Source: Nitrospirales bacterium (GTDB lineage: Bacteria; Nitrospirota; Nitrospiria; Nitrospirales; UBA8639). From it: 64,000 nucleotides of DNA. Numbering within the stretch: position 1 is the first letter of the stretch; each line of letters starts with the position of its first letter. The stretch is from the NCBI GenBank assembly GCA_021604005.1, contig BQIV01000008.1, positions 1-64,000 on the forward strand. The letters are read 5' to 3'. Positions 1 through 64,000 of this stretch are shown here, piece after piece. The notes below the pieces were generated by a model that was not told the DNA's origin, made no database searches, and worked only from the letters and a program-made list of their open reading frames with translations. The position numbers were made by a program, and so were the translations under genes.

Positions 1-140
1 CGGGGTTCGTCCCGGCGGCCGAGGCCCTTTTGTTTCGGCAAAAGGACCCAAAACCATGAACGCCCAGGCCAGGCTCGTCGGATGAGCTGAACCCCGGTTG
101 GTGGGGCGGGCTAACTCGCTGCGCTCAAACAAGCCCGCCC
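1..140. repeat. REP-like hairpin block
   Basis: Two hairpins are visible. The first pairs CCTTTTG at 26-32 with CAAAAGG at 39-45. The second pairs GGGCGGGCT at 104-112 with AGCCCGCCC at 132-140. From memory, similar sequence recurs as an intergenic repeat and as spurious ORF fragments in many Gram-negative genomes; I cannot confirm copy number here because no second copy is in the window. It could act as a transcript 3' structure for a gene left of the window. Confidence 0.45.
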
Positions 141-1049
<909 letters not shown>

Positions 1050-2867
1050 ATGTCAAAAGAAAAGATTGTGGATGATGTCCAGCGTCTTATTGCTCTCGCT
1101 CGGGAAAAAGGACATTTAACTCATAAGGACCTTTCTCAGGTGCTCCCAGCTGAGATTGTAACCTCAGATCAATTACATGTGGTCTTGCTGGCGTTAAACG
1201 AAATGAATATTGAAGTCATCGATATGCCGACGAAGGAGACGCTTCAAGCTGTGGGGCACGGGAGTGAATCCGATGATCAAGAGGCCATAAGTGATGAGTC
1301 CGAGGGGGGGGGAGGCGATATTGATTTGACCCCGGGCGAGCCGACTCGCATCGATGATCCTGTTCGCCTCTATTTGAAAGAGATGGGGCGTGTTCCGCTT
1401 CTGACGCGAGAAGGCGAAATTGATCTCGCGAAACGAATCGAAGAAGGCAAGCGTGAACTGGCCTGTGCCATGTTTGGCATGCCCGTCACCATTCAACAGT
1501 TTGAAATGCTCTATGAACAATTGAAAAATCACGAAATTCGTGTGCGGGATTTGGTGTTGCTCCAAGATACGCTGGAAGATGATGATGTTGAAGAAGAGCC
1601 ACAGGCAACTGAGCAGGATGATGAAGAATTACATCAACGTACATTAGAGATTTTAGGGAATATCAGAAAGTTTGGCCGGTCGCTAATGGTGTTGTATGGG
1701 AATCAGCGAAAGGCGGCATCGGCAAGCTCAAAACACACGCAAGTGGAAAAACGCATCGTTGATGTCTGCGATCAATTTGTTGACCAGATTGAATCGTTGA
1801 ATTTGCACCAACGTGTTCGCGATCAAATGCTCAAGCGCATTAAAGATATTGGGAAGGAAATTTTTGAGTGTGAATCAATTGTGCGACGCAGCACGGCACG
1901 ATTGGGGCTTGCCAGTCAGGATGGTATGCAAGTGATCTCTCAACGATCTCGAAGCACAGCCAAGGCAAGTGGCGGAAAGCGGAAAGTTGAGCTCAGTAGT
2001 CAAGAGATCTCCAAACTGAAGGACGTCATGGCTGAAGCCAAGGGCCGGTTAAAGGAGATTCAAGAAGAAACCATTCTCATTCCCATCAATGAATTTCGTG
2101 ATGCATTGACAAAACTTGGTCGGGCTGAAGGCAAAGTGAAGCGAGGCAAGGCGCAACTCATTGAAGCTAACCTTCGCTTGGTTGTGAGTATTGCCCGGAA
2201 ATATACCAATCGCGGCCTGCAATTTATCGATTTAATTCAAGAAGGCAATATCGGACTGATGCGGGCTGTTGATAAATTTGAATATCAACGTGGATATAAG
2301 TTTAGTACCTATGCCACGTGGTGGATTCGACAGGGTGTAACCCGTGCGATTGCCGATCAAGCCAGAACCATTCGTATTCCTGTTCATATGATTGAAGCCA
2401 ATACCAAGCTTGCTCGAACCGCTCGGCAATTGGTGCAACAGCTCGGCCGGGAACCGACACCAGAAGAAATTGCGAGCCGCATGGGGCTGACTGCAGAAAA
2501 GGTTCGCATGATGCTGGATATTTCGAAGGGAACGATTTCGTTAGAAACTCCGATTGGTGAAAAAGAGGACAGTCAACTCGGGGATTTAATCGAAGATAAA
2601 AATGCTGTTTCGCCTATGGATGCGGCTAATCGATATGATCTGCAACGTCAAATTGCCAATGCGCTTGGGGTCCTGACGCCACGGGAAGAAACCGTAATTC
2701 GAAAACGGTTCGGTATTGGTGATAGTACCGACCATACGTTAGAGGAAATTGGTCAGGATTTTGATGTCACGCGAGAACGCATTCGACAAATCGAAGCGAA
2801 AGCCCTCAAAAAGTTGCGTCATCCAAGTTGTAGTCATAAACTTCGTAGTTTGGTTGAGCACATTTAA
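1050..2867 (+). CDS. rpoD: RNA polymerase primary sigma factor RpoD (sigma-70)
   Basis: Directs core RNA polymerase to housekeeping promoters. The 605-residue protein has the expected order: a short region 1.1, an acidic linker, region 1.2 from about residue 102 ([12 protein letters not shown]), a long non-conserved region, region 2 at about 370-440 ([39 protein letters not shown]), region 3, and region 4 with the HTH near 573-590 ([18 protein letters not shown]). An in-frame TTG lies 18 bases upstream, but ATG 1050 follows GAAGGGG at a normal distance and was chosen. A strong terminator follows. A second sigma-70 gene lies 2.6 kb downstream; this copy has the full primary-sigma architecture including the non-conserved region, so it is the better candidate for the essential factor. 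Confidence 0.96.
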
Positions 2868-2893
2868 CGATTGCGGTTTGCCGTGTTGTTTTC

Positions 2894-2925
2894 AAAGCCC
2901 CGTCATGTTTGACGGGGCTTTTTTT
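2894..2925 (+). terminator. Rho-independent terminator of rpoD
   Basis: An 11-bp perfect stem (AAAGCCCCGTC / GACGGGGCTTT, 2894-2904 with 2911-2921) with a six-base loop is followed by a T run. It begins 27 bases after the rpoD stop. Confidence 0.95.
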
Positions 2926-3098
2926 GTTCAGGGGGATGTTCGAATTTTATAGACGTGTATCACGCTCTACTCGGACAGTCCTCTCAACTGGTACAATGAG
3001 AGGGAATCGAATTCGTATGGGGTGCAATGCTGCACACACGAGGTGTGACGTCATACACCATACCCCCGGAAGTGCATGTAAACGAGTTCTAAAGATCT

Positions 3099-3773
3099 AT
3101 GCGTATTCTTGTCGTTGAAGATGAACCAAAAGTTGCGTCGTTTATCCGGCGGGCTTTAGAGGAGGAAAGTTATGCGGTAGACGTGTGTGCCGATGGCCAG
3201 CAAGGACAGGATTGGGCACAGTCAATCGATTACGATTTAATCGTTCTCGATCTCATGCTTCCAGGCATTCCGGGCCTCGAGCTTTTGAAACATATACGCA
3301 AAAGTGGCGTCAAGACCCCTGTCATGATTCTCACCGCACGATCCGAAGTGGATCAGCGCGTAAAGGGCTTGGACGCCGGGGCGGATGATTATTTGACGAA
3401 ACCATTTGCCATAGAAGAATTGCTGGCTCGTGCCCGTGCGTTGCTTCGTCGGGCAGGCGGTGTGCCAACCGGTGTCTTAGAAGTCGGTGATTTAGTGTTG
3501 AATCCGGTCACACGTGAAGTTACTCGTGGAGACCAGCGGATTGAGTTGACGACGAAAGAATATGCGTTATTGGAATATCTGATGCGGAACGCCGGTCGTG
3601 TCTTGACTCGGCCAATGATTACAGAACATGTGTGGGATCTAGATTTTGATACATTTACGAATGTGATTGATGTGTATATCAGCTATCTGCGCAATAAAAT
3701 TGACAAAGGGCGAGAACAGAGTTTGATACAGACCGTTCGTGGAAGTGGTTATGTCATGAGGGCCGATGTATGA
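3099..3773 (+). CDS. OmpR/PhoB-family response regulator
   Basis: DNA-binding output half of a two-component system. Residues 1-120 are a receiver domain with the acidic pocket (VVEDE), phospho-acceptor Asp51 in VLDLMLPG, the conserved switch Thr in ILTA and the conserved Lys in LTKPF. Residues 130-224 are a winged-helix effector ending RGSGYVMR. The 224-residue length is typical. Its stop overlaps the start of the kinase gene by ATGA, so the two are translationally coupled. The receiver resembles the CusR/MprA group, but the target genes and stimulus cannot be read from sequence. Confidence 0.94.
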   Translation: MRILVVEDEPKVASFIRRALEEESYAVDVCADGQQGQDWAQSIDYDLIVLDLMLPGIPGLELLKHIRKSGVKTPVMILTARSEVDQRVKGLDAGADDYLTKPFAIEELLARARALLRRAGGVPTGVLEVGDLVLNPVTREVTRGDQRIELTTKEYALLEYLMRNAGRVLTRPMITEHVWDLDFDTFTNVIDVYISYLRNKIDKGREQSLIQTVRGSGYVMRADV

Positions 3774-5182
3774 GTCAGGCCTCCATCCGTGTCCGGCTGA
3801 CGCTCTGGTATGGCACTGCCTTAGCGCTTATTCTCATTCTGTTTGCCGGAACCATCTATTTTGTCATCTCGCGTGGCTTGCGAGACCAAGTCGATGCGTC
3901 TCTTGAGGAAGCCGCGTCTGTGGCCATTCGGACGTTAGGGGAACACCGATTTGGTCCATTTTTAATATTTGAAGATCTCTCGCAAAACTTTCCTGAACTC
4001 GCCTTGCTGGATAAGTTCTTTCAGATTTTCGGTCCTGCCGGACAGGTCACTATTCAATCCGCAAACATTAAAAGCCGTGAAATTCCATTAAGCCAAACGG
4101 CGTTTCAAGCATCGTTGAAAGGACAAGCCACCTTCGAGTCCGTTCGGTTTGATGAGGGGGTTCCGTTCCGACTGCTCTCCGTTCCCATCCGGCATACGGA
4201 GCGTCTTGTGAGTATTTTGCGTGTGGGCACGTCCCTCTATCCTACTGAAAAAATGTTACAGCGCTTACTGCTTGCTCTCGTGATCGCTTCGCCAATTGCG
4301 ATTATTGTGTCGCTGTTGGGCGGATGGTTTTTGGCCGGTCGAGCCTTGATGCCGGTGAATGTCATTACGTGTGCGGCTCAGCGTATCGCCGATGGCGATT
4401 TGACTCAACGAATTACGAGTCCTCGGTCAAGTGACGAAATCGGGCGTTTGGCTTCGGTGTTTAATGATATGATCGCGCGTCTCGAAATCTCGTTTCGGCA
4501 AATACGTCAATTTAGTGCCGATGCCTCTCATGAGCTTCGGACACCCTTGACAATCACCAAGGGTGAAACCGAGCTGGCCTTGCGCCGGCCGCGCGAGGCG
4601 GATGATTACCGTCAAGTCCTAGAGAGTAACTTGGAAGAAATCGATCGCATGAGCCGGATTGTCGATGAATTGCTATTTCTCTCTCGTGCCGATTTGGGTG
4701 AGATTAAAATGACCATGTCTCCAATTTCATTGGACAGTTTAGTTCGAGAAGTTCAACTGCAGGCAACGATTCTTGGCCAAGATCGACAGATTGAAACAAT
4801 CTTAGGGACTGTTGAGCCAATTGTTGTCGATGGAGATGAACTTCGACTTCGGGAATTACTCTTGAATCTTGTCGATAACGCGATTAAATATTCCCATCCC
4901 AATTCTCAGGTGGAATTATCCCTGAGACAGATCGACGCTCAGGCAGAGTTGAAGGTGTGTGATCACGGGATTGGTGTGTCTGATCTGGAACAGCAACGAA
5001 TCTTTGACCGCTTCTATCGGACGGATACGGCTCGCGCGCATGCCTCAAAGGGAACGGGGTTGGGATTGGCCATCTGTCAATGGATTGTTGATGTGCATCA
5101 AGGAACGATCCAGATGCAAAGTTCTCCAGGCGCTGGGTCATGTTTTACCGTCTTGCTTCCGCTTCGTGCCCCTGTTGTGTAA
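3770..5182 (+). CDS. sensor histidine kinase, HAMP type
   Basis: Membrane sensor partner of the preceding regulator, 470 residues. Two transmembrane helices (about 12-34 and 163-188) enclose a periplasmic sensor of about 130 residues. HAMP follows, then the dimerisation/phosphotransfer domain with the H-box ASHELRTPLT (His254), and a C-terminal ATPase with N-box LVDNAIKYS, G1 DHGIGV and G2 GTGLGLAI. The start ATG overlaps the regulator's stop. The periplasmic domain has no metal-binding motif I can recognise, so the signal is unknown. A second sigma-70 gene follows 285 bases later. Confidence 0.94.
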   Translation: MSQASIRVRLTLWYGTALALILILFAGTIYFVISRGLRDQVDASLEEAASVAIRTLGEHRFGPFLIFEDLSQNFPELALLDKFFQIFGPAGQVTIQSANIKSREIPLSQTAFQASLKGQATFESVRFDEGVPFRLLSVPIRHTERLVSILRVGTSLYPTEKMLQRLLLALVIASPIAIIVSLLGGWFLAGRALMPVNVITCAAQRIADGDLTQRITSPRSSDEIGRLASVFNDMIARLEISFRQIRQFSADASHELRTPLTITKGETELALRRPREADDYRQVLESNLEEIDRMSRIVDELLFLSRADLGEIKMTMSPISLDSLVREVQLQATILGQDRQIETILGTVEPIVVDGDELRLRELLLNLVDNAIKYSHPNSQVELSLRQIDAQAELKVCDHGIGVSDLEQQRIFDRFYRTDTARAHASKGTGLGLAICQWIVDVHQGTIQMQSSPGAGSCFTVLLPLRAPVV

Positions 5183-5467
5183 CCACGTCTTTGCCTCACT
5201 CCCAGTACATTAACAATTTTTAATGTGCGCTTAATCCTCCTTTCATTTCTGGTGGGTATAAGATAGCTGATGTCTAGTAAGGAAGAGCGTCTGTCACAGG
5301 AATCAGCATCTTTGCCCACGATGGCATACTTGGAGAATGAACCTCGTGTTGCAAGTTCCATTGATCATGGATGGTGAAGGAGTCAACGAGTCGGCAAATC
5401 CTAAACGTAGTACACAAGAATGGCTACAGGGAATTGGGCACGCGTGCTACATGAAAGGGGAATATGT

Positions 5468-6727
5468 ATGAATATCGTAACAGATCGTCAAGGTTCGAGA
5501 AGTGTCAAGGCACAACACCATACAGCGTATGACAGACGTCGAGAAGATGAAGGTGTTATAGGACACGCTGTTTCCCGAAAGCGTCCACAACGAACAGGGA
5601 GAAAAGAGGACGGTGTGTTTGAGAACGTCGCACTCCCAAATAGTGAAGGATCGGTTAGTCTCGAGACCGTATATTTTCGCGATTTTCGATCACGGCCACT
5701 TCTTGATCCCGACGCCGAATTGTATTTAGCCAAACAGCTGCATCACGGAACGTCGGCCATTCGAGATATATTACGCCAAGCGATTACTCTCACCAAAAGC
5801 TGGGAGTCGAATCAGGACGTTATGCAACTCTCGAAACGATTCAGCGAAATCGCCGAGTTAAGCGGGTTGTCGGCGCCGATTATTGATGAGATTACCGACT
5901 CCCTTCAGCAATTACATCACATTGTCAAAACGCACCATCCGAAAGACGTGGAACGTGTGACGTGCATAGCTCAACTTCAGAAACAGGTAGAACATGCACG
6001 GCAACAGGTTGAACGTGCAAAGGATGAACTGGTTCAGCGAAATCTACGCCTTGTCATTGATATTGCGAAACGTTATCTCAATCGCGGCCTCGGGTTTCTC
6101 GATTTAGTTCAAGAAGGCAATATCGGGTTGATGAAAGCCGCCGAGCGATTCGATTTTCAACGTGGGTTTAAGTTCAGTACCTATGCGACATGGTGGGTTC
6201 GACAAGGTATTACCCGTGCCGTGGCTGATCAATCCCGTACGATTCGCGTGCCCGTTCATACAACCGAAGCCTCGAATCGAATCGCGAGAATGATGCAAAA
6301 ATTGGCTCAGCAATTTGATCGCGAGGCGAGTTATGATGAGCTAGGCCGTGAGTTGGGAATGAGCCGGGAGCGAGTCAAAGAGACGCTGCAAGCCTTTCAG
6401 GAGCCCATTTCGTTAGATGCAACACCGGTCGATGGAGATGGCCAACTTGGTGATCTGATTCCTGATCTCGATGCCATGCCTCCTGATGTCGAGATCGACC
6501 AAAAAAGAACGACCGAACATCTCGAGCGAATTTTACAAATCCTGTCGCCACGGGAACAACAAGTGGTTCGTTTGCGGTTCGGTATTGGGCAAGATGAACC
6601 GTGGACCTTGGAACAGGTGGGGCGAAGCCTTTCTGTCACGCGTGAACGGATACGGCAAATTGAGGGTGTCGCCCTCAAAAAACTCAAAGAGCCTCACGTG
6701 AAAGCTCAGCTCATGGCATTACGATGA
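5468..6727 (+). CDS. sigma-70 family RNA polymerase sigma factor, group 2 type
   Basis: 419 residues with sigma regions 1.2 (VYFRDFRSRPLLDPDAELYLAKQL), 2 (NLRLVIDIAKRYLNRGLGFLDL onward, with TYATWWVRQGITRAVADQSRTIR), 3 and 4 (LSPREQQVVRLRFGIG, then the [19 protein letters not shown]). It lacks the long non-conserved region of primary sigma factors and has a basic N-terminus, so it is probably a stationary-phase or stress type factor (RpoS-like or SigB-like by architecture). The ORF opens at 5420, but ATG 5468 is preceded by AAAGGGG seven bases away and is the better start. Which regulon it serves is unknown. Its position behind a two-component pair may be coincidental. Confidence 0.92.
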   Translation: MNIVTDRQGSRSVKAQHHTAYDRRREDEGVIGHAVSRKRPQRTGRKEDGVFENVALPNSEGSVSLETVYFRDFRSRPLLDPDAELYLAKQLHHGTSAIRDILRQAITLTKSWESNQDVMQLSKRFSEIAELSGLSAPIIDEITDSLQQLHHIVKTHHPKDVERVTCIAQLQKQVEHARQQVERAKDELVQRNLRLVIDIAKRYLNRGLGFLDLVQEGNIGLMKAAERFDFQRGFKFSTYATWWVRQGITRAVADQSRTIRVPVHTTEASNRIARMMQKLAQQFDREASYDELGRELGMSRERVKETLQAFQEPISLDATPVDGDGQLGDLIPDLDAMPPDVEIDQKRTTEHLERILQILSPREQQVVRLRFGIGQDEPWTLEQVGRSLSVTRERIRQIEGVALKKLKEPHVKAQLMALR

Positions 6728-6835
6728 CACTGTATTTACACATTTTTTTGTGAATACGGGGGATAGACTTACTTGTAAAGTTTCTGTGCAATCCCCACCA
6801 TTCTTCGTTGAATGCGTTAACGTATAAGTAAGTAA

Positions 6836-6880
6836 AAAGGCGTAGGGGTGTGAGTCTTTTCACAACCTACGCCTTTCGTA
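6836..6880 (+). terminator. terminator after the second sigma factor
   Basis: A perfect 11-bp stem AAAGGCGTAGG (6836-6846) pairs with CCTACGCCTTT (6866-6876), and an inner TGTGA/TCACA pairing extends it. T runs lie on both sides when read on either strand, so it could work bidirectionally. No gene converges from the right here. Confidence 0.8.
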
Positions 6881-7275
6881 CGTTTGTTCAACATAGGTAG
6901 AATATTTCGATTCCGCCCACAATTCGTGTTATTTGCCTTCATGGTGAAGAGTAGAAACTACATTGAATGTGGTGAAATCTGACAAACTGGACTGCAGCGT
7001 TTCTCAACAGATATCGATATGATGCAGGAGACTGAGGCAGGAAGAATCAGGTTTTATTCAGTATAACCGAATCAATAGAGGAGATTATGCTGTCGGTCAT
7101 GACGTATCAGAAGCAATGTGACAATGTGGGATAACCTTTTTCATTCTTTTTCTGTACATGAGGCTGTGCAAGACTCTACATGGTTCGTTTGCTGAATGTT
7201 GCAGCTTGAGTCGATCCGAAACCATGCGTTCATACGCATGAGGTGTCATTCAATTTCTCGATGGTAAAGCCGTTC
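6881..7275. other. intergenic region before arfB
   Basis: I see no gene, tRNA or structured RNA. A 13-codon open frame after GAGGAG near 7080 is too short to call. The start of the next gene is ambiguous within the last 35 bases. Confidence 0.4.
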
Positions 7276-7704
7276 ATGGATATTCGTATCAATGATCGTT
7301 TGTCTATTCCGGAACGCGAACTCGTCTTTACGGCTTCCCGGAGTCGTGGTCCCGGCGGGCAACATGTCAATAAAGTAAATAGTCGCATGACCTTGCATTT
7401 TGATATTCAGAATAGTTCGTATCTTACACCCACGCAGAAGAATGTACTGTGTGGTTCGTTGGCGACGAGAGTCAATGCCAATGGTATCTTCCGTTTGGAT
7501 TGTCAAAAACATCGAATGCAATCGATGAATCGGGCCGAGCTTCTTGACCGTTTTGCGTCACATATCAGAACGGCCCTGCTGCCGAAACGGTTTCGAGTTC
7601 CGACCAAGATATCGAAAGCCGCACAAGAACGGAGACTCGAGCAAAAAAAGCGTCAGGGACGAATCAAGAAACGTCGCTCACCTGCACTGGGACGGGATGA
7701 GTAG
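7276..7704 (+). CDS. arfB: alternative ribosome-rescue peptidyl-tRNA hydrolase ArfB (YaeJ)
   Basis: Rescues ribosomes stalled at the end of truncated mRNA by hydrolysing peptidyl-tRNA. It carries the release-factor catalytic motif GGQ (Gly27-Gly28-Gln29 in SRGPGGQHVNKVNS). A lysine/arginine-rich C-terminal tail (AQERRLEQKKRQGRIKKRR) is the part that enters the empty mRNA channel in ArfB. With ATG 7276 the protein is 142 residues and aligns with the family's N-terminus. GTG 7243 and ATG 7261 are alternative in-frame starts, and none has a good Shine-Dalgarno. The protein lacks a codon-recognition domain, so it is not RF1/RF2. Confidence 0.9.
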   Translation: MDIRINDRLSIPERELVFTASRSRGPGGQHVNKVNSRMTLHFDIQNSSYLTPTQKNVLCGSLATRVNANGIFRLDCQKHRMQSMNRAELLDRFASHIRTALLPKRFRVPTKISKAAQERRLEQKKRQGRIKKRRSPALGRDE

Positions 7705-7919
7705 AGTCACTCCAATTCATTCCAATCAGCAAAATACAAGAACACCAATGCAGGACAACGATTGAACATGATGAAGGGTATGTCCGCCTGGATGATCTGT
7801 AGACGATGGACGGTTCAATAACCAAGGGTCATTCGGCATCCAGTGGGGTGATCTGTAGATTCGGCATAATTGAAGCTGGAATCACACGTATGTTTTCAGT
7901 CGGATAAGGAATAGAGGAT

Positions 7920-9995
7920 ATGGATGATTTGTCTGCTCGTTCCGCTATGGCACCTCCAAGGGCCAAAAAAATCCCACGCCAGCTCCTGGCACATGGCCGA
8001 GTACGTGTCGATGACTACTACTGGCTTCGCGAAAGAGAGAACCCTGATGTTCTTGAGTATTTGACTGCAGAGAATAACTATGCCGATCAGGTGATGGCGC
8101 CAATTAAACCCTTAGAGGACGCTTTGTTCCAAGAAATCAAAGGACGAATAAAACAGACAGATTTATCCGTCCCATTTAAGCTTGGCAAGTATTATTATTA
8201 TGTTCGGTATGAACCGGAACGGGAATATGGCATCTATTGCCGGAAATATCAAACCTTGGATCATCCTGAGGACATCATGCTTGATGCGAACATTCTGGCT
8301 CAAGGGTGTGATTTTTTCTCACTTGGGAACTGGATGATAAGTTCGAGACAGGATCTTCTTGCGTACGCGGTTGATACGCAAGGACGGAGAATTTATACGA
8401 TACACATTAAAAACCTCGTCACGGGTGAAGTCCTCCAGGATTGTATCCCTGAGACGACGGGGAACATGGATTGGGCCAATGACAATCGGACCTTGTTCTA
8501 TAGTAAGCAGGATCCTGAAACGTTGCGAGCTCATCAGATTTGGCGGCATGTCTTAGGGACGGATGTTGAAAAAGATGAATTGGTCTATGAAGAGAAAGAC
8601 GAAACATTCTCCACCTATGTTTTTAAGACCAAATCAAAAGACTATCTGATGATTGCCTCGCACCAGACGATTTCCAGTGAATATCGATTTCTTGATGCGA
8701 ATCACCCTTCAGGCGATTTTTGCATACTGGAGCCTCGCGAGCGCGGCCACGAGTATGATGTTGAGCATTACAATGGACGGTTTTATATTCGCACGAATAG
8801 CCAGGCCAAGAACTTTCGTTTGATGGTTACGTCAGTCGATCACCCTGAACAACACTATTGGGAAGAAGTGATTCCCCATCGTGAGCATGTGTTATTGGAG
8901 GGAATCGAGCTGTTTCAACACTTCATGGTGATCGAAGAACGTATTGAAGGCCTTATTCATCTCCGAGTCGTCCCGTGGCAGGGCGATGAAGAATACGAAA
9001 TAGATTTTGGCGAAGCGGCGTACTACGTGACTTTTGGCGATAACTATGAAATGGACACTTCTCTTCTTCGATTTGGGTACACGTCTATGACCACTCCCAT
9101 GACCATTTATGACTATAATATGGAGACGCGTACCCAGGTGCTCTTGAAACGCGAAGAGATATTAGGGGATTTTGATGTCGCACAGTATCACACGGAACGG
9201 TTGCATGCGCGTGCTGCGGATGGAACAGCTATCCCTATCTCTTTGGTCTATCGGACAGGTTTTGTCCCTAACGGACAGGCGCCGCTATTGCTGTATGGGT
9301 ACGGGTCCTATGGGGCAAGTATGGATGCCACATTTAGTTCGTCTCGACTCAGTTTGTTAGATCGAGGATTTGTCTATGCCATTGCGCATATTCGTGGAGG
9401 CGAGGAGTTGGGGCGCACATGGTATGACGATGGAAAATTGTTGAAGAAAAAGAATACGTTTACCGACTTCATCGCCTGTGCCGAGTATTTACGAGATCAA
9501 CACTATGCCGACCCGCAAAAGTTATTCGCAATGGGCGGGAGTGCCGGAGGGCTCCTTATCGGTGCCGTGACCAATTTACGTCCGGATGTATTCACCGGTG
9601 TTGTCGCGCAAGTACCGTTTGTGGATGTGGTGACGACGATGCTTGACGAAACTATTCCCCTTACGACGGGAGAGTATGACGAATGGGGCAATCCGAATCA
9701 GAAAGAGTATTTTGATTATATGTTGTCCTATTCTCCTTACGACAATGTCGAAGCCAAAGCGTATCCGCATCTTTTGGTGACAACCGGTTTGCATGATTCG
9801 CAGGTGCAGTACTGGGAGCCAGCGAAATGGGTTGCCAAATTACGTACACTCAAAACGGATTCTCATCGACTCATCCTCAAGACGAACATGGATGCCGGGC
9901 ATGGTGGGGCATCTGGACGGTTTACACGGTATAAAGAAACCGCAACAATTTATGCCTTTCTTTTGGACATTGCTGGACTGGCCGGTGTTTCGTAA
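7920..9995 (+). CDS. ptrB: oligopeptidase B (prolyl oligopeptidase family S9A)
   Basis: Serine peptidase that cleaves short peptides, usually after basic residues, in the cytoplasm. 691 residues: an N-terminal beta-propeller (about 75-410) gates the C-terminal alpha/beta hydrolase domain. The catalytic triad is visible: Ser541 in GGSAGG, Asp626 in TTGLHDSQVQ and His661 in DAGHGGASG. RGGEELGRTWYDDGK is a family signature upstream of the nucleophile. No signal peptide is seen. The family also contains prolyl oligopeptidases, but length and motifs fit protease II best. It stands alone, with about 215 empty bases before it. Confidence 0.93.
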   Translation: MDDLSARSAMAPPRAKKIPRQLLAHGRVRVDDYYWLRERENPDVLEYLTAENNYADQVMAPIKPLEDALFQEIKGRIKQTDLSVPFKLGKYYYYVRYEPEREYGIYCRKYQTLDHPEDIMLDANILAQGCDFFSLGNWMISSRQDLLAYAVDTQGRRIYTIHIKNLVTGEVLQDCIPETTGNMDWANDNRTLFYSKQDPETLRAHQIWRHVLGTDVEKDELVYEEKDETFSTYVFKTKSKDYLMIASHQTISSEYRFLDANHPSGDFCILEPRERGHEYDVEHYNGRFYIRTNSQAKNFRLMVTSVDHPEQHYWEEVIPHREHVLLEGIELFQHFMVIEERIEGLIHLRVVPWQGDEEYEIDFGEAAYYVTFGDNYEMDTSLLRFGYTSMTTPMTIYDYNMETRTQVLLKREEILGDFDVAQYHTERLHARAADGTAIPISLVYRTGFVPNGQAPLLLYGYGSYGASMDATFSSSRLSLLDRGFVYAIAHIRGGEELGRTWYDDGKLLKKKNTFTDFIACAEYLRDQHYADPQKLFAMGGSAGGLLIGAVTNLRPDVFTGVVAQVPFVDVVTTMLDETIPLTTGEYDEWGNPNQKEYFDYMLSYSPYDNVEAKAYPHLLVTTGLHDSQVQYWEPAKWVAKLRTLKTDSHRLILKTNMDAGHGGASGRFTRYKETATIYAFLLDIAGLAGVS

Positions 9996-10021
9996 GAAGA
10001 GATATGCGATAGGCTAGAAGG

Positions 10022-10336
10022 TTACTCCTGCTTTGTATCAATGAGATACCGCAGGTGTCCTGCTGTTTGAGCCTGACATTCGAGCACGTGTGACTGAGGA
10101 ATATCTGCCTGAAGACGCTTAAGAAGCCGGGGCACGCTCATGCCAGCTGGTATTTCGCAGAGCCAAATATGGACACCGGTTTCTAGGTCGTCGTAGTGCC
10201 GCCGAACCTGAAAGCCAGGCTTTTCCATATAATAGGCCGAAAGAAACCCTGTAATGCCTTGAATGACCCATTGATGTTCTTGGGCGTAGCGGTAGCTCAC
10301 GCTAATTTCGACAAGGGTATTCTTGCTGTCAAGCAT
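10022..10336 (-). CDS. small protein of unknown function downstream of msrB
   Basis: A 104-residue soluble protein with no family I recognise. It is rich in aromatic residues and His (SYRYAQEHQWVIQ, IWLCEIPAG). It lies 53 bases downstream of msrB on the same strand, so it is probably co-transcribed with it. ATG 10336 is taken as the start; a TTG at 10348 is in frame four codons earlier. Neither has more than a weak ribosome site. It ends 26 bases from the convergent oligopeptidase B gene. The compact fit between two real genes is the main argument for it being coding. Confidence 0.5.
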   Translation of the reverse strand: MLDSKNTLVEISVSYRYAQEHQWVIQGITGFLSAYYMEKPGFQVRRHYDDLETGVHIWLCEIPAGMSVPRLLKRLQADIPQSHVLECQAQTAGHLRYLIDTKQE

Positions 10337-10389
10337 GGTATGACTCAATAGTGTAATCTGTCCGTGAAGGGATTGCCGGTTTCTGTATG

Positions 10390-10794
10390 TTATGATGTCG
10401 TCTCTTCTTTAAAGCATAGCGATGCTGAATTAATGCAGTAGCGTTGTCCGGTAGGAAGAGGGCCATCGTCAAAGACATGTCCCAAATGCGCGTCACACGT
10501 TGCGCAAAGCACTTCCGTCCTTTGCATCCCATAGCTGTTGTCATGTTCTGCGTGCACGGCTTCTGGCTCTGCCGGCATCGTAAAGCTAGGCCATCCGGTT
10601 CCTGAATCAAATTTATGCTCCGAGCGGAATAATGAGCTTCCGCAACAAACACATTGGTACAGACCGGTTCCCTTGTGATTGTAGTACTGTCCGGTAAATG
10701 CGGGCTCTGTCCCATGTTGTCTCGTCACCTGATATTGCTCTGGTGTGAGTTGCCGTTTCCATTCATCATCAGATTTTGTCAATTTGTTTTTCAT
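10390..10794 (-). CDS. msrB: peptide-methionine (R)-S-oxide reductase MsrB
   Basis: Repairs oxidised methionine by reducing the R-sulfoxide. All signatures are present in the 134 residues: two zinc CxxC pairs (Cys48/Cys51 and Cys97/Cys100), GTGWPSF, HLGHVF and catalytic Cys120 in RYCINSASL. The open frame extends to 10929, but ATG 10794 follows AAGGA at five bases and matches the family N-terminus. No signal peptide, so it acts in the cytoplasm. MsrA is not nearby. Confidence 0.95.
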
Positions 10795-10960
10795 GATATT
10801 CCTTGTTACGAATGAAATGTTCTCTTCTGTTATGACGATGTGTAGCGCGTAGTATACCAGGTTTCTCAAATAGAGAAAATCAGACACGACGAGACTACAT
10901 GATGGGTAATCTGAAGCGAAGGTTGTCATCGACTCTGGAAATCTACTACATTTCCCTGCT

Positions 10961-11704
10961 ATGAAACCTTCTCGCTACTCTGCTCGAATTGAAGAAATTC
11001 GGGATCTCGCTCCCAATATTCGTGAATTAACGCTCAGTCTTGTCGACCCGGATCACCGAACGTTTCATTTTCTTCCAGGGCAATCCATTGCCGTGGAAAT
11101 TGAGCCCACGCATGCACAGGTTTCATCTGTACGCTACTATTCGCTTGCTTCGCCTCCCAGTCATGCGACTCGCTTGACCCTGTTACTCAGTCTGGCCGAC
11201 CAGGGCGATGGGGCCACCTATCTCTTTGAACAATCAGAAGGCGACATGGTCCAATTTCACGGCCCGCATGGCACGTTACATCTTCGTGCGACCGAGCAGA
11301 AAAATATTCTTTTTGTCGCGACGGGGACCGGAATTGCTCCCTTTTTGTCGATGTTATCTGCCATCCTCGAGACCACGCCGGCGTATGTGATTCGGCTCAT
11401 TTGGGGACTTCGGAGTGAGCGTGATGTGTACTATCAGGAAGAATTGCAAGCATTGGCAGATACGAATCCCTGTTTTTCCTTTGTGACGACACTATCGCGT
11501 GCGCAATCGACTTGGGTGGGTGAAACTGGTCGAGTAACGGATGTGGTTGCACGGCTTCCCTCTGTCGAGGATCTTGCGGTCTATGTGTGCGGCCATCGAA
11601 CGATGGTACAGGATGTGACGCGCATCGTTCGTGCAAAAGGCCACTGCCCAATCTATCACGAGCAATTTTCCAAAAGTCAAAAACACGGTAATGATGGGGT
11701 ATGA
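10961..11704 (+). CDS. FAD-dependent NAD(P)H oxidoreductase (ferredoxin-NADP reductase family)
   Basis: 247 residues in the classic two-domain fold. The FAD domain has RYYSLASPP (flavin-binding RxYS) and a following beta-barrel. The nucleotide domain has the pyrophosphate loop [10 protein letters not shown], the strand [15 protein letters not shown] and the C-terminal [11 protein letters not shown]. There is no plant-type ferredoxin domain or N-terminal Fe-S motif, so the partner is a separate electron carrier. It could be ferredoxin/flavodoxin-NADP reductase or a reductase component of an oxygenase; sequence alone does not separate these. It is divergently placed from msrB and 95 bases before hemW. 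Confidence 0.85.
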
Positions 11705-11799
11705 CGAGGTACTGGTAATTTCCCGGTATCAGAAGTGTTGTGTTGGTGGAGAACCGTTGAAGATGAAATTCATGCGAAGCCTGGCGGGTTTGTAAATAC

Positions 11800-12990
11800 A
11801 TGAGTGACATGGAGTATGTTGGGAATGCCGTCTATCAGCGATTACATGTGAACGATCATATCCGTGATCTCGGCATGTACATTCATATTCCCTTTTGTCA
11901 AAAACGTTGTCATTTTTGTGCATTCTATCTCACCCCGCATCGAGAAGATCGCGTACAACATTTTCTTTCTGCATTCGCACAGGAGGCTGCACTCTACGCG
12001 TTAGATGGGACCTGTCACCGGTTTCCAGTCTCGACCATATACTTTGGTGGAGGAACTCCCACCGCATTGGAGCCAGTGCAACTGACAACCATTCTTAACC
12101 GTATCCATCGGTATTTTATCGTGGATCCTGCTGCGGAAATTACGGTCGAAGCCGACCCTGCTACGGTCAGCCGGTCTGGCCTTCAGACCTTGCGCGATGC
12201 AGGGGTGACGCGATTAAGTTTTGGCGTGCAATCTCTGGACAAATCCGAATGGCAGCGATTAGGCCGATTAGGGGAAATGCAGACGATTACTCGTGCGATG
12301 GCCTATGCGAATGACGTTGGCTTTTCGAATGTGAGCCTTGATGTCATGTATGGACTTCCTGGTCAAACGCTCACCTCATGGCAACATTCTTTGGAGAAAA
12401 TTCTGGAGTTGGTCCCAACCCATGTATCTTGCTATGCCTTAACAATTGAAGAGGGAACGAAATTTTCTCGAGATATCACAGCAGGAAGAATGAACGGTCA
12501 TGATGCCGATCAAGAAACGGTGATGCACGAACAGGCTATAGCTTACTTAGAGCAGGCTGGCTATCACCAATATGAAGTGTCGAATTTTGCTCAATCAGGA
12601 TGGGAATGCCAGCATAATCTTCGCTATTGGTCCGGTCTCGATTATCTTGGGTTGGGACCTAGTGCGCAATCCTATGTGGGCGGCATGAGATTTGGCAATA
12701 TTGCTGATCTTGCCGGCTATATACAGTGTTTAGAACGTAAGCAATTGCCGGTCGATTCGCTTGATACACTGTCGATGGCTGATAGAGTGAAGGAGCGCGT
12801 AATTTTTGGTTTACGTATGAATAAAGGAGTCCCTACTCAGACGTTCGCCGCACTCAACAATGATACGGCGTGGCAATTGACCGTTGATCGATTGATGGAA
12901 ACCGGGTTGTTGTCATTGGAACGGGAGCATTTGAAGGCGACTTCATTAGGGCGACGGTATATGGATAGCGTTGCCTGTCAATTGTTGTAG
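11800..12990 (+). CDS. hemW: radical SAM protein HemW (coproporphyrinogen III oxidase-like)
   Basis: 396-residue radical SAM enzyme of the HemN/HemW group. The 4Fe-4S ligands are Cys33, Cys37 and Cys40 in PFCQKRCHFCAFY. The SAM-binding GGGTPT motif follows near residue 87, and VEADPATV and LSFGVQSLD are typical further on. The C-terminal domain carries FGLRMNKGV. HemW lacks the extra cysteine and N-terminal extension of true HemN and is known mainly as a heme-binding chaperone rather than an oxidase; the length fits HemW. The start ATG has no strong ribosome site. Confidence 0.9.
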   Translation: MSDMEYVGNAVYQRLHVNDHIRDLGMYIHIPFCQKRCHFCAFYLTPHREDRVQHFLSAFAQEAALYALDGTCHRFPVSTIYFGGGTPTALEPVQLTTILNRIHRYFIVDPAAEITVEADPATVSRSGLQTLRDAGVTRLSFGVQSLDKSEWQRLGRLGEMQTITRAMAYANDVGFSNVSLDVMYGLPGQTLTSWQHSLEKILELVPTHVSCYALTIEEGTKFSRDITAGRMNGHDADQETVMHEQAIAYLEQAGYHQYEVSNFAQSGWECQHNLRYWSGLDYLGLGPSAQSYVGGMRFGNIADLAGYIQCLERKQLPVDSLDTLSMADRVKERVIFGLRMNKGVPTQTFAALNNDTAWQLTVDRLMETGLLSLEREHLKATSLGRRYMDSVACQLL

Positions 12991-13477
12991 GCACCGTATA
13001 TCGATGCATGTACAAAGTGTTTCATCGGTGACACAATCATGTTCGATGGTCGTAATGCCTTAAAAGTAGGCAATTTGCTGGAGCAAGCTTTCTATGATAC
13101 TTCAATGGAGTTATAAACAGGATTATGAAGAGTTTTTCCCCAGTTTTTGTGGATAGTGAAAAATATGACCGTTGAACGGGCAAGTAGGGTTGGATAACAG
13201 AAGCGATCCATCAATGACTGATGAGGAGATAGTTGATTTTTCGTATATTTACCAAGGTTTTTCTGTCAAATTTTCTGTAGAGTACACAGAGACAGCCGTT
13301 GAGTGCTAGGACATTGACTTCGCGATTTTCAGCGAAATGGGTGAGTTATAAACAGCATATACCTCGTATATCGATGCGAAGAGGTTGTCGTCAAAAATAT
13401 ACTGTCGGTATCATCGATGAGTTAGGTGAAGATGCCTCGTTTTCATAATGCCAATGAGCAAACCGAGATCTGCGACT
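12991..13477. other. gene-free region with scattered DnaA-box-like sequences
   Basis: No gene is seen in 487 bases. Noted elements: TTATAAACA occurs twice (about 13111 and 13346), TGTGGATAG at 13148-13156 is one mismatch from a reversed DnaA box, and GTATATCGATG occurs twice. The spacing and number are below what an origin needs. Confidence 0.3.
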
Positions 13478-13990
13478 CTAAGCCACATACTTCCAAAGGT
13501 TGGTCAGAAGCCAGAGAATTCCGAAGAGCAATACGGTCATTATGAGGATGATGCCGCTTATGAGTGTGATGACATAGATCCAGTCGAACATCGTGGATGC
13601 AGGGGGAGGGTCTTGGCTATAGCGATGGAGGAGTTGTGCATTTCGGACATTGCTTTTGAACCACACGGAAAAAAGGTCTCCAATCCCAGGAATGGCTCCA
13701 CCAAGCATATTCAGGACGATATTGAATGCCATACGAAAGATCACGATTCGTGGAACGCCCGAACGCGTCGCCAACACGAGCAGCGAGGACCCGATAAGAT
13801 TTGAGAGGTAATCCCCAATGCCGGGAATCAAGCCCAATAAAGGATCCAGGCCGATACGGATGGTCGTTCCAGGAATCGAGAAGGCGGAGTCTAAAAGTGT
13901 TGAAAGAAAGTCGGCGAAATGGCTGGTTGCTTTTCGCTGTCGGGCCTCGTGGGCTCGTGACGACTGTGGATGGTGCGAGGAGTTAGGCAT
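13478..13990 (-). CDS. DUF4112-family membrane protein
   Basis: A 170-residue protein with the repeated DUF4112 motif GLIPGIGDYLSNLI and GGAIPGIGDLFSVWFKSN, each preceded by a hydrophobic helix. A C-terminal transmembrane helix (IYVITLISGIILIMTVLLFG) comes near residues 135-165. The N-terminus is a charged, His-rich soluble segment. ATG 13990 follows AGGAAA at seven bases and is preferred to the upstream ATGs at 14041 and 14008. The family's function is unknown. It is divergent from the nuclease gene that starts at 14087. Confidence 0.82.
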   Translation of the reverse strand: MPNSSHHPQSSRAHEARQRKATSHFADFLSTLLDSAFSIPGTTIRIGLDPLLGLIPGIGDYLSNLIGSSLLVLATRSGVPRIVIFRMAFNIVLNMLGGAIPGIGDLFSVWFKSNVRNAQLLHRYSQDPPPASTMFDWIYVITLISGIILIMTVLLFGILWLLTNLWKYVA

Positions 13991-14086
13991 GAATGGGTTT
14001 CCTATCATGAGATGGTATAGAGCACGATGCCTCTTTAGCAAGAAAAGGAATCGTCTGGGCGAGGGTGAAAGCCTCGGGCAAGTATT

Positions 14087-15586
14087 GTGATGTTCCCTTC
14101 ACCTATCCGGCTATCAAAAAGCCGGTTTCTGTCAGGCCTGCAATGCGCGAAGCGACTGTACTATGAAGTCCATACGCCGGAATTGGCTGCTGCGGTTGAT
14201 CCGGAGCGTCAAGCCATCATGAATATGGGAATAGAAATCGGGGAATATGCACGGCGTTGGTTCCCGGACGGCATTCTCGTGCAGGAAACGTATCGACAAA
14301 CACATGCCGCGTTGCGCACGACGATGGAACTGGTCAAGGATCCAGAGACATCGGTGATTTTTGAGGCAGCGTTTGAATGGCAGGGAACATTGGTTCGTGT
14401 GGATATGTTAGAGCGTATCGAGGATGATGCCTGGAGGTTAATTGAAGTCAAATCGACGGCAAAAGTGAAACCCATTCATATCCAGGATGTCGCCGTTCAG
14501 GCTGAAGTGCTTTGTGGTGCGGGAATACGCATCGCGCGTGTTGGTTTAATGCATCTGAATACGCGGTATGTGTATGAAGGAGGGCCAATCGATGTCGAGG
14601 CCTTATTCGTAATCGAGGATTTGACTGAACAGGTCCAGCAGCACTCGTCACGCGTACGTGAACAATTAGAGCATATGCGTCATATGTTGCGTGCCCCGTT
14701 TCCACCGGCTATTGAGCCGGATGGGCATTGCCATTCTCCGTATGTTTGCCCCTTTTGGCCGCATTGCACACAAGACAAGCCGGATCGATGGATCTATCAG
14801 CTACCTGGAAGCCGGCACACATTTAAAGAACTTGAAGGGCAAGGGGTAGAGACGATTGATGAAATTCCCGCAGGGTTTCAATTAACGGTCCTTCAACAAC
14901 GTATGAAGGACAATGTGGAGTGGATGTCTCCAGAATTTTCAACCGTCATGCAGTCGGTGGTGTATCCTGTTCATCATGTTGACTTTGAAATGTTTATGCC
15001 AGCGATTCCCCCGTATCCCGGCACGCGGCCGTATCGTCCGATTCCTATCCAGTGGTCGAACCATATTGAACATCAGGATGGCCGCATTCAGCACGATACC
15101 TATTTGTGTACCGAGCCGAAGGATCCACGCGAAGAGATTGCCAGAAGTATTATTGCCACGGTGGGAGAGACGGGAACTATTTGCGTCTATTCGGAAAATG
15201 AACGTCATATCCTTCTGTCGCTGGCCGAGGCATTCCCGCAATTAAAAGGAGAATTGCTCAAGATTGTTGAGCGATTGTGGGATCTGTTTGCCGTTATTCA
15301 GCAGCATTATTATCACCCGGATTTTCGCGGATCCCTCTCAATTAAATCGGTGTTGCCGGCACTGGTTCCTCATATGGCCTATCAGGATCTCGCGATACAC
15401 AATGGCGCCATGGCGTCAGTGGTGTATCGGAAGATGGTCTTGGACGAGTTGGATCTCATCGAGCGTGCCCGCATGGCTTCTGACTTACGGGAATATTGCG
15501 CGCGAGACACGATGGGTATGCTCATGCTTCGACATGTACTTCTTGAAAAAGCTACAGCATGTATCGCTCCATCATCAGATGCATAG
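14087..15586 (+). CDS. Cas4-like/DUF2779 nuclease-domain protein
   Basis: 499 residues. The N-terminal half resembles the Cas4/RecB PD-(D/E)XK superfamily: LSKSRFLSGLQCAKRLYYE at the start, then LVRVDMLERIEDDAWRLIEVKS (Asp, then E-V-K). The cysteines at GHCHSPYVCPFWPHC plus the early QCAK Cys could ligate a 4Fe-4S cluster as in Cas4. The C-terminal half is DUF2779, which begins HHVDFEMF, the DxE of an RNase H-like/DEDD exonuclease fold, and ends with a conserved YCARDTMGML. No cas genes or CRISPR array are in the window, so a CRISPR role is not supported. The biological role of the family is unknown. Start GTG 14087 or ATG 14090; the ribosome site is weak. Confidence 0.82.
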   Translation: MMFPSPIRLSKSRFLSGLQCAKRLYYEVHTPELAAAVDPERQAIMNMGIEIGEYARRWFPDGILVQETYRQTHAALRTTMELVKDPETSVIFEAAFEWQGTLVRVDMLERIEDDAWRLIEVKSTAKVKPIHIQDVAVQAEVLCGAGIRIARVGLMHLNTRYVYEGGPIDVEALFVIEDLTEQVQQHSSRVREQLEHMRHMLRAPFPPAIEPDGHCHSPYVCPFWPHCTQDKPDRWIYQLPGSRHTFKELEGQGVETIDEIPAGFQLTVLQQRMKDNVEWMSPEFSTVMQSVVYPVHHVDFEMFMPAIPPYPGTRPYRPIPIQWSNHIEHQDGRIQHDTYLCTEPKDPREEIARSIIATVGETGTICVYSENERHILLSLAEAFPQLKGELLKIVERLWDLFAVIQQHYYHPDFRGSLSIKSVLPALVPHMAYQDLAIHNGAMASVVYRKMVLDELDLIERARMASDLREYCARDTMGMLMLRHVLLEKATACIAPSSDA

Positions 15587-15753
15587 ATGGCCCTGAGATT
15601 CTGCCGTGTGTCGTCAGGCGTGTGCTCCGCGTTGACCCCTTAGAAGAGGCCTGCTAGAATCCAATTCGTCCCTGCCATTGTGTGATGAACTGCGCATGAA
15701 AGTGTGGCGTGGTGTTATCTATCCCTTAAATCAACGTACTGAGGATACATCCC

Positions 15754-16224
15754 ATGTTTCGAATCCTTGTCCTGCATGGACCAAACTTAAATTTGCTTGG
15801 TACGAGAGAAAAGTCGATTTATGGGATGCAAACATTGCACGAAGTGGATATGGCGATTGGCCAATTGGCACGGCGAGAAGGTGTGCACGTCGAAGCCCGA
15901 CAGTCGAATCATGAGGGCGAGCTCGTCACATGGATTCAGGAAACGCACGGCCAGTTTCACGCGCTGGTGATCAATCCGGCAGCCTACACGCATACGAGTA
16001 TTGCCATTCGAGATGCCATTGTGGCCGTAGGCCTTCCGACGGTGGAGGTGCATTTATCCAATATCCATCGGCGGGAACCCTTTCGTAAACGTTCATTAAT
16101 TGCGCCGGTTGCGCTTGGGCAAATTTCTGGATTTGCCGCAACCAGTTATCTGCTTGGCCTTCAGGCGATCATTGATTATTTGCGTAGGAAACAGGCCGAT
16201 GCCAAACACGATATCACTACTTAG
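15754..16224 (+). CDS. aroQ: type II 3-dehydroquinate dehydratase
   Basis: Third step of the shikimate pathway, dehydrating 3-dehydroquinate. 156 residues, the usual length. The family signature [17 protein letters not shown] carries the active-site Tyr. [15 protein letters not shown] and [18 protein letters not shown] supply the Asn, His and Arg substrate-binding residues. A GAGGA lies eight bases upstream of ATG. It is followed 20 bases later by efp and then accB-accC, a gene order common in bacteria, suggesting one transcript. Confidence 0.96.
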
Positions 16225-16244
16225 TCTAGAGGAGCCATGTAACT

Positions 16245-16805
16245 GTGATTTCAACGTCTGAATTTCGAAGTGGTGCTCGATTGGAAATTGATGGTGTGCC
16301 GTACTACATTGTTGAGTTTCAACATGTGAAGCCGGGGAAGGGGGGCGCATTTGTACGGACGAAACTCAAAGCCTATCGAACAGGCAACGTCATTGATCGA
16401 ACCTTCCGGTCCGGAGAGAAATTTCAAGAACCCAATCTCGAAGAACGTGAAATGCAGTTTCTCTATAGCGGGGGTGAGGAGTATGCGTTTATGGATACCT
16501 CGAGCTATGAGCAGTTCAGTTATCAGAAACACCAGCTTGGCGAGAATACCGATTTGCTAAAAGAAAATACGAATGTGCAAATTCTGTTGTATCATGACGA
16601 ACCCATCTCGGTGGAGTTGCCCATTTTTATGGAATTGAAAGTTGTGGAAACTGATCCTGGAATTCGAGGCGATACCGCGTCGGGGGGAACAAAACCTGCT
16701 GTCGTAGAGACTGGGGCCGTGATTAAAGTTCCACTCTACCTTGAATCCGGTGAGGTGATTAAGGTTGATACTCGAACGCGAGAATATGTTGAGCGTGTGC
16801 GGTAA
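16245..16805 (+). CDS. efp: elongation factor P
   Basis: Relieves ribosome stalling at polyproline stretches by entering near the P-site tRNA. 186 residues with three beta-barrel domains and the signature near the C-terminus (VIKVPLYLESGEVIKVDTRTREYV). The modified tip residue is Lys32 in KPGKGGAF, which suggests lysine-type modification (EpmA-like) rather than the arginine rhamnosylation seen with EarP. No epmA gene is in the window. Start is GTG 16245, preceded by GAGGAG about ten bases away; the nearby ATG at 16238 is out of frame. Confidence 0.96.
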   Translation: MISTSEFRSGARLEIDGVPYYIVEFQHVKPGKGGAFVRTKLKAYRTGNVIDRTFRSGEKFQEPNLEEREMQFLYSGGEEYAFMDTSSYEQFSYQKHQLGENTDLLKENTNVQILLYHDEPISVELPIFMELKVVETDPGIRGDTASGGTKPAVVETGAVIKVPLYLESGEVIKVDTRTREYVERVR

Positions 16806-16888
16806 GCCGGCGTCCCCCGTGATGCTCAGCCCTGGTGTTCTGACGAGATGATTGGCTTTGTGTATCCTGAAGAATGGTGGCGTAACCT

Positions 16889-17356
16889 ATGAGTGACACG
16901 CAACGAGAAGAAATCGAATCGCTCATTTATTTGCTGAATCAGCATGAACTGACCGAACTCGAAGTTGAAAAAAAAGGCATGCGGATTCGAGTGAGGCGAG
17001 AGCCCGCTCCCCAGGTGTCCCATTCCGTTTCAGAACAGCCTGCGACCTCCGTGGAGGTTGCCACATCTGAACCGTTTGCTCAACCTGTTACGGCTCTTGA
17101 TCATGGAAGATTTGTGTCGGTCACGTCCCCAATTGTTGGAACATTTTATCGATCACCCTCGCCCGATGCCGACCCGTATGTTGAAGAAGGGGATTTTGTC
17201 AAAAAAGGCCAAGTCTTGTGTATCGTTGAAGCCATGAAATTGATGAACGAGATTGAAGCTGAAACCGATGGACAAATCACTAAAGTGCTCGTCGAGAGCA
17301 CAACACCTGTTGAGTATGGGCAAACCTTATTTCTCATTGATCCGATTGCCGTGTAA
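16889..17356 (+). CDS. accB: biotin carboxyl carrier protein of acetyl-CoA carboxylase
   Basis: Carries the carboxyl group on biotin for malonyl-CoA formation. 155 residues: a charged helical N-terminus (about 1-40), a Pro/Ser/Ala-rich flexible linker, and a biotinyl domain from residue 77 with the attachment site EAMKLMN (Lys117). The [13 protein letters not shown] thumb region typical of bacterial AccB is present. accC follows after a 284-base gap, longer than usual, in which I see no gene. Confidence 0.96.
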
Positions 17357-17640
17357 TGGTCCTCTGTGCGGGAATGGATATGCAGTATGCTCCTGACAAT
17401 CCAGTTGTCATCAATTGGCTTCATGTGACAGCTCCTCGGGTAAGCCGTTCGCTCACGTCGCGTAGTTCCTCGAATCTCATGTCAATGTGCCAGGAAGCCT
17501 TCATGACCTGTTAGCATGGCTGCGTGTTAGAGAGGCGGATATTCGTCGTCGGTGAACGGGTCTTGATTTACCATACGAACCTTCACTTCGGTCGCACTGG
17601 AAAGACCGGACGTGATGATCTTTCAGGTTGAAGGAGTCTG

Positions 17641-18993
17641 GTGTTTAAAAAAATTTTAGTAGCAAATCGAGGGGAAATTGCTCTCCGAATTATTCGAGCC
17701 TGCCGTGAGCTGGGTATTCGAACCGTGGTAGTTTATTCGGATGTCGATGCGAATTCCCTGCCGGTTCGGCAAGCTGATGAACATATTTGTATCGGGCCGG
17801 CCGATGGGACCCTGAGCTACCGCAATATTCCCAATGTGTTAAGTGCGGCAGAAGTTACGGGCGTCGATGCTATTCATCCTGGCTATGGGTTTTTAGCCGA
17901 GAATGCCCATTTTGCCGAAGTGTGTGAATCGATCGGCTTGACGTTTATTGGCCCATCCTCAGAACACATTGCGCTCCTTGGTGATAAGTCGAAGGCCCGC
18001 CAGCAACTCAAGCAGGCTGGTATTCCGGTCCTTCCGGGCAGTGATGGTGAAATCGACCCTGATCAGGACTGCCAGAAAATAGCCAAGAAAATTGGGTATC
18101 CCGTGATTGTGAAAGCTTCATCCGGTGGTGGGGGCCGTGGGATGCGAGTCGTCACGAAAGAAGAAGATTTATTGCCTGCGGTACAGGCCGCACAAGGCGA
18201 AGCCGAGTCATCGTTTGGTCATGGCGGTGTCTATCTTGAACGATTTTTTCAGGATCCGCGTCATATTGAAATCCAAGTGTTGGCTGATCACCATGGACAT
18301 ATTGTTCATCTGAATGAACGGGATTGCTCTGTTCAACGGCGCTATCAAAAGTTAATCGAAGAATCTCCGTCGCCGGGAATGGATGAGGATTTACGGCGGA
18401 ACATGGGGCGTGTCGCAATCAACGTCATGAAAACCGTGGACTACCACAATGCTGGAACCGTCGAGTTTTTGCTTGATCGTGATGGGAAATTTTATTTCAT
18501 GGAAGTGAATACGCGGATTCAAGTTGAACATCCGGTCACTGAAATGATTACCGGGATTGATTTAATCAAAGAGCAAATTCGTCTCGCTGCGGGTCTTCAA
18601 TTGTCCTGTCGGCAACAAGACATTCGTGTAACCGGTCATGCAATCGAATGTCGTGTCAATGCAGAAGATCCCGACCGGTTTACACCCAGCCCGGGGGTTG
18701 TCTCGCGTTACCACGCTCCTGGCGGACCTGGGGTTCGCGTGGATTCTGCTATGGAGTCCTCAGGCGTCGTTCATCCGTATTATGATTCGCTTGTGGCGAA
18801 GTTGATTGGGCATGGACGAGATCGAGAAGAAGCCCTTGCACGGACCAGGAGGGCGCTTGACGAATTTATAATCGAAGGCGTGAAAACGACCATTCCGCTC
18901 CATCGACGTGTGCTTGACCATCCTGATTTTCAAAAAGGGCAAGTGTCGACTCGGTTTTTAGATCGTATGATGACCTCGCGACCTATTGCGTAA
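17641..18993 (+). CDS. accC: acetyl-CoA carboxylase biotin carboxylase subunit
   Basis: Carboxylates biotin on AccB using ATP and bicarbonate. 450 residues with the standard order: N-terminal KILVANRGEIALRIIRACRELG, ATP-grasp glycine loop SSGGGGRGMR, HIEIQVLAD, the metal-binding and catalytic segment MEVNTRIQVEHPVTE, and the C-terminal RVNAEDP motif. The GTG start at 17641 is set by AAGGAG five bases upstream. thiE begins nine bases after its stop, so the two are probably one transcript. accA and accD are not in the window. Confidence 0.97.
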   Translation: MFKKILVANRGEIALRIIRACRELGIRTVVVYSDVDANSLPVRQADEHICIGPADGTLSYRNIPNVLSAAEVTGVDAIHPGYGFLAENAHFAEVCESIGLTFIGPSSEHIALLGDKSKARQQLKQAGIPVLPGSDGEIDPDQDCQKIAKKIGYPVIVKASSGGGGRGMRVVTKEEDLLPAVQAAQGEAESSFGHGGVYLERFFQDPRHIEIQVLADHHGHIVHLNERDCSVQRRYQKLIEESPSPGMDEDLRRNMGRVAINVMKTVDYHNAGTVEFLLDRDGKFYFMEVNTRIQVEHPVTEMITGIDLIKEQIRLAAGLQLSCRQQDIRVTGHAIECRVNAEDPDRFTPSPGVVSRYHAPGGPGVRVDSAMESSGVVHPYYDSLVAKLIGHGRDREEALARTRRALDEFIIEGVKTTIPLHRRVLDHPDFQKGQVSTRFLDRMMTSRPIA

Positions 18994-19002
18994 TTTTGTT
19001 GT

Positions 19003-19641
19003 ATGCCCACCCCTCCCAGCCGCAGTTCGCTTTCCGGACTCTATCTTATTCTCGACGAAAGTTTCTCGTTGTCCTGCTCGTTGCGTGATGTGCTCAAGCA
19101 GGCGGGAGAGACTGGGGTTCAACTCGTACAATATCGTGACAAACATGCCTCGCTGAACGAGGCGTATCAGCGTGCCAAGTCGTATCGTGAACTGGCGGGA
19201 ACGTTGGGTATGACATTTATCGTCAATGACCGGTGCGATCTGGCCAAGGCTGTTGACGCCGATGGAGTGCATTTGGGACAGGATGATTTGCCGCTAGCAG
19301 CAGCTCGTGCCGTTATGGGTTCCGACTATCTGATTGGTATCTCTACGCATCGAGAAGACGACGTGGTCAAGGCGACGATGGGAGGAGCTGATTATCTTGG
19401 CTTTGGACCAATCTATGGAACCACCACGAAAAAGAATCATGAACCACTGGTCGGACTTGAAGGGTTGCAACGTGTTCGGTCACTCACCACACTTCCAATT
19501 TTTGCGATCGGAGGGATTACGCCACAGACCGTGTCGCAACTGCACGCTGCAGGGGCGGATGGTGTTGCCGTGGCATCGGCGATTTTGAATGCGAGGAATG
19601 TTCACGCTATAGTCCGGCAGTTCATATCGGCCTTCGAGTAA
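19003..19641 (+). CDS. thiE: thiamine phosphate synthase
   Basis: Joins the thiazole and pyrimidine halves of thiamine. 212 residues in a TIM barrel: QYRDKHASLNEAY, FIVNDRCDLAKAVDADGVHLGQDDL (substrate pocket), IGISTH, GFGPIYGTTTKKN (phosphate binding) and FAIGGITP. No TPP riboswitch is visible upstream, consistent with read-through from accC. Its last 20 bases overlap the end of the convergent bioD gene. Confidence 0.95.
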   Translation: MPTPPSRSSLSGLYLILDESFSLSCSLRDVLKQAGETGVQLVQYRDKHASLNEAYQRAKSYRELAGTLGMTFIVNDRCDLAKAVDADGVHLGQDDLPLAAARAVMGSDYLIGISTHREDDVVKATMGGADYLGFGPIYGTTTKKNHEPLVGLEGLQRVRSLTTLPIFAIGGITPQTVSQLHAAGADGVAVASAILNARNVHAIVRQFISAFE

Positions 19642-20353
19642 GGTGATGTGCAAGTGCTTGCATGGCCGGATGGTGTTGTAATGTGCCAACACCATCATCC
19701 CAGTCTGTGTCGAAGGCATCGTCATACGGAAACGGTCCGAACACGGGAGCATGACTCAATACGCGAATGGATTCGATGGTTGAAGTGTTCTGTATATGCG
19801 TTGTTTTCGAATGTTCCTGTGGTGAGCTCTCATTCAAGACGATTGCAAGGCTGGGAATACCAGCATGTTGTAAGGCCTCAAGCGTGAGAAGCAGATGATT
19901 CACGGCGCCTAAACTTGTTCGACTGACGATAATGCATGGGAGTTGGAGTTTCATGACGAGTTCTCGTACCCGATATTCGGTGCTTAACGGCACCATAATG
20001 CCGCCGACTCCCTCCACCACTATCCATTCATAGTGTGTCGAGAGCATCATATATGCCGAGTGAATTTTGTGCAGATCGAGCGCCTGATTGTGTCTCTTCG
20101 CAGCCGCGAGTGGTGCGATGGGATCGGGGAAGTGATATTGACAGATGGTATCAAATGGCTGATCTGAATTCATGGCACGTCTGAGCCGATTCGCATCTGA
20201 ATGCGACGCATCGGCGTTGGGTACTCCGGTTTCAATGGGTTTCATCACACCAACACGCAAGCCCTGTGCGTGCATACAGCGAGCCAGCGCAGCCGTAATA
20301 GCGGTTTTCCCTACTCCGGTGTCTGTTCCCGTGATAAAAACGCCTCTGCTCAT
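19622..20353 (-). CDS. bioD: ATP-dependent dethiobiotin synthetase
   Basis: Forms the ureido ring of dethiobiotin, the penultimate biotin intermediate. 243 residues from ATG 20353, matching the family start MSRGVFITGTDTGVGKT with its P-loop; MKPIETG, EGVGGIMVPL and VSRTSLGAVNH follow. The open frame extends far upstream inside the neighbouring dehydrogenase gene. An alternative ATG at 20410 would overlap that gene's stop and add 19 residues, but family alignment favours 20353. The 3' end overlaps thiE by 20 bases in convergent orientation. bioA, bioB and bioF are not in the window. Confidence 0.93.
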   Translation of the reverse strand: MSRGVFITGTDTGVGKTAITAALARCMHAQGLRVGVMKPIETGVPNADASHSDANRLRRAMNSDQPFDTICQYHFPDPIAPLAAAKRHNQALDLHKIHSAYMMLSTHYEWIVVEGVGGIMVPLSTEYRVRELVMKLQLPCIIVSRTSLGAVNHLLLTLEALQHAGIPSLAIVLNESSPQEHSKTTHIQNTSTIESIRVLSHAPVFGPFPYDDAFDTDWDDGVGTLQHHPAMQALAHHLTRRPI

Positions 20354-20403
20354 GACCTGTGCTGAAATGTTCTTGTCATGATCTCGTTTCCGCTGTGAAA
20401 GGC

Positions 20404-21159
20404 TCACCATACGCGACTGCCAAGATTCCAGATCTGCCCTGACATATTTTCCATGCAAGCGAGGGTGTAGACGGCTTTGGCGACATCGTCTGTTGTCAGG
20501 AAATCTTGGAAAAGGTGATGCTCTCGATTCCCTGGCTGAGGGTATGCTGTTCCTGTCAGTGGTGATGCATGCCATCCTGGGAACACGGCATTGACACGGA
20601 TGTTCCAGGGTGCCCATTCTCGTGCCACGCTTTTCATGAGCCCCATCAGTCCAGCTTTCGAAGTGGCGTACGCCGTTTGCCCTGTTGTGCCCACGTCACC
20701 GGAGAGTGAACCCATAAGCACGACCGAACCATGCTGTTGTCGTTCGAAAATCGGAGCAGTAGCTTTGAGTAGTTGAAAACACCCCGTTAAATTCGTCGTG
20801 ATATGCGTCGTCCATGATTCGGTGGACGTGCGCGCGAGTACATGGCTCTCGGCAATTCCCACAGACCAGATTAACACATCAAGGTGTTTATGTTGTTCCA
20901 CAAAATGCTGCACCATGACGTGTGTGTGCTCGTGGTCCTGGAGATTGGCCTGGTACAATGTTGCTGTCCCCCCGGTCGTCTGCACGGCTTGAGAGATATG
21001 CTCAGCTGATCCAAGGTTGGAGTGATAATGAATGCCAATCTGCCATTGGTGTTGTCCAAAGCATAGACATATAGCTTGCCCAATGACTCCAGAACCGCCG
21101 GCAACAAATACGGTCTGTTGATGTGAGGCGTGGATGCTGTGGGTAAGGGGATGAGTCAA
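20404..21159 (-). CDS. short-chain dehydrogenase/reductase (SDR) family protein
   Basis: 251-residue Rossmann-fold oxidoreductase. The nucleotide-binding glycines are in VAGGSGVIGQAI. The catalytic set is Asn in TNLTG, Ser in MGSLSG and YATSK (Tyr-x3-Lys). NPGW/FPGW-type substrate loop variation appears in VNAVFPGWHASP. It lies directly upstream of bioD on the same strand, with 50 bases between, which suggests one transcript. By fold it resembles FabG 3-oxoacyl-ACP reductase; a role in making the pimeloyl precursor of biotin is possible but only inferred from position. Confidence 0.85.
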   Translation of the reverse strand: MTHPLTHSIHASHQQTVFVAGGSGVIGQAICLCFGQHQWQIGIHYHSNLGSAEHISQAVQTTGGTATLYQANLQDHEHTHVMVQHFVEQHKHLDVLIWSVGIAESHVLARTSTESWTTHITTNLTGCFQLLKATAPIFERQQHGSVVLMGSLSGDVGTTGQTAYATSKAGLMGLMKSVAREWAPWNIRVNAVFPGWHASPLTGTAYPQPGNREHHLFQDFLTTDDVAKAVYTLACMENMSGQIWNLGSRVW

Positions 21160-21322
21160 CGTATTGAATCGTCAATGTTATGTATCACGGTAAAAACATT
21201 TTCAGCAGCGCTTGCCGTAATTCCGGAAAAGCCATGCAAGTTGATTCGACTGTTTCTTGCTGCGATAAAAGAGTCTATGATACTGTACCCTAGGAAATTT
21301 ATCATAGATCAAGGAGGATGTG

Positions 21323-22177
21323 TTGGTAAAGAAACATACGACTTTTCCCATCGTTTTGTCTGTTGTTTATTCCATCGCGCTTGCATGGCCCGTGAGCAGC
21401 TTGGCGGTTTCTCCCAGTGAGACGGTGGTCAATGTTGAGGAGTATTTTCCCGATGACAAGGGGAATGAATGGCACTATCGCGGCAGGTTTGTGGAAGGAA
21501 TGGCTGTGCAGATTGCCGAGAAGTCCTTTTCGAATGTGTCGGCCGTCACGGGAATCGAGAACAGAGACGGAATGGAGGTGACGGTGTTTCACGATACCAA
21601 TCCTGGTGATCAAGGAGCTTCGGATAGCTACTATCGTCGTGATTCCGCCGGCATCCGGTACTTTGGGTCAACGCCTGGAACGGTACTTGAACAACAATTA
21701 ATTCCCTATCAAATTATCCGATTTCCGCTTGAAATTCCAAGTTCTTTTGAACAGCTGAATCGTCGGGGATTGGATCTCGGCTTGGATTTAGACCGGGACG
21801 GGAAAACAGAAAAAGTTGATGTGCAGGCCAGAGTGTCCGTACTTGCAAAAGAAACCGTCACGGTTCCGCTTGGAACATACCCTGATGCGATTCGCATTGA
21901 AGCGCACATGACGATGCATGTGCATATGTCTCGATTGAAAGAAATTGTGCAGGGCTCGGATACGATGACGGCCTGGTTTGGTCGAGGTATTGGTCTCTTA
22001 AAATATGAAGAACGACAGACCATCCCCTCCTTGCAATCGGAAAATGACCGGTTAATTGAAGTGACAGAGGAACTTGAACAAGCCAAGATTCAAGGGACGC
22101 TGTTTTCACGTCGTGGGGGCAAAGCCGCGTCGAAGCGTATTCTCACTCATTACCCGTTCAACCAAAAACTGCCGTAG
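21323..22177 (+). CDS. exported protein of unknown function
   Basis: About 284 residues with an N-terminal signal peptide (KKHTTFPIVLSVVYSIALA, probable cleavage near SLA-VS) and a soluble beta-rich remainder (YFPDDKGNEWHYRGRF, and PLGTYPDAIRIEAHM-type repeats). The pattern recalls DUF3108-like or lipoprotein-type domains, but I cannot assign a family. AAGGAGG at 21311-21317 fixes the start region. GTG 21320 is only two bases from it and TTG 21323 five bases, so TTG is favoured. The last 72 bases overlap the 3' end of the convergent putA gene. Confidence 0.75.
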   Translation: MVKKHTTFPIVLSVVYSIALAWPVSSLAVSPSETVVNVEEYFPDDKGNEWHYRGRFVEGMAVQIAEKSFSNVSAVTGIENRDGMEVTVFHDTNPGDQGASDSYYRRDSAGIRYFGSTPGTVLEQQLIPYQIIRFPLEIPSSFEQLNRRGLDLGLDLDRDGKTEKVDVQARVSVLAKETVTVPLGTYPDAIRIEAHMTMHVHMSRLKEIVQGSDTMTAWFGRGIGLLKYEERQTIPSLQSENDRLIEVTEELEQAKIQGTLFSRRGGKAASKRILTHYPFNQKLP

Positions 22178-25075
22178 ATAGTGTTCTCCTCCGGCCTTCA
22201 TTCCGATGCCGGACATACGATATCCTCCAAAGGGTTGTCGGCCCACAAGCGCTCCCGTTGTCGGGCGGTTAATGTACAAATTCCCTACATCAAATGTGTC
22301 ACAGGCGCGCTGAATATTTGCTGGACTTCTGGAGTAGACCCCACCGGTTAATGCATAGGCTGACCCATTTGCCAGATCTAAGGCATGCGGAAAGCTTGTG
22401 GCTTGCATGATGGCCAGGACAGGACCAAAAATTTCCTCTTGCGCTAACCGATGGTGAGGCTTGATTTCGGTGAATAGTGCCGGGCCTTGAAAGTAGCCTG
22501 GCGCTGTCATTGCCGAGTCTAATACACACAGGCCTTCCTGTTTTCCTACCTCAATGTAGTGGCGTACGCGTGCGAGCGCGCGTGCATCAATCAGAGGCCC
22601 CATACGATGTCTCGGGTTCTCGGGTGGTCCAATCTGCAGGCTGAGTGCCGCCTCTTTCAAGCGGTCGACAACCATATCGTGAATGGACTCTACGACAATA
22701 AGACGGGAGCAGGCTGAGCATTTTTGTCCTTGATAGCCCGTTGCACTGGCTAAGACGCCCGTGACCGCTTGGTCTAAATCCGCCGTGTCATCAATAATGA
22801 TGGCGTTTTTTCCACCCATTTCAGCAATGACGTGTTTAATACCTTGCTGTCCCGTCGCAACGTGTGATGCTGCTGAAAGAATGTGAAGTCCCACCTCTTT
22901 TGACCCGGTAAAGACAATGAGATGGATGTCCGGATGTGTGACAAGTGCCTGTCCGAGCTGAGATCCTCCGGGAAGGAAATGCAAGACTTGGTCGGGAACT
23001 CCTGCTTCGCGGAAGAGGTTGTACAGTTGGTAGCCAACCATCGTTGACCGTTCCGAGGGTTTAAACAGTACGACATTCCCCGTGACGAGCGCAGCTGAAA
23101 CCATACCGGTTGGAATGGCTAAAGAAAAATTCCAGGGAGCAATAATAGCGGCAATGCCTCGAGGACGATGACGGAGCTGATTGAACTCTCCAGGTTCGGA
23201 TCTGAGTGGAGGCGCTTCATCAATGCGACGCATCTCTCGTCCATAAAACTCTAGAAAGTCGATGGCTTCTGCGACATCGGCATCGGCTTCGCGCCAGGGC
23301 TTCCCGGTTTCCCAAATTTCCCATGCGATCAAGGTTGAACGTCGCGTTCTCATCAGTGACGCGGTTTTGAAAAGTATCTCGATGCGCGCTGACACGGGTG
23401 TCTGGCGCCACGCGTTCATGGCGGTCTTCGCCGATTTGATGATTGGCTCAATGTCGTCGGGACTCATACTGTGAAATGTGGCAATGATCTCGTCGGGTTG
23501 ACTGGGATTCACCGTGATCAGTGGAGGTCCTGTTGGCGTGATGTGTGTTGAAACGGGATAGGCGTGTGATGCCCCAAGTTGTTGCCGAACGTCCGTAAGA
23601 GCCTCTTCGATCGGACGATGCGAATCTTGTTGTGAAAAATCGGTCAGCGGTTCATTCTGGAAATTCTGACGTTCGGCATCGTGTTTGTGTAGATGAGATG
23701 ATTGGGTGTTCTCTTGAACCTGTGGCGGCGCTAATAGTCCTTCGATGGACATGCTTGAATCGTGTTGTTGATGAATGAACCCTTCATTCGCCGTATTTTC
23801 CAGGAGTCGGCGAACGAGATATGCCATACCGGGAATGAGGTCTCCGACAGGAGCATAGACACGCAAGCGCAACCCTGAGTTGATAGCGGCGCGCTGCAGC
23901 TCATCGGCCATGCCGAATAACATTTGATATTCGCAGGCATCTTGTGGAAGGTTGAGCGTTTCTACAAGTGCTTGAGTGTGGGATAGCGTTCGAAGATTGT
24001 GCGTACCGAACGCTGGCCTGAGGATGTCGATATGTTTCAGGATGACGTGAGTCAGGGACTCGTAGTTCCTATCCGTTTCGGCCTTGTCGAGGAACACAGG
24101 AATGGGCCATCGTCGCTGTTGGTACTGGACGGTTTCCGAGTCCCAATAGGCGCCTTTCACAAGTCGAATCCCGATGGGCGTTCCCCGGTGTTTGACCCAT
24201 GTTAGCAAGGCGTCTAAGTCTTTGGCCGTATCTTTTAAATATGCCTGCAGGGCAATGGCGGCATACAGGTAAGAGGAATACGATGGTTCCGAAAGGATGC
24301 GTGTAAAGATCTGAAGAGTGATATCCTTTAATTCGGCCTGTTCCATGTCGAAGGTCACGGCAGCTGGAATGACAGTTGCCAGGTCGAGTATTGGGCGAAG
24401 GCGTCGAGCTACGCGTTCAAAACTTCCCTCTGGATCGATGGGGTCGAGCTGAGAATAGAGCGCCGAAACTTTTATCGAGAGTTGGACGCGAGGTAGCACG
24501 CCGATGTGATCGTGCTCGAGCCTGGGTTGGGCTTTCCATTCTCGTGTTTCCCGGTCAAGAAAGTCGAGGGTCGAGAGGCAGCGATCTCGGTACTGATCTG
24601 CTTCAACTTCACTGACCGTTGCCTCACCTAATAAGTCAACGGAGAATCCGCATCCGGATTTCCAGAGGTGACGGAGCTTTGGGGTTGCCTGTTCGGCAGA
24701 ATGGCCTGCCATAAAGGTTTCGGCTGTTTTGAGAAATTGCCGGCGAAGAAATCGTGTCCCCACCCGTGCTCGTAACGAATGTTCAGGTGTTTCCCGTATC
24801 AGTCGGCGAACAGATGAAGGAAGAATGGGGAGGTCTTGAAAGTATTCTTTGAAAATGTGAATAAATTGCTGATCGGTTGCCAATGTCGGAAGGACATCGA
24901 CAAAACGAAAGAGTTGAACCTTGAACTCTTCATCTCGTGCTCCCCAATCCAGAAGCAGATGAATAATGCGTCGATGATTGAAAAAATTGAGATTGAAACG
25001 GCGAGAGCGGTCGTTCAGGGTCCGACCGATATCTTGAATGGATGATTCAAGTACTTCTTGGGAGACTAAGGCCAT
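22106..25075 (-). CDS. putA: bifunctional proline dehydrogenase / L-glutamate gamma-semialdehyde dehydrogenase
   Basis: Oxidises proline to glutamate in two steps. 989 residues. The FAD-dependent proline dehydrogenase barrel covers about 100-430 (LSIKVSALYSQLDP, TFDMEQAE, IRLVKGAYWDSE, RVYAPVGDLIPGMAYLVRRLLEN). The aldehyde dehydrogenase covers about 510-985, with APWNFSLAIPTGM, catalytic Glu in IAEMGGKNA, catalytic Cys in GYQGQKCSACSR and EEIFGPVLA. There is no N-terminal ribbon-helix-helix domain, so unlike E. coli PutA it should not act as its own repressor. A GGAGG-rich site precedes the ATG. The C-terminus ENTLRRGFAP is family-typical, so the overlap with the facing gene is real. Confidence 0.95.
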   Translation of the reverse strand: MALVSQEVLESSIQDIGRTLNDRSRRFNLNFFNHRRIIHLLLDWGARDEEFKVQLFRFVDVLPTLATDQQFIHIFKEYFQDLPILPSSVRRLIRETPEHSLRARVGTRFLRRQFLKTAETFMAGHSAEQATPKLRHLWKSGCGFSVDLLGEATVSEVEADQYRDRCLSTLDFLDRETREWKAQPRLEHDHIGVLPRVQLSIKVSALYSQLDPIDPEGSFERVARRLRPILDLATVIPAAVTFDMEQAELKDITLQIFTRILSEPSYSSYLYAAIALQAYLKDTAKDLDALLTWVKHRGTPIGIRLVKGAYWDSETVQYQQRRWPIPVFLDKAETDRNYESLTHVILKHIDILRPAFGTHNLRTLSHTQALVETLNLPQDACEYQMLFGMADELQRAAINSGLRLRVYAPVGDLIPGMAYLVRRLLENTANEGFIHQQHDSSMSIEGLLAPPQVQENTQSSHLHKHDAERQNFQNEPLTDFSQQDSHRPIEEALTDVRQQLGASHAYPVSTHITPTGPPLITVNPSQPDEIIATFHSMSPDDIEPIIKSAKTAMNAWRQTPVSARIEILFKTASLMRTRRSTLIAWEIWETGKPWREADADVAEAIDFLEFYGREMRRIDEAPPLRSEPGEFNQLRHRPRGIAAIIAPWNFSLAIPTGMVSAALVTGNVVLFKPSERSTMVGYQLYNLFREAGVPDQVLHFLPGGSQLGQALVTHPDIHLIVFTGSKEVGLHILSAASHVATGQQGIKHVIAEMGGKNAIIIDDTADLDQAVTGVLASATGYQGQKCSACSRLIVVESIHDMVVDRLKEAALSLQIGPPENPRHRMGPLIDARALARVRHYIEVGKQEGLCVLDSAMTAPGYFQGPALFTEIKPHHRLAQEEIFGPVLAIMQATSFPHALDLANGSAYALTGGVYSRSPANIQRACDTFDVGNLYINRPTTGALVGRQPFGGYRMSGIGMKAGGEHYLRQFLVERVMSENTLRRGFAPTT

Positions 25076-25102
25076 ACCCTCCTCCTCTCCCTATAGTATA
25101 CT

Positions 25103-26260
25103 CTATTTTTTCGTTAACGGACGAGCCTTATGCTGTGGGCGGGATTGCGGTGTACAGGCTGACAGGCGTTTACCGGTAATGCTGCCATGTGGCCCCAACG
25201 TATTGTGAAATGTTCCTTCCAGTCGTTTGTCATTCTGGGTGAGGAGCAGACTGTCTTCTTGGAATCCTTTGGGAAACGTCCAGAGCAGATACACTGTGTC
25301 TCCATGAATGTGTATCTCCGTGGGCTGAGGTTGTGTGGTGCGAGATTTCGAGGGATCACCCAAGAACAGGGTCATTTTGTGGTCGCCATGATTTTGATGA
25401 TTATGCACCATCCAATGCCATGTGCCACAGAGCCGAGCGAGGTTTGCCGTGTGGGAGTGTGTATTCCGTTCTATGGTGACCTGCGTCATGGCTTGCGTGG
25501 CGAATCGTATAGCTTCCATCTCCGCTTGTATGGTGAGTGCAATGAGGTGGGATTTGTAGATGGGCCACAATCGTGTCCGGACGTAATACTGTGCGTACCG
25601 GTCGATGTGTACTGGCGGGTCCTGAGCTGATGGCTGTTCCCAATATTCAGACAGGCGCTGGTCAAGATTTGAGAAATTTCCTCGTTCGAGCAAGCCAACC
25701 CATGAGTTTTCCGATCCAGTCAAGACGGGGTATTGGTTGTCGAGATAGGCGGCAAATGCCTCGAATTGGCTGACTCGTGTTGGAGGTGTAGATTCTGTGG
25801 AGATGTACTCTCGCATATGTGTGTGGAAATCAAGCATGTGCGAGATACTAGGGGGAATGGACTTGGTCGTCGCCCATGCACGTGCCTTTTGCTGTTGGTC
25901 AGAAAACGGTTGGATGGTTTCAATGTCCTGTTGTTGTACTGCAGATTGCATGATAACAGCGAGACGTGCGGCAAGCAGATTGGCGATCAGGGAGGTGCGA
26001 TGCGATGTACGCGCCTGTGCTGGGCGTGAGCGCGAAGACGGACGATGGTGACGAGGAATAGGTTGAAAGCGTGGCCAATATTTTTTATAAAAATTGAGCG
26101 CATCTTTATCGGAACGAATTGCGAAGAGAGCCGATTGATGTGTCTCACTGAACTCTCGGAGATTGGGTTCGCTCGCGAAGACATGAGCGGGGAGAAACCA
26201 GCACACGCTAAGAATTGCGATGAGGCTATGCAGTATGATTGAGGAAAGACGAGGCATCAT
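25103..26260 (-). CDS. exported protein of unknown function
   Basis: About 385 residues with a signal peptide (RLSSIILHSLIAILSVCWFLPAHVFA-SE). The body is mostly helical and rich in Gln, His and Arg. The final hundred residues are beta-rich (LCGTWHWMVHNHQN, EIHIHGDTVYLLWTFPKGFQ, LEGTFHNTLGPHGSITGKR) and read like a lipocalin- or META-like module, a weak resemblance only. Starts at 26260 and 26257 (ATG ATG) or 26284 (ATG) are possible and none has a clear ribosome site; 26260 gives the cleanest signal peptide. It lies upstream of putA on the same strand with 27 bases between. Confidence 0.65.
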   Translation of the reverse strand: MMPRLSSIILHSLIAILSVCWFLPAHVFASEPNLREFSETHQSALFAIRSDKDALNFYKKYWPRFQPIPRHHRPSSRSRPAQARTSHRTSLIANLLAARLAVIMQSAVQQQDIETIQPFSDQQQKARAWATTKSIPPSISHMLDFHTHMREYISTESTPPTRVSQFEAFAAYLDNQYPVLTGSENSWVGLLERGNFSNLDQRLSEYWEQPSAQDPPVHIDRYAQYYVRTRLWPIYKSHLIALTIQAEMEAIRFATQAMTQVTIERNTHSHTANLARLCGTWHWMVHNHQNHGDHKMTLFLGDPSKSRTTQPQPTEIHIHGDTVYLLWTFPKGFQEDSLLLTQNDKRLEGTFHNTLGPHGSITGKRLSACTPQSRPQHKARPLTKK

Positions 26261-26356
26261 AACTGCCCGTGTAACGTCCCACATACATGAGAAGGGGAAA
26301 AAGGACTGGCTAAATCTTGCCGTTCTGGTACAATTGTAACAAGAGGCGATCGAAGG

Positions 26357-27178
26357 TTAGGAGCTCCTCAAAATTTCATTAAGGAATTGTATGGTTCTGC
26401 TCCACGCTAGTTGAGAGGCTTCCGGACGATAGGTCGTGGGGTTCGCCTGATTCCAGAACCCGGCAGGGGTGTCTGGGTAGGTTTGGATTTCAACTGTTTT
26501 TCCTGCGTCTTTTGCTTGCTGTTGCAGGAGATTCGCCGATTCAAGGTCTGAAGTTGCGGTGTGGTCTACTGCATGGTACAGAATTGGACAGTACAAGTCG
26601 GTGACAAGTTCGTGACTGTTTGTCGGAATTGGACCATAGAATGATACGGCAGCTCTCAACCGTCTTCGTCGAGCAGCAAACTGAATGGCGAGTCCACCTC
26701 CCATGCCAATGCCAATTATGCCATGGAGATTTCGTTTCGTGACATCTAAGTTCTTATCTTCTGGGATATTGGTATTGAGAAATTCACAGCATGCATTGAT
26801 ATCTTTTAATGTCAGTTGTTCGTCGAGACGACTCATGAGAGCGTCTGCAACGTCATCGTTGGCCGTAATCATTCCGCCTTGGCGTCCATATAAGTTTGGC
26901 GCAAGGACCACATAGCCTTCGCACGCGAGTTGTTTGGCAAATGCTTGAATGGAAGCCGTGAGTCCCCAGCGATCGTGTAACAGAATAAGGCTCGGGAAGA
27001 GTTCCTTCACCTGTGGAATGTATTGTGTGCCTTCTATTTGTGCCTCTTTTGGGATGCGCGTTTCTGCATAGGGATCAACCATATGATCTTTGTGGGTGGC
27101 AAACTTTCCGGTACTTGAAAAACGCACAGGGCTAAAGCCTATTTGATCAGGAGTATATGGCGCAGTACGTTCAGGCAT
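26357..27178 (-). CDS. dienelactone hydrolase-like protein, catalytic residues apparently lost
   Basis: 273 residues with the dienelactone hydrolase alpha/beta fold: LILLHDRWGLTASIQAFAKQLACEGYVVLAPNLYG is the oxyanion and strand region, and AAVSFYGPI is family-typical. The nucleophile elbow, normally G-x-C-x-G-G, reads G-I-G-M-G-G (156-161), so Gly158 sits where the Cys should be. The motif carrying the catalytic His (usually G-x-x-H-x-F) reads PDTPAGFWN, with Ala239 at the His position. An Asp in AVDHTATSD may remain. The sequence is otherwise intact with no stop, so it may be a binding protein or pseudoenzyme rather than a hydrolase. Confidence 0.82.
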   Translation of the reverse strand: MPERTAPYTPDQIGFSPVRFSSTGKFATHKDHMVDPYAETRIPKEAQIEGTQYIPQVKELFPSLILLHDRWGLTASIQAFAKQLACEGYVVLAPNLYGRQGGMITANDDVADALMSRLDEQLTLKDINACCEFLNTNIPEDKNLDVTKRNLHGIIGIGMGGGLAIQFAARRRRLRAAVSFYGPIPTNSHELVTDLYCPILYHAVDHTATSDLESANLLQQQAKDAGKTVEIQTYPDTPAGFWNQANPTTYRPEASQLAWSRTIQFLNEILRSS

Positions 27179-27562
27179 GAGATGACTTTCTTTTGTATGA
27201 TGTCAATAGATGTCGGCTGCTCGAAGAATGGGGAGCAGTTTGAAACGCCTTGACACGTTCCACCCCTTTCGATGGCACTATATCGACGGATTCTTGAAAA
27301 TGTCAATGAAGAGACGCGTGTGAACCGGCGGCTGGATACGTGAGCCCGCTACGCAAAAAAGTCTGATGGAAGCGGCGAAGGTTGCTGGGAAAATTTTTGA
27401 CGGATGACGAACGGTTCAGGCTCGATTGCGTACTCATGAATCTACACGTCTACATAAAGACCGATGAGGGCGTCCCTGCTCGATAGCGACGTGCCGGGTC
27501 ATGCAGGTTTGCTTTTTTACAAAGATTCTATCAGCAACTTATAGTCGGAGGAGATTGGCTCT
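27179..27562. other. divergent intergenic region
   Basis: 384 bases separate two divergent genes, so promoters for both should lie here. I did not find a confident promoter, riboswitch or RNA gene. Confidence 0.4.
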
Positions 27563-29863
27563 ATGATGGTTAGACGGACGCTTCATGTGTTGATGATCTG
27601 TATGATTCCCTGCCTCATCTTGCTCATGGCGAATTGTACGCAGATGACGGCTGAGGAAAAGAAGGCCGTTCACTATAAACGGGGACTTGCGTATAGCGAA
27701 GACGAGAAATATCAGGAAGCGATCATCGAATTTAAAAATGTGATTCAAATTGATCCGAAAGATGCTAATGCCCATTATCAGCTTGCGTTGAGTCACTTGA
27801 AAATCGGCGGGATCACGGATATGCAGTCCGCCTATGGTGAATTGACCAAGACTGTGGATTTAGATCCATCGAACCAAGATGCTCAGCTGAAATTGGGGGA
27901 GCTGTTTTTGCTTGGGAAAAAACCATCGGAAGCGCGTGAGCGGGCAGAGATTGTCTTAGCATCATCGCCCCAGGATCCGAAGGGGCATCTATTACGCGGG
28001 CGAAGCTTGATCAGCGAAAAAGAGTATAACGAGGGGATTTCCGAGCTGAAAAAATCGATTGAATTAGATCCCGATAACGTTCAAATTTATCTTGATCTTG
28101 CCAGGGCCTATGTGGGGCTCAAGGACTTTACGACTGCAGAACAGACCTTGCAAGACGCATTGGTCAAACATCAGGACTCCACGCAACTCGTGATGGCATT
28201 GGGTGACTTTTATGCCATTCAACAACAGACGGATAAGGCCGAAGCTCAATATCGCCAAGCCATTGAGTTAGATCCTGACAATGAGGGCTTATATGTGAAG
28301 CTGGCGCTCTTCTATCAAGCCTATCAAAAATATGATCAAGCTGAAGTAACGTATCAGCAACTGGTAGCACAACAGCCTCAGAGTGAACGGCCTCACCTCT
28401 TTTTAGGGGATTATTATACCTTTATGAGTCAGGCGGACAAAGCCTTGATCAGCTATCGGCGTGCAGTGGAATTGAAACCTGATTCTTCCGACGCACGAGA
28501 GCGATTGACGAATCATTATATCGACACCGGTGAACTCGCGTTGGCCGAAGAGCAGGTTAAGACGATATTGGAGAAGGATAAGAAAGACTCAATGGGACGG
28601 GTCCATCAGGCTCGCCTCAAGCTAGCTGCTGGAGACGTTGATGATGCGGTTACTCTGTTACAACAGGTCGTGAATGACAATCCGAATCTTGCTGCCGCTC
28701 ATGAATTTCTCGGTATAGCGTTCGGTGCGAAACAGGAGCTCTCACAAGCCGCAACGGAGTTGTCTGAAGCGGTAAAGCTTGCTCCGAACAAAGTCACGGC
28801 TCGGACAGCGCTTGCGGCTGTGAGGTTGGCTGCCGGAGAACATGATCAAGCCATAACCGAGGCACAAGCGGGTATTCGATTAAACCCACGAAACCTCAAG
28901 GCTGTCCGGATTCTCGGTGCGGCGTATCTGCAAAAAGGGGATATTTCCAAGGCCAAAAAAGTCTTTGAAATGATTATTGCGCAGGTGCCGCATGAGTCAT
29001 CGAGTCATTATCAGTTGGGCCTTATTGCAGCGAATGATAAACGGTGGGAAAAAGCCATAAAGCATTTTGAAGAAGCATTGACAGGAAGCCCTGACTCCAT
29101 TCAGGCATTGTCGCAACTGTCACGCATTCATCTCGTCAAAGGCGATGCCAAGCAAGCTCGCGATCGTGTTCTTCAGCAAATTGAAGCATCTCCCAACAAT
29201 CCCATGTTCTATAACCTTCTCGGGCGGTTATGGATGCAGGCGAAGGATAGCACGCAAGCAGAAACGGCGTTTAAAAAAGCTATTGATCTGGATGCCACTA
29301 TCCAAGTGTCATACATGAATCTCGCCGAATTATATCGTCAGACCAATCGAACAGCGGAGGCTGTTCATGAATACGAACAGCTGGTCAAGAGAAATCCGAA
29401 ATTAGTGTCCGGCCATATGGTTTTGGGTATGATCGCCGAGCAACAAGGCCAGTATGAGAAGGCCAAGACCCATTATGAGAACACGTTGGACATTCAGCCG
29501 AAATTTGCTCCGGCCGCCAATAATTTGGCATGGATCCTTGCTGAACATGACCGTAGCGGGAATCTGGATGTCGCGCTGTCGCATGCCCAGACGGCTCGTG
29601 AACAGCAACCCCAAGAGCCGCATATCGCGGATACGCTTGGGTGGATTTATTACAAAAAAGAGGCGTATTTGAAGTCGGTCTCACTGCTTGGAGAAGCGGC
29701 GGAAAAGCTCAAAGATAATCCTGAGGTTCAGTACCATTTTGGCATGGCGCAATTGAAGAAGGGCGATAAAGCTGGAGCGAAAAAGTCGCTAGAGGCTGCC
29801 TTGAAGCTCAATGCGAATTTCCCTGGTGCGGATGAGGCCAAATCGACGCTTGAGAGTTTGTAA
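27563..29863 (+). CDS. large TPR-repeat lipoprotein
   Basis: 766 residues. The N-terminus is a signal sequence ending LLMANC, with Cys25 as probable lipid anchor; Asn at -1 is unusual for a lipobox, so the anchoring is uncertain. The rest is an almost unbroken array of about twenty 34-residue tetratricopeptide repeats, each ending in a DP- or NP-type turn (for example YQEAIIEFKNVIQIDPKDA, EKAIKHFEEALTGSPDSI). Architecture resembles the PrsT-type TPR lipoproteins linked to exopolysaccharide/PEP-CTERM export, but no exosortase gene is present here. GGAGGAG precedes the start by about eight bases. Role is probably assembly or protein interaction at the envelope. Confidence 0.88.
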   Translation: MMVRRTLHVLMICMIPCLILLMANCTQMTAEEKKAVHYKRGLAYSEDEKYQEAIIEFKNVIQIDPKDANAHYQLALSHLKIGGITDMQSAYGELTKTVDLDPSNQDAQLKLGELFLLGKKPSEARERAEIVLASSPQDPKGHLLRGRSLISEKEYNEGISELKKSIELDPDNVQIYLDLARAYVGLKDFTTAEQTLQDALVKHQDSTQLVMALGDFYAIQQQTDKAEAQYRQAIELDPDNEGLYVKLALFYQAYQKYDQAEVTYQQLVAQQPQSERPHLFLGDYYTFMSQADKALISYRRAVELKPDSSDARERLTNHYIDTGELALAEEQVKTILEKDKKDSMGRVHQARLKLAAGDVDDAVTLLQQVVNDNPNLAAAHEFLGIAFGAKQELSQAATELSEAVKLAPNKVTARTALAAVRLAAGEHDQAITEAQAGIRLNPRNLKAVRILGAAYLQKGDISKAKKVFEMIIAQVPHESSSHYQLGLIAANDKRWEKAIKHFEEALTGSPDSIQALSQLSRIHLVKGDAKQARDRVLQQIEASPNNPMFYNLLGRLWMQAKDSTQAETAFKKAIDLDATIQVSYMNLAELYRQTNRTAEAVHEYEQLVKRNPKLVSGHMVLGMIAEQQGQYEKAKTHYENTLDIQPKFAPAANNLAWILAEHDRSGNLDVALSHAQTAREQQPQEPHIADTLGWIYYKKEAYLKSVSLLGEAAEKLKDNPEVQYHFGMAQLKKGDKAGAKKSLEAALKLNANFPGADEAKSTLESL

Positions 29864-30113
29864 AAAGGCGATATGGCCGGGCGAGTGAAGTCTCAAGGCG
29901 TTGAGGTGGACAGGTTGGTCGGAGAATGGCATCGATCATGATGAAATTCAATGAGCGTCATGGCCTGGGTTGTCGGGTTCTGAAGGGTTGTTCCACCTGT
30001 CAAGTGAGAAAAGAACACTAGGTGATACTGACAAGTGATGGGTAATTTCTGTACAATCCAGAGGTTTGGTGGCATGGCTATGCCATTTATCGATAAAAGG
30101 AAAGGAACGCTGG

Positions 30114-30602
30114 ATGGAACGGCGAGTAACTTCTCATACCGAAGAAGAGGAAATGAACCAACGCCGGCGTCTATTGGGGATGGCCAGAAAAGGGGACGAA
30201 CGGGCAATTAGTAAATTATTTGAATTATATCAAGTAAAGGTCTATACGGGAGAGACTCTGAAAAAAAGTAAAACGTCGTTTTCAAAGGATCCTCAACCCC
30301 TGAATTCCGAAAAACAATCAAGTGCGAAGTCCAAGAAATCTCAAACAACCAAATCAAAGAAGGCTGTAGCGGACAGGCAGAAGGCCTCCGACTCTGCACC
30401 TCGTAAGTCTGCTCAACCGAAAGCCGCGAAAAAAGCTCAGACGAAAACCAAAGCCACAGCGTCAAAGACGTTGAGTTCGAAGGCTAAAAAACCCGTAGCC
30501 AAACCGAAGCCCCAAAAAATCGAGAAGGCGAAGGCTAAAGGTCCTGCAAAGGGGGGTGGCAAGGTAAAGAAGGCAAAGGCGCCTGTGAAAGCTAAAAAAT
30601 AA
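30114..30602 (+). CDS. histone H1-like lysine/alanine-rich protein with a sigma-like head
   Basis: 162 residues. The N-terminal 50 (RRRLLGMARKGDERAISKLF, then ELYQVKVY) read like the first helix of ECF sigma region 2 (GD.RA...L...Y...VY). The rest is low-complexity Lys/Ala/Pro/Ser repeats of the H1/AlgP type (KAKKPVAKPKPQKIEKAKAK). Such tails bind DNA non-specifically, so a nucleoid-associated role is likely. ATG 30114 follows AAAGGAA; a frame open from 30066 is less likely. The head lacks regions 2.2-4, so it cannot be a working sigma factor. Confidence 0.75.
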   Translation: MERRVTSHTEEEEMNQRRRLLGMARKGDERAISKLFELYQVKVYTGETLKKSKTSFSKDPQPLNSEKQSSAKSKKSQTTKSKKAVADRQKASDSAPRKSAQPKAAKKAQTKTKATASKTLSSKAKKPVAKPKPQKIEKAKAKGPAKGGGKVKKAKAPVKAKK

Positions 30603-30881
30603 GGAACCTGCTAGATATGGTGAATACGGATCGAATGTCACAGTCTCGTATTACATGCGAAGTTTTCGAGCGAGTTGAATCATGAGGACCTGCCACGTGA
30701 TCTCTAACGTGTCACGAGTAGGGAAGTGACAGCCGTGCCTTTCAACGTTTGCGCGTACGACATGTGTTCTTACGCTGTGTTCGTCCTGTCAATTTGGCTG
30801 AAGGTTACCTGGCTTCGCTCTACTGGAATCGGCTATAACGTGAATGCACTCGAAGGGGTCGATCTTTGGTCACGGGTTTCT

Positions 30882-31220
30882 TCAATACCGGACTTCTACG
30901 CGTAATCCGCCAGCCGCTAGCTGTTTTGCAATACCTTCAGCTTTCGCCTGATCACCTCGAAACACTCCGGCACTTCCGTGGTGATCAATTTGCCAAGCCA
31001 ATTCGAACGCACGGTCTGGCGTCATGCCAGGTATAATTTGACAGAATAATGCAATGACTTGCTGGTACGTGTGGCAATTGCAATTGTAGACAATGACTTC
31101 GGCTTCGAAGTCTTCCCCCGTGCCAGTCCCTGTGTCTTCGATAACGTCTGGTACTTCAAGCGTACTGTTACTGATCACTCCGACCATTAGCGTATTGTAA
31201 CAATCACTTTGATGCCTCAC
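30882..31220 (-). CDS. ClpS-like adaptor protein, divergent
   Basis: 112 residues (101 from the alternative ATG 31187). The middle and end match the ClpS fold: a strand VIVYNCNCHTYQQVIALF, helix PGMTPDRAFELAWQIDHHGSA, then GVFRGDQAKAEGIAKQL and a final strand LRVEVRY. ClpS delivers N-degron substrates to ClpAP. Binding-pocket residues differ from E. coli: the N-D-D of the loop reads N-C-N, and the position of the key His reads Asp followed by two His. No clpA is next to it. Start GTG 31220 has a weak GGAAAA upstream; ATG 31187 has no ribosome site. Confidence 0.72.
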   Translation of the reverse strand: MRHQSDCYNTLMVGVISNSTLEVPDVIEDTGTGTGEDFEAEVIVYNCNCHTYQQVIALFCQIIPGMTPDRAFELAWQIDHHGSAGVFRGDQAKAEGIAKQLAAGGLRVEVRY

Positions 31221-31470
31221 AAGTTTTCCACATAGTCCTGACCGAGTGAGTGCGCAATGTCTATCGATGACCCGGTTCGTGTTTTAAAGCTGGTCGGTGC
31301 GTCTTAAGGCTGGTGTGATAATAGCCGACTCATAACACAAGCCGAATAGCGGTAGGTTGCAGGCTTGTGTATGATGCAAGGCTTCAACCTATTTTACTGA
31401 AAACAGATATTTATGGTATTCGTCGTACTGCATGAGACTCACGATAGGATGAATGAGAAGGAGATGAGGC

Positions 31471-32478
31471 ATGTCTAAGACTGTGTTGGTCACTGGTGCT
31501 GCTGGATTTATTGGGAGTCATACCGTTGAAACGCTTTTGAAGCGAGGCGACCGGGTGGTGGGTATTGATAATTTCAATGACTATTATGACCCCAAGCGTA
31601 AACGTGCCAACATCAAGGAAATCGAAACAAAGCTGGCGCCTGCCGGGCTGTATGACGCGTTTACACTCGTTGAAGGCGATATACGTGATCGAACCGTCAT
31701 TCAAAACATATTTCAATCCCATCAGTTTGATGGGGTTGTGCATTTGGCTGCCATGGCTGGAGTGCGAGTGTCAATTGACGATCCGGGCCTCTATTACGAT
31801 GTGAATGTGACGGGGACCTTGAATCTGTTGGATGCCTGCGTCGGCAGAATGGATGGGACAACACATTCAGATCATCTCCCCAATTTTGTTTTTGCCTCGA
31901 CGTCTTCGGTGTATGGCAACACGCAGATTGTGCCGTTCGTTCCCGATGATCGCTGTGATCGGCCTTTAGCCCCCTATGCTTCTAGCAAACGAGCCAGTGA
32001 AATGTTGGGGTATTCATACCATCATCTGTACAAACTGAACTGTACGATCCTTCGATTTTTTACCGTCTATGGTCCGCGTGGTCGTCCGGACATGATGGCG
32101 TATAAAGTCTTGGATAATATATTTAAGGGTTCCGAAGTACCTCTCTATAATGGAGGGAATATGCACCGTGATTGGACCTATGTTGAAGACATTGTCAGTG
32201 GTGTGGTGGCGGCGGTTGACCGTCCGTTGGGCTATGACATCTTCAATATTGGTCGTGGAGAACCAGTGTTACTCTCTGATTTTGTTAAAGGTATTGAGCA
32301 GTTAGCTGGGAAGCCGGCACATTTGACTCCGACTCCCATGTTAGAGGCCGATATCTCCTATACCTTCGCCGATATTAGTAAAACGCGTGAACATTTAGGG
32401 TATAACCCGAAAACCTCTGTCCCTGAAGGCGTAGAGCGATTTTGGCAGTGGTATCAACAGGCCATTCTTGGAACATAA
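31471..32478 (+). CDS. NAD-dependent epimerase, UDP-glucuronate 4-epimerase-like
   Basis: 335-residue extended SDR enzyme that interconverts nucleotide sugars. The NAD site is GAAGFIGSHTVETLL. DNFNDYYDPKRKRANIK is a hallmark of the UDP-glucuronate 4-epimerase/LpsL/CapI group. The active site shows STSSVYG and YASSKRASE. RDWTYVEDIVSGV and NIGRGEPVLLSDF are substrate- and cofactor-binding. It probably supplies sugars for surface polysaccharide. No glycosyltransferases are adjacent. Conserved AAGGAGATGAGGC gives the ribosome site. The exact substrate cannot be fixed from sequence. Confidence 0.87.
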   Translation: MSKTVLVTGAAGFIGSHTVETLLKRGDRVVGIDNFNDYYDPKRKRANIKEIETKLAPAGLYDAFTLVEGDIRDRTVIQNIFQSHQFDGVVHLAAMAGVRVSIDDPGLYYDVNVTGTLNLLDACVGRMDGTTHSDHLPNFVFASTSSVYGNTQIVPFVPDDRCDRPLAPYASSKRASEMLGYSYHHLYKLNCTILRFFTVYGPRGRPDMMAYKVLDNIFKGSEVPLYNGGNMHRDWTYVEDIVSGVVAAVDRPLGYDIFNIGRGEPVLLSDFVKGIEQLAGKPAHLTPTPMLEADISYTFADISKTREHLGYNPKTSVPEGVERFWQWYQQAILGT

Positions 32479-32543
32479 CCCGATTGTCGGCCTAAGGGTA
32501 TTGTGAGCAGCGTTGTAGAATCCAAGCCGGTATAACCTTCTGC

Positions 32544-32638
32544 TATAGCCGATTCAATTAACTTCCATACCCCTGATGCGTTTGATATCGCGTAGAAAGT
32601 CCTCATAGTTCAACTGGAACGTATTTGGATTCGCTCTA
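32544..32638. mobile_element. 95-bp miniature inverted-repeat element, copy A
   Basis: One end reads TATAGCCGATTCAATTAACT and TTCCA. The other, read inward on the opposite strand, reads TAGAGCGAATCCAAATACGT and TTCCA, giving 25-bp imperfect terminal inverted repeats. The copy at 63318-63412 has the same length in inverted orientation and matching ends plus a matching internal ATCGCG(T/C)AG. Ends fall on TA, as expected for IS630/Tc1-type targets. It has no coding capacity. Confidence 0.72.
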
Positions 32639-33030
32639 TTCCCACAATTCCCTCCTTGCATCCTTTCTTGTAATTGCCTTCGCATTGTTTCTGTTTTTCT
32701 TCGTTTCTTCCGTGCTCCTTTTTTCCTCAGCGAACATGCATGAAACAGATTAAAGATTGCTCTGATATGCGACGATCAGAGGGGGACGTGAATTCGCAGC
32801 GATCTGAGGGATTGTAACGTCACGATGCGGTGGAAAGTACTTAAGTTTTACACCGGATTACCGATAGGAAGTGCATGAAGACAATGTTGCCTGTATGCAT
32901 GTTGAGTCAGCCGCAACCGCATTCATTGCGCGATATTACTCGCGTCGCTTCACTTCACCTCAAAAATACGAACCAACAATTGTGATGAGAAACGCATGCG
33001 TATCATCTACTTAATACAGAGGAGGTTTTC
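32639..33030. other. leader region upstream of the Pal-like gene
   Basis: About 390 bases between the miniature element and the next gene. It is AT-variable and contains a strong GAGGAGG ribosome site just before ATG 33031. I see no other gene or defined RNA motif. Confidence 0.4.
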
Positions 33031-34008
33031 ATGAATACTCGGCATCAAACACGGTTATGGATGAGCGCCATCGCCTTATTGTTGTCTATTGGACAGGGGT
33101 GCAGTTCTCATTCGGTCGGATATACGGTCGACTCGGAGACGGGAGCGCATGAGGATGGCATGATGATGGATACGGTAGACGCTTCCGGAAACCCCATGCA
33201 TGGCACAGGTGACTATGAGCAGGGACGATCATTTTACGAAAGTGGAGAATCCTATGACCCAGGGGCTGTAGGGTATTCAGGGGCCTATAATCATGGTGGG
33301 ATGCCGAGCGGGCAGGGCATGAACAACGGGTATGTTAATCCTGGGACTGGCTACGATAACGCCATGAACGGATATGGTCCTGATTATCATGGTGTCGGAT
33401 CTGGTTCAAACAATGGTCCGGTCACCGGGTTTGGCGATGGATTTGCCGAGGGTGTGAATCCGGCTCCCGAGGCATGGGCGGAATCCTTTCTGCGAGGCTA
33501 TGATGCCCGTGGCAATGTGGCGGATGGAGGGTTGACGTCTGAGCACGTCGATCAAGATCTGTATGTTGCGAGATCGGGTGCAGGGCACTCTGCGGAAGAG
33601 CGTGGGACGCATGGCATGACGCATTCTGCGCACGGCAGCGCGATGAATAGTCGCTACATGGGCGGAAGCACTGGCAAGGTGGAAGATGTGTATTTCGCCT
33701 TTGATAGCTGGAAGATTACCAAGGACGGTGCCTATTCACTTGAAGCCGACGCTGAATGGTTGAAGGCGCATCCTGGTCAACGTGTGACGATTGAAGGCCA
33801 TTGCGATCAACGTGGAACCCAAGACTACAATATGGTGTTAGGGAAAAAACGTGCCGAGGCAGCAAGAGCCTATCTCATTGACTTGGGTGTGAAGCCTACA
33901 CAAGTTAAAATTGTGTCCTATGGCAAAGAACGTCCATTTTGCTCAGAGCATAACGAAAGCTGCTATCAACAAAATCGTCGAGGGCATTTGACGATTCGAA
34001 ACAACTAA
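33031..34008 (+). CDS. OmpA-family peptidoglycan-associated lipoprotein (Pal-like)
   Basis: 325 residues. N-terminal signal with a possible lipobox ending GQGC (Cys24). A long low-complexity segment rich in Gly, Asn, Tyr and Met (about 30-215, for example GMPSGQGMNNGYVNPGTGY) is unusual for Pal. The C-terminal OmpA domain (about 220-325) carries VYFAFDSWKITKDG, IEGHCDQRGTQDYN (the Asp that binds diaminopimelate) and LGKKRAEAARAYLIDLG. It should tether the outer membrane to peptidoglycan. No tol genes are adjacent. Ribosome site GAGGAGG; terminator directly downstream. Confidence 0.88.
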   Translation: MNTRHQTRLWMSAIALLLSIGQGCSSHSVGYTVDSETGAHEDGMMMDTVDASGNPMHGTGDYEQGRSFYESGESYDPGAVGYSGAYNHGGMPSGQGMNNGYVNPGTGYDNAMNGYGPDYHGVGSGSNNGPVTGFGDGFAEGVNPAPEAWAESFLRGYDARGNVADGGLTSEHVDQDLYVARSGAGHSAEERGTHGMTHSAHGSAMNSRYMGGSTGKVEDVYFAFDSWKITKDGAYSLEADAEWLKAHPGQRVTIEGHCDQRGTQDYNMVLGKKRAEAARAYLIDLGVKPTQVKIVSYGKERPFCSEHNESCYQQNRRGHLTIRNN

Positions 34009-34032
34009 GCGAACGTTGACGTCACGTCGTCG

Positions 34033-34067
34033 AAAAGGCTGTGGGGTTACTCCCCACAGCCTTTTTT
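34033..34067 (+). terminator. terminator of the Pal-like gene
   Basis: A 14-bp perfect stem AAAAGGCTGTGGGG (34033-34046) pairs with CCCCACAGCCTTTT (34052-34065) around a five-base loop, followed by T's. It starts 25 bases after the stop. Confidence 0.95.
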
Positions 34068-34293
34068 CGTTATACACCCATCAAAGAGGGGGCTGGTGTT
34101 CGTGTGATGGGATTAACTCACGTATGCATTGTGTGAGCTGTACATGTTTCTGTTATGTGTATTTTTATGTTCCCGTGTACGTCGACTCTTTGCAGCGACT
34201 CAAGCGCTTTTTTCCCAGGCAATACGAGTGGGTGCCTTGATCTTGCCATGATCAGACTTCAATGGTACAGTCTGGGCTTTTGCTTCCAGGCAT

Positions 34294-34380
34294 GCGGGAG
34301 TGGCGGAATCGGCAGACGCACAGGACTTAAAATCCTGCGCCCGCAAGGGCATACGGGTTCAATTCCCGTCTCCCGCACCA
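34294..34380 (+). tRNA. tRNA-Leu (anticodon UAA), CCA encoded
   Basis: The 7-bp acceptor GCGGGAG (34294-34300) pairs with CTCCCGC (34370-34376). The D arm GGCGGAATCGGCAGACGC follows. The anticodon stem CAGGA/TCCTG holds the loop CTTAAAA with anticodon TAA at 34328-34330. A long variable arm (GCGCCCGCAAGGGCAT) is typical of Leu tRNA. The T arm is ACGGGTTCAATTCCCGT. A discriminator A and CCA are encoded. It stands alone. Confidence 0.96.
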
Positions 34381-34547
34381 TGCTTTAGGTGAGTGCTGTT
34401 TTTAGTTTTTTAGAAGGCCTGAACTGAGGCAACATATCGATGGCTGTGAGTTTTTGTGTTTTCCCATGACTTCTTCCCTTGCGCTATATGCTGTTTCCTC
34501 TGTCAGCTTTTCTGATGTGACATGGAGATGAATGACAATGGCGGTCT

Positions 34548-34927
34548 TTATTTCTGATCAATGCGGTCCTGTATTTTTGAAGACGCTACGTCGGAAGAAG
34601 TTTTAATCTCACCCCAAGCCTTATAGAACCCGGTTACCAGATCTTCCCACGCATGCTGGCTTCCTGTCTTCACTTCTTCCCATGCCTCTTCTCCTGCAGA
34701 TTTGATTGAATCAAGTCGTTCCTGTCCCTCCGCGATTTTTAGGTTCATGGCATTGATTCGTTCTTCTACTTTCTTGATGTGTTCTGCATATTGTCGTTGT
34801 GTTTCTGAGTCAAGCTGCCTGGCTTTATTTTAAGCCCATCTAATTTGTTTGAGTATTCATCAACTTGATTTTTCCATTCTTGAAGTTGCTTTTCTATTGT
34901 TGTCTGAAACGATTCTTTTTCACTCAT
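34548..34927 (-). pseudogene. coiled-coil stress-type protein gene broken by one frameshift
   Basis: From ATG 34927 (AAGGAG eight bases upstream) the frame reads MSEKESFQTTIEKQLQEWKN and continues KLDGLKIK, then stops early after leaving frame. The next frame from about 34822 continues the same heptad pattern: ARQLDSETQRQYAEHIKKVE, then MNLKIAEGQERLDSIKSAGE and AWEDLVTGFYKAWGEIKTS. Joining the two by one base near 34821-34834 (an A/T-rich CTTAAAATAAAG) gives a single helical protein of about 126 residues, like the Sll1863/coiled-coil stress proteins. A sequencing error is possible. No -1 slippery heptamer fits the site. Confidence 0.72.
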
Positions 34928-35285
34928 CAGTTTGACTCCTTATTGAAGGTAAAATTTATCACACGATCGTCATGAACATGAATCTGGAAACACTAACTTG
35001 AAAGAGATGGACGATTATCAAGGAAATATAAAATATTCCTGTCCCGGTCTCTCTTTCGTGCAAAAATACGTTTCATTGAAGGAACGATATTCATATGTCA
35101 TCGTAACGCAAAACGATTTTCTTTTGCAGGTTAGTATGACGAGACTTCTTTCCTGAGCGTTTCGTGAAGGGTCTGATACGTTCATAACACCACAATACCA
35201 TGATGAGGCAACAGAGAGTTTCGTGCTATACTGTTGTCTTCTCCAACCACTCAAGTCAGATTATTTCAATGCGGAGGAGTCCTAA
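34928..35285. other. intergenic region before creA
   Basis: 358 bases with no gene seen. A strong GCGGAGGAG ribosome site for creA ends the region. No terminator or RNA motif was found. Confidence 0.4.
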
Positions 35286-35753
35286 ATGAATGCAAGAGGA
35301 ATGGGACTGATATTTGTCTTCTGTTTGATGACGGGGGCGATAAGCTATGCCGAAGAAATTGGGAGTGTGGATACCAAGTTTAATCTTCTTGGACCTGATC
35401 ACAAAATTGTCATTGAAGCCTTTGACGATCCAAAAATTGAAGGCGTCACATGTCATCTGAGTCGATCAAAAAAGGGCGGGCTCAAGGGAATGATTGGCGT
35501 TGCCGAGGATAGCTCGGATGCCTCCATATCCTGTAGGCAGATTGGTCCTGTCCACATGCCTGCCGAGTTAGAAGAAGGGGAGCAGGTCTTTAATGAGCGT
35601 CGATCATTGATTTTCAAAAAATTGCAAGTCGTACGGTTTTTCGATAAGAAGCGTCGAACCCTGATCTATCTTGTCTATAGTGACAAGGTGATCGAAGGGT
35701 CTCCGAAAAATGCCATTTCCACTGTCCCGATTATGCCATGGCCTGATTCATGA
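35286..35753 (+). CDS. creA: CreA family periplasmic protein
   Basis: 155 residues. A signal peptide ([20 protein letters not shown]) is followed by the CreA domain: [41 protein letters not shown], the Cys pair (GVTCHL and ASISCRQ) and a conserved end [32 protein letters not shown]. The family is widespread in Gram-negative bacteria, and its exact function is unknown. GGAGGAG precedes the ATG. The two cysteines could form a periplasmic disulfide. Confidence 0.9.
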
Positions 35754-35895
35754 TTATCGAGCACAATGGTTGTTGCTTCTCACTGTCGTGACTGGCGAAG
35801 GTTCATTCGTCTTCCTTGTATCGTCAATCATCTAGAAATGTCTACAACATTCCTTGTGTTCGTCACGTTTTAATGGGGTGATCCTCCATCCAAGT

Positions 35896-36708
35896 ATGAG
35901 AAGCGCTACCTTCGTATTTTTGTCGTATCTGCTCGCCGGGTTACTTCTTCAGCTCTTTGTGTCAAATGTCTTGGCTCAAGATGTGGACGTTCCATCGTTT
36001 ACGACTGACCGACCGGGAATTGGTGATACAGCCTATCTTGTCCCAAAAGGCTATGTGCAATTTGAAGGTGGTCTCACCTATCAACATGATCGAACCGGTA
36101 CTCCCAGCGAACGAACGACGACGGTTTCGACGCCGAATACGTTACTGAGGTTTGGTTTCTTTGATGGGATGGAGTTGAGGCTTTTGGGAGGAGAATATAT
36201 CTACGAGAAAACAGGCTCTGAAAATGTGACAAACCATGATCATGGAGTCAGTGCTCCAGTCATTGGGACAAAATTACAGTTGACCGAGCAAGGGCCGGGT
36301 ATGCCACAGACAGCGGTGTTTTTTAACTTGACTCTTCCGTATGGAAGCAATGGTCTGCATCCTAATGAAGTGACGCCCGACTTTAAGGTTGCTGGGAACT
36401 ACGCACTGTCCGATCAGGTGAGTTGGGAATTGAATCTTGGTGCAGCCTGGGAAGACGGAGTGGACGAGATAACAGGTTTCTATACCACCGCATTGGGAAT
36501 AGCCATAACCGATACGTTTTCCCCATTTGCTGAATTCTTTGGAAACATGAACGGTCCCTCCATTCATGGGTTTGATGCGGGTTTCACGTATCGTGTTCTT
36601 CCGACCGTACAGCTTGACCTCTCGGGTGGGCCAGCACTGACAGATGAAGCCACCGATTGGTTTATTGCCGCAGGTATATCATTCCGTCTTCCGCAACTGT
36701 GGAGTTGA
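35896..36708 (+). CDS. outer-membrane beta-barrel protein, phenol-degradation (MetA) type transporter family
   Basis: 270 residues. A signal peptide (ATFVFLSYLLAGLLLQLFVSNVLAQ-DV) is followed by a barrel of alternating strands. The diagnostic opening of the transporter family is FTTDRPGIGDTAYLVPKGYVQFEGG, and the chain ends on an aromatic-containing strand (WFIAAGISFRLPQLWS). Proteins of this family are outer-membrane channels of unknown specificity. The frame is open from 35854; ATG 35896 gives the signal peptide. The ribosome site is weak. A terminator follows. Confidence 0.8.
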   Translation: MRSATFVFLSYLLAGLLLQLFVSNVLAQDVDVPSFTTDRPGIGDTAYLVPKGYVQFEGGLTYQHDRTGTPSERTTTVSTPNTLLRFGFFDGMELRLLGGEYIYEKTGSENVTNHDHGVSAPVIGTKLQLTEQGPGMPQTAVFFNLTLPYGSNGLHPNEVTPDFKVAGNYALSDQVSWELNLGAAWEDGVDEITGFYTTALGIAITDTFSPFAEFFGNMNGPSIHGFDAGFTYRVLPTVQLDLSGGPALTDEATDWFIAAGISFRLPQLWS

Positions 36709-36750
36709 CATGAACATGATGCAGGCATGAAGAGAAGACAAACATATGAC

Positions 36751-36795
36751 GGAACCCCAACCTGTCGGATTGACATGCCTGGGGTTCCTTTTTCC
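36751..36795 (+). terminator. terminator after the outer-membrane protein gene
   Basis: A stem of GGAACCCCA (36751-36759) with TGGGGTTCC (36780-36788), partly extended by CCTGTC/GACATG, is followed by a run of five T's. Confidence 0.8.
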
Positions 36796-36883
36796 TTCGG
36801 ACGCTGTTCTTCGCTTTTTCCATCCTCCTTATTCAGCATTCGTGTCTGAGGAGTGGATAGGCATGAAGGCAGAGTCTTCTTAT

Positions 36884-37021
36884 GGGCATCTCTAAAAACC
36901 GTCCTTTTCCGCGATGGCGGCGTCAGCCGCGTGCTCAAATCCTCATGTATGCCTCTATACACTGCGGTTTTGCGCGCGCCTTCCTTGCCCTCACACAAAA
37001 ATCCTGGTTTTTAGAGGTGCC
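36884..37021. mobile_element. 138-bp miniature inverted-repeat element, copy 1
   Basis: Terminal inverted repeats GGGCATCTCTAAAAACC and GGTTTTTAGAGGTGCC bound the element. A direct repeat CTTAT flanks it (36879-36883 and 37022-37026). About 90% of the sequence matches the copy at 39666-39803, also 138 bp. It cannot encode a transposase; short frames inside are not genes. It ends 24 bases from the stop of the leftward degP gene, so its hairpin may act as that gene's transcript end. Confidence 0.92.
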
Positions 37022-37045
37022 CTTATGATGGCTGCTCTTCAGCCG

Positions 37046-38566
37046 TCACACGCGCACTGAGAGAAACAATGGTGTGCCATTGCGGTGGATGAGCACAAGA
37101 GCAACGGCATGGCTCGGAAGGTTTGCAAGGTTTTCCTTATAGTCGTTGAGAGAATGTATGGGTTTCTTATTGATTTCGCTGATGATGTCTCCACGCACCA
37201 GTCCGGCTCGATCGGCTTGACTCCCGGGCTTCACCTGGGTCACGACAACTCCAACCGTTTGGTGCTCAACGCCAAGACGTTGAGCCATATGCCGGTCTAA
37301 ACTTTCGACCTTTACGCCTGCAAGCGCTTCGTCTTCTTGTATTGATTCGGCTTTGGCCATTTGCCGGCTATTCGGATGTTGAGAAATCGTCGTGTGTAAT
37401 TGATGTTCTTGTCCATCTCGAATGACGGTCATCGTGACAGATGTGTCAATTGGTGTGAGCGTGACAGCGCGTTGTAGCGTTCGAGGGTCGGTAATGGCCG
37501 TATCTTGATATGCCACAATTGTGTCGCCACGTTGCAGCCCTGCCTGTTCAGCTGGACTTCCCGTTTTCACGTCTGTCACCAACGCTCCTTTGGCATCCTT
37601 GAGGTGAAGTGTTGTGGCCAAATCCGCCGTAACCTCCTGGATGCCGACTCCGAGAAATCCACGCACGACTTTCCCATTCTTGACTAAGCTGTCAAACACT
37701 GGTTGAGCCATACTTGCGGGAATGGCAAAGCCTACGCCCTGAGAGCCCCCGGTTCGTGAAACGATGGCGGTATTAATGCCAATGAGTTCGCCCTGCGTAT
37801 TGACTAAAGCTCCTCCGGAATTCCCTGGATTGATGGCCGCATCGGTTTGGATAAAGTCTTCATAATGGCTAATACCCATACCGCCACGTCCGAGTGCACT
37901 CACAATCCCTTGTGTCACCGTCGATCTGAGTCCGAATGGATTTCCAACTGCAAGGACAAAGTCTCCAACTTGAAGTTTTGAGACATCTCCCCATTGAAGA
38001 TAGGGCAGGTTCGTCGCTTTGATCTTCAGAATGGCTAAGTCGGTCTGAGGGTCTGTCCCGACGACCGTGCCCGTGAATTCCCGTTTATCGACAAGCAGGA
38101 CGGTAACTTCCTTGGCGCCGTCTACGACATGGAAATTTGTGATGATATAGCCATTGGGACTTACGATGACTCCAGAACCTGACCCCATCCCAAATGGTTC
38201 TTGATGGCGCTCAGGGAGGCCTGGCTGTCCGAAGAAATCTTTAAATGATTCGTAGGGGTTCTTATGCAAACCTGTGCGTGCAGATTTTTGTGCTGTGATG
38301 TTGACGACCGCTGGCGTGACCGTATTGGCAATCTTGGCAAAGCCTTGACCTTGCTGACTGTGATCCAATCCAGTGTGTACAGATTGTGACTGTTCAGCGA
38401 TGGCTGCGTTTGATAGCGCTGGATACTCTACGGCCCCAACCAAAAATGAACCGCCAAGCCATCCAGTCAACAGCAGCCCTATCGCGATGCCCAGTGACTT
38501 TGATCTATGCAGTGTTCCGGACGATTGGGTTTGGCTGTGCAGATGGTGAACGGGGATTTTCATCAT
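37046..38566 (-). CDS. degP: HtrA/DegP-type periplasmic serine protease
   Basis: Degrades or refolds damaged envelope proteins. 506 residues. An N-terminal membrane anchor or uncleaved signal (LGIAIGLLLTGWLGGSFLVGAV, about 25-46) leads to a trypsin-like domain with catalytic His146 (NFHVVDGA), Asp176 (DPQTDLAI) and Ser250 (NPGNSGGALV), then two PDZ domains (about 310-400 and 425-500). AAGGAGG precedes two adjacent ATGs at 38566 and 38563; either could be used. The frame extends to 38620, but that start lacks a ribosome site. It could equally be named Do or MucD-like. Confidence 0.95.
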   Translation of the reverse strand: MMKIPVHHLHSQTQSSGTLHRSKSLGIAIGLLLTGWLGGSFLVGAVEYPALSNAAIAEQSQSVHTGLDHSQQGQGFAKIANTVTPAVVNITAQKSARTGLHKNPYESFKDFFGQPGLPERHQEPFGMGSGSGVIVSPNGYIITNFHVVDGAKEVTVLLVDKREFTGTVVGTDPQTDLAILKIKATNLPYLQWGDVSKLQVGDFVLAVGNPFGLRSTVTQGIVSALGRGGMGISHYEDFIQTDAAINPGNSGGALVNTQGELIGINTAIVSRTGGSQGVGFAIPASMAQPVFDSLVKNGKVVRGFLGVGIQEVTADLATTLHLKDAKGALVTDVKTGSPAEQAGLQRGDTIVAYQDTAITDPRTLQRAVTLTPIDTSVTMTVIRDGQEHQLHTTISQHPNSRQMAKAESIQEDEALAGVKVESLDRHMAQRLGVEHQTVGVVVTQVKPGSQADRAGLVRGDIISEINKKPIHSLNDYKENLANLPSHAVALVLIHRNGTPLFLSVRV

Positions 38567-39085
38567 GTTCCTCCTTATTAGATGTGTGAATTGAGAATTA
38601 TGTAAAACTCTTCGCTTCATTCAGATATATATCAAGGCAACATGAAATCATGATTAATCAGAGATTAAGACTTTCTTAGGCTCGGCTTGTCTGGAAGATT
38701 CCAAGAAATTCTCCTGATTAGTCTGTAGAATCTTATGGAGTAGAAATGGGGAGTGTCACGGTTTTTCCTATTTTTACTGTAGGACTATGCGTGTCGAAAC
38801 CGTGGGCGTAAGTCTGGGAATCTGCATTGTTGAGATAGACGAGAAAGTGCTAAAATTCGATTCGCATAGGAGGCGCATCTATTGAGTGAACCTTGACGGT
38901 CTACCATGAAGAGCAGCTGGTTATAGCCGATTCAATGAGTTTCCACTCTAGCCGGTTGCCGTAACTTCCGCTAGTTGAACCTAGAAACATGAGGCTACGC
39001 TGGGCCAAAGGACGCCTTGCATAGAGAGAGTAATTGGATGATTGAGTGACGCTGTCGAATGTCTGTGAGTACCACGAGGCCTAGC
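38567..39085. other. intergenic region between degP and the coiled-coil gene
   Basis: No gene is seen. The region holds a degenerate copy of the 95-bp element and an isolated AGGAGG at about 38870 followed by a four-codon frame. It should include the degP promoter, which I could not place. Confidence 0.4.
38922..39002. mobile_element. degenerate copy of the 95-bp miniature element
   Basis: The left end TATAGCCGATTCAATGAGTT and TCCA matches the 95-bp element at 32544. The far end (CTAGTTGAACCTAGAAACAT then GAGGCTACGCTG) is only a partial match to the expected right end, and the copy is shorter. The right boundary is uncertain. Confidence 0.5.
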
Positions 39086-39583
39086 ATGAATCGTGTTCAA
39101 GCATGCTCTTGTTTCTTTGGATTCGCTATCAGTAGCATCATTCTCTCGGGTGGCGTTGCCTGGAATGAGGCGTTCGCGGAATCTTTCACTGCTGTGTGTG
39201 AAGCGGTGAAAGAAAAGGCCTGGAAAGCCGAGCGAGTCGTTGCCAAGCGTCAACGTGCCGTGGAAATGGCGCGCAACAAGACGCGTCTCGCTCAATCCCA
39301 ACTGGTGGAATGTCACCCTGGCGCCGTATTTTCAATAGGACGTGCTCAACGCTGTGCACAAGCGCAATCGGATGTTCCGCGTCAGGTGAACGTTCAAGTA
39401 CAAGTTGAAGATCAACTTGCCATCGCGAGGACGGATCTTCAGGACAAGCAGCAGCGGGTTGTACAAGAATGTCTGACCGAAGGATTGAGCGTGACAGCCC
39501 ATGATGTATTTGTTCGGATTTCAGCGCTTGAAGCCGAGCTGCAAGAGCTCAAGTCTTTGTTACGACAATTTGACGATGAGTAG
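39086..39583 (+). CDS. exported coiled-coil protein of unknown function
   Basis: 165 residues from ATG 39086. A signal peptide (ACSCFFGFAISSIILSGGVA, probable cleavage after NEAFA) is followed by a mostly helical, charged protein with coiled-coil heptads (ALEAELQELKSLLRQFDDE at the end). Five cysteines occur after the signal region. The frame is open from 39059, with no better ribosome site there. No family recognised. Confidence 0.6.
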   Translation: MNRVQACSCFFGFAISSIILSGGVAWNEAFAESFTAVCEAVKEKAWKAERVVAKRQRAVEMARNKTRLAQSQLVECHPGAVFSIGRAQRCAQAQSDVPRQVNVQVQVEDQLAIARTDLQDKQQRVVQECLTEGLSVTAHDVFVRISALEAELQELKSLLRQFDDE

Positions 39584-39665
39584 CCGAATTCCGAATTCAA
39601 GCCCCTCTTTTGAGGAATAGCCTTCAGACCTGTCGGTATGCAAAAGTAGGCGCCAGTAAACAGAT

Positions 39666-39803
39666 GGGCACCTCTAAAAACCGTCCCTTTCCGCGATGAC
39701 GGCGTCAGCCGCGTGCTCAAATCCTTATGTATGCCTCTATACACTGTGGTTTTGCGCGGGACTTCCTTGCCCTCACGAAAAAATCCTGGTTTTTAGAGGT
39801 GCA
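39666..39803. mobile_element. 138-bp miniature inverted-repeat element, copy 2
   Basis: Terminal repeats GGGCACCTCTAAAAACC and GGTTTTTAGAGGTGCA bound the element, flanked by a CAGAT direct repeat (39661-39665 and 39804-39808). Same length and orientation as the copy at 36884. Differences between the copies are single-base, scattered substitutions. Confidence 0.92.
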
Positions 39804-39843
39804 CAGATGATGATTTGACGTCTTCTACGCAACTCAAGGCATT

Positions 39844-40317
39844 GTGAACTCATTCCGACCTATCTTCTCTCTGCTTCAATTGCTTCTCAGCATTGTGCTG
39901 ACGTTGGGAATGGGGCTGTACATATTCTGGACGATAGCCGGCAGTACCCTTCCTGATACACCCAAGACTCAAGCGATGGTGGTTCCAAGTGAAGTCGTGC
40001 AGGGGTGGGCCCAAACATTTCCACATGCTCCGACATTAGCTGTGGCTCTGACAACGGAGCATTTTCGTGATGGTCGGGCCCCGGAAACGTGGGTGGAAGA
40101 TATGCGAGAACTCTGGTCGCAGTTACGGTTTCGTTATCGGACTGGGCAGGTCCAATCAGGATGGACCAACGGGGATACCGCGCTCGTCATCTATCATGCG
40201 ACGAGTACCAGTATTTGGGGAAAACATACACGGCGAGAGGAATATCGGCTGATCAAAAACGACGAAGGTCAATGGCTTCTTAATCAGTTTCGGTTAATGA
40301 ATGATCAGATTCTGTAA
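39844..40317 (+). CDS. membrane-anchored protein of unknown function
   Basis: 157 residues with GTG start 39844. One N-terminal transmembrane helix (LLQLLLSIVLTLGMGLYIFW) leads to a soluble domain with a compact alpha/beta pattern (MVVPSEVVQGWAQTF, then TALVIYHATSTSIWGKHTRR and LIKNDEGQWLLNQFRLM), which resembles the SnoaL/NTF2-like shape by pattern only. The ribosome site is poor. It follows element copy 2 by 36 bases, so its promoter may lie in or left of the element. Confidence 0.55.
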   Translation: MNSFRPIFSLLQLLLSIVLTLGMGLYIFWTIAGSTLPDTPKTQAMVVPSEVVQGWAQTFPHAPTLAVALTTEHFRDGRAPETWVEDMRELWSQLRFRYRTGQVQSGWTNGDTALVIYHATSTSIWGKHTRREEYRLIKNDEGQWLLNQFRLMNDQIL

Positions 40318-41118
40318 GCATCATTAAGCACCGTCAATCGTCAATGGTTTTGTATCGGTGCGTAGAGGTTCTGACCACAAGCATTGAATTCTATTTTTCT
40401 TCCGGCGCGGCACATCCTATACGGGTATGAGTCTGTATGATTCGGTAGAAAATAGGGACGTCTTCATAGAGGCAAAAAAGAGAAGTAAATGTAACAAATT
40501 TGTTACGATCGTGTTTTGCCTGAACGCAGAACTGTTGTGCTCCAAACCCATCCGAAGACGATACAGAAAGCCAGGGTGAACAATAGATCGAAGGATTTCA
40601 TAAGAATAGGACTCCTGTGACTGTGTGAGACATCGTGACATATTCGGTCATGGTGCGCAGGCGTTGGACTATTTAGATATTCCACAAAAGACCTATGGCT
40701 GTGTGACATATACTTGAAATCCCCATCGATTCGTGCAGAGCAATAATCGCAGTGACTGGATGAACGTGTTGAGCTGTTTGAGAAAGTGGGTGTTCCATGT
40801 TCATGTGATTTATTCGAGTCTGACCCTAAAATATGATGGTATGAGGAGTTATGAGACGTTACCCTTAGGGGATGGTGACTTGTGCTTGTTCTTTTTTGTT
40901 GCTTTTTTTTTGGTGGTAGGCTATCGTTCTTTTTACCGTAGCTATCTTCTGTGGGCCTGGTAGCTAGGTGTCGAACGGGATGGCCCTGAATAAGTGTTGT
41001 TTTGCCATAGAACTTATTTTGGAAGTCAGACCACAGTCGCCATAATCGAGCGTTCTCGGGTTTCTCCTTCCACGTCTGTATCGCAAAACAACAACCGTTA
41101 AATCAAAGGAGGAACCCG
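40318..41118. other. intergenic region with one possible small gene
   Basis: 801 bases hold no long gene. A 32-codon minus-strand frame at 40503-40601 is listed separately. A plus-strand frame at 40733-40963 has no ribosome site. The last 100 bases are the leader of the RNA-binding protein gene. Confidence 0.4.
40503..40601 (-). CDS. putative 32-residue membrane peptide
   Basis: ATG 40601 follows AGGAG ten bases upstream. The product starts MKSFDLLFTLAFCIVFGWVW and ends with a basic tail (RSGKTRS), one predicted transmembrane helix. It is too short to assign to a family. The ribosome site and the hydrophobic, positively ended pattern are the only support. Confidence 0.3.
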   Translation of the reverse strand: MKSFDLLFTLAFCIVFGWVWSTTVLRSGKTRS

Positions 41119-41436
41119 ATGGGTTCAAAAATTTACGTCGGAGGTTTGCCCTATTCGGCAGTCGACCAAGAATTGTCCGATTTATTTAGTCCGCACGGGA
41201 ATGTCGAATCGGCCCGGATCATCATGGATAAGTTTACCGGACGATCCAGAGGGTTCGGATTTGTCGAAATGACCACCGATGAAGAAGCGAAGGCGGCGAT
41301 TGAAGCGTTGAACGGAACGGAGATGGGTGGCAGAACCTTGACGGTAAACGAAGCCCGTCCGCAAACACCTCGCTCACGCGATGGTGGCGGATTTGGCGGC
41401 GGCGGATATGGCGGCGGGGGCGGACGAAGGTTTTAA
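41119..41436 (+). CDS. RNA-recognition-motif protein with glycine-rich tail
   Basis: 105 residues: one RRM with RNP2 IYVGGLPY and RNP1 RGFGFVEM, then a Gly/Arg-rich tail (DGGGFGGGGYGGGGGRRF). This is the architecture of the cyanobacterial Rbp and other bacterial glycine-rich RNA-binding proteins, often cold-inducible RNA chaperones. The ribosome site AAAGGAGG is strong and the 5' leader is long, which fits post-transcriptional control. A terminator follows. Not obviously linked to the proteasome operon downstream. Confidence 0.93.
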   Translation: MGSKIYVGGLPYSAVDQELSDLFSPHGNVESARIIMDKFTGRSRGFGFVEMTTDEEAKAAIEALNGTEMGGRTLTVNEARPQTPRSRDGGGFGGGGYGGGGGRRF

Positions 41437-41488
41437 CAAATCGGAAGCCTATTCCCATAGCGACTGCTTCACGAATCTGATCATGAAT

Positions 41489-41528
41489 GCAGGGGGTCTT
41501 TATACATTGAGACCCTCTGCTTTTTTTT
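41489..41528 (+). terminator. terminator of the RNA-binding protein gene
   Basis: GCAGGGGGTCT (41489-41499) pairs with AGACCCTCTGC (41510-41520), with one mismatch, and is followed by eight T's. Confidence 0.9.
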
Positions 41529-41742
41529 GTCTGAAAATGAGAATGCGTCTTTGGGGGTGGTTTGTGGCTTGAACATCCTGGTGAATACCGTGATAATGGG
41601 TATATCGCGGTCCGTGTTATAGACGTTTCACATAGCTTCTGCTGGTTGGAAACGTTGCACCGCGTCCGGTGGAGTGCTCATTTTCTATTAAGAACATATT
41701 GGAATTCGCTATAATTACCTCTGTTGTGAATTGGATACTGGT
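41529..41742. other. upstream region of the proteasome operon
   Basis: 214 bases between a terminator and the ATPase gene should hold the operon promoter. No clear -35/-10 pair was assigned. The ribosome site for ATG 41743 is weak. Confidence 0.4.
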
Positions 41743-43509
41743 ATGAGTGATCGTGATCCGCGTGCCGATAGTCAGCCCCGTCCTCGTTCGTCTACACATC
41801 AAGCTGGTTCTTCTCGTGTTTCAGCTCAGCCCAGTCCGCTTGCTTTGCTTGATGAATGTTTAGCCTCTATGCCAGAAGGCGATCATCGGATAGCTGTGCT
41901 TGGGAAGCTCAAGCAACTTATGTTGCAGCAAGGTGTGGAGCAGCAGCAACGTGAGATGGAAGTCAATAAACTGAATACCGTTGTCGAAAAGTTAACGGCA
42001 CCAGCTAATCGAATTGGCACGCTTGTCGATTTACCGGAAGATGATATGGCACGGATCATTGTCGGTGGAAGTGAATTTTATGCCAATATCGATCCTCGGC
42101 TTGAGCGTGCAGACTTACTGATTGGTTCGCAAGTGCTGGTGAATGAAGCCTACGTGGTCATTCGGTCGTTAGGGTACGATGTGAATGGTCCAATTCTCAA
42201 AGTTCGTGAAGTGCTGGCTGACGGACGGCTGCGAATGGATCAAGAGCCGGGTCGTCCGGGTATACTGTTACAACGAGCGGCCGAGTTACGCGACACAGAA
42301 TTCAAGCCGGGGGATGAAGTGCGTGTTGACCCGACGCTGAGGCTGGTGATTGAACGACTTGAGAAGTCGCACACGGAAGGACATGTCCTTGATGAAGTGC
42401 CATCGGTGACGTGGGAGCACATTGGTGGTCAGAAGAAGGCCATTGCCGCGATTCGGCGAGCAATCGAATATCCTCTCCTTCACCGTCAAACCTTTCAACA
42501 GTATCAATTTACACAACCCAAAGGATTTTTACTTCATGGACCTCCGGGGTGTGGCAAGACATTGATTGGACAGGCCACGGCGGCTAGCTTGGCGCAATTA
42601 GTCAAAGCGAAGGCTGAGGCCATGACGGGCGATCAGTTCCACGGGAGTGGCAGGAATAGCTTTCCTCCGATAGAGCGAGGGAGTTTTCTCCATGTCAAAG
42701 GGCCTGAGGTGCTGAATATGTGGGTTGGCGAGTCTGAGCGAATTGTACGAGACCTCTTTGCTCAAGCTCGCGAACGTCGTCAATCCGGCTTCTTGCCGTT
42801 TATTTTTATTGATGAAGCCGAGTCGATCCTTGGTACGAGGCGTGCCGTTCGCTCATACAATGTCGCCAGTACGCTTGTTCCCATGTTTTGTGCGGAGTTA
42901 GATGGAATTGAGTCACTTCATGATGTGGTAGTAATTCTTGCGACAAATCGTCCTGATCTGATTGATCCAGCAGTGTTGCGGTCAGGCAGAATTGATCGAA
43001 AGGTAAAAATATCCCGCCCGAATCGTGAGGCGGCTACCGAGATTCTTCAGATCTACCTGTCTCCTGAAATCCCTCTTCATGCAGATGTTCTCCAAGCCTC
43101 AGACGGGAATTGTGAGTTAGCCCGTCAAACGATGATCACGGCACTTCTAGATCGAGTGTTTGCGCGAACCGAAGAGAACAGGGTTCTAGCTATTCGTTTA
43201 CGAAATGGTCGTCGAGACATCCTCTATCGTTCTGACTTGTTAAGTGGTGCCGTGTTGGCCAGCATCGTCCGTCGAGCGAAGGAAAAAGCTGTGGAACGTG
43301 AGATTGAGGGAAAGGATACAGGAATGTCTGATGAAGATTTATCACATGCTGTGCACGAAGAGTTTCGTGAAGGTGAAATTTTCCCACCAGATGATTCAGC
43401 TGAAGAATGGTTGAAATTACTGGACCATCATCCTGATCAAGTCATCGGCGTTTCGTCGTTTCGGGGTGAATCCTCAACGATCGAACGTGCCATCCATACG
43501 ATTATTTAA
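41743..43509 (+). CDS. arc: proteasome-activating AAA ATPase (ARC/Mpa)
   Basis: Hexameric unfoldase that recognises Pup-tagged proteins and feeds them to the 20S proteasome. 588 residues: a coiled-coil N-terminus (about 35-85), tandem OB domains (about 90-210), then one AAA domain with Walker A GPPGCGKT (266-273), Walker B FIFIDEAES (Asp357-Glu358) and SRH arginine residues in TNRPDLIDPAVLRSGRIDRK. The insertion with the pore-proximal segment (AEAMTGDQFHGSG) is present. The C-terminus ends IERAIHTII and lacks the GQYL tail that docks Mpa to the proteasome in actinobacteria. First gene of the operon; dop starts four bases after its stop. TTG 41731 is an alternative start. Confidence 0.94.
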   Translation: MSDRDPRADSQPRPRSSTHQAGSSRVSAQPSPLALLDECLASMPEGDHRIAVLGKLKQLMLQQGVEQQQREMEVNKLNTVVEKLTAPANRIGTLVDLPEDDMARIIVGGSEFYANIDPRLERADLLIGSQVLVNEAYVVIRSLGYDVNGPILKVREVLADGRLRMDQEPGRPGILLQRAAELRDTEFKPGDEVRVDPTLRLVIERLEKSHTEGHVLDEVPSVTWEHIGGQKKAIAAIRRAIEYPLLHRQTFQQYQFTQPKGFLLHGPPGCGKTLIGQATAASLAQLVKAKAEAMTGDQFHGSGRNSFPPIERGSFLHVKGPEVLNMWVGESERIVRDLFAQARERRQSGFLPFIFIDEAESILGTRRAVRSYNVASTLVPMFCAELDGIESLHDVVVILATNRPDLIDPAVLRSGRIDRKVKISRPNREAATEILQIYLSPEIPLHADVLQASDGNCELARQTMITALLDRVFARTEENRVLAIRLRNGRRDILYRSDLLSGAVLASIVRRAKEKAVEREIEGKDTGMSDEDLSHAVHEEFREGEIFPPDDSAEEWLKLLDHHPDQVIGVSSFRGESSTIERAIHTII

Positions 43510-43513
43510 CACG

Positions 43514-45037
43514 ATGTCCACTTCGCTGAGACTCTTTGGTCTAGAAACCGAGTATGGAATTACCCGAGAGGATCAGCGTGATGTTGATCCTGTGGTCGAG
43601 TCCATGGAATTGGTTCGTGCACATATTCATGGTGAATTTGAACAACAGTGGGACTATCGTGGCGAAGATCCTCATGCAGATCAGCGTGGCTTTCGAGTCT
43701 CTGGTTTGCAGCAGGATAAAGAGGAAGAAGAGTTTGTACAGGAAGATGCTCTGCGCTCATTGTCCTTTTACGAGATGAAGAGCGATTTAATCTTACGTAA
43801 CGGAGCCAGGTTTTATAACGATCATACCCATCCAGAGTATTCAACTCCCGAATGTCGAACGCTGCGTGACCTTGTGGCCCATGACCGAGCAGGCGAACGC
43901 ATCGTGCAACAGGCTGCGGATCGCCGCAATCGGGACCTTGGCAGTCCAGCCGTACAACTCTATAAAAATAATACTGACTTTCACGGCCATAGTTATGGCT
44001 GTCATGATAACTACTTGGTTGCTCGCGCTATCCCGTTTTCTGAATTACAAGCCGCACTGATTCCCTTTTTAGTCAGTCGTCAAGTGATAGCCGGTGCAGG
44101 AAAAATTGGAATGGAAAAGCAAGAGCAGGGGTATCGGCCTGGAGGCTTTCAATTATCACAACGTGCGGATTTCATGGAGGTAGCGCTTGGTGTCGATACC
44201 ATGTTTAATCGGTCGATATTAAATACACGTGATGAACCCCATGCCGATCGCGAAACGTACCGCCGTCTCCATTTGATTGTTGGTGATGCGAATATGTGTG
44301 AGTATGCGACCGCACTCAAAATTGGCACGACCCGTCTCGTGTTGGATTTAATTAGTCAGCATGTTGCACCGGTTGTGGAGCTAGAGAACCCGGTCCAGGC
44401 TATTCAAGCGTTCTCGCGAGATCCAGAGCTCAAGACTGTTGTGACTCGGACGCATGGCGCTCCGGTTTCGGCTTGCCACATCCAAGCACTCTATTTAGAC
44501 GCGGCTCAAAAGGCATTGGCCGGGCTCGATGAAGAAACAGACTGGATTCTGGCCGAATGGGAGCGCGTGCTGACACTCTTGGAACAAGACCGTCGGGCAT
44601 TGGTTGGTGTCTTAGACTGGGTGACCAAATTGTCGTTACTCGAGCGTTTTCGGCAAGAGGAACAGTTGGAATGGTCCGATCCTTGGCTTGTCAGTTTGGA
44701 TCTTGAATATCACAATGTGAATCCCGAACGTGGGTTGTATTTAGGGGTAGAGGCCGAAGGACAGGGCAAACGCTTGTGTTGTGAAGACGACATACTGATG
44801 GCGATGAATGAGGGGCCTGCCGATACGCGAGGCGGCATTCGAGGTGTGTGTGTCAGACGATTTGGGCCGCAGATACAGGCAGTACAGTGGGAGCGTATCC
44901 AATTTACGCCGGAGGCTGGCAGATCACAGATTCTTGATTTGAATCATGCCGTTGACCCCACGGCAGTTAAGGCTATCAGATCAGCTCTTGATAGGGCTGA
45001 GAATCTTTCCGATGTGGGAATGTTATCAACGAGATAG
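43514..45037 (+). CDS. dop: depupylase/deamidase Dop
   Basis: Removes Pup-type modifiers from substrates (and deamidates Pup where it ends in Gln). 507 residues in the glutamine-synthetase-like ligase fold, with GLETEYG at the N-terminus, GARFYNDHTHPEYSTPEC (Asp103), LYKNNTDFHG, QLSQRADFMEV and NTRDEPHADR. Told apart from PafA by the early insertion (about residues 46-85, including a run of Glu), which corresponds to the Dop loop, and by the order arc-dop-pup-prcB-prcA-pafA. The start ATG 43514 is four bases after arc; a longer start at 43466 would overlap arc. Confidence 0.93.
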   Translation: MSTSLRLFGLETEYGITREDQRDVDPVVESMELVRAHIHGEFEQQWDYRGEDPHADQRGFRVSGLQQDKEEEEFVQEDALRSLSFYEMKSDLILRNGARFYNDHTHPEYSTPECRTLRDLVAHDRAGERIVQQAADRRNRDLGSPAVQLYKNNTDFHGHSYGCHDNYLVARAIPFSELQAALIPFLVSRQVIAGAGKIGMEKQEQGYRPGGFQLSQRADFMEVALGVDTMFNRSILNTRDEPHADRETYRRLHLIVGDANMCEYATALKIGTTRLVLDLISQHVAPVVELENPVQAIQAFSRDPELKTVVTRTHGAPVSACHIQALYLDAAQKALAGLDEETDWILAEWERVLTLLEQDRRALVGVLDWVTKLSLLERFRQEEQLEWSDPWLVSLDLEYHNVNPERGLYLGVEAEGQGKRLCCEDDILMAMNEGPADTRGGIRGVCVRRFGPQIQAVQWERIQFTPEAGRSQILDLNHAVDPTAVKAIRSALDRAENLSDVGMLSTR

Positions 45038-45048
45038 AGAGGACACAT

Positions 45049-45294
45049 ATGATGAAGATGATACAGGAAACTCATGCTCGAACATTCATGCTGAATGCAT
45101 TATCACATCCAATTGGACTGGAACGACGGGAGCAACCGAGTCATCCACTTCCCAGGCCTTTAGGACCATCGGAAGATGGCGGCGGGCCCAAGCGGCCCGA
45201 TACCGAGTCGGCTGAAAAGGATAATCTATTAAAACGTATGCGCAAGGTTGATCCCAAGCAAGCCGAGCGTTACCGACAACGGACAGGGGAATAG
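45049..45294 (+). CDS. pup: prokaryotic ubiquitin-like modifier (Pup/UBact)
   Basis: 81 residues, acidic and basic mix with no globular domain, typical of Pup. The C-terminus is RYRQRTGE. Pup is attached through its C-terminal Glu to substrate lysines; ending in Glu rather than Gln means PafA can use it directly without deamidation. Gram-negative Pup-like proteins of this form, from Nitrospirota and other phyla, have been described as UBact. Ribosome site GAGAGGA; ATG 45049 or 45052. It lies between dop and prcB, and its stop TAG overlaps the next start (TAGTGATG). The N-terminus is His/Pro/Gly-rich and poorly conserved. Confidence 0.92.
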   Translation: MMKMIQETHARTFMLNALSHPIGLERREQPSHPLPRPLGPSEDGGGPKRPDTESAEKDNLLKRMRKVDPKQAERYRQRTGE

Positions 45295-46109
45295 TGATGG
45301 TGGGACGACACGGCGATTTCATGCACATGTTGCGAGAGCACGGGTATTCATTTGATCCATTGCACGTGGCTCAAACACAGGGGGCTTCTTCCCAAAGCGG
45401 TCATCATGTTCAACACTCCATGATGACCCAAGGGACGACGGTTCTTGCGTTTAAGTATCAGGATGGTGTGATCGTTGGCGGAGACCGTCGAGCGACTGCG
45501 GGGATGACGGTCATGTATGATCGAACGGATAAAGTCTTGGAACTTGACAGGTTTTGCGTCATGGCGATTGCCGGGGTTCCCGCCACCGCATTCGAAATGG
45601 CACGAATCCTTGAACATTCATTTAAATACTATCGACGAAGTCAGCTTCAAGACTTGAGTTTTGAAGGCAAGCTCCGGGCGTTGACCAAACTCCTCAAAGA
45701 AAATGCCCCGGCCGCCATTGCTGGGACCGGGACCGTGGCCCCGGTATTTGCCGGGTTTGACCTGGATGCACAGGAGGGAAAGATTTTCTTTTACGATATT
45801 CTCGGGGCTGAGTTTGAAGGAGTTGACTATGCCGTCTCTGGATCTGGGTCGCCGACCATTCGTGGGATTCTTCATTACTTACACCGGTGGGGACAGACGC
45901 CTCTCTATCAACTTCCTGAGGAAGATGCCATCGTGTTGCTTATGCGTCTGTTGAGTAGTGCGGCTGAATTTGATGCGGCGACAGGCGGGATTAATTATGA
46001 GGCAAACCTCTTTCCGATTGTCAAACGTATTTCCTCGAATGGGGTGGAGCCTATTGCTCCTGAACGCTTACAAACTCTCTGTGCGTCGCAGGTGATGCGT
46101 TATGTATGA
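45294..46109 (+). CDS. prcB: proteasome beta subunit, catalytic
   Basis: The peptidase ring of the 20S proteasome. 271 residues including a propeptide of about 47 ending G-TTVLAFKY; self-cleavage exposes the catalytic Thr48. Conserved Asp and Lys of the active site are in GGDRRATAG and TDKVLELD. GSGSPTIRGILHYL and AAEFDAATGG are family-typical. The GTG at 45294 overlaps the pup stop; ATG 45297 is the alternative. It overlaps prcA by eight bases. Confidence 0.95.
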   Translation: MMVGRHGDFMHMLREHGYSFDPLHVAQTQGASSQSGHHVQHSMMTQGTTVLAFKYQDGVIVGGDRRATAGMTVMYDRTDKVLELDRFCVMAIAGVPATAFEMARILEHSFKYYRRSQLQDLSFEGKLRALTKLLKENAPAAIAGTGTVAPVFAGFDLDAQEGKIFFYDILGAEFEGVDYAVSGSGSPTIRGILHYLHRWGQTPLYQLPEEDAIVLLMRLLSSAAEFDAATGGINYEANLFPIVKRISSNGVEPIAPERLQTLCASQVMRYV

Positions 46110-46929
46110 AGAGCCGTATCGCTGGATTGAAGCGGTTGGAAATCGTCGTCAATATTTGGATGAACAATTTAAGCAAGGCAGTCCGGTGGTTGCGCTTTCC
46201 TGTGATGAGGGGATTGTGCTTGTGAGCGCGAGTCGTGGGACGCCAAAACTCTATGAAATCTATGATCGTATCGCGTTGGGGGGCATGGGACATCCCGCTG
46301 ATTTGGAAAAACTGAGGTTTCAATTATTGGACATGGCCCATCTTGAAGGCTTTACTCGCTCGCCATCCGATGTGACAGGGGCTCGACTCTTGAAAAACGG
46401 TCTGGCTCCAACGGTGAAGCAAGCCTTTGAGGAAATATTCAAAGCTCCGTTTATCGCCAAAATACTGTTGGCTGAATTAGGTGCAACTCGGGAGAAAGAC
46501 CGGTTTCTTACAATCGATTATGATGGAACGTTTGAAGAAACGAACATCTGCTCACTCCTGGCCGGCACTCGTGCGATTCACACACCACTGTTCGATGAAC
46601 TCAGAAATAGAATTGGAGCGTCCGTTCCTTCTCTCAAAGAAGGAATTGATATGGCCGTGAGGGTGTGGGCGAAAGGATCGTTGTTGCATACGACCATCTC
46701 TTCCGATGCGAACAGTCATGAGATACCGGCAGAGGGACAAGAGAAGGGAGAATCCATGCCCGACTTTGATGACGAGGACGTGCAACGTCATGCACGGCAG
46801 CAGTTTGCCGATGTGACACTCGAATGTTCTCTCATCGATCGTCGTCTGTCTGGATCATCGAAGTACCGTGTTCTGTCTGACGATGAAGTGACTCGCCTCC
46901 TTCCACCGGCGTTGCAACCCGTTCGATAA
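46102..46929 (+). CDS. prcA: proteasome alpha subunit, structural
   Basis: Forms the outer rings and gate of the 20S proteasome. 275 residues with the alpha-type fold (VVALSCDEGIVLVSASRGTPKLYEIYDRIALGGMG) and no catalytic threonine. The N-terminus MYEEPYRW is the gating segment. The C-terminus extends in an acidic loop (EGQEKGESMPDFDDEDVQ) beyond the core. It starts eight bases before the end of prcB, and pafA follows 29 bases later. Confidence 0.93.
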   Translation: MYEEPYRWIEAVGNRRQYLDEQFKQGSPVVALSCDEGIVLVSASRGTPKLYEIYDRIALGGMGHPADLEKLRFQLLDMAHLEGFTRSPSDVTGARLLKNGLAPTVKQAFEEIFKAPFIAKILLAELGATREKDRFLTIDYDGTFEETNICSLLAGTRAIHTPLFDELRNRIGASVPSLKEGIDMAVRVWAKGSLLHTTISSDANSHEIPAEGQEKGESMPDFDDEDVQRHARQQFADVTLECSLIDRRLSGSSKYRVLSDDEVTRLLPPALQPVR

Positions 46930-46958
46930 TTCTTCATTCATGACACGAAAGCTTGTTC

Positions 46959-48437
46959 ATGTTACATCGTATTTTTGGAATTGAAACCGAGTATGGGCTT
47001 CTGATTAACCAGGAACAACCTGATCGTCCTCCCTCATGGATTGCCCATCAAATTATCGATCACTTGTTCCGGACGAAACGGGCTGGCGTGCTGGATCTGC
47101 ATCACCGTGGTTATGATGAACCACCCGGCAATGGTGGATTTCTCTTGAATGGTGGGCGGATGTATGTCGATATGGGGCATCTGGAGTTTGCCTCTCCTGA
47201 GTGCCATTCGTTGCGAGATCTCGTGGCGTCCGATCGTGCTGGTGATTGGTTGCTTCAAGATGCCATTGAAGAGCTAGGGTTGTCCGAAAATGTATCAGTG
47301 ATTAAAAATAATATTGACCATGAAACCGACGCGACATTTGGATGTCATGAAAATTATTTAGTCTCTCGAAATTTTCCCTTTAGCTATAACGGATTGGGCA
47401 AACTCATTCCATTTTTAGTCACGCGGCAGATTTTTACGGGGGCAGGACGCATTGGCGCAACGGAAAATATCGATGGATGGATTCCTCTTGAACAATTATC
47501 ACGTGAGCCAGATTTACTACAGCAGCCTTCGAATCGTCTGACCATACCCTATCAGATTTCTCAGCGAGCGGATTATATCGTTAATGATTTCTTTGAATGG
47601 GTGCAGCATAATCGAGCCATTATCAATACACGTGATGAGCCACTGGCAGACCCCACGCAATTCCGCCGTATTCATTTACTGGTTGGAGACTCAAACCTTT
47701 CTGAAATTGCGACGGCTTTGAAGATGGGAACAACCGGACTCGTCCTGCAACTTATTGAAGATGGGCATGCGCCGAACGGATTGGATTTCACTGATCCCGT
47801 CGAGGCGTTACGACAGGTCTCTCGCGATCAGGAACGAACATGGATGCTCACGTTGGCAACAGGAGAAACGCTGTCTGCGATCGACATTCAAGAACGTTTT
47901 TTGGAATGTGCACAGACACAGTATCAGGGGCAAGATGAAGAAACCGATTGGATCTTGCAGGAATGGGAAGAGGTCTTACGCGATCTGCGAGGTGATTATA
48001 CGACGTTGGTAGGACGAGTCGATTGGGCGTCAAAGTTGTGGTTGTTGGAGACTTTCCGCCAGCAAGAACATTTAGCCTGGGAAGATCCGTGGCTCAAAAG
48101 TCTTGACTTGGAATATCACAACGTCGATCCACACAAAGGGTTATATTTTGGACTTATGGACGAAGGGAAAGCACCCTGCGTGACAACTCGCGATGCGATA
48201 GAACTTGCGAAGTATTCTCCCCCACGCGATACCCGCGCGTTTGGTCGAGGAGAAGTTATTCGTTATCTCGCGGATTCTTCTTGGTCTGGCATACAGGAAC
48301 CTGAAGATGAAGCGCGACAATTTCCTCCCTATGTCATTAATTGGTCAGTGTTTCAAGTACGTGGGAGCAAGGCCTTCATCATGCCGGACCCGTTCCGGTC
48401 GTACATTCAGGAAGTTCGAACTCACTTGAAACTTTAA
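46959..48437 (+). CDS. pafA: Pup-protein ligase PafA
   Basis: Attaches the modifier's C-terminal Glu to substrate lysines with ATP. 492 residues: IFGIETEYG near the N-terminus, GGRMYVDMGHLEFASPEC with the catalytic Asp71 and a Pro-to-Leu, Tyr-to-Phe variant of the usual HPEYATPEC, KNNIDHETDATFGCHENY, ISQRADYIV and NTRDEPLADP. It lacks the long early insertion seen in the neighbouring Dop. ATG 46959 is preferred; TTG 46953 is in frame two codons earlier. It ends the operon and converges on the UDP-sugar gene with 16 bases between. Confidence 0.93.
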   Translation: MLHRIFGIETEYGLLINQEQPDRPPSWIAHQIIDHLFRTKRAGVLDLHHRGYDEPPGNGGFLLNGGRMYVDMGHLEFASPECHSLRDLVASDRAGDWLLQDAIEELGLSENVSVIKNNIDHETDATFGCHENYLVSRNFPFSYNGLGKLIPFLVTRQIFTGAGRIGATENIDGWIPLEQLSREPDLLQQPSNRLTIPYQISQRADYIVNDFFEWVQHNRAIINTRDEPLADPTQFRRIHLLVGDSNLSEIATALKMGTTGLVLQLIEDGHAPNGLDFTDPVEALRQVSRDQERTWMLTLATGETLSAIDIQERFLECAQTQYQGQDEETDWILQEWEEVLRDLRGDYTTLVGRVDWASKLWLLETFRQQEHLAWEDPWLKSLDLEYHNVDPHKGLYFGLMDEGKAPCVTTRDAIELAKYSPPRDTRAFGRGEVIRYLADSSWSGIQEPEDEARQFPPYVINWSVFQVRGSKAFIMPDPFRSYIQEVRTHLKL

Positions 48438-48453
48438 TCTCATTATTTTGTGA

Positions 48454-49452
48454 TCATACGACCTGTTGAAAGTATTCAATCGTCTTCGACAGTCCGTCTT
48501 CCAGTGAGACCTGTGGCTCCCAATTCAGAATAGTGTTGGCCCGTTGAATATCAGGTCTTCGAACTTTTGGGTCACCAACAGGAAGCGGCAGATGCTTGAC
48601 CTCACTGCTTGAATTGGTCTGACTCAACACCATCTTGGCAATTTCAAGGACGGTGAGTTCACGTGGATTCCCAATGTTGACGGGATAGTGAATGGTGACT
48701 TTGCTTTCCGCAGTCCCTTTCACTGTTGGTTCCTCGCTCGCCGTTGTGGCTGGTCCATCATTTGGCGCCATCAGTAAAGCCACGATGCCTCGTACGAGGT
48801 CGTCCACATAACAAAAACTTCGAGTTTGCGATCCATCTCCATAGACGGTCAGCGGGTTTTTCCGTAAGGCTTGGACGATAAAGTTTGATACGACGCGTCC
48901 ATCTTTTGGCCGCATCCGGGGTCCAAACGTATTAAAGATTCGTACGATTCGCGTATCGAGCCCATGGAAAGTGTGATAGGCGGTGGTGATGGCCTCTCCA
49001 AAGCGTTTGGCTTCGTCGTATACCCCACGAGGACTAATGGGGTTGACGTTTCCCCAATAGGATTCCGGCTGCGGATTGACGAGCGGATCGCCGTAGACTT
49101 CAGATGTGCTGGCGAGAAGAAACCGTGCCTGTTTTGCTTTGGCCAATCCCAAGGCTTTGTGAGTGCCGATGGCTCCGACTTTCATCGTGGCAATGGGAAA
49201 CTCTAGATAATCTTGCGGACTGGCTGGAGAGGCAAAGTGCATGACCGCATCCAATGTCCCGTCAACATGAAGATAGTCGCAGACGTTATATTTGATGAAG
49301 CTGAAGCGATCATGTCCCATTAAATGTGCAATATTTTCCGGCCGACCCGTGATAAAATTATCCATGCCAATGACGTCGTGTCCTTCTTGAATCAACAGGT
49401 CACATAAGTGACTGCCGAGAAACCCGGCACCACCGGTAATGAGTATTCGCAT
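48454..49452 (-). CDS. UDP-glucuronate decarboxylase (UDP-xylose synthase) type SDR
   Basis: 332 residues of the extended SDR family. NAD site [15 protein letters not shown], active site [10 protein letters not shown] and [10 protein letters not shown] (Tyr-x3-Lys), [10 protein letters not shown], and the decarboxylase-type substrate loop [12 protein letters not shown]. Makes UDP-xylose from UDP-glucuronate. An extra segment of about 25 residues ([20 protein letters not shown]) precedes NIGNPRE. It converges on pafA. The epimerase at 31471 may share the UDP-glucuronate pathway. Confidence 0.87.
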
Positions 49453-49560
49453 ACGTATTCCCCTTTAGTAAGTAGCTGTTCCTTACAGCTAACCTATAAT
49501 GATTGCTGTGCGCTTCTTGCAGAAAATCCACTATTTAGTAGATAATCATAACTGATAATT

Positions 49561-50589
49561 ATGTTGATACAACCAGTTCCTTCACCATTTTCTCTTTCAC
49601 GCCGGTCCCTCATGAAATTTGGAGGTCTGGTAAGTGTATTCGGGCTGTTGCCGGGGTGCGATTTAGGCGGGATGTTTGCTGTTCCGCCACGAGACACCGT
49701 CTACTTTACATCGAACGACAAATTTTATACCGTAAATTTTTCAGATTCTCCATATAATTTTTCTCGAGACATTGATATAGAGCAATGGCAGTTGCTTGTC
49801 AAAGGTGAAGTTCAACAGCCTAGAGTATTGAACTGGAGAGATATTTTAAATCGTACATCATTTGATCAGGCTGTGACGTTAATGTGTATCGATACGCTTC
49901 CTGGTGGGAGCAGCCTTGGAAACGCCATGTGGCGCGGTATTTCATTACAGTCGCTCTTGCGAGATGTTGGAGTCGATGAGACTATCGCGCGTGATGTCAT
50001 TTTTCGTGCAGCCGATGGGTATCACGACAGCATTCCGTTCACCAGAGCCATGCAAGATGATGTCATGCTTGCATATTTAATGAATGGTGAAAAATTACCA
50101 CAAATGCATGGATTTCCTCTCCGACTTGTGGTTCCTGGTCTTTATGGCATCAAGAATGTCAAGTGGATTACGGAAATTGAAGTGTATGCCGGCGACTACA
50201 AAGGGTATTGGCAGCAAAAAGGATGGACTGATGAGGGAAGAATAAAAATTTTCTCTCGAATTGACAGTCCTGGACATTATCAAGTCATTCATGGGCTGAA
50301 TCAGCGTCTACGTGGCCTTGCCTTTGGCGGGCCTCGATCAATTCAAACTGTGCAACTGAGTTTTGATAAGGAAAAAACCTGGGTTGATGCCGAGATCGAG
50401 CCGCCTCTTTCCCCATATACCTGGGTGATTTGGAATTATGACTGGGTTGCGCCGGAACCCGGAAAGCATATGGTCTTTGTCCGTGCGATTGATGTCGATG
50501 GAAAAATTCAAACATCGGAAATTACCAGACCTCAACCGGCAGGAGCGAGTGGCCTGCATTCGATTATCTTGGATGTGAAGCCGGCATAA
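49561..50589 (+). CDS. molybdopterin-dependent oxidoreductase, sulfite oxidase family, Tat-exported
   Basis: 342 residues. Twin-arginine motif SRRSLMK at 13-19 directs folded export. Cys33 in LLPGC looks like a lipobox, so the protein may be a Tat lipoprotein. The catalytic domain has the Mo-ligating Cys109 in LMCIDTLPGGSSLGNAMWRG, followed by FPLRLVVPGLYGIKNVKWI. The C-terminal Mo-co dimerisation (Ig-like) domain covers about 225-340. The motif around the Cys differs from the CAGNRR of sulfite oxidase, so the substrate is unknown. No Shine-Dalgarno precedes ATG 49561; ATG 49612 would lose the Tat motif. Confidence 0.86.
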   Translation: MLIQPVPSPFSLSRRSLMKFGGLVSVFGLLPGCDLGGMFAVPPRDTVYFTSNDKFYTVNFSDSPYNFSRDIDIEQWQLLVKGEVQQPRVLNWRDILNRTSFDQAVTLMCIDTLPGGSSLGNAMWRGISLQSLLRDVGVDETIARDVIFRAADGYHDSIPFTRAMQDDVMLAYLMNGEKLPQMHGFPLRLVVPGLYGIKNVKWITEIEVYAGDYKGYWQQKGWTDEGRIKIFSRIDSPGHYQVIHGLNQRLRGLAFGGPRSIQTVQLSFDKEKTWVDAEIEPPLSPYTWVIWNYDWVAPEPGKHMVFVRAIDVDGKIQTSEITRPQPAGASGLHSIILDVKPA

Positions 50590-50609
50590 AGGTTCACACG
50601 CGGTACGAG

Positions 50610-52379
50610 TTATGAATCGGTGGATTTCCAGGTTGATTGAATGAACAGATCCTGCAGTTGACTTGGGTCAACCGGAGAGGGCGCTTCAGTCAACGGACAT
50701 TGCGCTTTTTGTGTCTTGGGGAATGGAATCACGTCGCGAATGGATTCCGTTTTTCCGAGAAGCATCATGAGACGGTCCAATCCCAAGGCAATACCTCCAT
50801 GCGGCGGAGCTCCAAGTTCCAAGGCTTCCAAGAGAAACCCAAACTTTTCCCGTGCCTCATCTTTTTGAATTCCCAAGAGATCAAACACATGTTGTTGTAG
50901 AGTGGCTGAGTGAATTCGAAGGCTTCCTCCGCCCAGTTCGAATCCATTGAGGACCAAGTCGTAGGCTTGTGCGCGTACGTTGAGTGGGGCCGTATCTAAC
51001 AGCGGGATACTGTCCCGGGCTGGAGAGGTGAATGGGTGGTGGAGTGAAATATAGCGCCCGGATGCGTCATCGTATTCAAACATTGGAAAGTCAAGAACCC
51101 AGAGAGGGGCCCAGTTGTCGGTCTGAATGAGGGTGAGTTCTTCACCGAAATAGGTCCGTAAGCGCCCAAGCACCTGGTGGACGATAGTGGGGGTGTCTGC
51201 AACGCATAGCAGGAGGTCGCCGGGTTCTGCATTGGGAAGAAACCGTTGAAGCGTTTCAGCGTTGAGGAATTTAGCAATAACTGAGTCGAGTTTCCAATTC
51301 TCGAGGATTTTAACCCAGGCGAGTCCTTTTGCGCCAAAGTCTTTGGCAATGTCCACAAAATGATCCACACGGCTTCTCGTAAATGCTGCTCCTCCTTTTA
51401 TCACCAGCCCTTTGACCATGCCTCCGGTTTCAACGGTTGTTCGAAATACTTTAAAGTCTGATGATTGTGAAAACTCAGAGAGGTTTTCGAGCGGTAGAGC
51501 AAAGCGCAGATCAGGCTTATCGGTTCCATATCGCGCCATCACCTCGTCGTAGGTGTATCGCGGAAACGAATCCTGAAGTTGAATGCCCTTGGTATGGTAA
51601 AACACGTCTCGAATCAGGTGTTCCGTCAGTGTCAGAATCTCTTCCTGTTCGACAAACGATAATTCAAGGTCGATCTGGGTGAATTCCGGTTGACGGTCAA
51701 GGCGAAGGTCTTCATCGCGAAAGCAGCGTGCGATTTGAAAGTATCGATCAACGCCGCCAACCATCAACAGTTGTTTGAATAATTGAGGTGACTGTGGGAG
51801 AGCAAAAAACTCACTGGGATTCACCCGGCTCGGGACAAGATAGTCACGCGCGCCTTCCGGTGTGCTTTTGGTTAAAATAGGTGTTTCAATCTCGACGAAT
51901 CCCTTTGAGTGGAGGACGTTTCTGATCTGTTGAGACGCATGTGAGCGGAGTGCTAATAATCCCTGCATTTTCGGGCGACGTAGGTCGAGATAGCGATATT
52001 TCATCCGAATAGACTCAGATGCCTGCACATCATCTTCAACCGTGAAGGGCAACGGTTTCGCTTCATTGAGAATGGTGATGGTTGTCGCGCGTACTTCAAT
52101 CTCTCCGGTTGGAAGGTGTGGGTTCACGGAGTCGTCCGGTCGTAACGTAATCGTTCCTGAAATTTCTATGACGTATTCGTTTCGTACGTGACTCGCAATC
52201 TGATGTGCCGCGGGTTGTTCTTCTGAATCAAAGACGATTTGTGTTAATCCCTGTCGATCTCGAAGGTCGACAAACAAAATTCCGCCATGGTCGCGTCGAC
52301 CATCGACCCACCCACTTAAGGTGACCGTTTGTCCAACATGGGCTTTCTGTAATTCTCCACACCGATGCGTTCGTATCAC
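50610..52379 (-). CDS. aspS: aspartyl-tRNA synthetase
   Basis: 589 residues, the bacterial-type class II enzyme. The N-terminal OB-fold anticodon domain ([22 protein letters not shown]) is followed by the catalytic domain with motif 2 ([23 protein letters not shown]) and motif 3 ([14 protein letters not shown]), and the bacterial insertion domain between. It is last in the guaB-guaA-rluB-aspS group and 24 bases after rluB. A MoCo-enzyme gene faces it from the left with 20 bases between. Confidence 0.97.
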
Positions 52380-52403
52380 AATGATTCCTCGTGGTGGCGT
52401 GAT

Positions 52404-53273
52404 CTATACGTGACTCTTTTTTATTCTGTTCTGTTGACCAGACTTTGTTTCGTGTGGTCTTGTCGATCGTTTTTTTGTACGTTTTGCCCACAGGGCCTTT
52501 TTCTTGGGTTGTGTCGTTTTCTGTGGTTCGCGAGGAGCCTCTAGGAGGTCTCGGAGCGCATTGGCTTCTCGATCGGTGAGGTGTCGACTATTTCCCACAG
52601 ACAGATTGCCTAAATTCAACGGGCCAAATTTTGTCCGTTTGAGTTTGAGGACATGGTGACCTACCGCCTGGAGCATACGTTTTACCTGGTGATTGCGCCC
52701 TTCATGAATGGTCAGTTCAATCCATGAATTCACCGCAACTTTCCGTACCTTTCTCACGCGTGCCGGTGCTGTCGGACCATCGTCTAAGGTGAGGCCGTGC
52801 TCCAATTGTGTGATGGCGTCATCTGAGAGCTGTCCCTTAATTTTGACGAGATAGGTTTTTTCGACATGGAAACGTGGATGCAGGCAAGCTTGTGCGATAG
52901 CCCCATGATTCGTGAGCAACACAAGTCCTTCGCTATCGTAATCGAGACGGCCAACAGGAAATGTTCTGACAGACGTTCTATCCAATAGATTGCCTATTGT
53001 GGGACGACCTTCCGGATCTTTCATAGTCGAGACGTATCCTGCAGGTTTATGCACCATGAGAAACACATCTGGAGGAGGTGGCTTGAGATGACGACTGTTC
53101 ACTTTAATGTGATCCCGTTTGGGGTCGACGCATGTTCCCATGACTGTGACGGTTTTTCCGTTAACCGTGACGCGTCCTTGCTTTATGAAGAGTTCTGCCT
53201 GACGTCGAGAGCTGATTCCTGACCGGGCAATAACTTTTTGGAGTCGTTCTTCAGCTGATGGTTGCAAGAGCAT
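52404..53273 (-). CDS. rluB: 23S rRNA pseudouridine synthase RluB-type
   Basis: 289 residues. An N-terminal S4 RNA-binding domain (ERLQKVIARSGISSRRQAEL) is followed by the RsuA-family catalytic core with GRLDYDSEG, the catalytic Asp. A basic C-terminal tail (KKKALWAKRTKKRSTRP) is unusually long. RluB and RluF/RsuA are hard to separate; RluB fits the sequence and gene context. Its ATG overlaps the guaA stop (TAATG), so translation is coupled. Confidence 0.9.
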   Translation of the reverse strand: MLLQPSAEERLQKVIARSGISSRRQAELFIKQGRVTVNGKTVTVMGTCVDPKRDHIKVNSRHLKPPPPDVFLMVHKPAGYVSTMKDPEGRPTIGNLLDRTSVRTFPVGRLDYDSEGLVLLTNHGAIAQACLHPRFHVEKTYLVKIKGQLSDDAITQLEHGLTLDDGPTAPARVRKVRKVAVNSWIELTIHEGRNHQVKRMLQAVGHHVLKLKRTKFGPLNLGNLSVGNSRHLTDREANALRDLLEAPREPQKTTQPKKKALWAKRTKKRSTRPHETKSGQQNRIKKSHV

Positions 53274-54829
53274 TATTCCCACTCAATCGTTCCTGGCGGT
53301 TTTGAACTGATGTCGTAGACCACACGATTGACTCCATTGACTTCATTAATGATTCGAGTCGAAAGACGTCCGAGTACGTCATGTGGCAGGTGTGCCCAAT
53401 CGGCCGTCATGCCATCCGTACTGGTAACGGCTCGGACGGCGATCACCGATTCATAGGTTCGCTGATCTCCCATGACCCCGACAGTACGAATTGGGAGTAA
53501 TACGGCAAAGTATTGCCATACTTCACGAGAAAGTCCAGCTTTCATGATTTCATCAGTGACAATGGCGTCGGCTTCACGAAGCATTCGTAACCGTTCTTTC
53601 GTCACGGATCCGAGAATTCGAATGGCAAGCCCAGGGCCTGGAAACGGCTGACGCCAGACCAGATCATGGGGCAGTCCTAATTCACGTCCAAGTGTTCGTA
53701 CTTCGTCTTTAAAGAGTTCTCGCAAGGGTTCAATCAATCGCAGTTTCATGCGAGCGGGTAGGCCACCAACGTTATGATGGGTTTTAATGGTTGCGGATGG
53801 ACCATTGGTGCTGACGCTTTCGATGACATCCGGGTACAACGTGCCTTGCACAAGGAAGTCGACCTTGCCGATGCGTTTCGCTTCCGCATTAAACGACTTA
53901 ATAAACTGCCGACCGATAATTTTCCTTTTTCGTTCTGGATCGACTGTACGACCGAGTGCCGTCAGAAATTCATCGGTATTATCCAGCATGTGAACGGGCA
54001 TTTGATAGTGTGTCGAGAAGGTGTCTTTGAGCAGGGAGACTTCATGTTTTCGCATAAGCCCGTTGTCAATAAAGATGCAGGTCAATTGATCGCCAAGGGC
54101 TTGATAGGTTAACGCAGCCGCAACGGTTGAGTCCACGCCGCCACTCAAGGCGCAAATGACTTTGCCTGATCCGACTTGCTGGCGAATATCATGAATGGCG
54201 TGCTTGATAAAGGACCCCATTGTCCACGTTGGACGACAATGACAGATCCCAATGGCGAAATTGGACAGAATTTGTTGTCCGTGTTCCGTATGCACGACTT
54301 CGGGGTGAAATTGTAAACCGTAGAAGCTGTGTTGCGGGTCGATACGCTTGATGGCGGCGATAGGGGAGTTAGGCGTATGCGCAATAATTTCAAATCCCGT
54401 TGGTAATTGATCGATGCGATCGCCATGCGACATCCATACGTGAAATGGAGTCTCTCTGGAAAGCCCAAGAAAGAGATCTGTGTTATCGTCAATGACCAGT
54501 TCCGCCCGTCCGAATTCTCGATGTCGGGCTTGCCCGACCATCCCTTCAAAATGGTGCGTGAGAATCTGCATGCCGTAACACACGCCTAAAATAGGAATGC
54601 CGCTATTCAGGATGGAAATATCGGGGCTGATCGCTCCCTCTTCGAGCACACTGGCCGGTCCTCCAGAAAGAACTATTCCCTTCGGGTTGTGACTGAGTAG
54701 TTTTTCGAAACGTGTGGCAGGAGGGAGGATAATGGAGTGAATGGATAATTCTCGAATGCGGCGCGCAATCAGTTGCGTGTACTGCGATCCGAAATCGAGG
54801 ATAACTATGGTATCATAGGAAGACTCCAT
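53273..54829 (-). CDS. guaA: GMP synthase (glutamine-hydrolysing)
   Basis: Makes GMP from XMP. 518 residues: class I glutamine amidotransferase domain with Cys84 in GVCYGMQ and the later His/Glu (FHPEVVH), then the ATP pyrophosphatase domain with SGGVDSTVAA, and the C-terminal dimerisation domain ending PPGTIEWE. Ordered after guaB with 52 bases between and overlapping rluB by one base at its stop. Confidence 0.98.
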   Translation of the reverse strand: MESSYDTIVILDFGSQYTQLIARRIRELSIHSIILPPATRFEKLLSHNPKGIVLSGGPASVLEEGAISPDISILNSGIPILGVCYGMQILTHHFEGMVGQARHREFGRAELVIDDNTDLFLGLSRETPFHVWMSHGDRIDQLPTGFEIIAHTPNSPIAAIKRIDPQHSFYGLQFHPEVVHTEHGQQILSNFAIGICHCRPTWTMGSFIKHAIHDIRQQVGSGKVICALSGGVDSTVAAALTYQALGDQLTCIFIDNGLMRKHEVSLLKDTFSTHYQMPVHMLDNTDEFLTALGRTVDPERKRKIIGRQFIKSFNAEAKRIGKVDFLVQGTLYPDVIESVSTNGPSATIKTHHNVGGLPARMKLRLIEPLRELFKDEVRTLGRELGLPHDLVWRQPFPGPGLAIRILGSVTKERLRMLREADAIVTDEIMKAGLSREVWQYFAVLLPIRTVGVMGDQRTYESVIAVRAVTSTDGMTADWAHLPHDVLGRLSTRIINEVNGVNRVVYDISSKPPGTIEWE

Positions 54830-54881
54830 AATAAGGGGTATCTCTTCATCGATATGGCCGGTCTCTTAAGCGCAAAGAGCC

Positions 54882-56351
<1,470 letters not shown>

Positions 56352-56525
56352 CTACAATGCCTTATCGTGTCGAGTGAAATCGATGAGTGTTGATAGTGTG
56401 TCTACAGGATTGCCTGGTCGGCGTGTTCGGTCTATGCGTAACTGTTGAGCGTTATGCATAGAGAACAATCATCTATCTAGTACAGATGTCGTCACGGAAA
56501 ACTATATCGGGTATCGAAACAAAAG

Positions 56526-56558
56526 GTGGACAGTTACAACTTTTCTGTCCAGCTGACC
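56526..56558 (-). terminator. possible terminator between the NHL gene and guaB
   Basis: TGGACAG (56526-56532) and CTGTCCA (56544-56550) form a 7-bp stem. Read leftward, the stem is followed by CCTTTTGTTT, a weak T-rich tail. It would separate the NHL-repeat gene from guaB. The stem is short, so this is tentative. Confidence 0.35.
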
Positions 56559-56632
56559 TCTTCGGCGATACGTTGCAGGGAACATATTCCCCCATCAAGG
56601 TGAGGGTTGCCGGCTCTCAGTCCGTTACCGAC

Positions 56633-59602
56633 TTATTCCTGCAAGAGGCCGACTGATTCTTCGTCTTGTAATTGTTCTTGAGCTTCTTCTGCAGGAACAA
56701 ATTGTTGCACACGCATATTCCCGCTGTCGACGACAAAAACTCCTCCCTGGTTATCGAGGCAAATGCCGTATGGGAAGTTGAACTGTCCGGTTGCGCTTCC
56801 AAATCCACCCCATTGGGTGATGAAATTACCGTCTCGGTCAAACTTTTGAATGCGTTGATTTCCTGTATCGCTTACATAGACATCGCCCATTTCATCGACA
56901 GAAATCCCCCAAGGTGAACGAAATTGCCCTGGTTCCTGAGCTTGCGTACTGCTCGCATGTCCTGCGCCAATGCCTCCGCCCCATTTGGCAAGCAGTTGAG
57001 GTAAAACATTTGTGCTGGTGTCGAACTTTTGAATGCGGTGGTTTCCCATATCGACGATGTAAACGGTTCCGTCTGTTTGGTCGACAGCAATGCCCCTGGC
57101 AAAATAAAACTGTCCGTCATTGTTGCCGAAACTTCCCCATTGCATAATAAATTCACCTGTCTCATCGAATTTTTGAATGCGAAAGTTTGCGCTGTCAACG
57201 ACGTAAATGTAGCCACGAACTCGATCGACAGCTACGCCCCAAGGAGAATTGAGTTGCCCTTCGCCATTTCCTCGAGAGCCGAATTTTGAGATGTAATGGC
57301 CAAGTTTTCCATCGAATTTTTGAATGCGGTGATTGTTGGTGTCAGCAACGTAGACATCACCTTTGGCATCGCAGGCAATGCCTGTTGGATTGTTGAAACT
57401 TCCATTTGCTCCGCCAAAGTTTCCCCACAGAAGAATGAAGTTCCCATTTTTTTCAAACTTTTGAATACGGTTATTACCATTATCAACAACGAAAATCGAT
57501 CCCTGACGGTCAATGGCCATGCCATAGATCGGATTGATGAATTCACCGCCATGGAGGAGAGAGGCGCCACGTCCGGCTTTTCCCCATGTGCCGACGCATA
57601 CATATCCAGATGTGTTGAGCAATATACTAGAACTGGCGGGAACGGAGACGTTGTTATTGATATCTTTAAACCACACGTACGCCGTCTTAAGGCCATCGCC
57701 CGCGGAAGTGGTAAACGGGATGGTGGCACCGAATCGCTCTTCCGGTTCAACCTCCACCCATCCCGGCATGGTGGCACTGGGCGTCATTGGGTTTTCGGAG
57801 ATGAAGTATGCTGAAACGCCGGTATCGACATCTCTTGCAGAAATGGTGGCGACGAGATCTGGTGAATTTGTCATTGCGGCCCCATGGTTGAGGACGAGGT
57901 CGGGATTTTGTGGGGCTGTCACATCAATAAGCGTTGGTGTTGCAGAATATTCCTCGGAAAGAAGACTCTCACTTCCTTCTTCCGTTACCGAACTCAGGGC
58001 ATAAAAATACGTGGTGGCATTAGTTAAGCCAAGATGCGTATAGGGGGTGGTTACTCCTTCAATTTTTGTCGAATTTTGTGTCGTGACGTCTGGCGCGGTG
58101 CTGAAATAGAGGTTGTAACTGATGGCGTTCGGAACCTCGAGCCAGCTGATGATATTTTCCGAGTCTCCAGCCTTCACGGTCATATTCGTCGGGGTAGCAA
58201 TGTCTGCTGATTGTTGTGCCGGAGCTTGCTCTCGCCCTCTCGCAAGTTCTTCTTCGGTGGGAGCAAACTTTGTGAGACGATTGTTCCCACTGTCGATCAC
58301 ATACACGTACCCTTCTTTGTCGACGGTAATGCCGGATGGGAAATTCAATTGACCTTCGGTGAGTCCTCGGTTGCCCCATGAACAGAGAAAGGTTCCACTT
58401 GCGTCGAATTTTTGAACGCGGTGATTGCCGCTGTCGACCACGTACACATTTCCCAGCGCATCACACGCAAGACCCCAGGGTGCTTTAAATTGACCTGGGC
58501 CGTTCCCTTCTTTTCCCCATTTCAAAAGGAAATTGCCGCGCGGGTCGAATTTTTGAATGCGATGATTGCCTTCGTCTGCCACATAAATGTTCCCGACAAA
58601 GTCAATGGCAATGCCGCGTGGATAAAACATTGCGCCATCGTAGGCACCATCACGGCCCCACTTGAGTAACGGGGTTCCGTCTGATTGAAATTTTTGAATT
58701 CTGGAATTGCTGGTATCGGACACATAGAGATAACCATGCTGGTCAGTGGCGATTCCCCATGGGACATCAAATTTCCCTGCTTCGGCACCGCGCCAGGCAA
58801 ATCCAAATTTTCCCCATGCGTTGATGAGGTTGCCGTCTAAATCAAATTTTTGGACTCGATTATTTCCGCTATCCGCGATGTAGATGACTCCGTCCGGAGA
58901 CGTGGCCAATCCTCGTGGGTAGTAAAATTTGCCTTCTTCCGAGTCTGGTTCATCTCCCCAGCGTGCCAGGAATTTGCCTTCTTTATCGAATTTTTGAATC
59001 GAGTGGCTGTCGGTATCAGAGACATAAATATTGCCATTATTGTCAATAGCAATGCCGGTGGGTGAGTTGAATTCGCCATCATCCATCCCCTGCACCCCGA
59101 ATTGCATAACATTAAGGTATGGTGAAGGGATCGACATGACTTCTTCGGACTCAGGACTTTCGCCTTCAGCCGTGATGGCCGTCACCACATAATGATAGCA
59201 CAGATTGTTTGAGAGATCGTCATGCACGTAGGGGCTCATGGCGCCTTCTATTGTGGTGGCGTTTTCTTTTTTTAGGCCAATGATTGGATTGAAGTCGTCG
59301 GCGCTGGCTATCGGCCTACTCAACTCACTTGGCTTAATTGTCACGCCTTTCGTGCTCTGGTAGTGGAGATTATAGTAGAGAGCTTCGGGGACTGGATCCC
59401 AGGTAATGGTGATGCGCCCGTTGTCTGGCTTTACCTGGACATTTGCTGGGGCCGGAGGTAACTGTTCGTCACTCGTTCCAGCTCCCCACTCTTCTTCCTG
59501 GCCTTCTATCGACAGTGGTTGATGGAAAGAATATGTTGTGGTTCGTCGGGTATTCACCATCCAGTCGCTCATAATCCCTCGTATCTTGAGAAATTGTAAC
59601 AT
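56633..59602 (-). CDS. NHL-repeat protein with fibronectin type III domains
   Basis: 989 residues. A fibronectin type III domain (about 50-130), six NHL repeats (about 170-455), a second fibronectin-like domain and an Ig-like segment (about 470-640), then six more NHL repeats (about 655-970). Each repeat ends with the pattern YV.D.GN.RIQKFD..G.F...WG. Six repeats form one beta-propeller, so two propellers are predicted. No signal peptide or transmembrane segment is visible at the N-terminus, which is unexpected for a protein with fibronectin domains. Two starts are possible: ATG 59602 or ATG 59572. Function unknown; binding of proteins or polysaccharide is likely. Confidence 0.88.
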   Translation of the reverse strand: MLQFLKIRGIMSDWMVNTRRTTTYSFHQPLSIEGQEEEWGAGTSDEQLPPAPANVQVKPDNGRITITWDPVPEALYYNLHYQSTKGVTIKPSELSRPIASADDFNPIIGLKKENATTIEGAMSPYVHDDLSNNLCYHYVVTAITAEGESPESEEVMSIPSPYLNVMQFGVQGMDDGEFNSPTGIAIDNNGNIYVSDTDSHSIQKFDKEGKFLARWGDEPDSEEGKFYYPRGLATSPDGVIYIADSGNNRVQKFDLDGNLINAWGKFGFAWRGAEAGKFDVPWGIATDQHGYLYVSDTSNSRIQKFQSDGTPLLKWGRDGAYDGAMFYPRGIAIDFVGNIYVADEGNHRIQKFDPRGNFLLKWGKEGNGPGQFKAPWGLACDALGNVYVVDSGNHRVQKFDASGTFLCSWGNRGLTEGQLNFPSGITVDKEGYVYVIDSGNNRLTKFAPTEEELARGREQAPAQQSADIATPTNMTVKAGDSENIISWLEVPNAISYNLYFSTAPDVTTQNSTKIEGVTTPYTHLGLTNATTYFYALSSVTEEGSESLLSEEYSATPTLIDVTAPQNPDLVLNHGAAMTNSPDLVATISARDVDTGVSAYFISENPMTPSATMPGWVEVEPEERFGATIPFTTSAGDGLKTAYVWFKDINNNVSVPASSSILLNTSGYVCVGTWGKAGRGASLLHGGEFINPIYGMAIDRQGSIFVVDNGNNRIQKFEKNGNFILLWGNFGGANGSFNNPTGIACDAKGDVYVADTNNHRIQKFDGKLGHYISKFGSRGNGEGQLNSPWGVAVDRVRGYIYVVDSANFRIQKFDETGEFIMQWGSFGNNDGQFYFARGIAVDQTDGTVYIVDMGNHRIQKFDTSTNVLPQLLAKWGGGIGAGHASSTQAQEPGQFRSPWGISVDEMGDVYVSDTGNQRIQKFDRDGNFITQWGGFGSATGQFNFPYGICLDNQGGVFVVDSGNMRVQQFVPAEEAQEQLQDEESVGLLQE

Positions 59603-60063
59603 TCCTCACACGAGTCTCCTTGCGGTGACGAGAAGCTCGTTGATAAATTTTAATAATAAATCCAATTACTTACGAAGAAGTCTAGCAGGCAGGTTTTCTG
59701 GAAGTCAAGGCGTATGCCGAGCCTGTACCTGTGAGTGAGAAAGTCTGGAAATTAGTCCGGAAATGTCTAGAATTTTGCTAGATGTTTTTCTGTATAGACT
59801 CACCCGTCACACGGTTTATGCTTAGTTAGACCTGGACGTTCATATTTTTCATGTCCGTCGTACCGTTTTCTGATTCGTCATTGTATGCAGTTCTCACATG
59901 TCCGTACATGAGAAGCTTCTCTGTTCAATCATGTGCCGTGAGCATGGCTTATGCTCAGAATGTGAGCATTCCGATAGTCGAACGCTTTACCACAGAGGTG
60001 GGATGAAGCGAAGAGTGTGTAGCTCACCAGAGTGTATTCCGCTTGTTATCCTTCACGCTATGG
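59603..60063. other. intergenic region before the cold-shock gene
   Basis: 461 bases with no gene accepted. A cysteine-rich frame at 59898-60083 runs into the cold-shock gene on the other strand and has no ribosome site. The NHL gene promoter should lie at the left end. Confidence 0.4.
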
Positions 60064-60273
60064 TTAGGCTCCTAACTTGGTGACGTTAGAGGCTTGTGGT
60101 CCTTTCGCACCTTCGACCAAGTCAAATTCTACGGCCTCGCCTTCTTTTAAGGTTTTGAACCCTTCGCCCTCTAAAGCGGAGTAATGCACGAAGACATCTT
60201 GGCCATCTTCGACATGAATAAATCCAAAACCTTTTCGATCATTAAACCACTTCACTGTTCCTTTACTTTTCAC
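60064..60273 (-). CDS. cspA: cold-shock domain protein
   Basis: 69 residues, a single cold-shock domain: [20 protein letters not shown] (RNP1), DVFVHYSAL (RNP2) and [17 protein letters not shown]. Binds single-stranded nucleic acid as an RNA chaperone. Start is GTG 60273, preceded by AGGAGGT about four bases away. A long unoccupied leader lies upstream, which fits temperature-dependent control in other cold-shock genes, though no structure was confirmed. Confidence 0.95.
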
Positions 60274-60445
60274 AGGGACCTCCTACAATAAGTTATAACG
60301 TTACGGTGATTGAGTGCTGTCGTCCATGTTCCAAATCGTTGTTGCATCGCCTAAGAAACAACCTGTTGTCTGTGCTGAGGAGCATGCCTGATACGTGAAG
60401 CGCTATTAGCTGGGGAATTGTAGGTTCGTTCAACATGAGATGGAC

Positions 60446-60483
60446 AAAAAAAAGCCGCAGAAAGGGTTTGTTCCTTCTACGGC
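60446..60483 (-). terminator. orphan Rho-independent terminator (leftward)
   Basis: Read leftward, GCCGTAGAAGG (60483-60473) pairs with CCTTTCTGCGGC (60465-60454) and is followed by eight T's (the A run 60446-60453). No gene lies upstream on that strand for the terminator to serve. It may end a small RNA. Confidence 0.75.
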
Positions 60484-60540
60484 ATTCAACATAAATGGCT
60501 CACCACAATACAAATCCTAAAGAACACAGCAGGATTTAGC
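60446..60540 (-). ncRNA. candidate small RNA ending at the orphan terminator
   Basis: A second hairpin, AAATCCT/AGGATTT (60512-60518 with 60531-60537), lies upstream of the terminator. Together they make a compact two-hairpin transcript of about 95 bases. No known RNA family was recognised and no promoter was placed, so this is tentative. Confidence 0.25.
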
Positions 60541-61068
60541 ATAGAATGCGTGCCGTGTCAATAACAGAAGGTTCTGTCCCCGACTGTTAGGTTTGCTCAA
60601 TATCATGGACTGGAAGGGTAACGGATGACGTGTACGTTGACTGGTGGTGCGGAGTATGTCATGCATGGGGTGAGTGTTGTTGTCTGCGAATCGGTTCCGT
60701 TCACCTAAGCAATGCGAAGCAGCTGAAGCAGGTTGTCACAATGACCAACGGATAGGGCAATGGATGACACCAAATTGTATAAGCCATCGGGTTTGGTTAT
60801 TTCATTGATGGGTATGCTTGAGATCCTCTATGATTATTTCGTTACATGCATCGTGAATGAATGGCGTGGCTCGGACTTCGTGTCTGACTCATAGGCATGT
60901 TGAGCGAACCCTGTGCAACGAAGCCAATGATCGTCGTGATATGTATGTAACATCATTCTCCAATATGCTGTTCGAATGCCATTGCCTGGTCGTGCAGAAT
61001 GTTCTGATGGTCAGACGAATGAACGGATTACGACCACTCGAGCAATTCTTTCTTCCCACAAGGTCTCC
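60541..61068. other. intergenic region before lptF
   Basis: Over 500 bases without a recognised gene. Short plus-strand frames at 60857-61075 lack ribosome sites. The lptF frame is open from 60976, but that part does not look like LptF. Confidence 0.4.
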
Positions 61069-62154
61069 TTGTTGACACTCCTGGACCGCTACATCATTCG
61101 AGAGCTGTTTTCTCCTTTTCTCTCTACGCTCAGCGCGCTGTGTTTTATTATTTTTGCCAAAGAGATGCTGCGCTTGATTGATCTCCTTGTGTCAAAAGGG
61201 GTGGGTCTGTGGTCTGTATTGACCATTATTGCTCACCTCATGCCTTCTTTTTTAGTGTTGACGTTACCCATTGCCTGTTTGATCGCGTCTATTTCGACCT
61301 TTAGCCGGTTGTCTTTCGATAATGAATTAATTGCCATGCGAGCTTCCGGTTTAAGCTTCTGGCGCTTGAGTGTCCCGGTATTACTGTTCTCGATTTTCGT
61401 GTTTTTTACGACATTGTTTCTTTCGCAATGGGGTCAACCCTGGTCGAATGTCTCATTAAAAGGTTTGGCCATGAGTGTAATAGAGGATCAACTGACGTTG
61501 GCGCTGGATTCAGGTGTGTTTAATGAGCCCATCCCGAATTTGACGATTTATGTTCCAGACCCGAAACATGCACAGCGTGTACGCGGGGTGTTTATATCTG
61601 ATCAACGTGATCCCGTAAAACCTTTAATCATTGTCGCAAAATCCTTTCGGGTCTTACACGATGAAGGGCGAAAGCAGCTGGGGTTACGGTTGGTGGATGG
61701 AGCTATTCATCAGGTGCCTCCCGATCTACGGTATTATCACGAAGTGGGATTTCAGACCTATGATTTTTGGATGGACGTGCCGCCGCCTGAAGGGATGGGA
61801 ACGACGGAACGCAAGAGTTATGGCGAGATTATTCAGGATTTGAATGCATCCAACTGGAAAGACTCAGGACAGCTTCGTCGGCTGATGGAGCACTATAAAG
61901 ATTTGGGATTTCCGGTCGCGGCGTTGTTACTTGGTCTGCTGGGTTTTCCCATTGGGATTATTTCAAAACGGTCGGGGAAGAGCGGAGGATTTGCGATTGG
62001 GATTGGCATCATTGTGGGGTTTTACCTGCTGAACATCATGGGAGAGTTTCTTGTTACGACGTACGTCGTGCATCCCTTTGTCGGGGCATGGTTTCCCAAT
62101 GTGATGATCTTGGGAGTGACCAGTCTACTATACGTGCGGGCGAGTAGGAATTAA
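61069..62154 (+). CDS. lptF: LPS export ABC transporter permease LptF
   Basis: Half of the LptFG pair that extracts lipopolysaccharide from the inner membrane. About 361 residues. It has the YjgP/YjgQ pattern: three N-terminal helices (LDRYIIRELFSPFLSTLSAL, HLMPSFLVLTLPIACLIAS, VPVLLFSIFVFFTTLFL), a periplasmic beta-jellyroll, and three C-terminal helices (VAALLLGLLGFPIGIISKR, GFAIGIGIIVGFYLLNIMG). LLTLLDRYIIRE is the family N-terminus, so the start is TTG 61069 or 61072; AAGG at 61059-61062 is a weak ribosome site. lptG follows at once. LptB is elsewhere. Confidence 0.88.
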   Translation: MLTLLDRYIIRELFSPFLSTLSALCFIIFAKEMLRLIDLLVSKGVGLWSVLTIIAHLMPSFLVLTLPIACLIASISTFSRLSFDNELIAMRASGLSFWRLSVPVLLFSIFVFFTTLFLSQWGQPWSNVSLKGLAMSVIEDQLTLALDSGVFNEPIPNLTIYVPDPKHAQRVRGVFISDQRDPVKPLIIVAKSFRVLHDEGRKQLGLRLVDGAIHQVPPDLRYYHEVGFQTYDFWMDVPPPEGMGTTERKSYGEIIQDLNASNWKDSGQLRRLMEHYKDLGFPVAALLLGLLGFPIGIISKRSGKSGGFAIGIGIIVGFYLLNIMGEFLVTTYVVHPFVGAWFPNVMILGVTSLLYVRASRN

Positions 62155-62155
62155 T

Positions 62156-63247
62156 GTGATGGGTGTGTTGTTTTGGTACATGTTTCGTCAGTACGCCAAA
62201 GTGTTTTTCATGTGTGTGAGTGCGTTGTTGACGGTCTATCTGGTTGTCGACTTTTTTGAAAAACTTCGAAAATTTCTCAAATACGATGCAGACCTCCCGT
62301 CCATGCTGCTCTACTTTTTCTATCGCATTCCGGATATTTGTTTCCAAATTACGCCGTTGGCCGCACTTATGGGAACATTATTGACGCTGGGGTTTCTCAA
62401 TAAAAGTGCGGAAATTACCGCGATGCGCAGCTGCGGCATAAGCTATTATCAAATTGCCTCGCCGTTTTTTGCGGTAGGCATTATTGTCAGCGCCCTCCTG
62501 TTTAGTTTTACGGCTGTGTTTGTGCCGCTTGCCAATATTCAAGCCGATTATGTCAGGACGGTGCTTATTGAGAAAAAACCCGCAGCGCTGTCGGTGTCTC
62601 CTGATCGAGTGTGGTTACGATTAGGACAAGATGGCCTGCTCAAGATTGGAGCGGTCAAGGACGAGGGGCAGCGTCTCGCGACCCTCAGCTTGTATCGAGT
62701 CAATGAAGCCTTTCAACTTCATGAAATTATCGAATCTGAAGAGGCACGATACACGCTTGCAGGATGGCAGTTGCGAAATGCCACTCGCCGGGTTGTGCAA
62801 GCTGGTGGCGAAGTGACGGCGCATCGCTATGCGCAGTTTGCCCTTGGGCTTCCACTGACCCCTGAAGACTTTCGGACGTGGTTAGCGTTGGATTCAAAAA
62901 ACATGACGCTGAAACAGTTAGGCGCATATGTCGAACGGTTGAAACGCGACGGGCACAGCAGTAGTCGTTTTGCGACGGATTATTGGGGGAGAGTCGCGTT
63001 TTCGGGGATGACGTTGGTGATGACGATTTTGGGGTTGGCCATCAGTCTGTTGAAAACAGGTCAGCGAGACCATGCTGTGGCTAAGGGGATCGGCCAGGCG
63101 CTGGGCATTGGATTTCTCTTTTGGGTGACACATTCTTTTGGCATGGTGCTTGGGAAAAATGGCGCGCTTATGCCACTTGTGGCTGGCTGGTTTGCGTGTA
63201 TGATGTTTCTGGTGATTGGACTCAATTTGTTCTTGCGAGCACGGTGA
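62156..63247 (+). CDS. lptG: LPS export ABC transporter permease LptG
   Basis: Second permease of the LptB2FG exporter, 363 residues. Three N-terminal helices, a jellyroll with the coupling region (MRSCGISYYQIASPFFAVG), and three C-terminal helices (VAFSGMTLVMTILGLAISL, GIGQALGIGFLFWVTHSFG, LVAGWFACMMFLVIGLNL). Start GTG 62156 or ATG 62159, one base after the lptF stop; both are compatible with translational coupling. Confidence 0.92.
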   Translation: MMGVLFWYMFRQYAKVFFMCVSALLTVYLVVDFFEKLRKFLKYDADLPSMLLYFFYRIPDICFQITPLAALMGTLLTLGFLNKSAEITAMRSCGISYYQIASPFFAVGIIVSALLFSFTAVFVPLANIQADYVRTVLIEKKPAALSVSPDRVWLRLGQDGLLKIGAVKDEGQRLATLSLYRVNEAFQLHEIIESEEARYTLAGWQLRNATRRVVQAGGEVTAHRYAQFALGLPLTPEDFRTWLALDSKNMTLKQLGAYVERLKRDGHSSSRFATDYWGRVAFSGMTLVMTILGLAISLLKTGQRDHAVAKGIGQALGIGFLFWVTHSFGMVLGKNGALMPLVAGWFACMMFLVIGLNLFLRAR

Positions 63248-63317
63248 TTGTGCATGGTTGTGTCTGAGATCCCTCGAGATACGTCGTGTGCGTGGACCTG
63301 TCTAGTTCGATAGGTAC

Positions 63318-63412
63318 TATAGCGAATCCAAATAAGTTCCAGCTGAGGTCGATCAACTAACCCTGCGCGATTACTCACTTCAAGCATGTGGAAGTTATTT
63401 GAAACGGCTATA
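63318..63412. mobile_element. 95-bp miniature inverted-repeat element, copy B
   Basis: Inverted relative to the copy at 32544. Its left end TATAGCGAATCCAAATAAGT and TCCA and right end TGGAAGTTATTTGAAACGGC and TATA are the family's 25-bp ends. Boundaries fall on TA. It ends about 260 bases before the riboswitch. Confidence 0.75.
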
Positions 63413-63665
63413 GCCTTGCGGTCTTCCCTCCCGTGCGTTCGTGACATCACCCCTCAGTGGCAACAATTTCCATACTATCCGTTGACGGTGAATGCCTTCT
63501 GTTTTCCGTAAAAACATGAAGAATTCGACTCGTTCCATGTTGTTTCTGCCATAAGGCCGCCCTTAACTCTTTTCCGCATTATCCCGACACATACTAGTAG
63601 TGCACACATATGTCGACGAATCACTCTATTGGAGAGCATGTATCGTGATGACATGACCACACGAG
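63413..63665. other. leader region upstream of the riboswitch
   Basis: About 250 bases between the miniature element and the riboswitch. It should carry the promoter of the riboswitch-controlled gene; none was assigned with confidence. No gene was recognised. Confidence 0.35.
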
Positions 63666-63669
63666 ACAT

Positions 63670-63766
63670 CGTGATAAAGGCAAACTATCCGCAAGGGTAG
63701 GACGCAAAGCCGAGAGACCTGTGCCGTACTCATCGATGCGTGCAGGTTCGTCTGGTTGCCGAAGGG
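63670..63766 (+). promoter_or_regulatory. cyclic-di-GMP-I (GEMM) riboswitch
   Basis: Matches the GEMM-I layout: AAAGGCAAAC at 63676-63685, the helix CTATCC/GGGTAG closed by a GCAA tetraloop (63685-63700), the core GGACGCAAAGCC at 63700-63711, a second helix ACCTG/CAGGT (63717-63721 and 63743-63747) and the closing strand CTGGTTGCCGA to 63762. The base just before GCAAAC is G, as in c-di-GMP (not cGAMP) sensors, by my alignment to the Vibrio Vc2 aptamer. A terminator follows, so the switch probably acts by transcription attenuation. Confidence 0.88.
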
Positions 63767-63793
63767 GAAGCCCAGGGAATTGTGGTAATGGCT

Positions 63794-63830
63794 AAAGCGT
63801 TCGTCCGAGAGGATGGGCGCTTTTTTTTTT
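63794..63830 (+). terminator. riboswitch-associated terminator
   Basis: A stem AAAGCGTTCGTCC / GGATGGGCGCTTT (with G-U pairs) is followed by ten or more T's. It is 28 bases from the end of the aptamer and 55 bases before the next start codon, the usual layout of a transcription-terminating riboswitch. Confidence 0.9.
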
Positions 63831-63885
63831 GCACGATGCAGGATTGCGGTTTCCGCTTGGGTCTATGCGTATGCAGGAGAAGACT

Positions 63886-64000
63886 ATGGCTAAACACTCT
63901 CAACACCGTAACCGGCAAGACTGCACTCCCCCCTCTGACGTCCCGGTCGATGCATCTGAAACCGTTTGTTCATCAGTCTCGTCTCAAGATCCTGCTGAAA
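63886..64000 (+). CDS. riboswitch-controlled gene, partial at window edge
   Basis: ATG 63886 follows AGGAGAA five bases upstream. The 38 visible codons start MAKHSQHRNRQD and continue Ser/Asp/Pro-rich; this is too short to identify the product. The frame is open at the window end. Position makes it the output gene of the c-di-GMP riboswitch, so it likely concerns motility, adhesion, biofilm or another c-di-GMP-regulated function. Confidence 0.6.
   Translation, partial: MAKHSQHRNRQDCTPPSDVPVDASETVCSSVSSQDPAE

Follow-up and report, generated by a model that had tools for sequence, protein, structure and literature searches.

The gene cluster considered here raises a question about Dop, the enzyme that in the mycobacterial Pup-proteasome system acts as deamidase and depupylase on a Pup ending in GGQ: what maintains a complete dop gene next to a modifier whose last encoded residue is already Glu? 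The window, by which we mean the whole 64,000-nucleotide stretch analyzed, belongs to a Nitrospirota genome of 4.7 Mb in 92 contigs, whose nearest named relatives are the Nitrospirales bacteria NPIRA01 and NPIRA04. How Pup ends at its C terminus varies between species (PMC3511204). Pup-Glu is encoded by many of the species that have Pup, from which depupylation has been suggested as the primary role of Dop (PMC12288473, 2025), and the Dop kept by Corynebacterium glutamicum beside a Glu-encoded Pup has been interpreted as a depupylase (PMC3511204, 2012). Removal and recycling as the work of Dop alongside Glu-ending Pups is therefore already published, is the standard explanation and is not new. 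The locus described below allows this explanation to be examined in a different modifier family.

A UBact gene cluster with an encoded terminal Glu

An operon-like row of genes, assigned with Pfam and NCBIfam models, lies on the plus strand of the window in the order ARC ATPase-Dop-UBact-PrcB-PrcA-PafA. The linkage of UBact to Dop/PafA, ARC and 20S genes is thus present at this locus, and the same order was seen again in nearly all relatives fetched. The features are as follows.

41731-43509, plus strand: ARC/Mpa-type proteasomal AAA ATPase, start codon uncertain (TIGR03689 437 bits, PF17758, PF16450; C terminus IHTII)
43514-45037, plus strand: Dop1, predicted depupylase/deamidase of the UBact system, 507 aa (TIGR03688 472 bits against 363 for PafA; best PDB matches are Dop; model pLDDT 88)
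43628-43789, plus strand: Dop-loop of Dop1, about residues 39-92, WDYRGEDPHADQRGFRVSG... (alignment to 4b0r)
43820-43822, plus strand: catalytic Asp103 of Dop1, equivalent to D94 of Acidothermus Dop (alignment; invariant in 103/103 Dop1)
45049-45294, plus strand: UBact modifier, 81 aa, ending RYRQRTGE (PF20513 74 bits, NF033388 77 bits)
45289-45291, plus strand: terminal Glu codon GAA, predicted conjugation residue of UBact (sequence)
45297-46109, plus strand: PrcB, beta subunit of the 20S core, carrying TTVLAF; a GTG at 45294 is an alternative start (TIGR03690 152 bits; motif tally)
46102-46929, plus strand: PrcA, divergent 20S alpha subunit (TIGR03691 66 bits, PF00227 29 bits)
46953-48437, plus strand: PafA1, presumed UBact ligase, lacking the Dop-loop and the PafA-type catalytic-loop insertion (PF03136 435 bits; alignment)

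Positions 45268-45294 translate as RYRQRTGE and a stop, the last codon being GAA followed by TAG. The encoded Glu reported in the preliminary description is thereby confirmed. The modifier scores 74.2 bits with the UBact family PF20513 (cut-off 27.8) and 76.6 bits with the NCBIfam UBact equivalog NF033388 (cut-off 35), and it gave no match to the Pup family PF05639, UBact being the only Pfam family returned; by these models it is classed as UBact, not as canonical Pup. It is also the sole frame in the window that ends RTG[E/Q] or GG[E/Q]. A chance open reading frame at this position was ruled out by the family models and the conserved tails.

UBact is carried by 134 of 396 Nitrospirota genomes. 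All 78 distinct tails share the RTG[E/Q] C terminus (RTGE in the window copy), with near-invariance over the last 16 residues. Position -1 alone varies within the last five, being Glu in 60 and Gln in 18 of these tails, and about a quarter of relatives end in Gln (CAA/CAG). It is the first base that distinguishes a Gln codon from a Glu codon. In Nitrospira sp. YR-XLJ-1 (locus L105), the UBact cluster is partly duplicated in tandem with two UBact genes, which may be an assembly artefact.

The proteasomal genes of the cluster have features of their own. PrcB carries TTVLAF, which we take to be the motif with the Thr nucleophile. With PF00227, PrcA (46102-46929) scores about 30 bits and is very divergent, compared with 66 bits for the PrcA of the second system described below. 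A tally of ARC C termini, which took in the window (41731-43509) and locus L117 (11651-13330), showed IHTII at the end of the UBact-system ARC, mostly QII in its relatives, and always HYL or HYF in second-system ARCs. A GQYL/HbYX-like docking motif is absent from the C terminus of the UBact-system ARC.

Conservation of Dop1 and switching of the modifier ending

The alignment of Dop1 with the Dops of Acidothermus and mycobacteria extends along its length. Its loop reads WDYRGEDPxxDxRGF, combining the two elements (WDYxxE and DxRGF) by which a Dop-loop was recognized, and is longer than that of Acidothermus Dop. The active-site residues are E11, E13, and D103, and D94, W47, E8, and E10 are invariant in 103/103 UBact-system Dops; a full Dop with its loop insertion and catalytic Asp, as first noticed from the letters alone, is thus present. 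At positions separating canonical Dop from canonical PafA, Dop1 sides with Dop at 16 and with PafA at 5. Its AlphaFold model matches Dop structures best, at 2.7e-40, against 1.6e-32 for PafA. Because its score with the NCBIfam Dop equivalog TIGR03688 (471.9 bits) lies just below the cut-off of 492.3, Dop1 is not classed as a member of that equivalog but placed in a UBact-type subfamily of Dop.

Mapped onto a tree built from 98 non-redundant Dops, the UBact ending switches between Glu and Gln at least 17 times, and at least 11 times when well-supported branches alone are counted. The ending clusters on this tree no more than shuffled labels do, that is, without phylogenetic signal, and no column of the Dop1 and PafA1 alignments tracks it better than permuted labels. 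These results lend no support to the earlier proposal that Dop may be only a depupylase. Because the ending toggles without signal and is followed by no column of Dop or PafA, Dop1 is probably bifunctional still, with its deamidase competence kept; lineages move easily between Glu and Gln, as they should where the local Dop is always able to deamidate.

In the wider clade to which the window belongs, Glu is the last residue of all 18 UBacts, and a loss of deamidase activity there is therefore possible. Strict specialization, in which Glu became fixed in the window's lineage and Dop1 then lost deamidation to become a pure depupylase, would agree with this uniformity and with the existence of a separate Dop2 that could deamidate the second Pup. 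It is nevertheless unlikely, considering that both reactions share their chemistry, that Glu and Gln lineages are not told apart by any Dop1 residue, and that relatives ending in Gln have this enzyme too, its catalytic residues unchanged.

The median pairwise dN/dS of Dop1 is 0.081 for 22 Glu-Glu pairs, 0.067 for 7 Gln-Gln pairs, and 0.073 for 14 mixed pairs; the Mann-Whitney p for Glu-Glu vs. Gln-Gln is 0.44, and with only seven Gln-Gln pairs there may be a modest relaxation of Dop1 in Glu lineages. The UBact-system ligase gives 0.054-0.059. Dop is equally constrained whatever the UBact ending, implying a function independent of the need for deamidation. That Dop1 is a relic in decay, serving no selected function, could be suspected from the encoded Glu, and from nothing more. 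This view is contradicted by the selection test (omega about 0.08), by the invariant catalytic residues and by the intact Dop1 in nearly all loci spanning it, all of which make a relic very improbable.

A second, canonical Pup system in the same genome

The genome of the window was searched for modifiers with PF20513, PF05639 and one Pup query. The sole PF05639 match, on contig C5, is a canonical Pup ending NYVQKGGQ, and contig C3 carries two further PF03136 enzymes (Dop2 and PafA2) with a second ARC, PrcB, and PrcA, the ARC2 ending GHYF. Contamination as the origin of this Pup was judged unlikely and rejected, its neighboring genes being common to a genome of the same genus and to other members of the family. 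A second modifier ending in Gln had been named in the preliminary description as the observation that would tell against its reading. Its presence refutes the idea that the cell needs no deamidation: judged from its genes, the cell as a whole does, for Pup-GGQ. What had been claimed of the UBact Dop survives, because contig C3 encodes a Dop2 that belongs to the second Pup.

Pup is carried by 184 of 396 Nitrospirota genomes and accompanies UBact in 124 of 134 (a hand count from genome lists); most UBact genomes have four PF03136 genes. This wide co-occurrence makes contamination an improbable source of the second cluster as well. Both endings were read in 54 genomes, giving the UBact/Pup pairs Glu/Glu in 40, Gln/Glu in 9, Glu/Gln in 4, including the window genome, and Gln/Gln in 1. 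Four PF03136 genes are present in 39 of the 40 Glu/Glu genomes, the remaining one being fragmented, with three. This is the cleanest evidence against Dop being there for deamidation alone. From it, and from the equal constraint on Dop1, it follows that Dop is selected for something besides deamidation, most likely depupylation and recycling. The proposal that the retained role of Dop is removal of the modifier holds to this extent, removal being the likeliest function; the restriction to removal "only" is unsupported.

Dop is not kept everywhere in the phylum, because a Glu-ending pup with a pafA, downstream of V-type ATPase-like genes, occurs in a 77% complete genome (locus L213, G034:C90, about 4584-6262) with no dop, prcBA, or ARC near it. 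That genome has one PF03136 gene and one HslV-sized proteasome-family gene, and an ARC-type OB domain was not found in its 77% complete sequence. The position of the canonical pup also differs among families. In Nitrospirales (L117, L118, L159, L167-L173) it lies apart from its enzyme cluster, on another contig in the window genome and, in Ca. N. defluvii, at a distance of about 214 kb; in sister families it lies within the cluster, flanked by dop and prcB. A search of the open literature, with the original UBact paper outside its coverage, returned no description of UBact and Pup systems in one genome.

We consider the locus, with a probability of about three in four, to be a UBact conjugation-proteasome operon whose Dop1 is under selection for depupylation and recycling rather than for deamidation but is very probably still a deamidase, in a cell with a separate Pup-GGQ system that has its own Dop2. 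Translation would yield UBact with a C-terminal Glu, ready for ligation. PafA1 would phosphorylate its gamma-carboxylate and link it to substrate lysines, ARC would pass the conjugates to PrcBA, and Dop1 would cut the isopeptide bond, freeing the substrate and recycling UBact-Glu. Deamidation and depupylation by Dop are the same chemistry. For this reason, and because the ending drifts freely from Glu to Gln or back in close relatives, the deamidase reaction of Dop1 is very probably kept, and Dop2 would serve as the deamidase of the second Pup-GGQ system. The sequences themselves show the gene content, the residues, their conservation, the lability of the ending, the selection on Dop and the second system; that the enzymes have these activities, and that each Dop is paired with the modifier of its own system, we infer. 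Cross-talk, in which Dop1 is maintained at least partly to deamidate Pup-GGQ too or Dop2 serves both modifiers, is conceivable in a genome that encodes both UBact-Glu and Pup-Gln. It is even less likely than strict specialization, given the Dop2 that Pup-Gln has for itself, the four enzymes kept in 39/40 genomes with two Glu-ending modifiers, and how strongly UBact and Pup differ in their C-terminal halves.

The presumed ligase and known systems

The ligase role of PafA1 is presumed from its gene position and the missing Dop-loop. Its profile scores are 341 bits for Dop and 325 bits for PafA, the PafA equivalog cut-off being 551, and its alignment shows neither a Dop-loop nor the one-residue catalytic-loop insertion of PafA. 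In three trees it is placed beside Dop1, apart from PafA2 and C. glutamicum PafA (support 95/93 in the careful tree); PafA1 sits on a long branch, and the conventional PafA arrangement is not rejected by AU tests (p 0.152 and 0.201). The top match of its model is the PafA-Pup complex 4bjr, by a small margin, and the model has a helix at the position of PafA's helix, but with pLDDT <50 there. PafA1 (46953-48437) looks like a third PF03136 subfamily, nearer to Dop than to canonical PafA in tree position. We tentatively raise the idea, which we hold to be somewhat doubtful, that PafA1 and canonical PafA are not orthologous and that PafA1 arose separately from a Dop-like hydrolase. If this were true, the switch from hydrolase to ligase would have been made twice in nature. 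Many cells of Nitrospirota would then operate, in parallel, two Pup-type proteasome systems that had been put together independently.

The UBact system, known from Nitrospirota and further Gram-negative phyla, was reportedly described by Lehmann et al. in 2017 (doi 10.1016/j.bbrc.2017.01.037) and is represented in Pfam/NCBIfam. The window shares with it the modifier family, the RTG[E/Q] end, and the cluster with ARC, Dop, PrcB, PrcA, and PafA. There is no difference in kind; what the present analysis measures is the Glu/Gln lability and the co-resident Pup system. C. glutamicum pupylation (PMC3511204) resembles the window in its encoded Glu and retained Dop; however, it uses a canonical Pup without 20S genes, whereas the UBact system of the window has its own. 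The mycobacterial Pup system shares the enzyme family and is resembled by the second system (Pup KGGQ, Dop2, PafA2, ARC2 GHYF, PrcBA2), which differs from it in that the pup gene is on a separate contig from its enzymes and that a parallel UBact system exists in the same genome.

Nitrospirota UBact thus provides a natural experiment, in which the last residue flips between Glu and Gln while its surroundings are frozen and Dop remains equally constrained. These flips separate the deamidase role of Dop from its depupylase role, indicating that the encoded ending of UBact is an unreliable sign of the job of Dop. Two complete Pup-type systems, one Glu-ending and one Gln-ending, are encoded in one cell, making their orthogonality directly testable.
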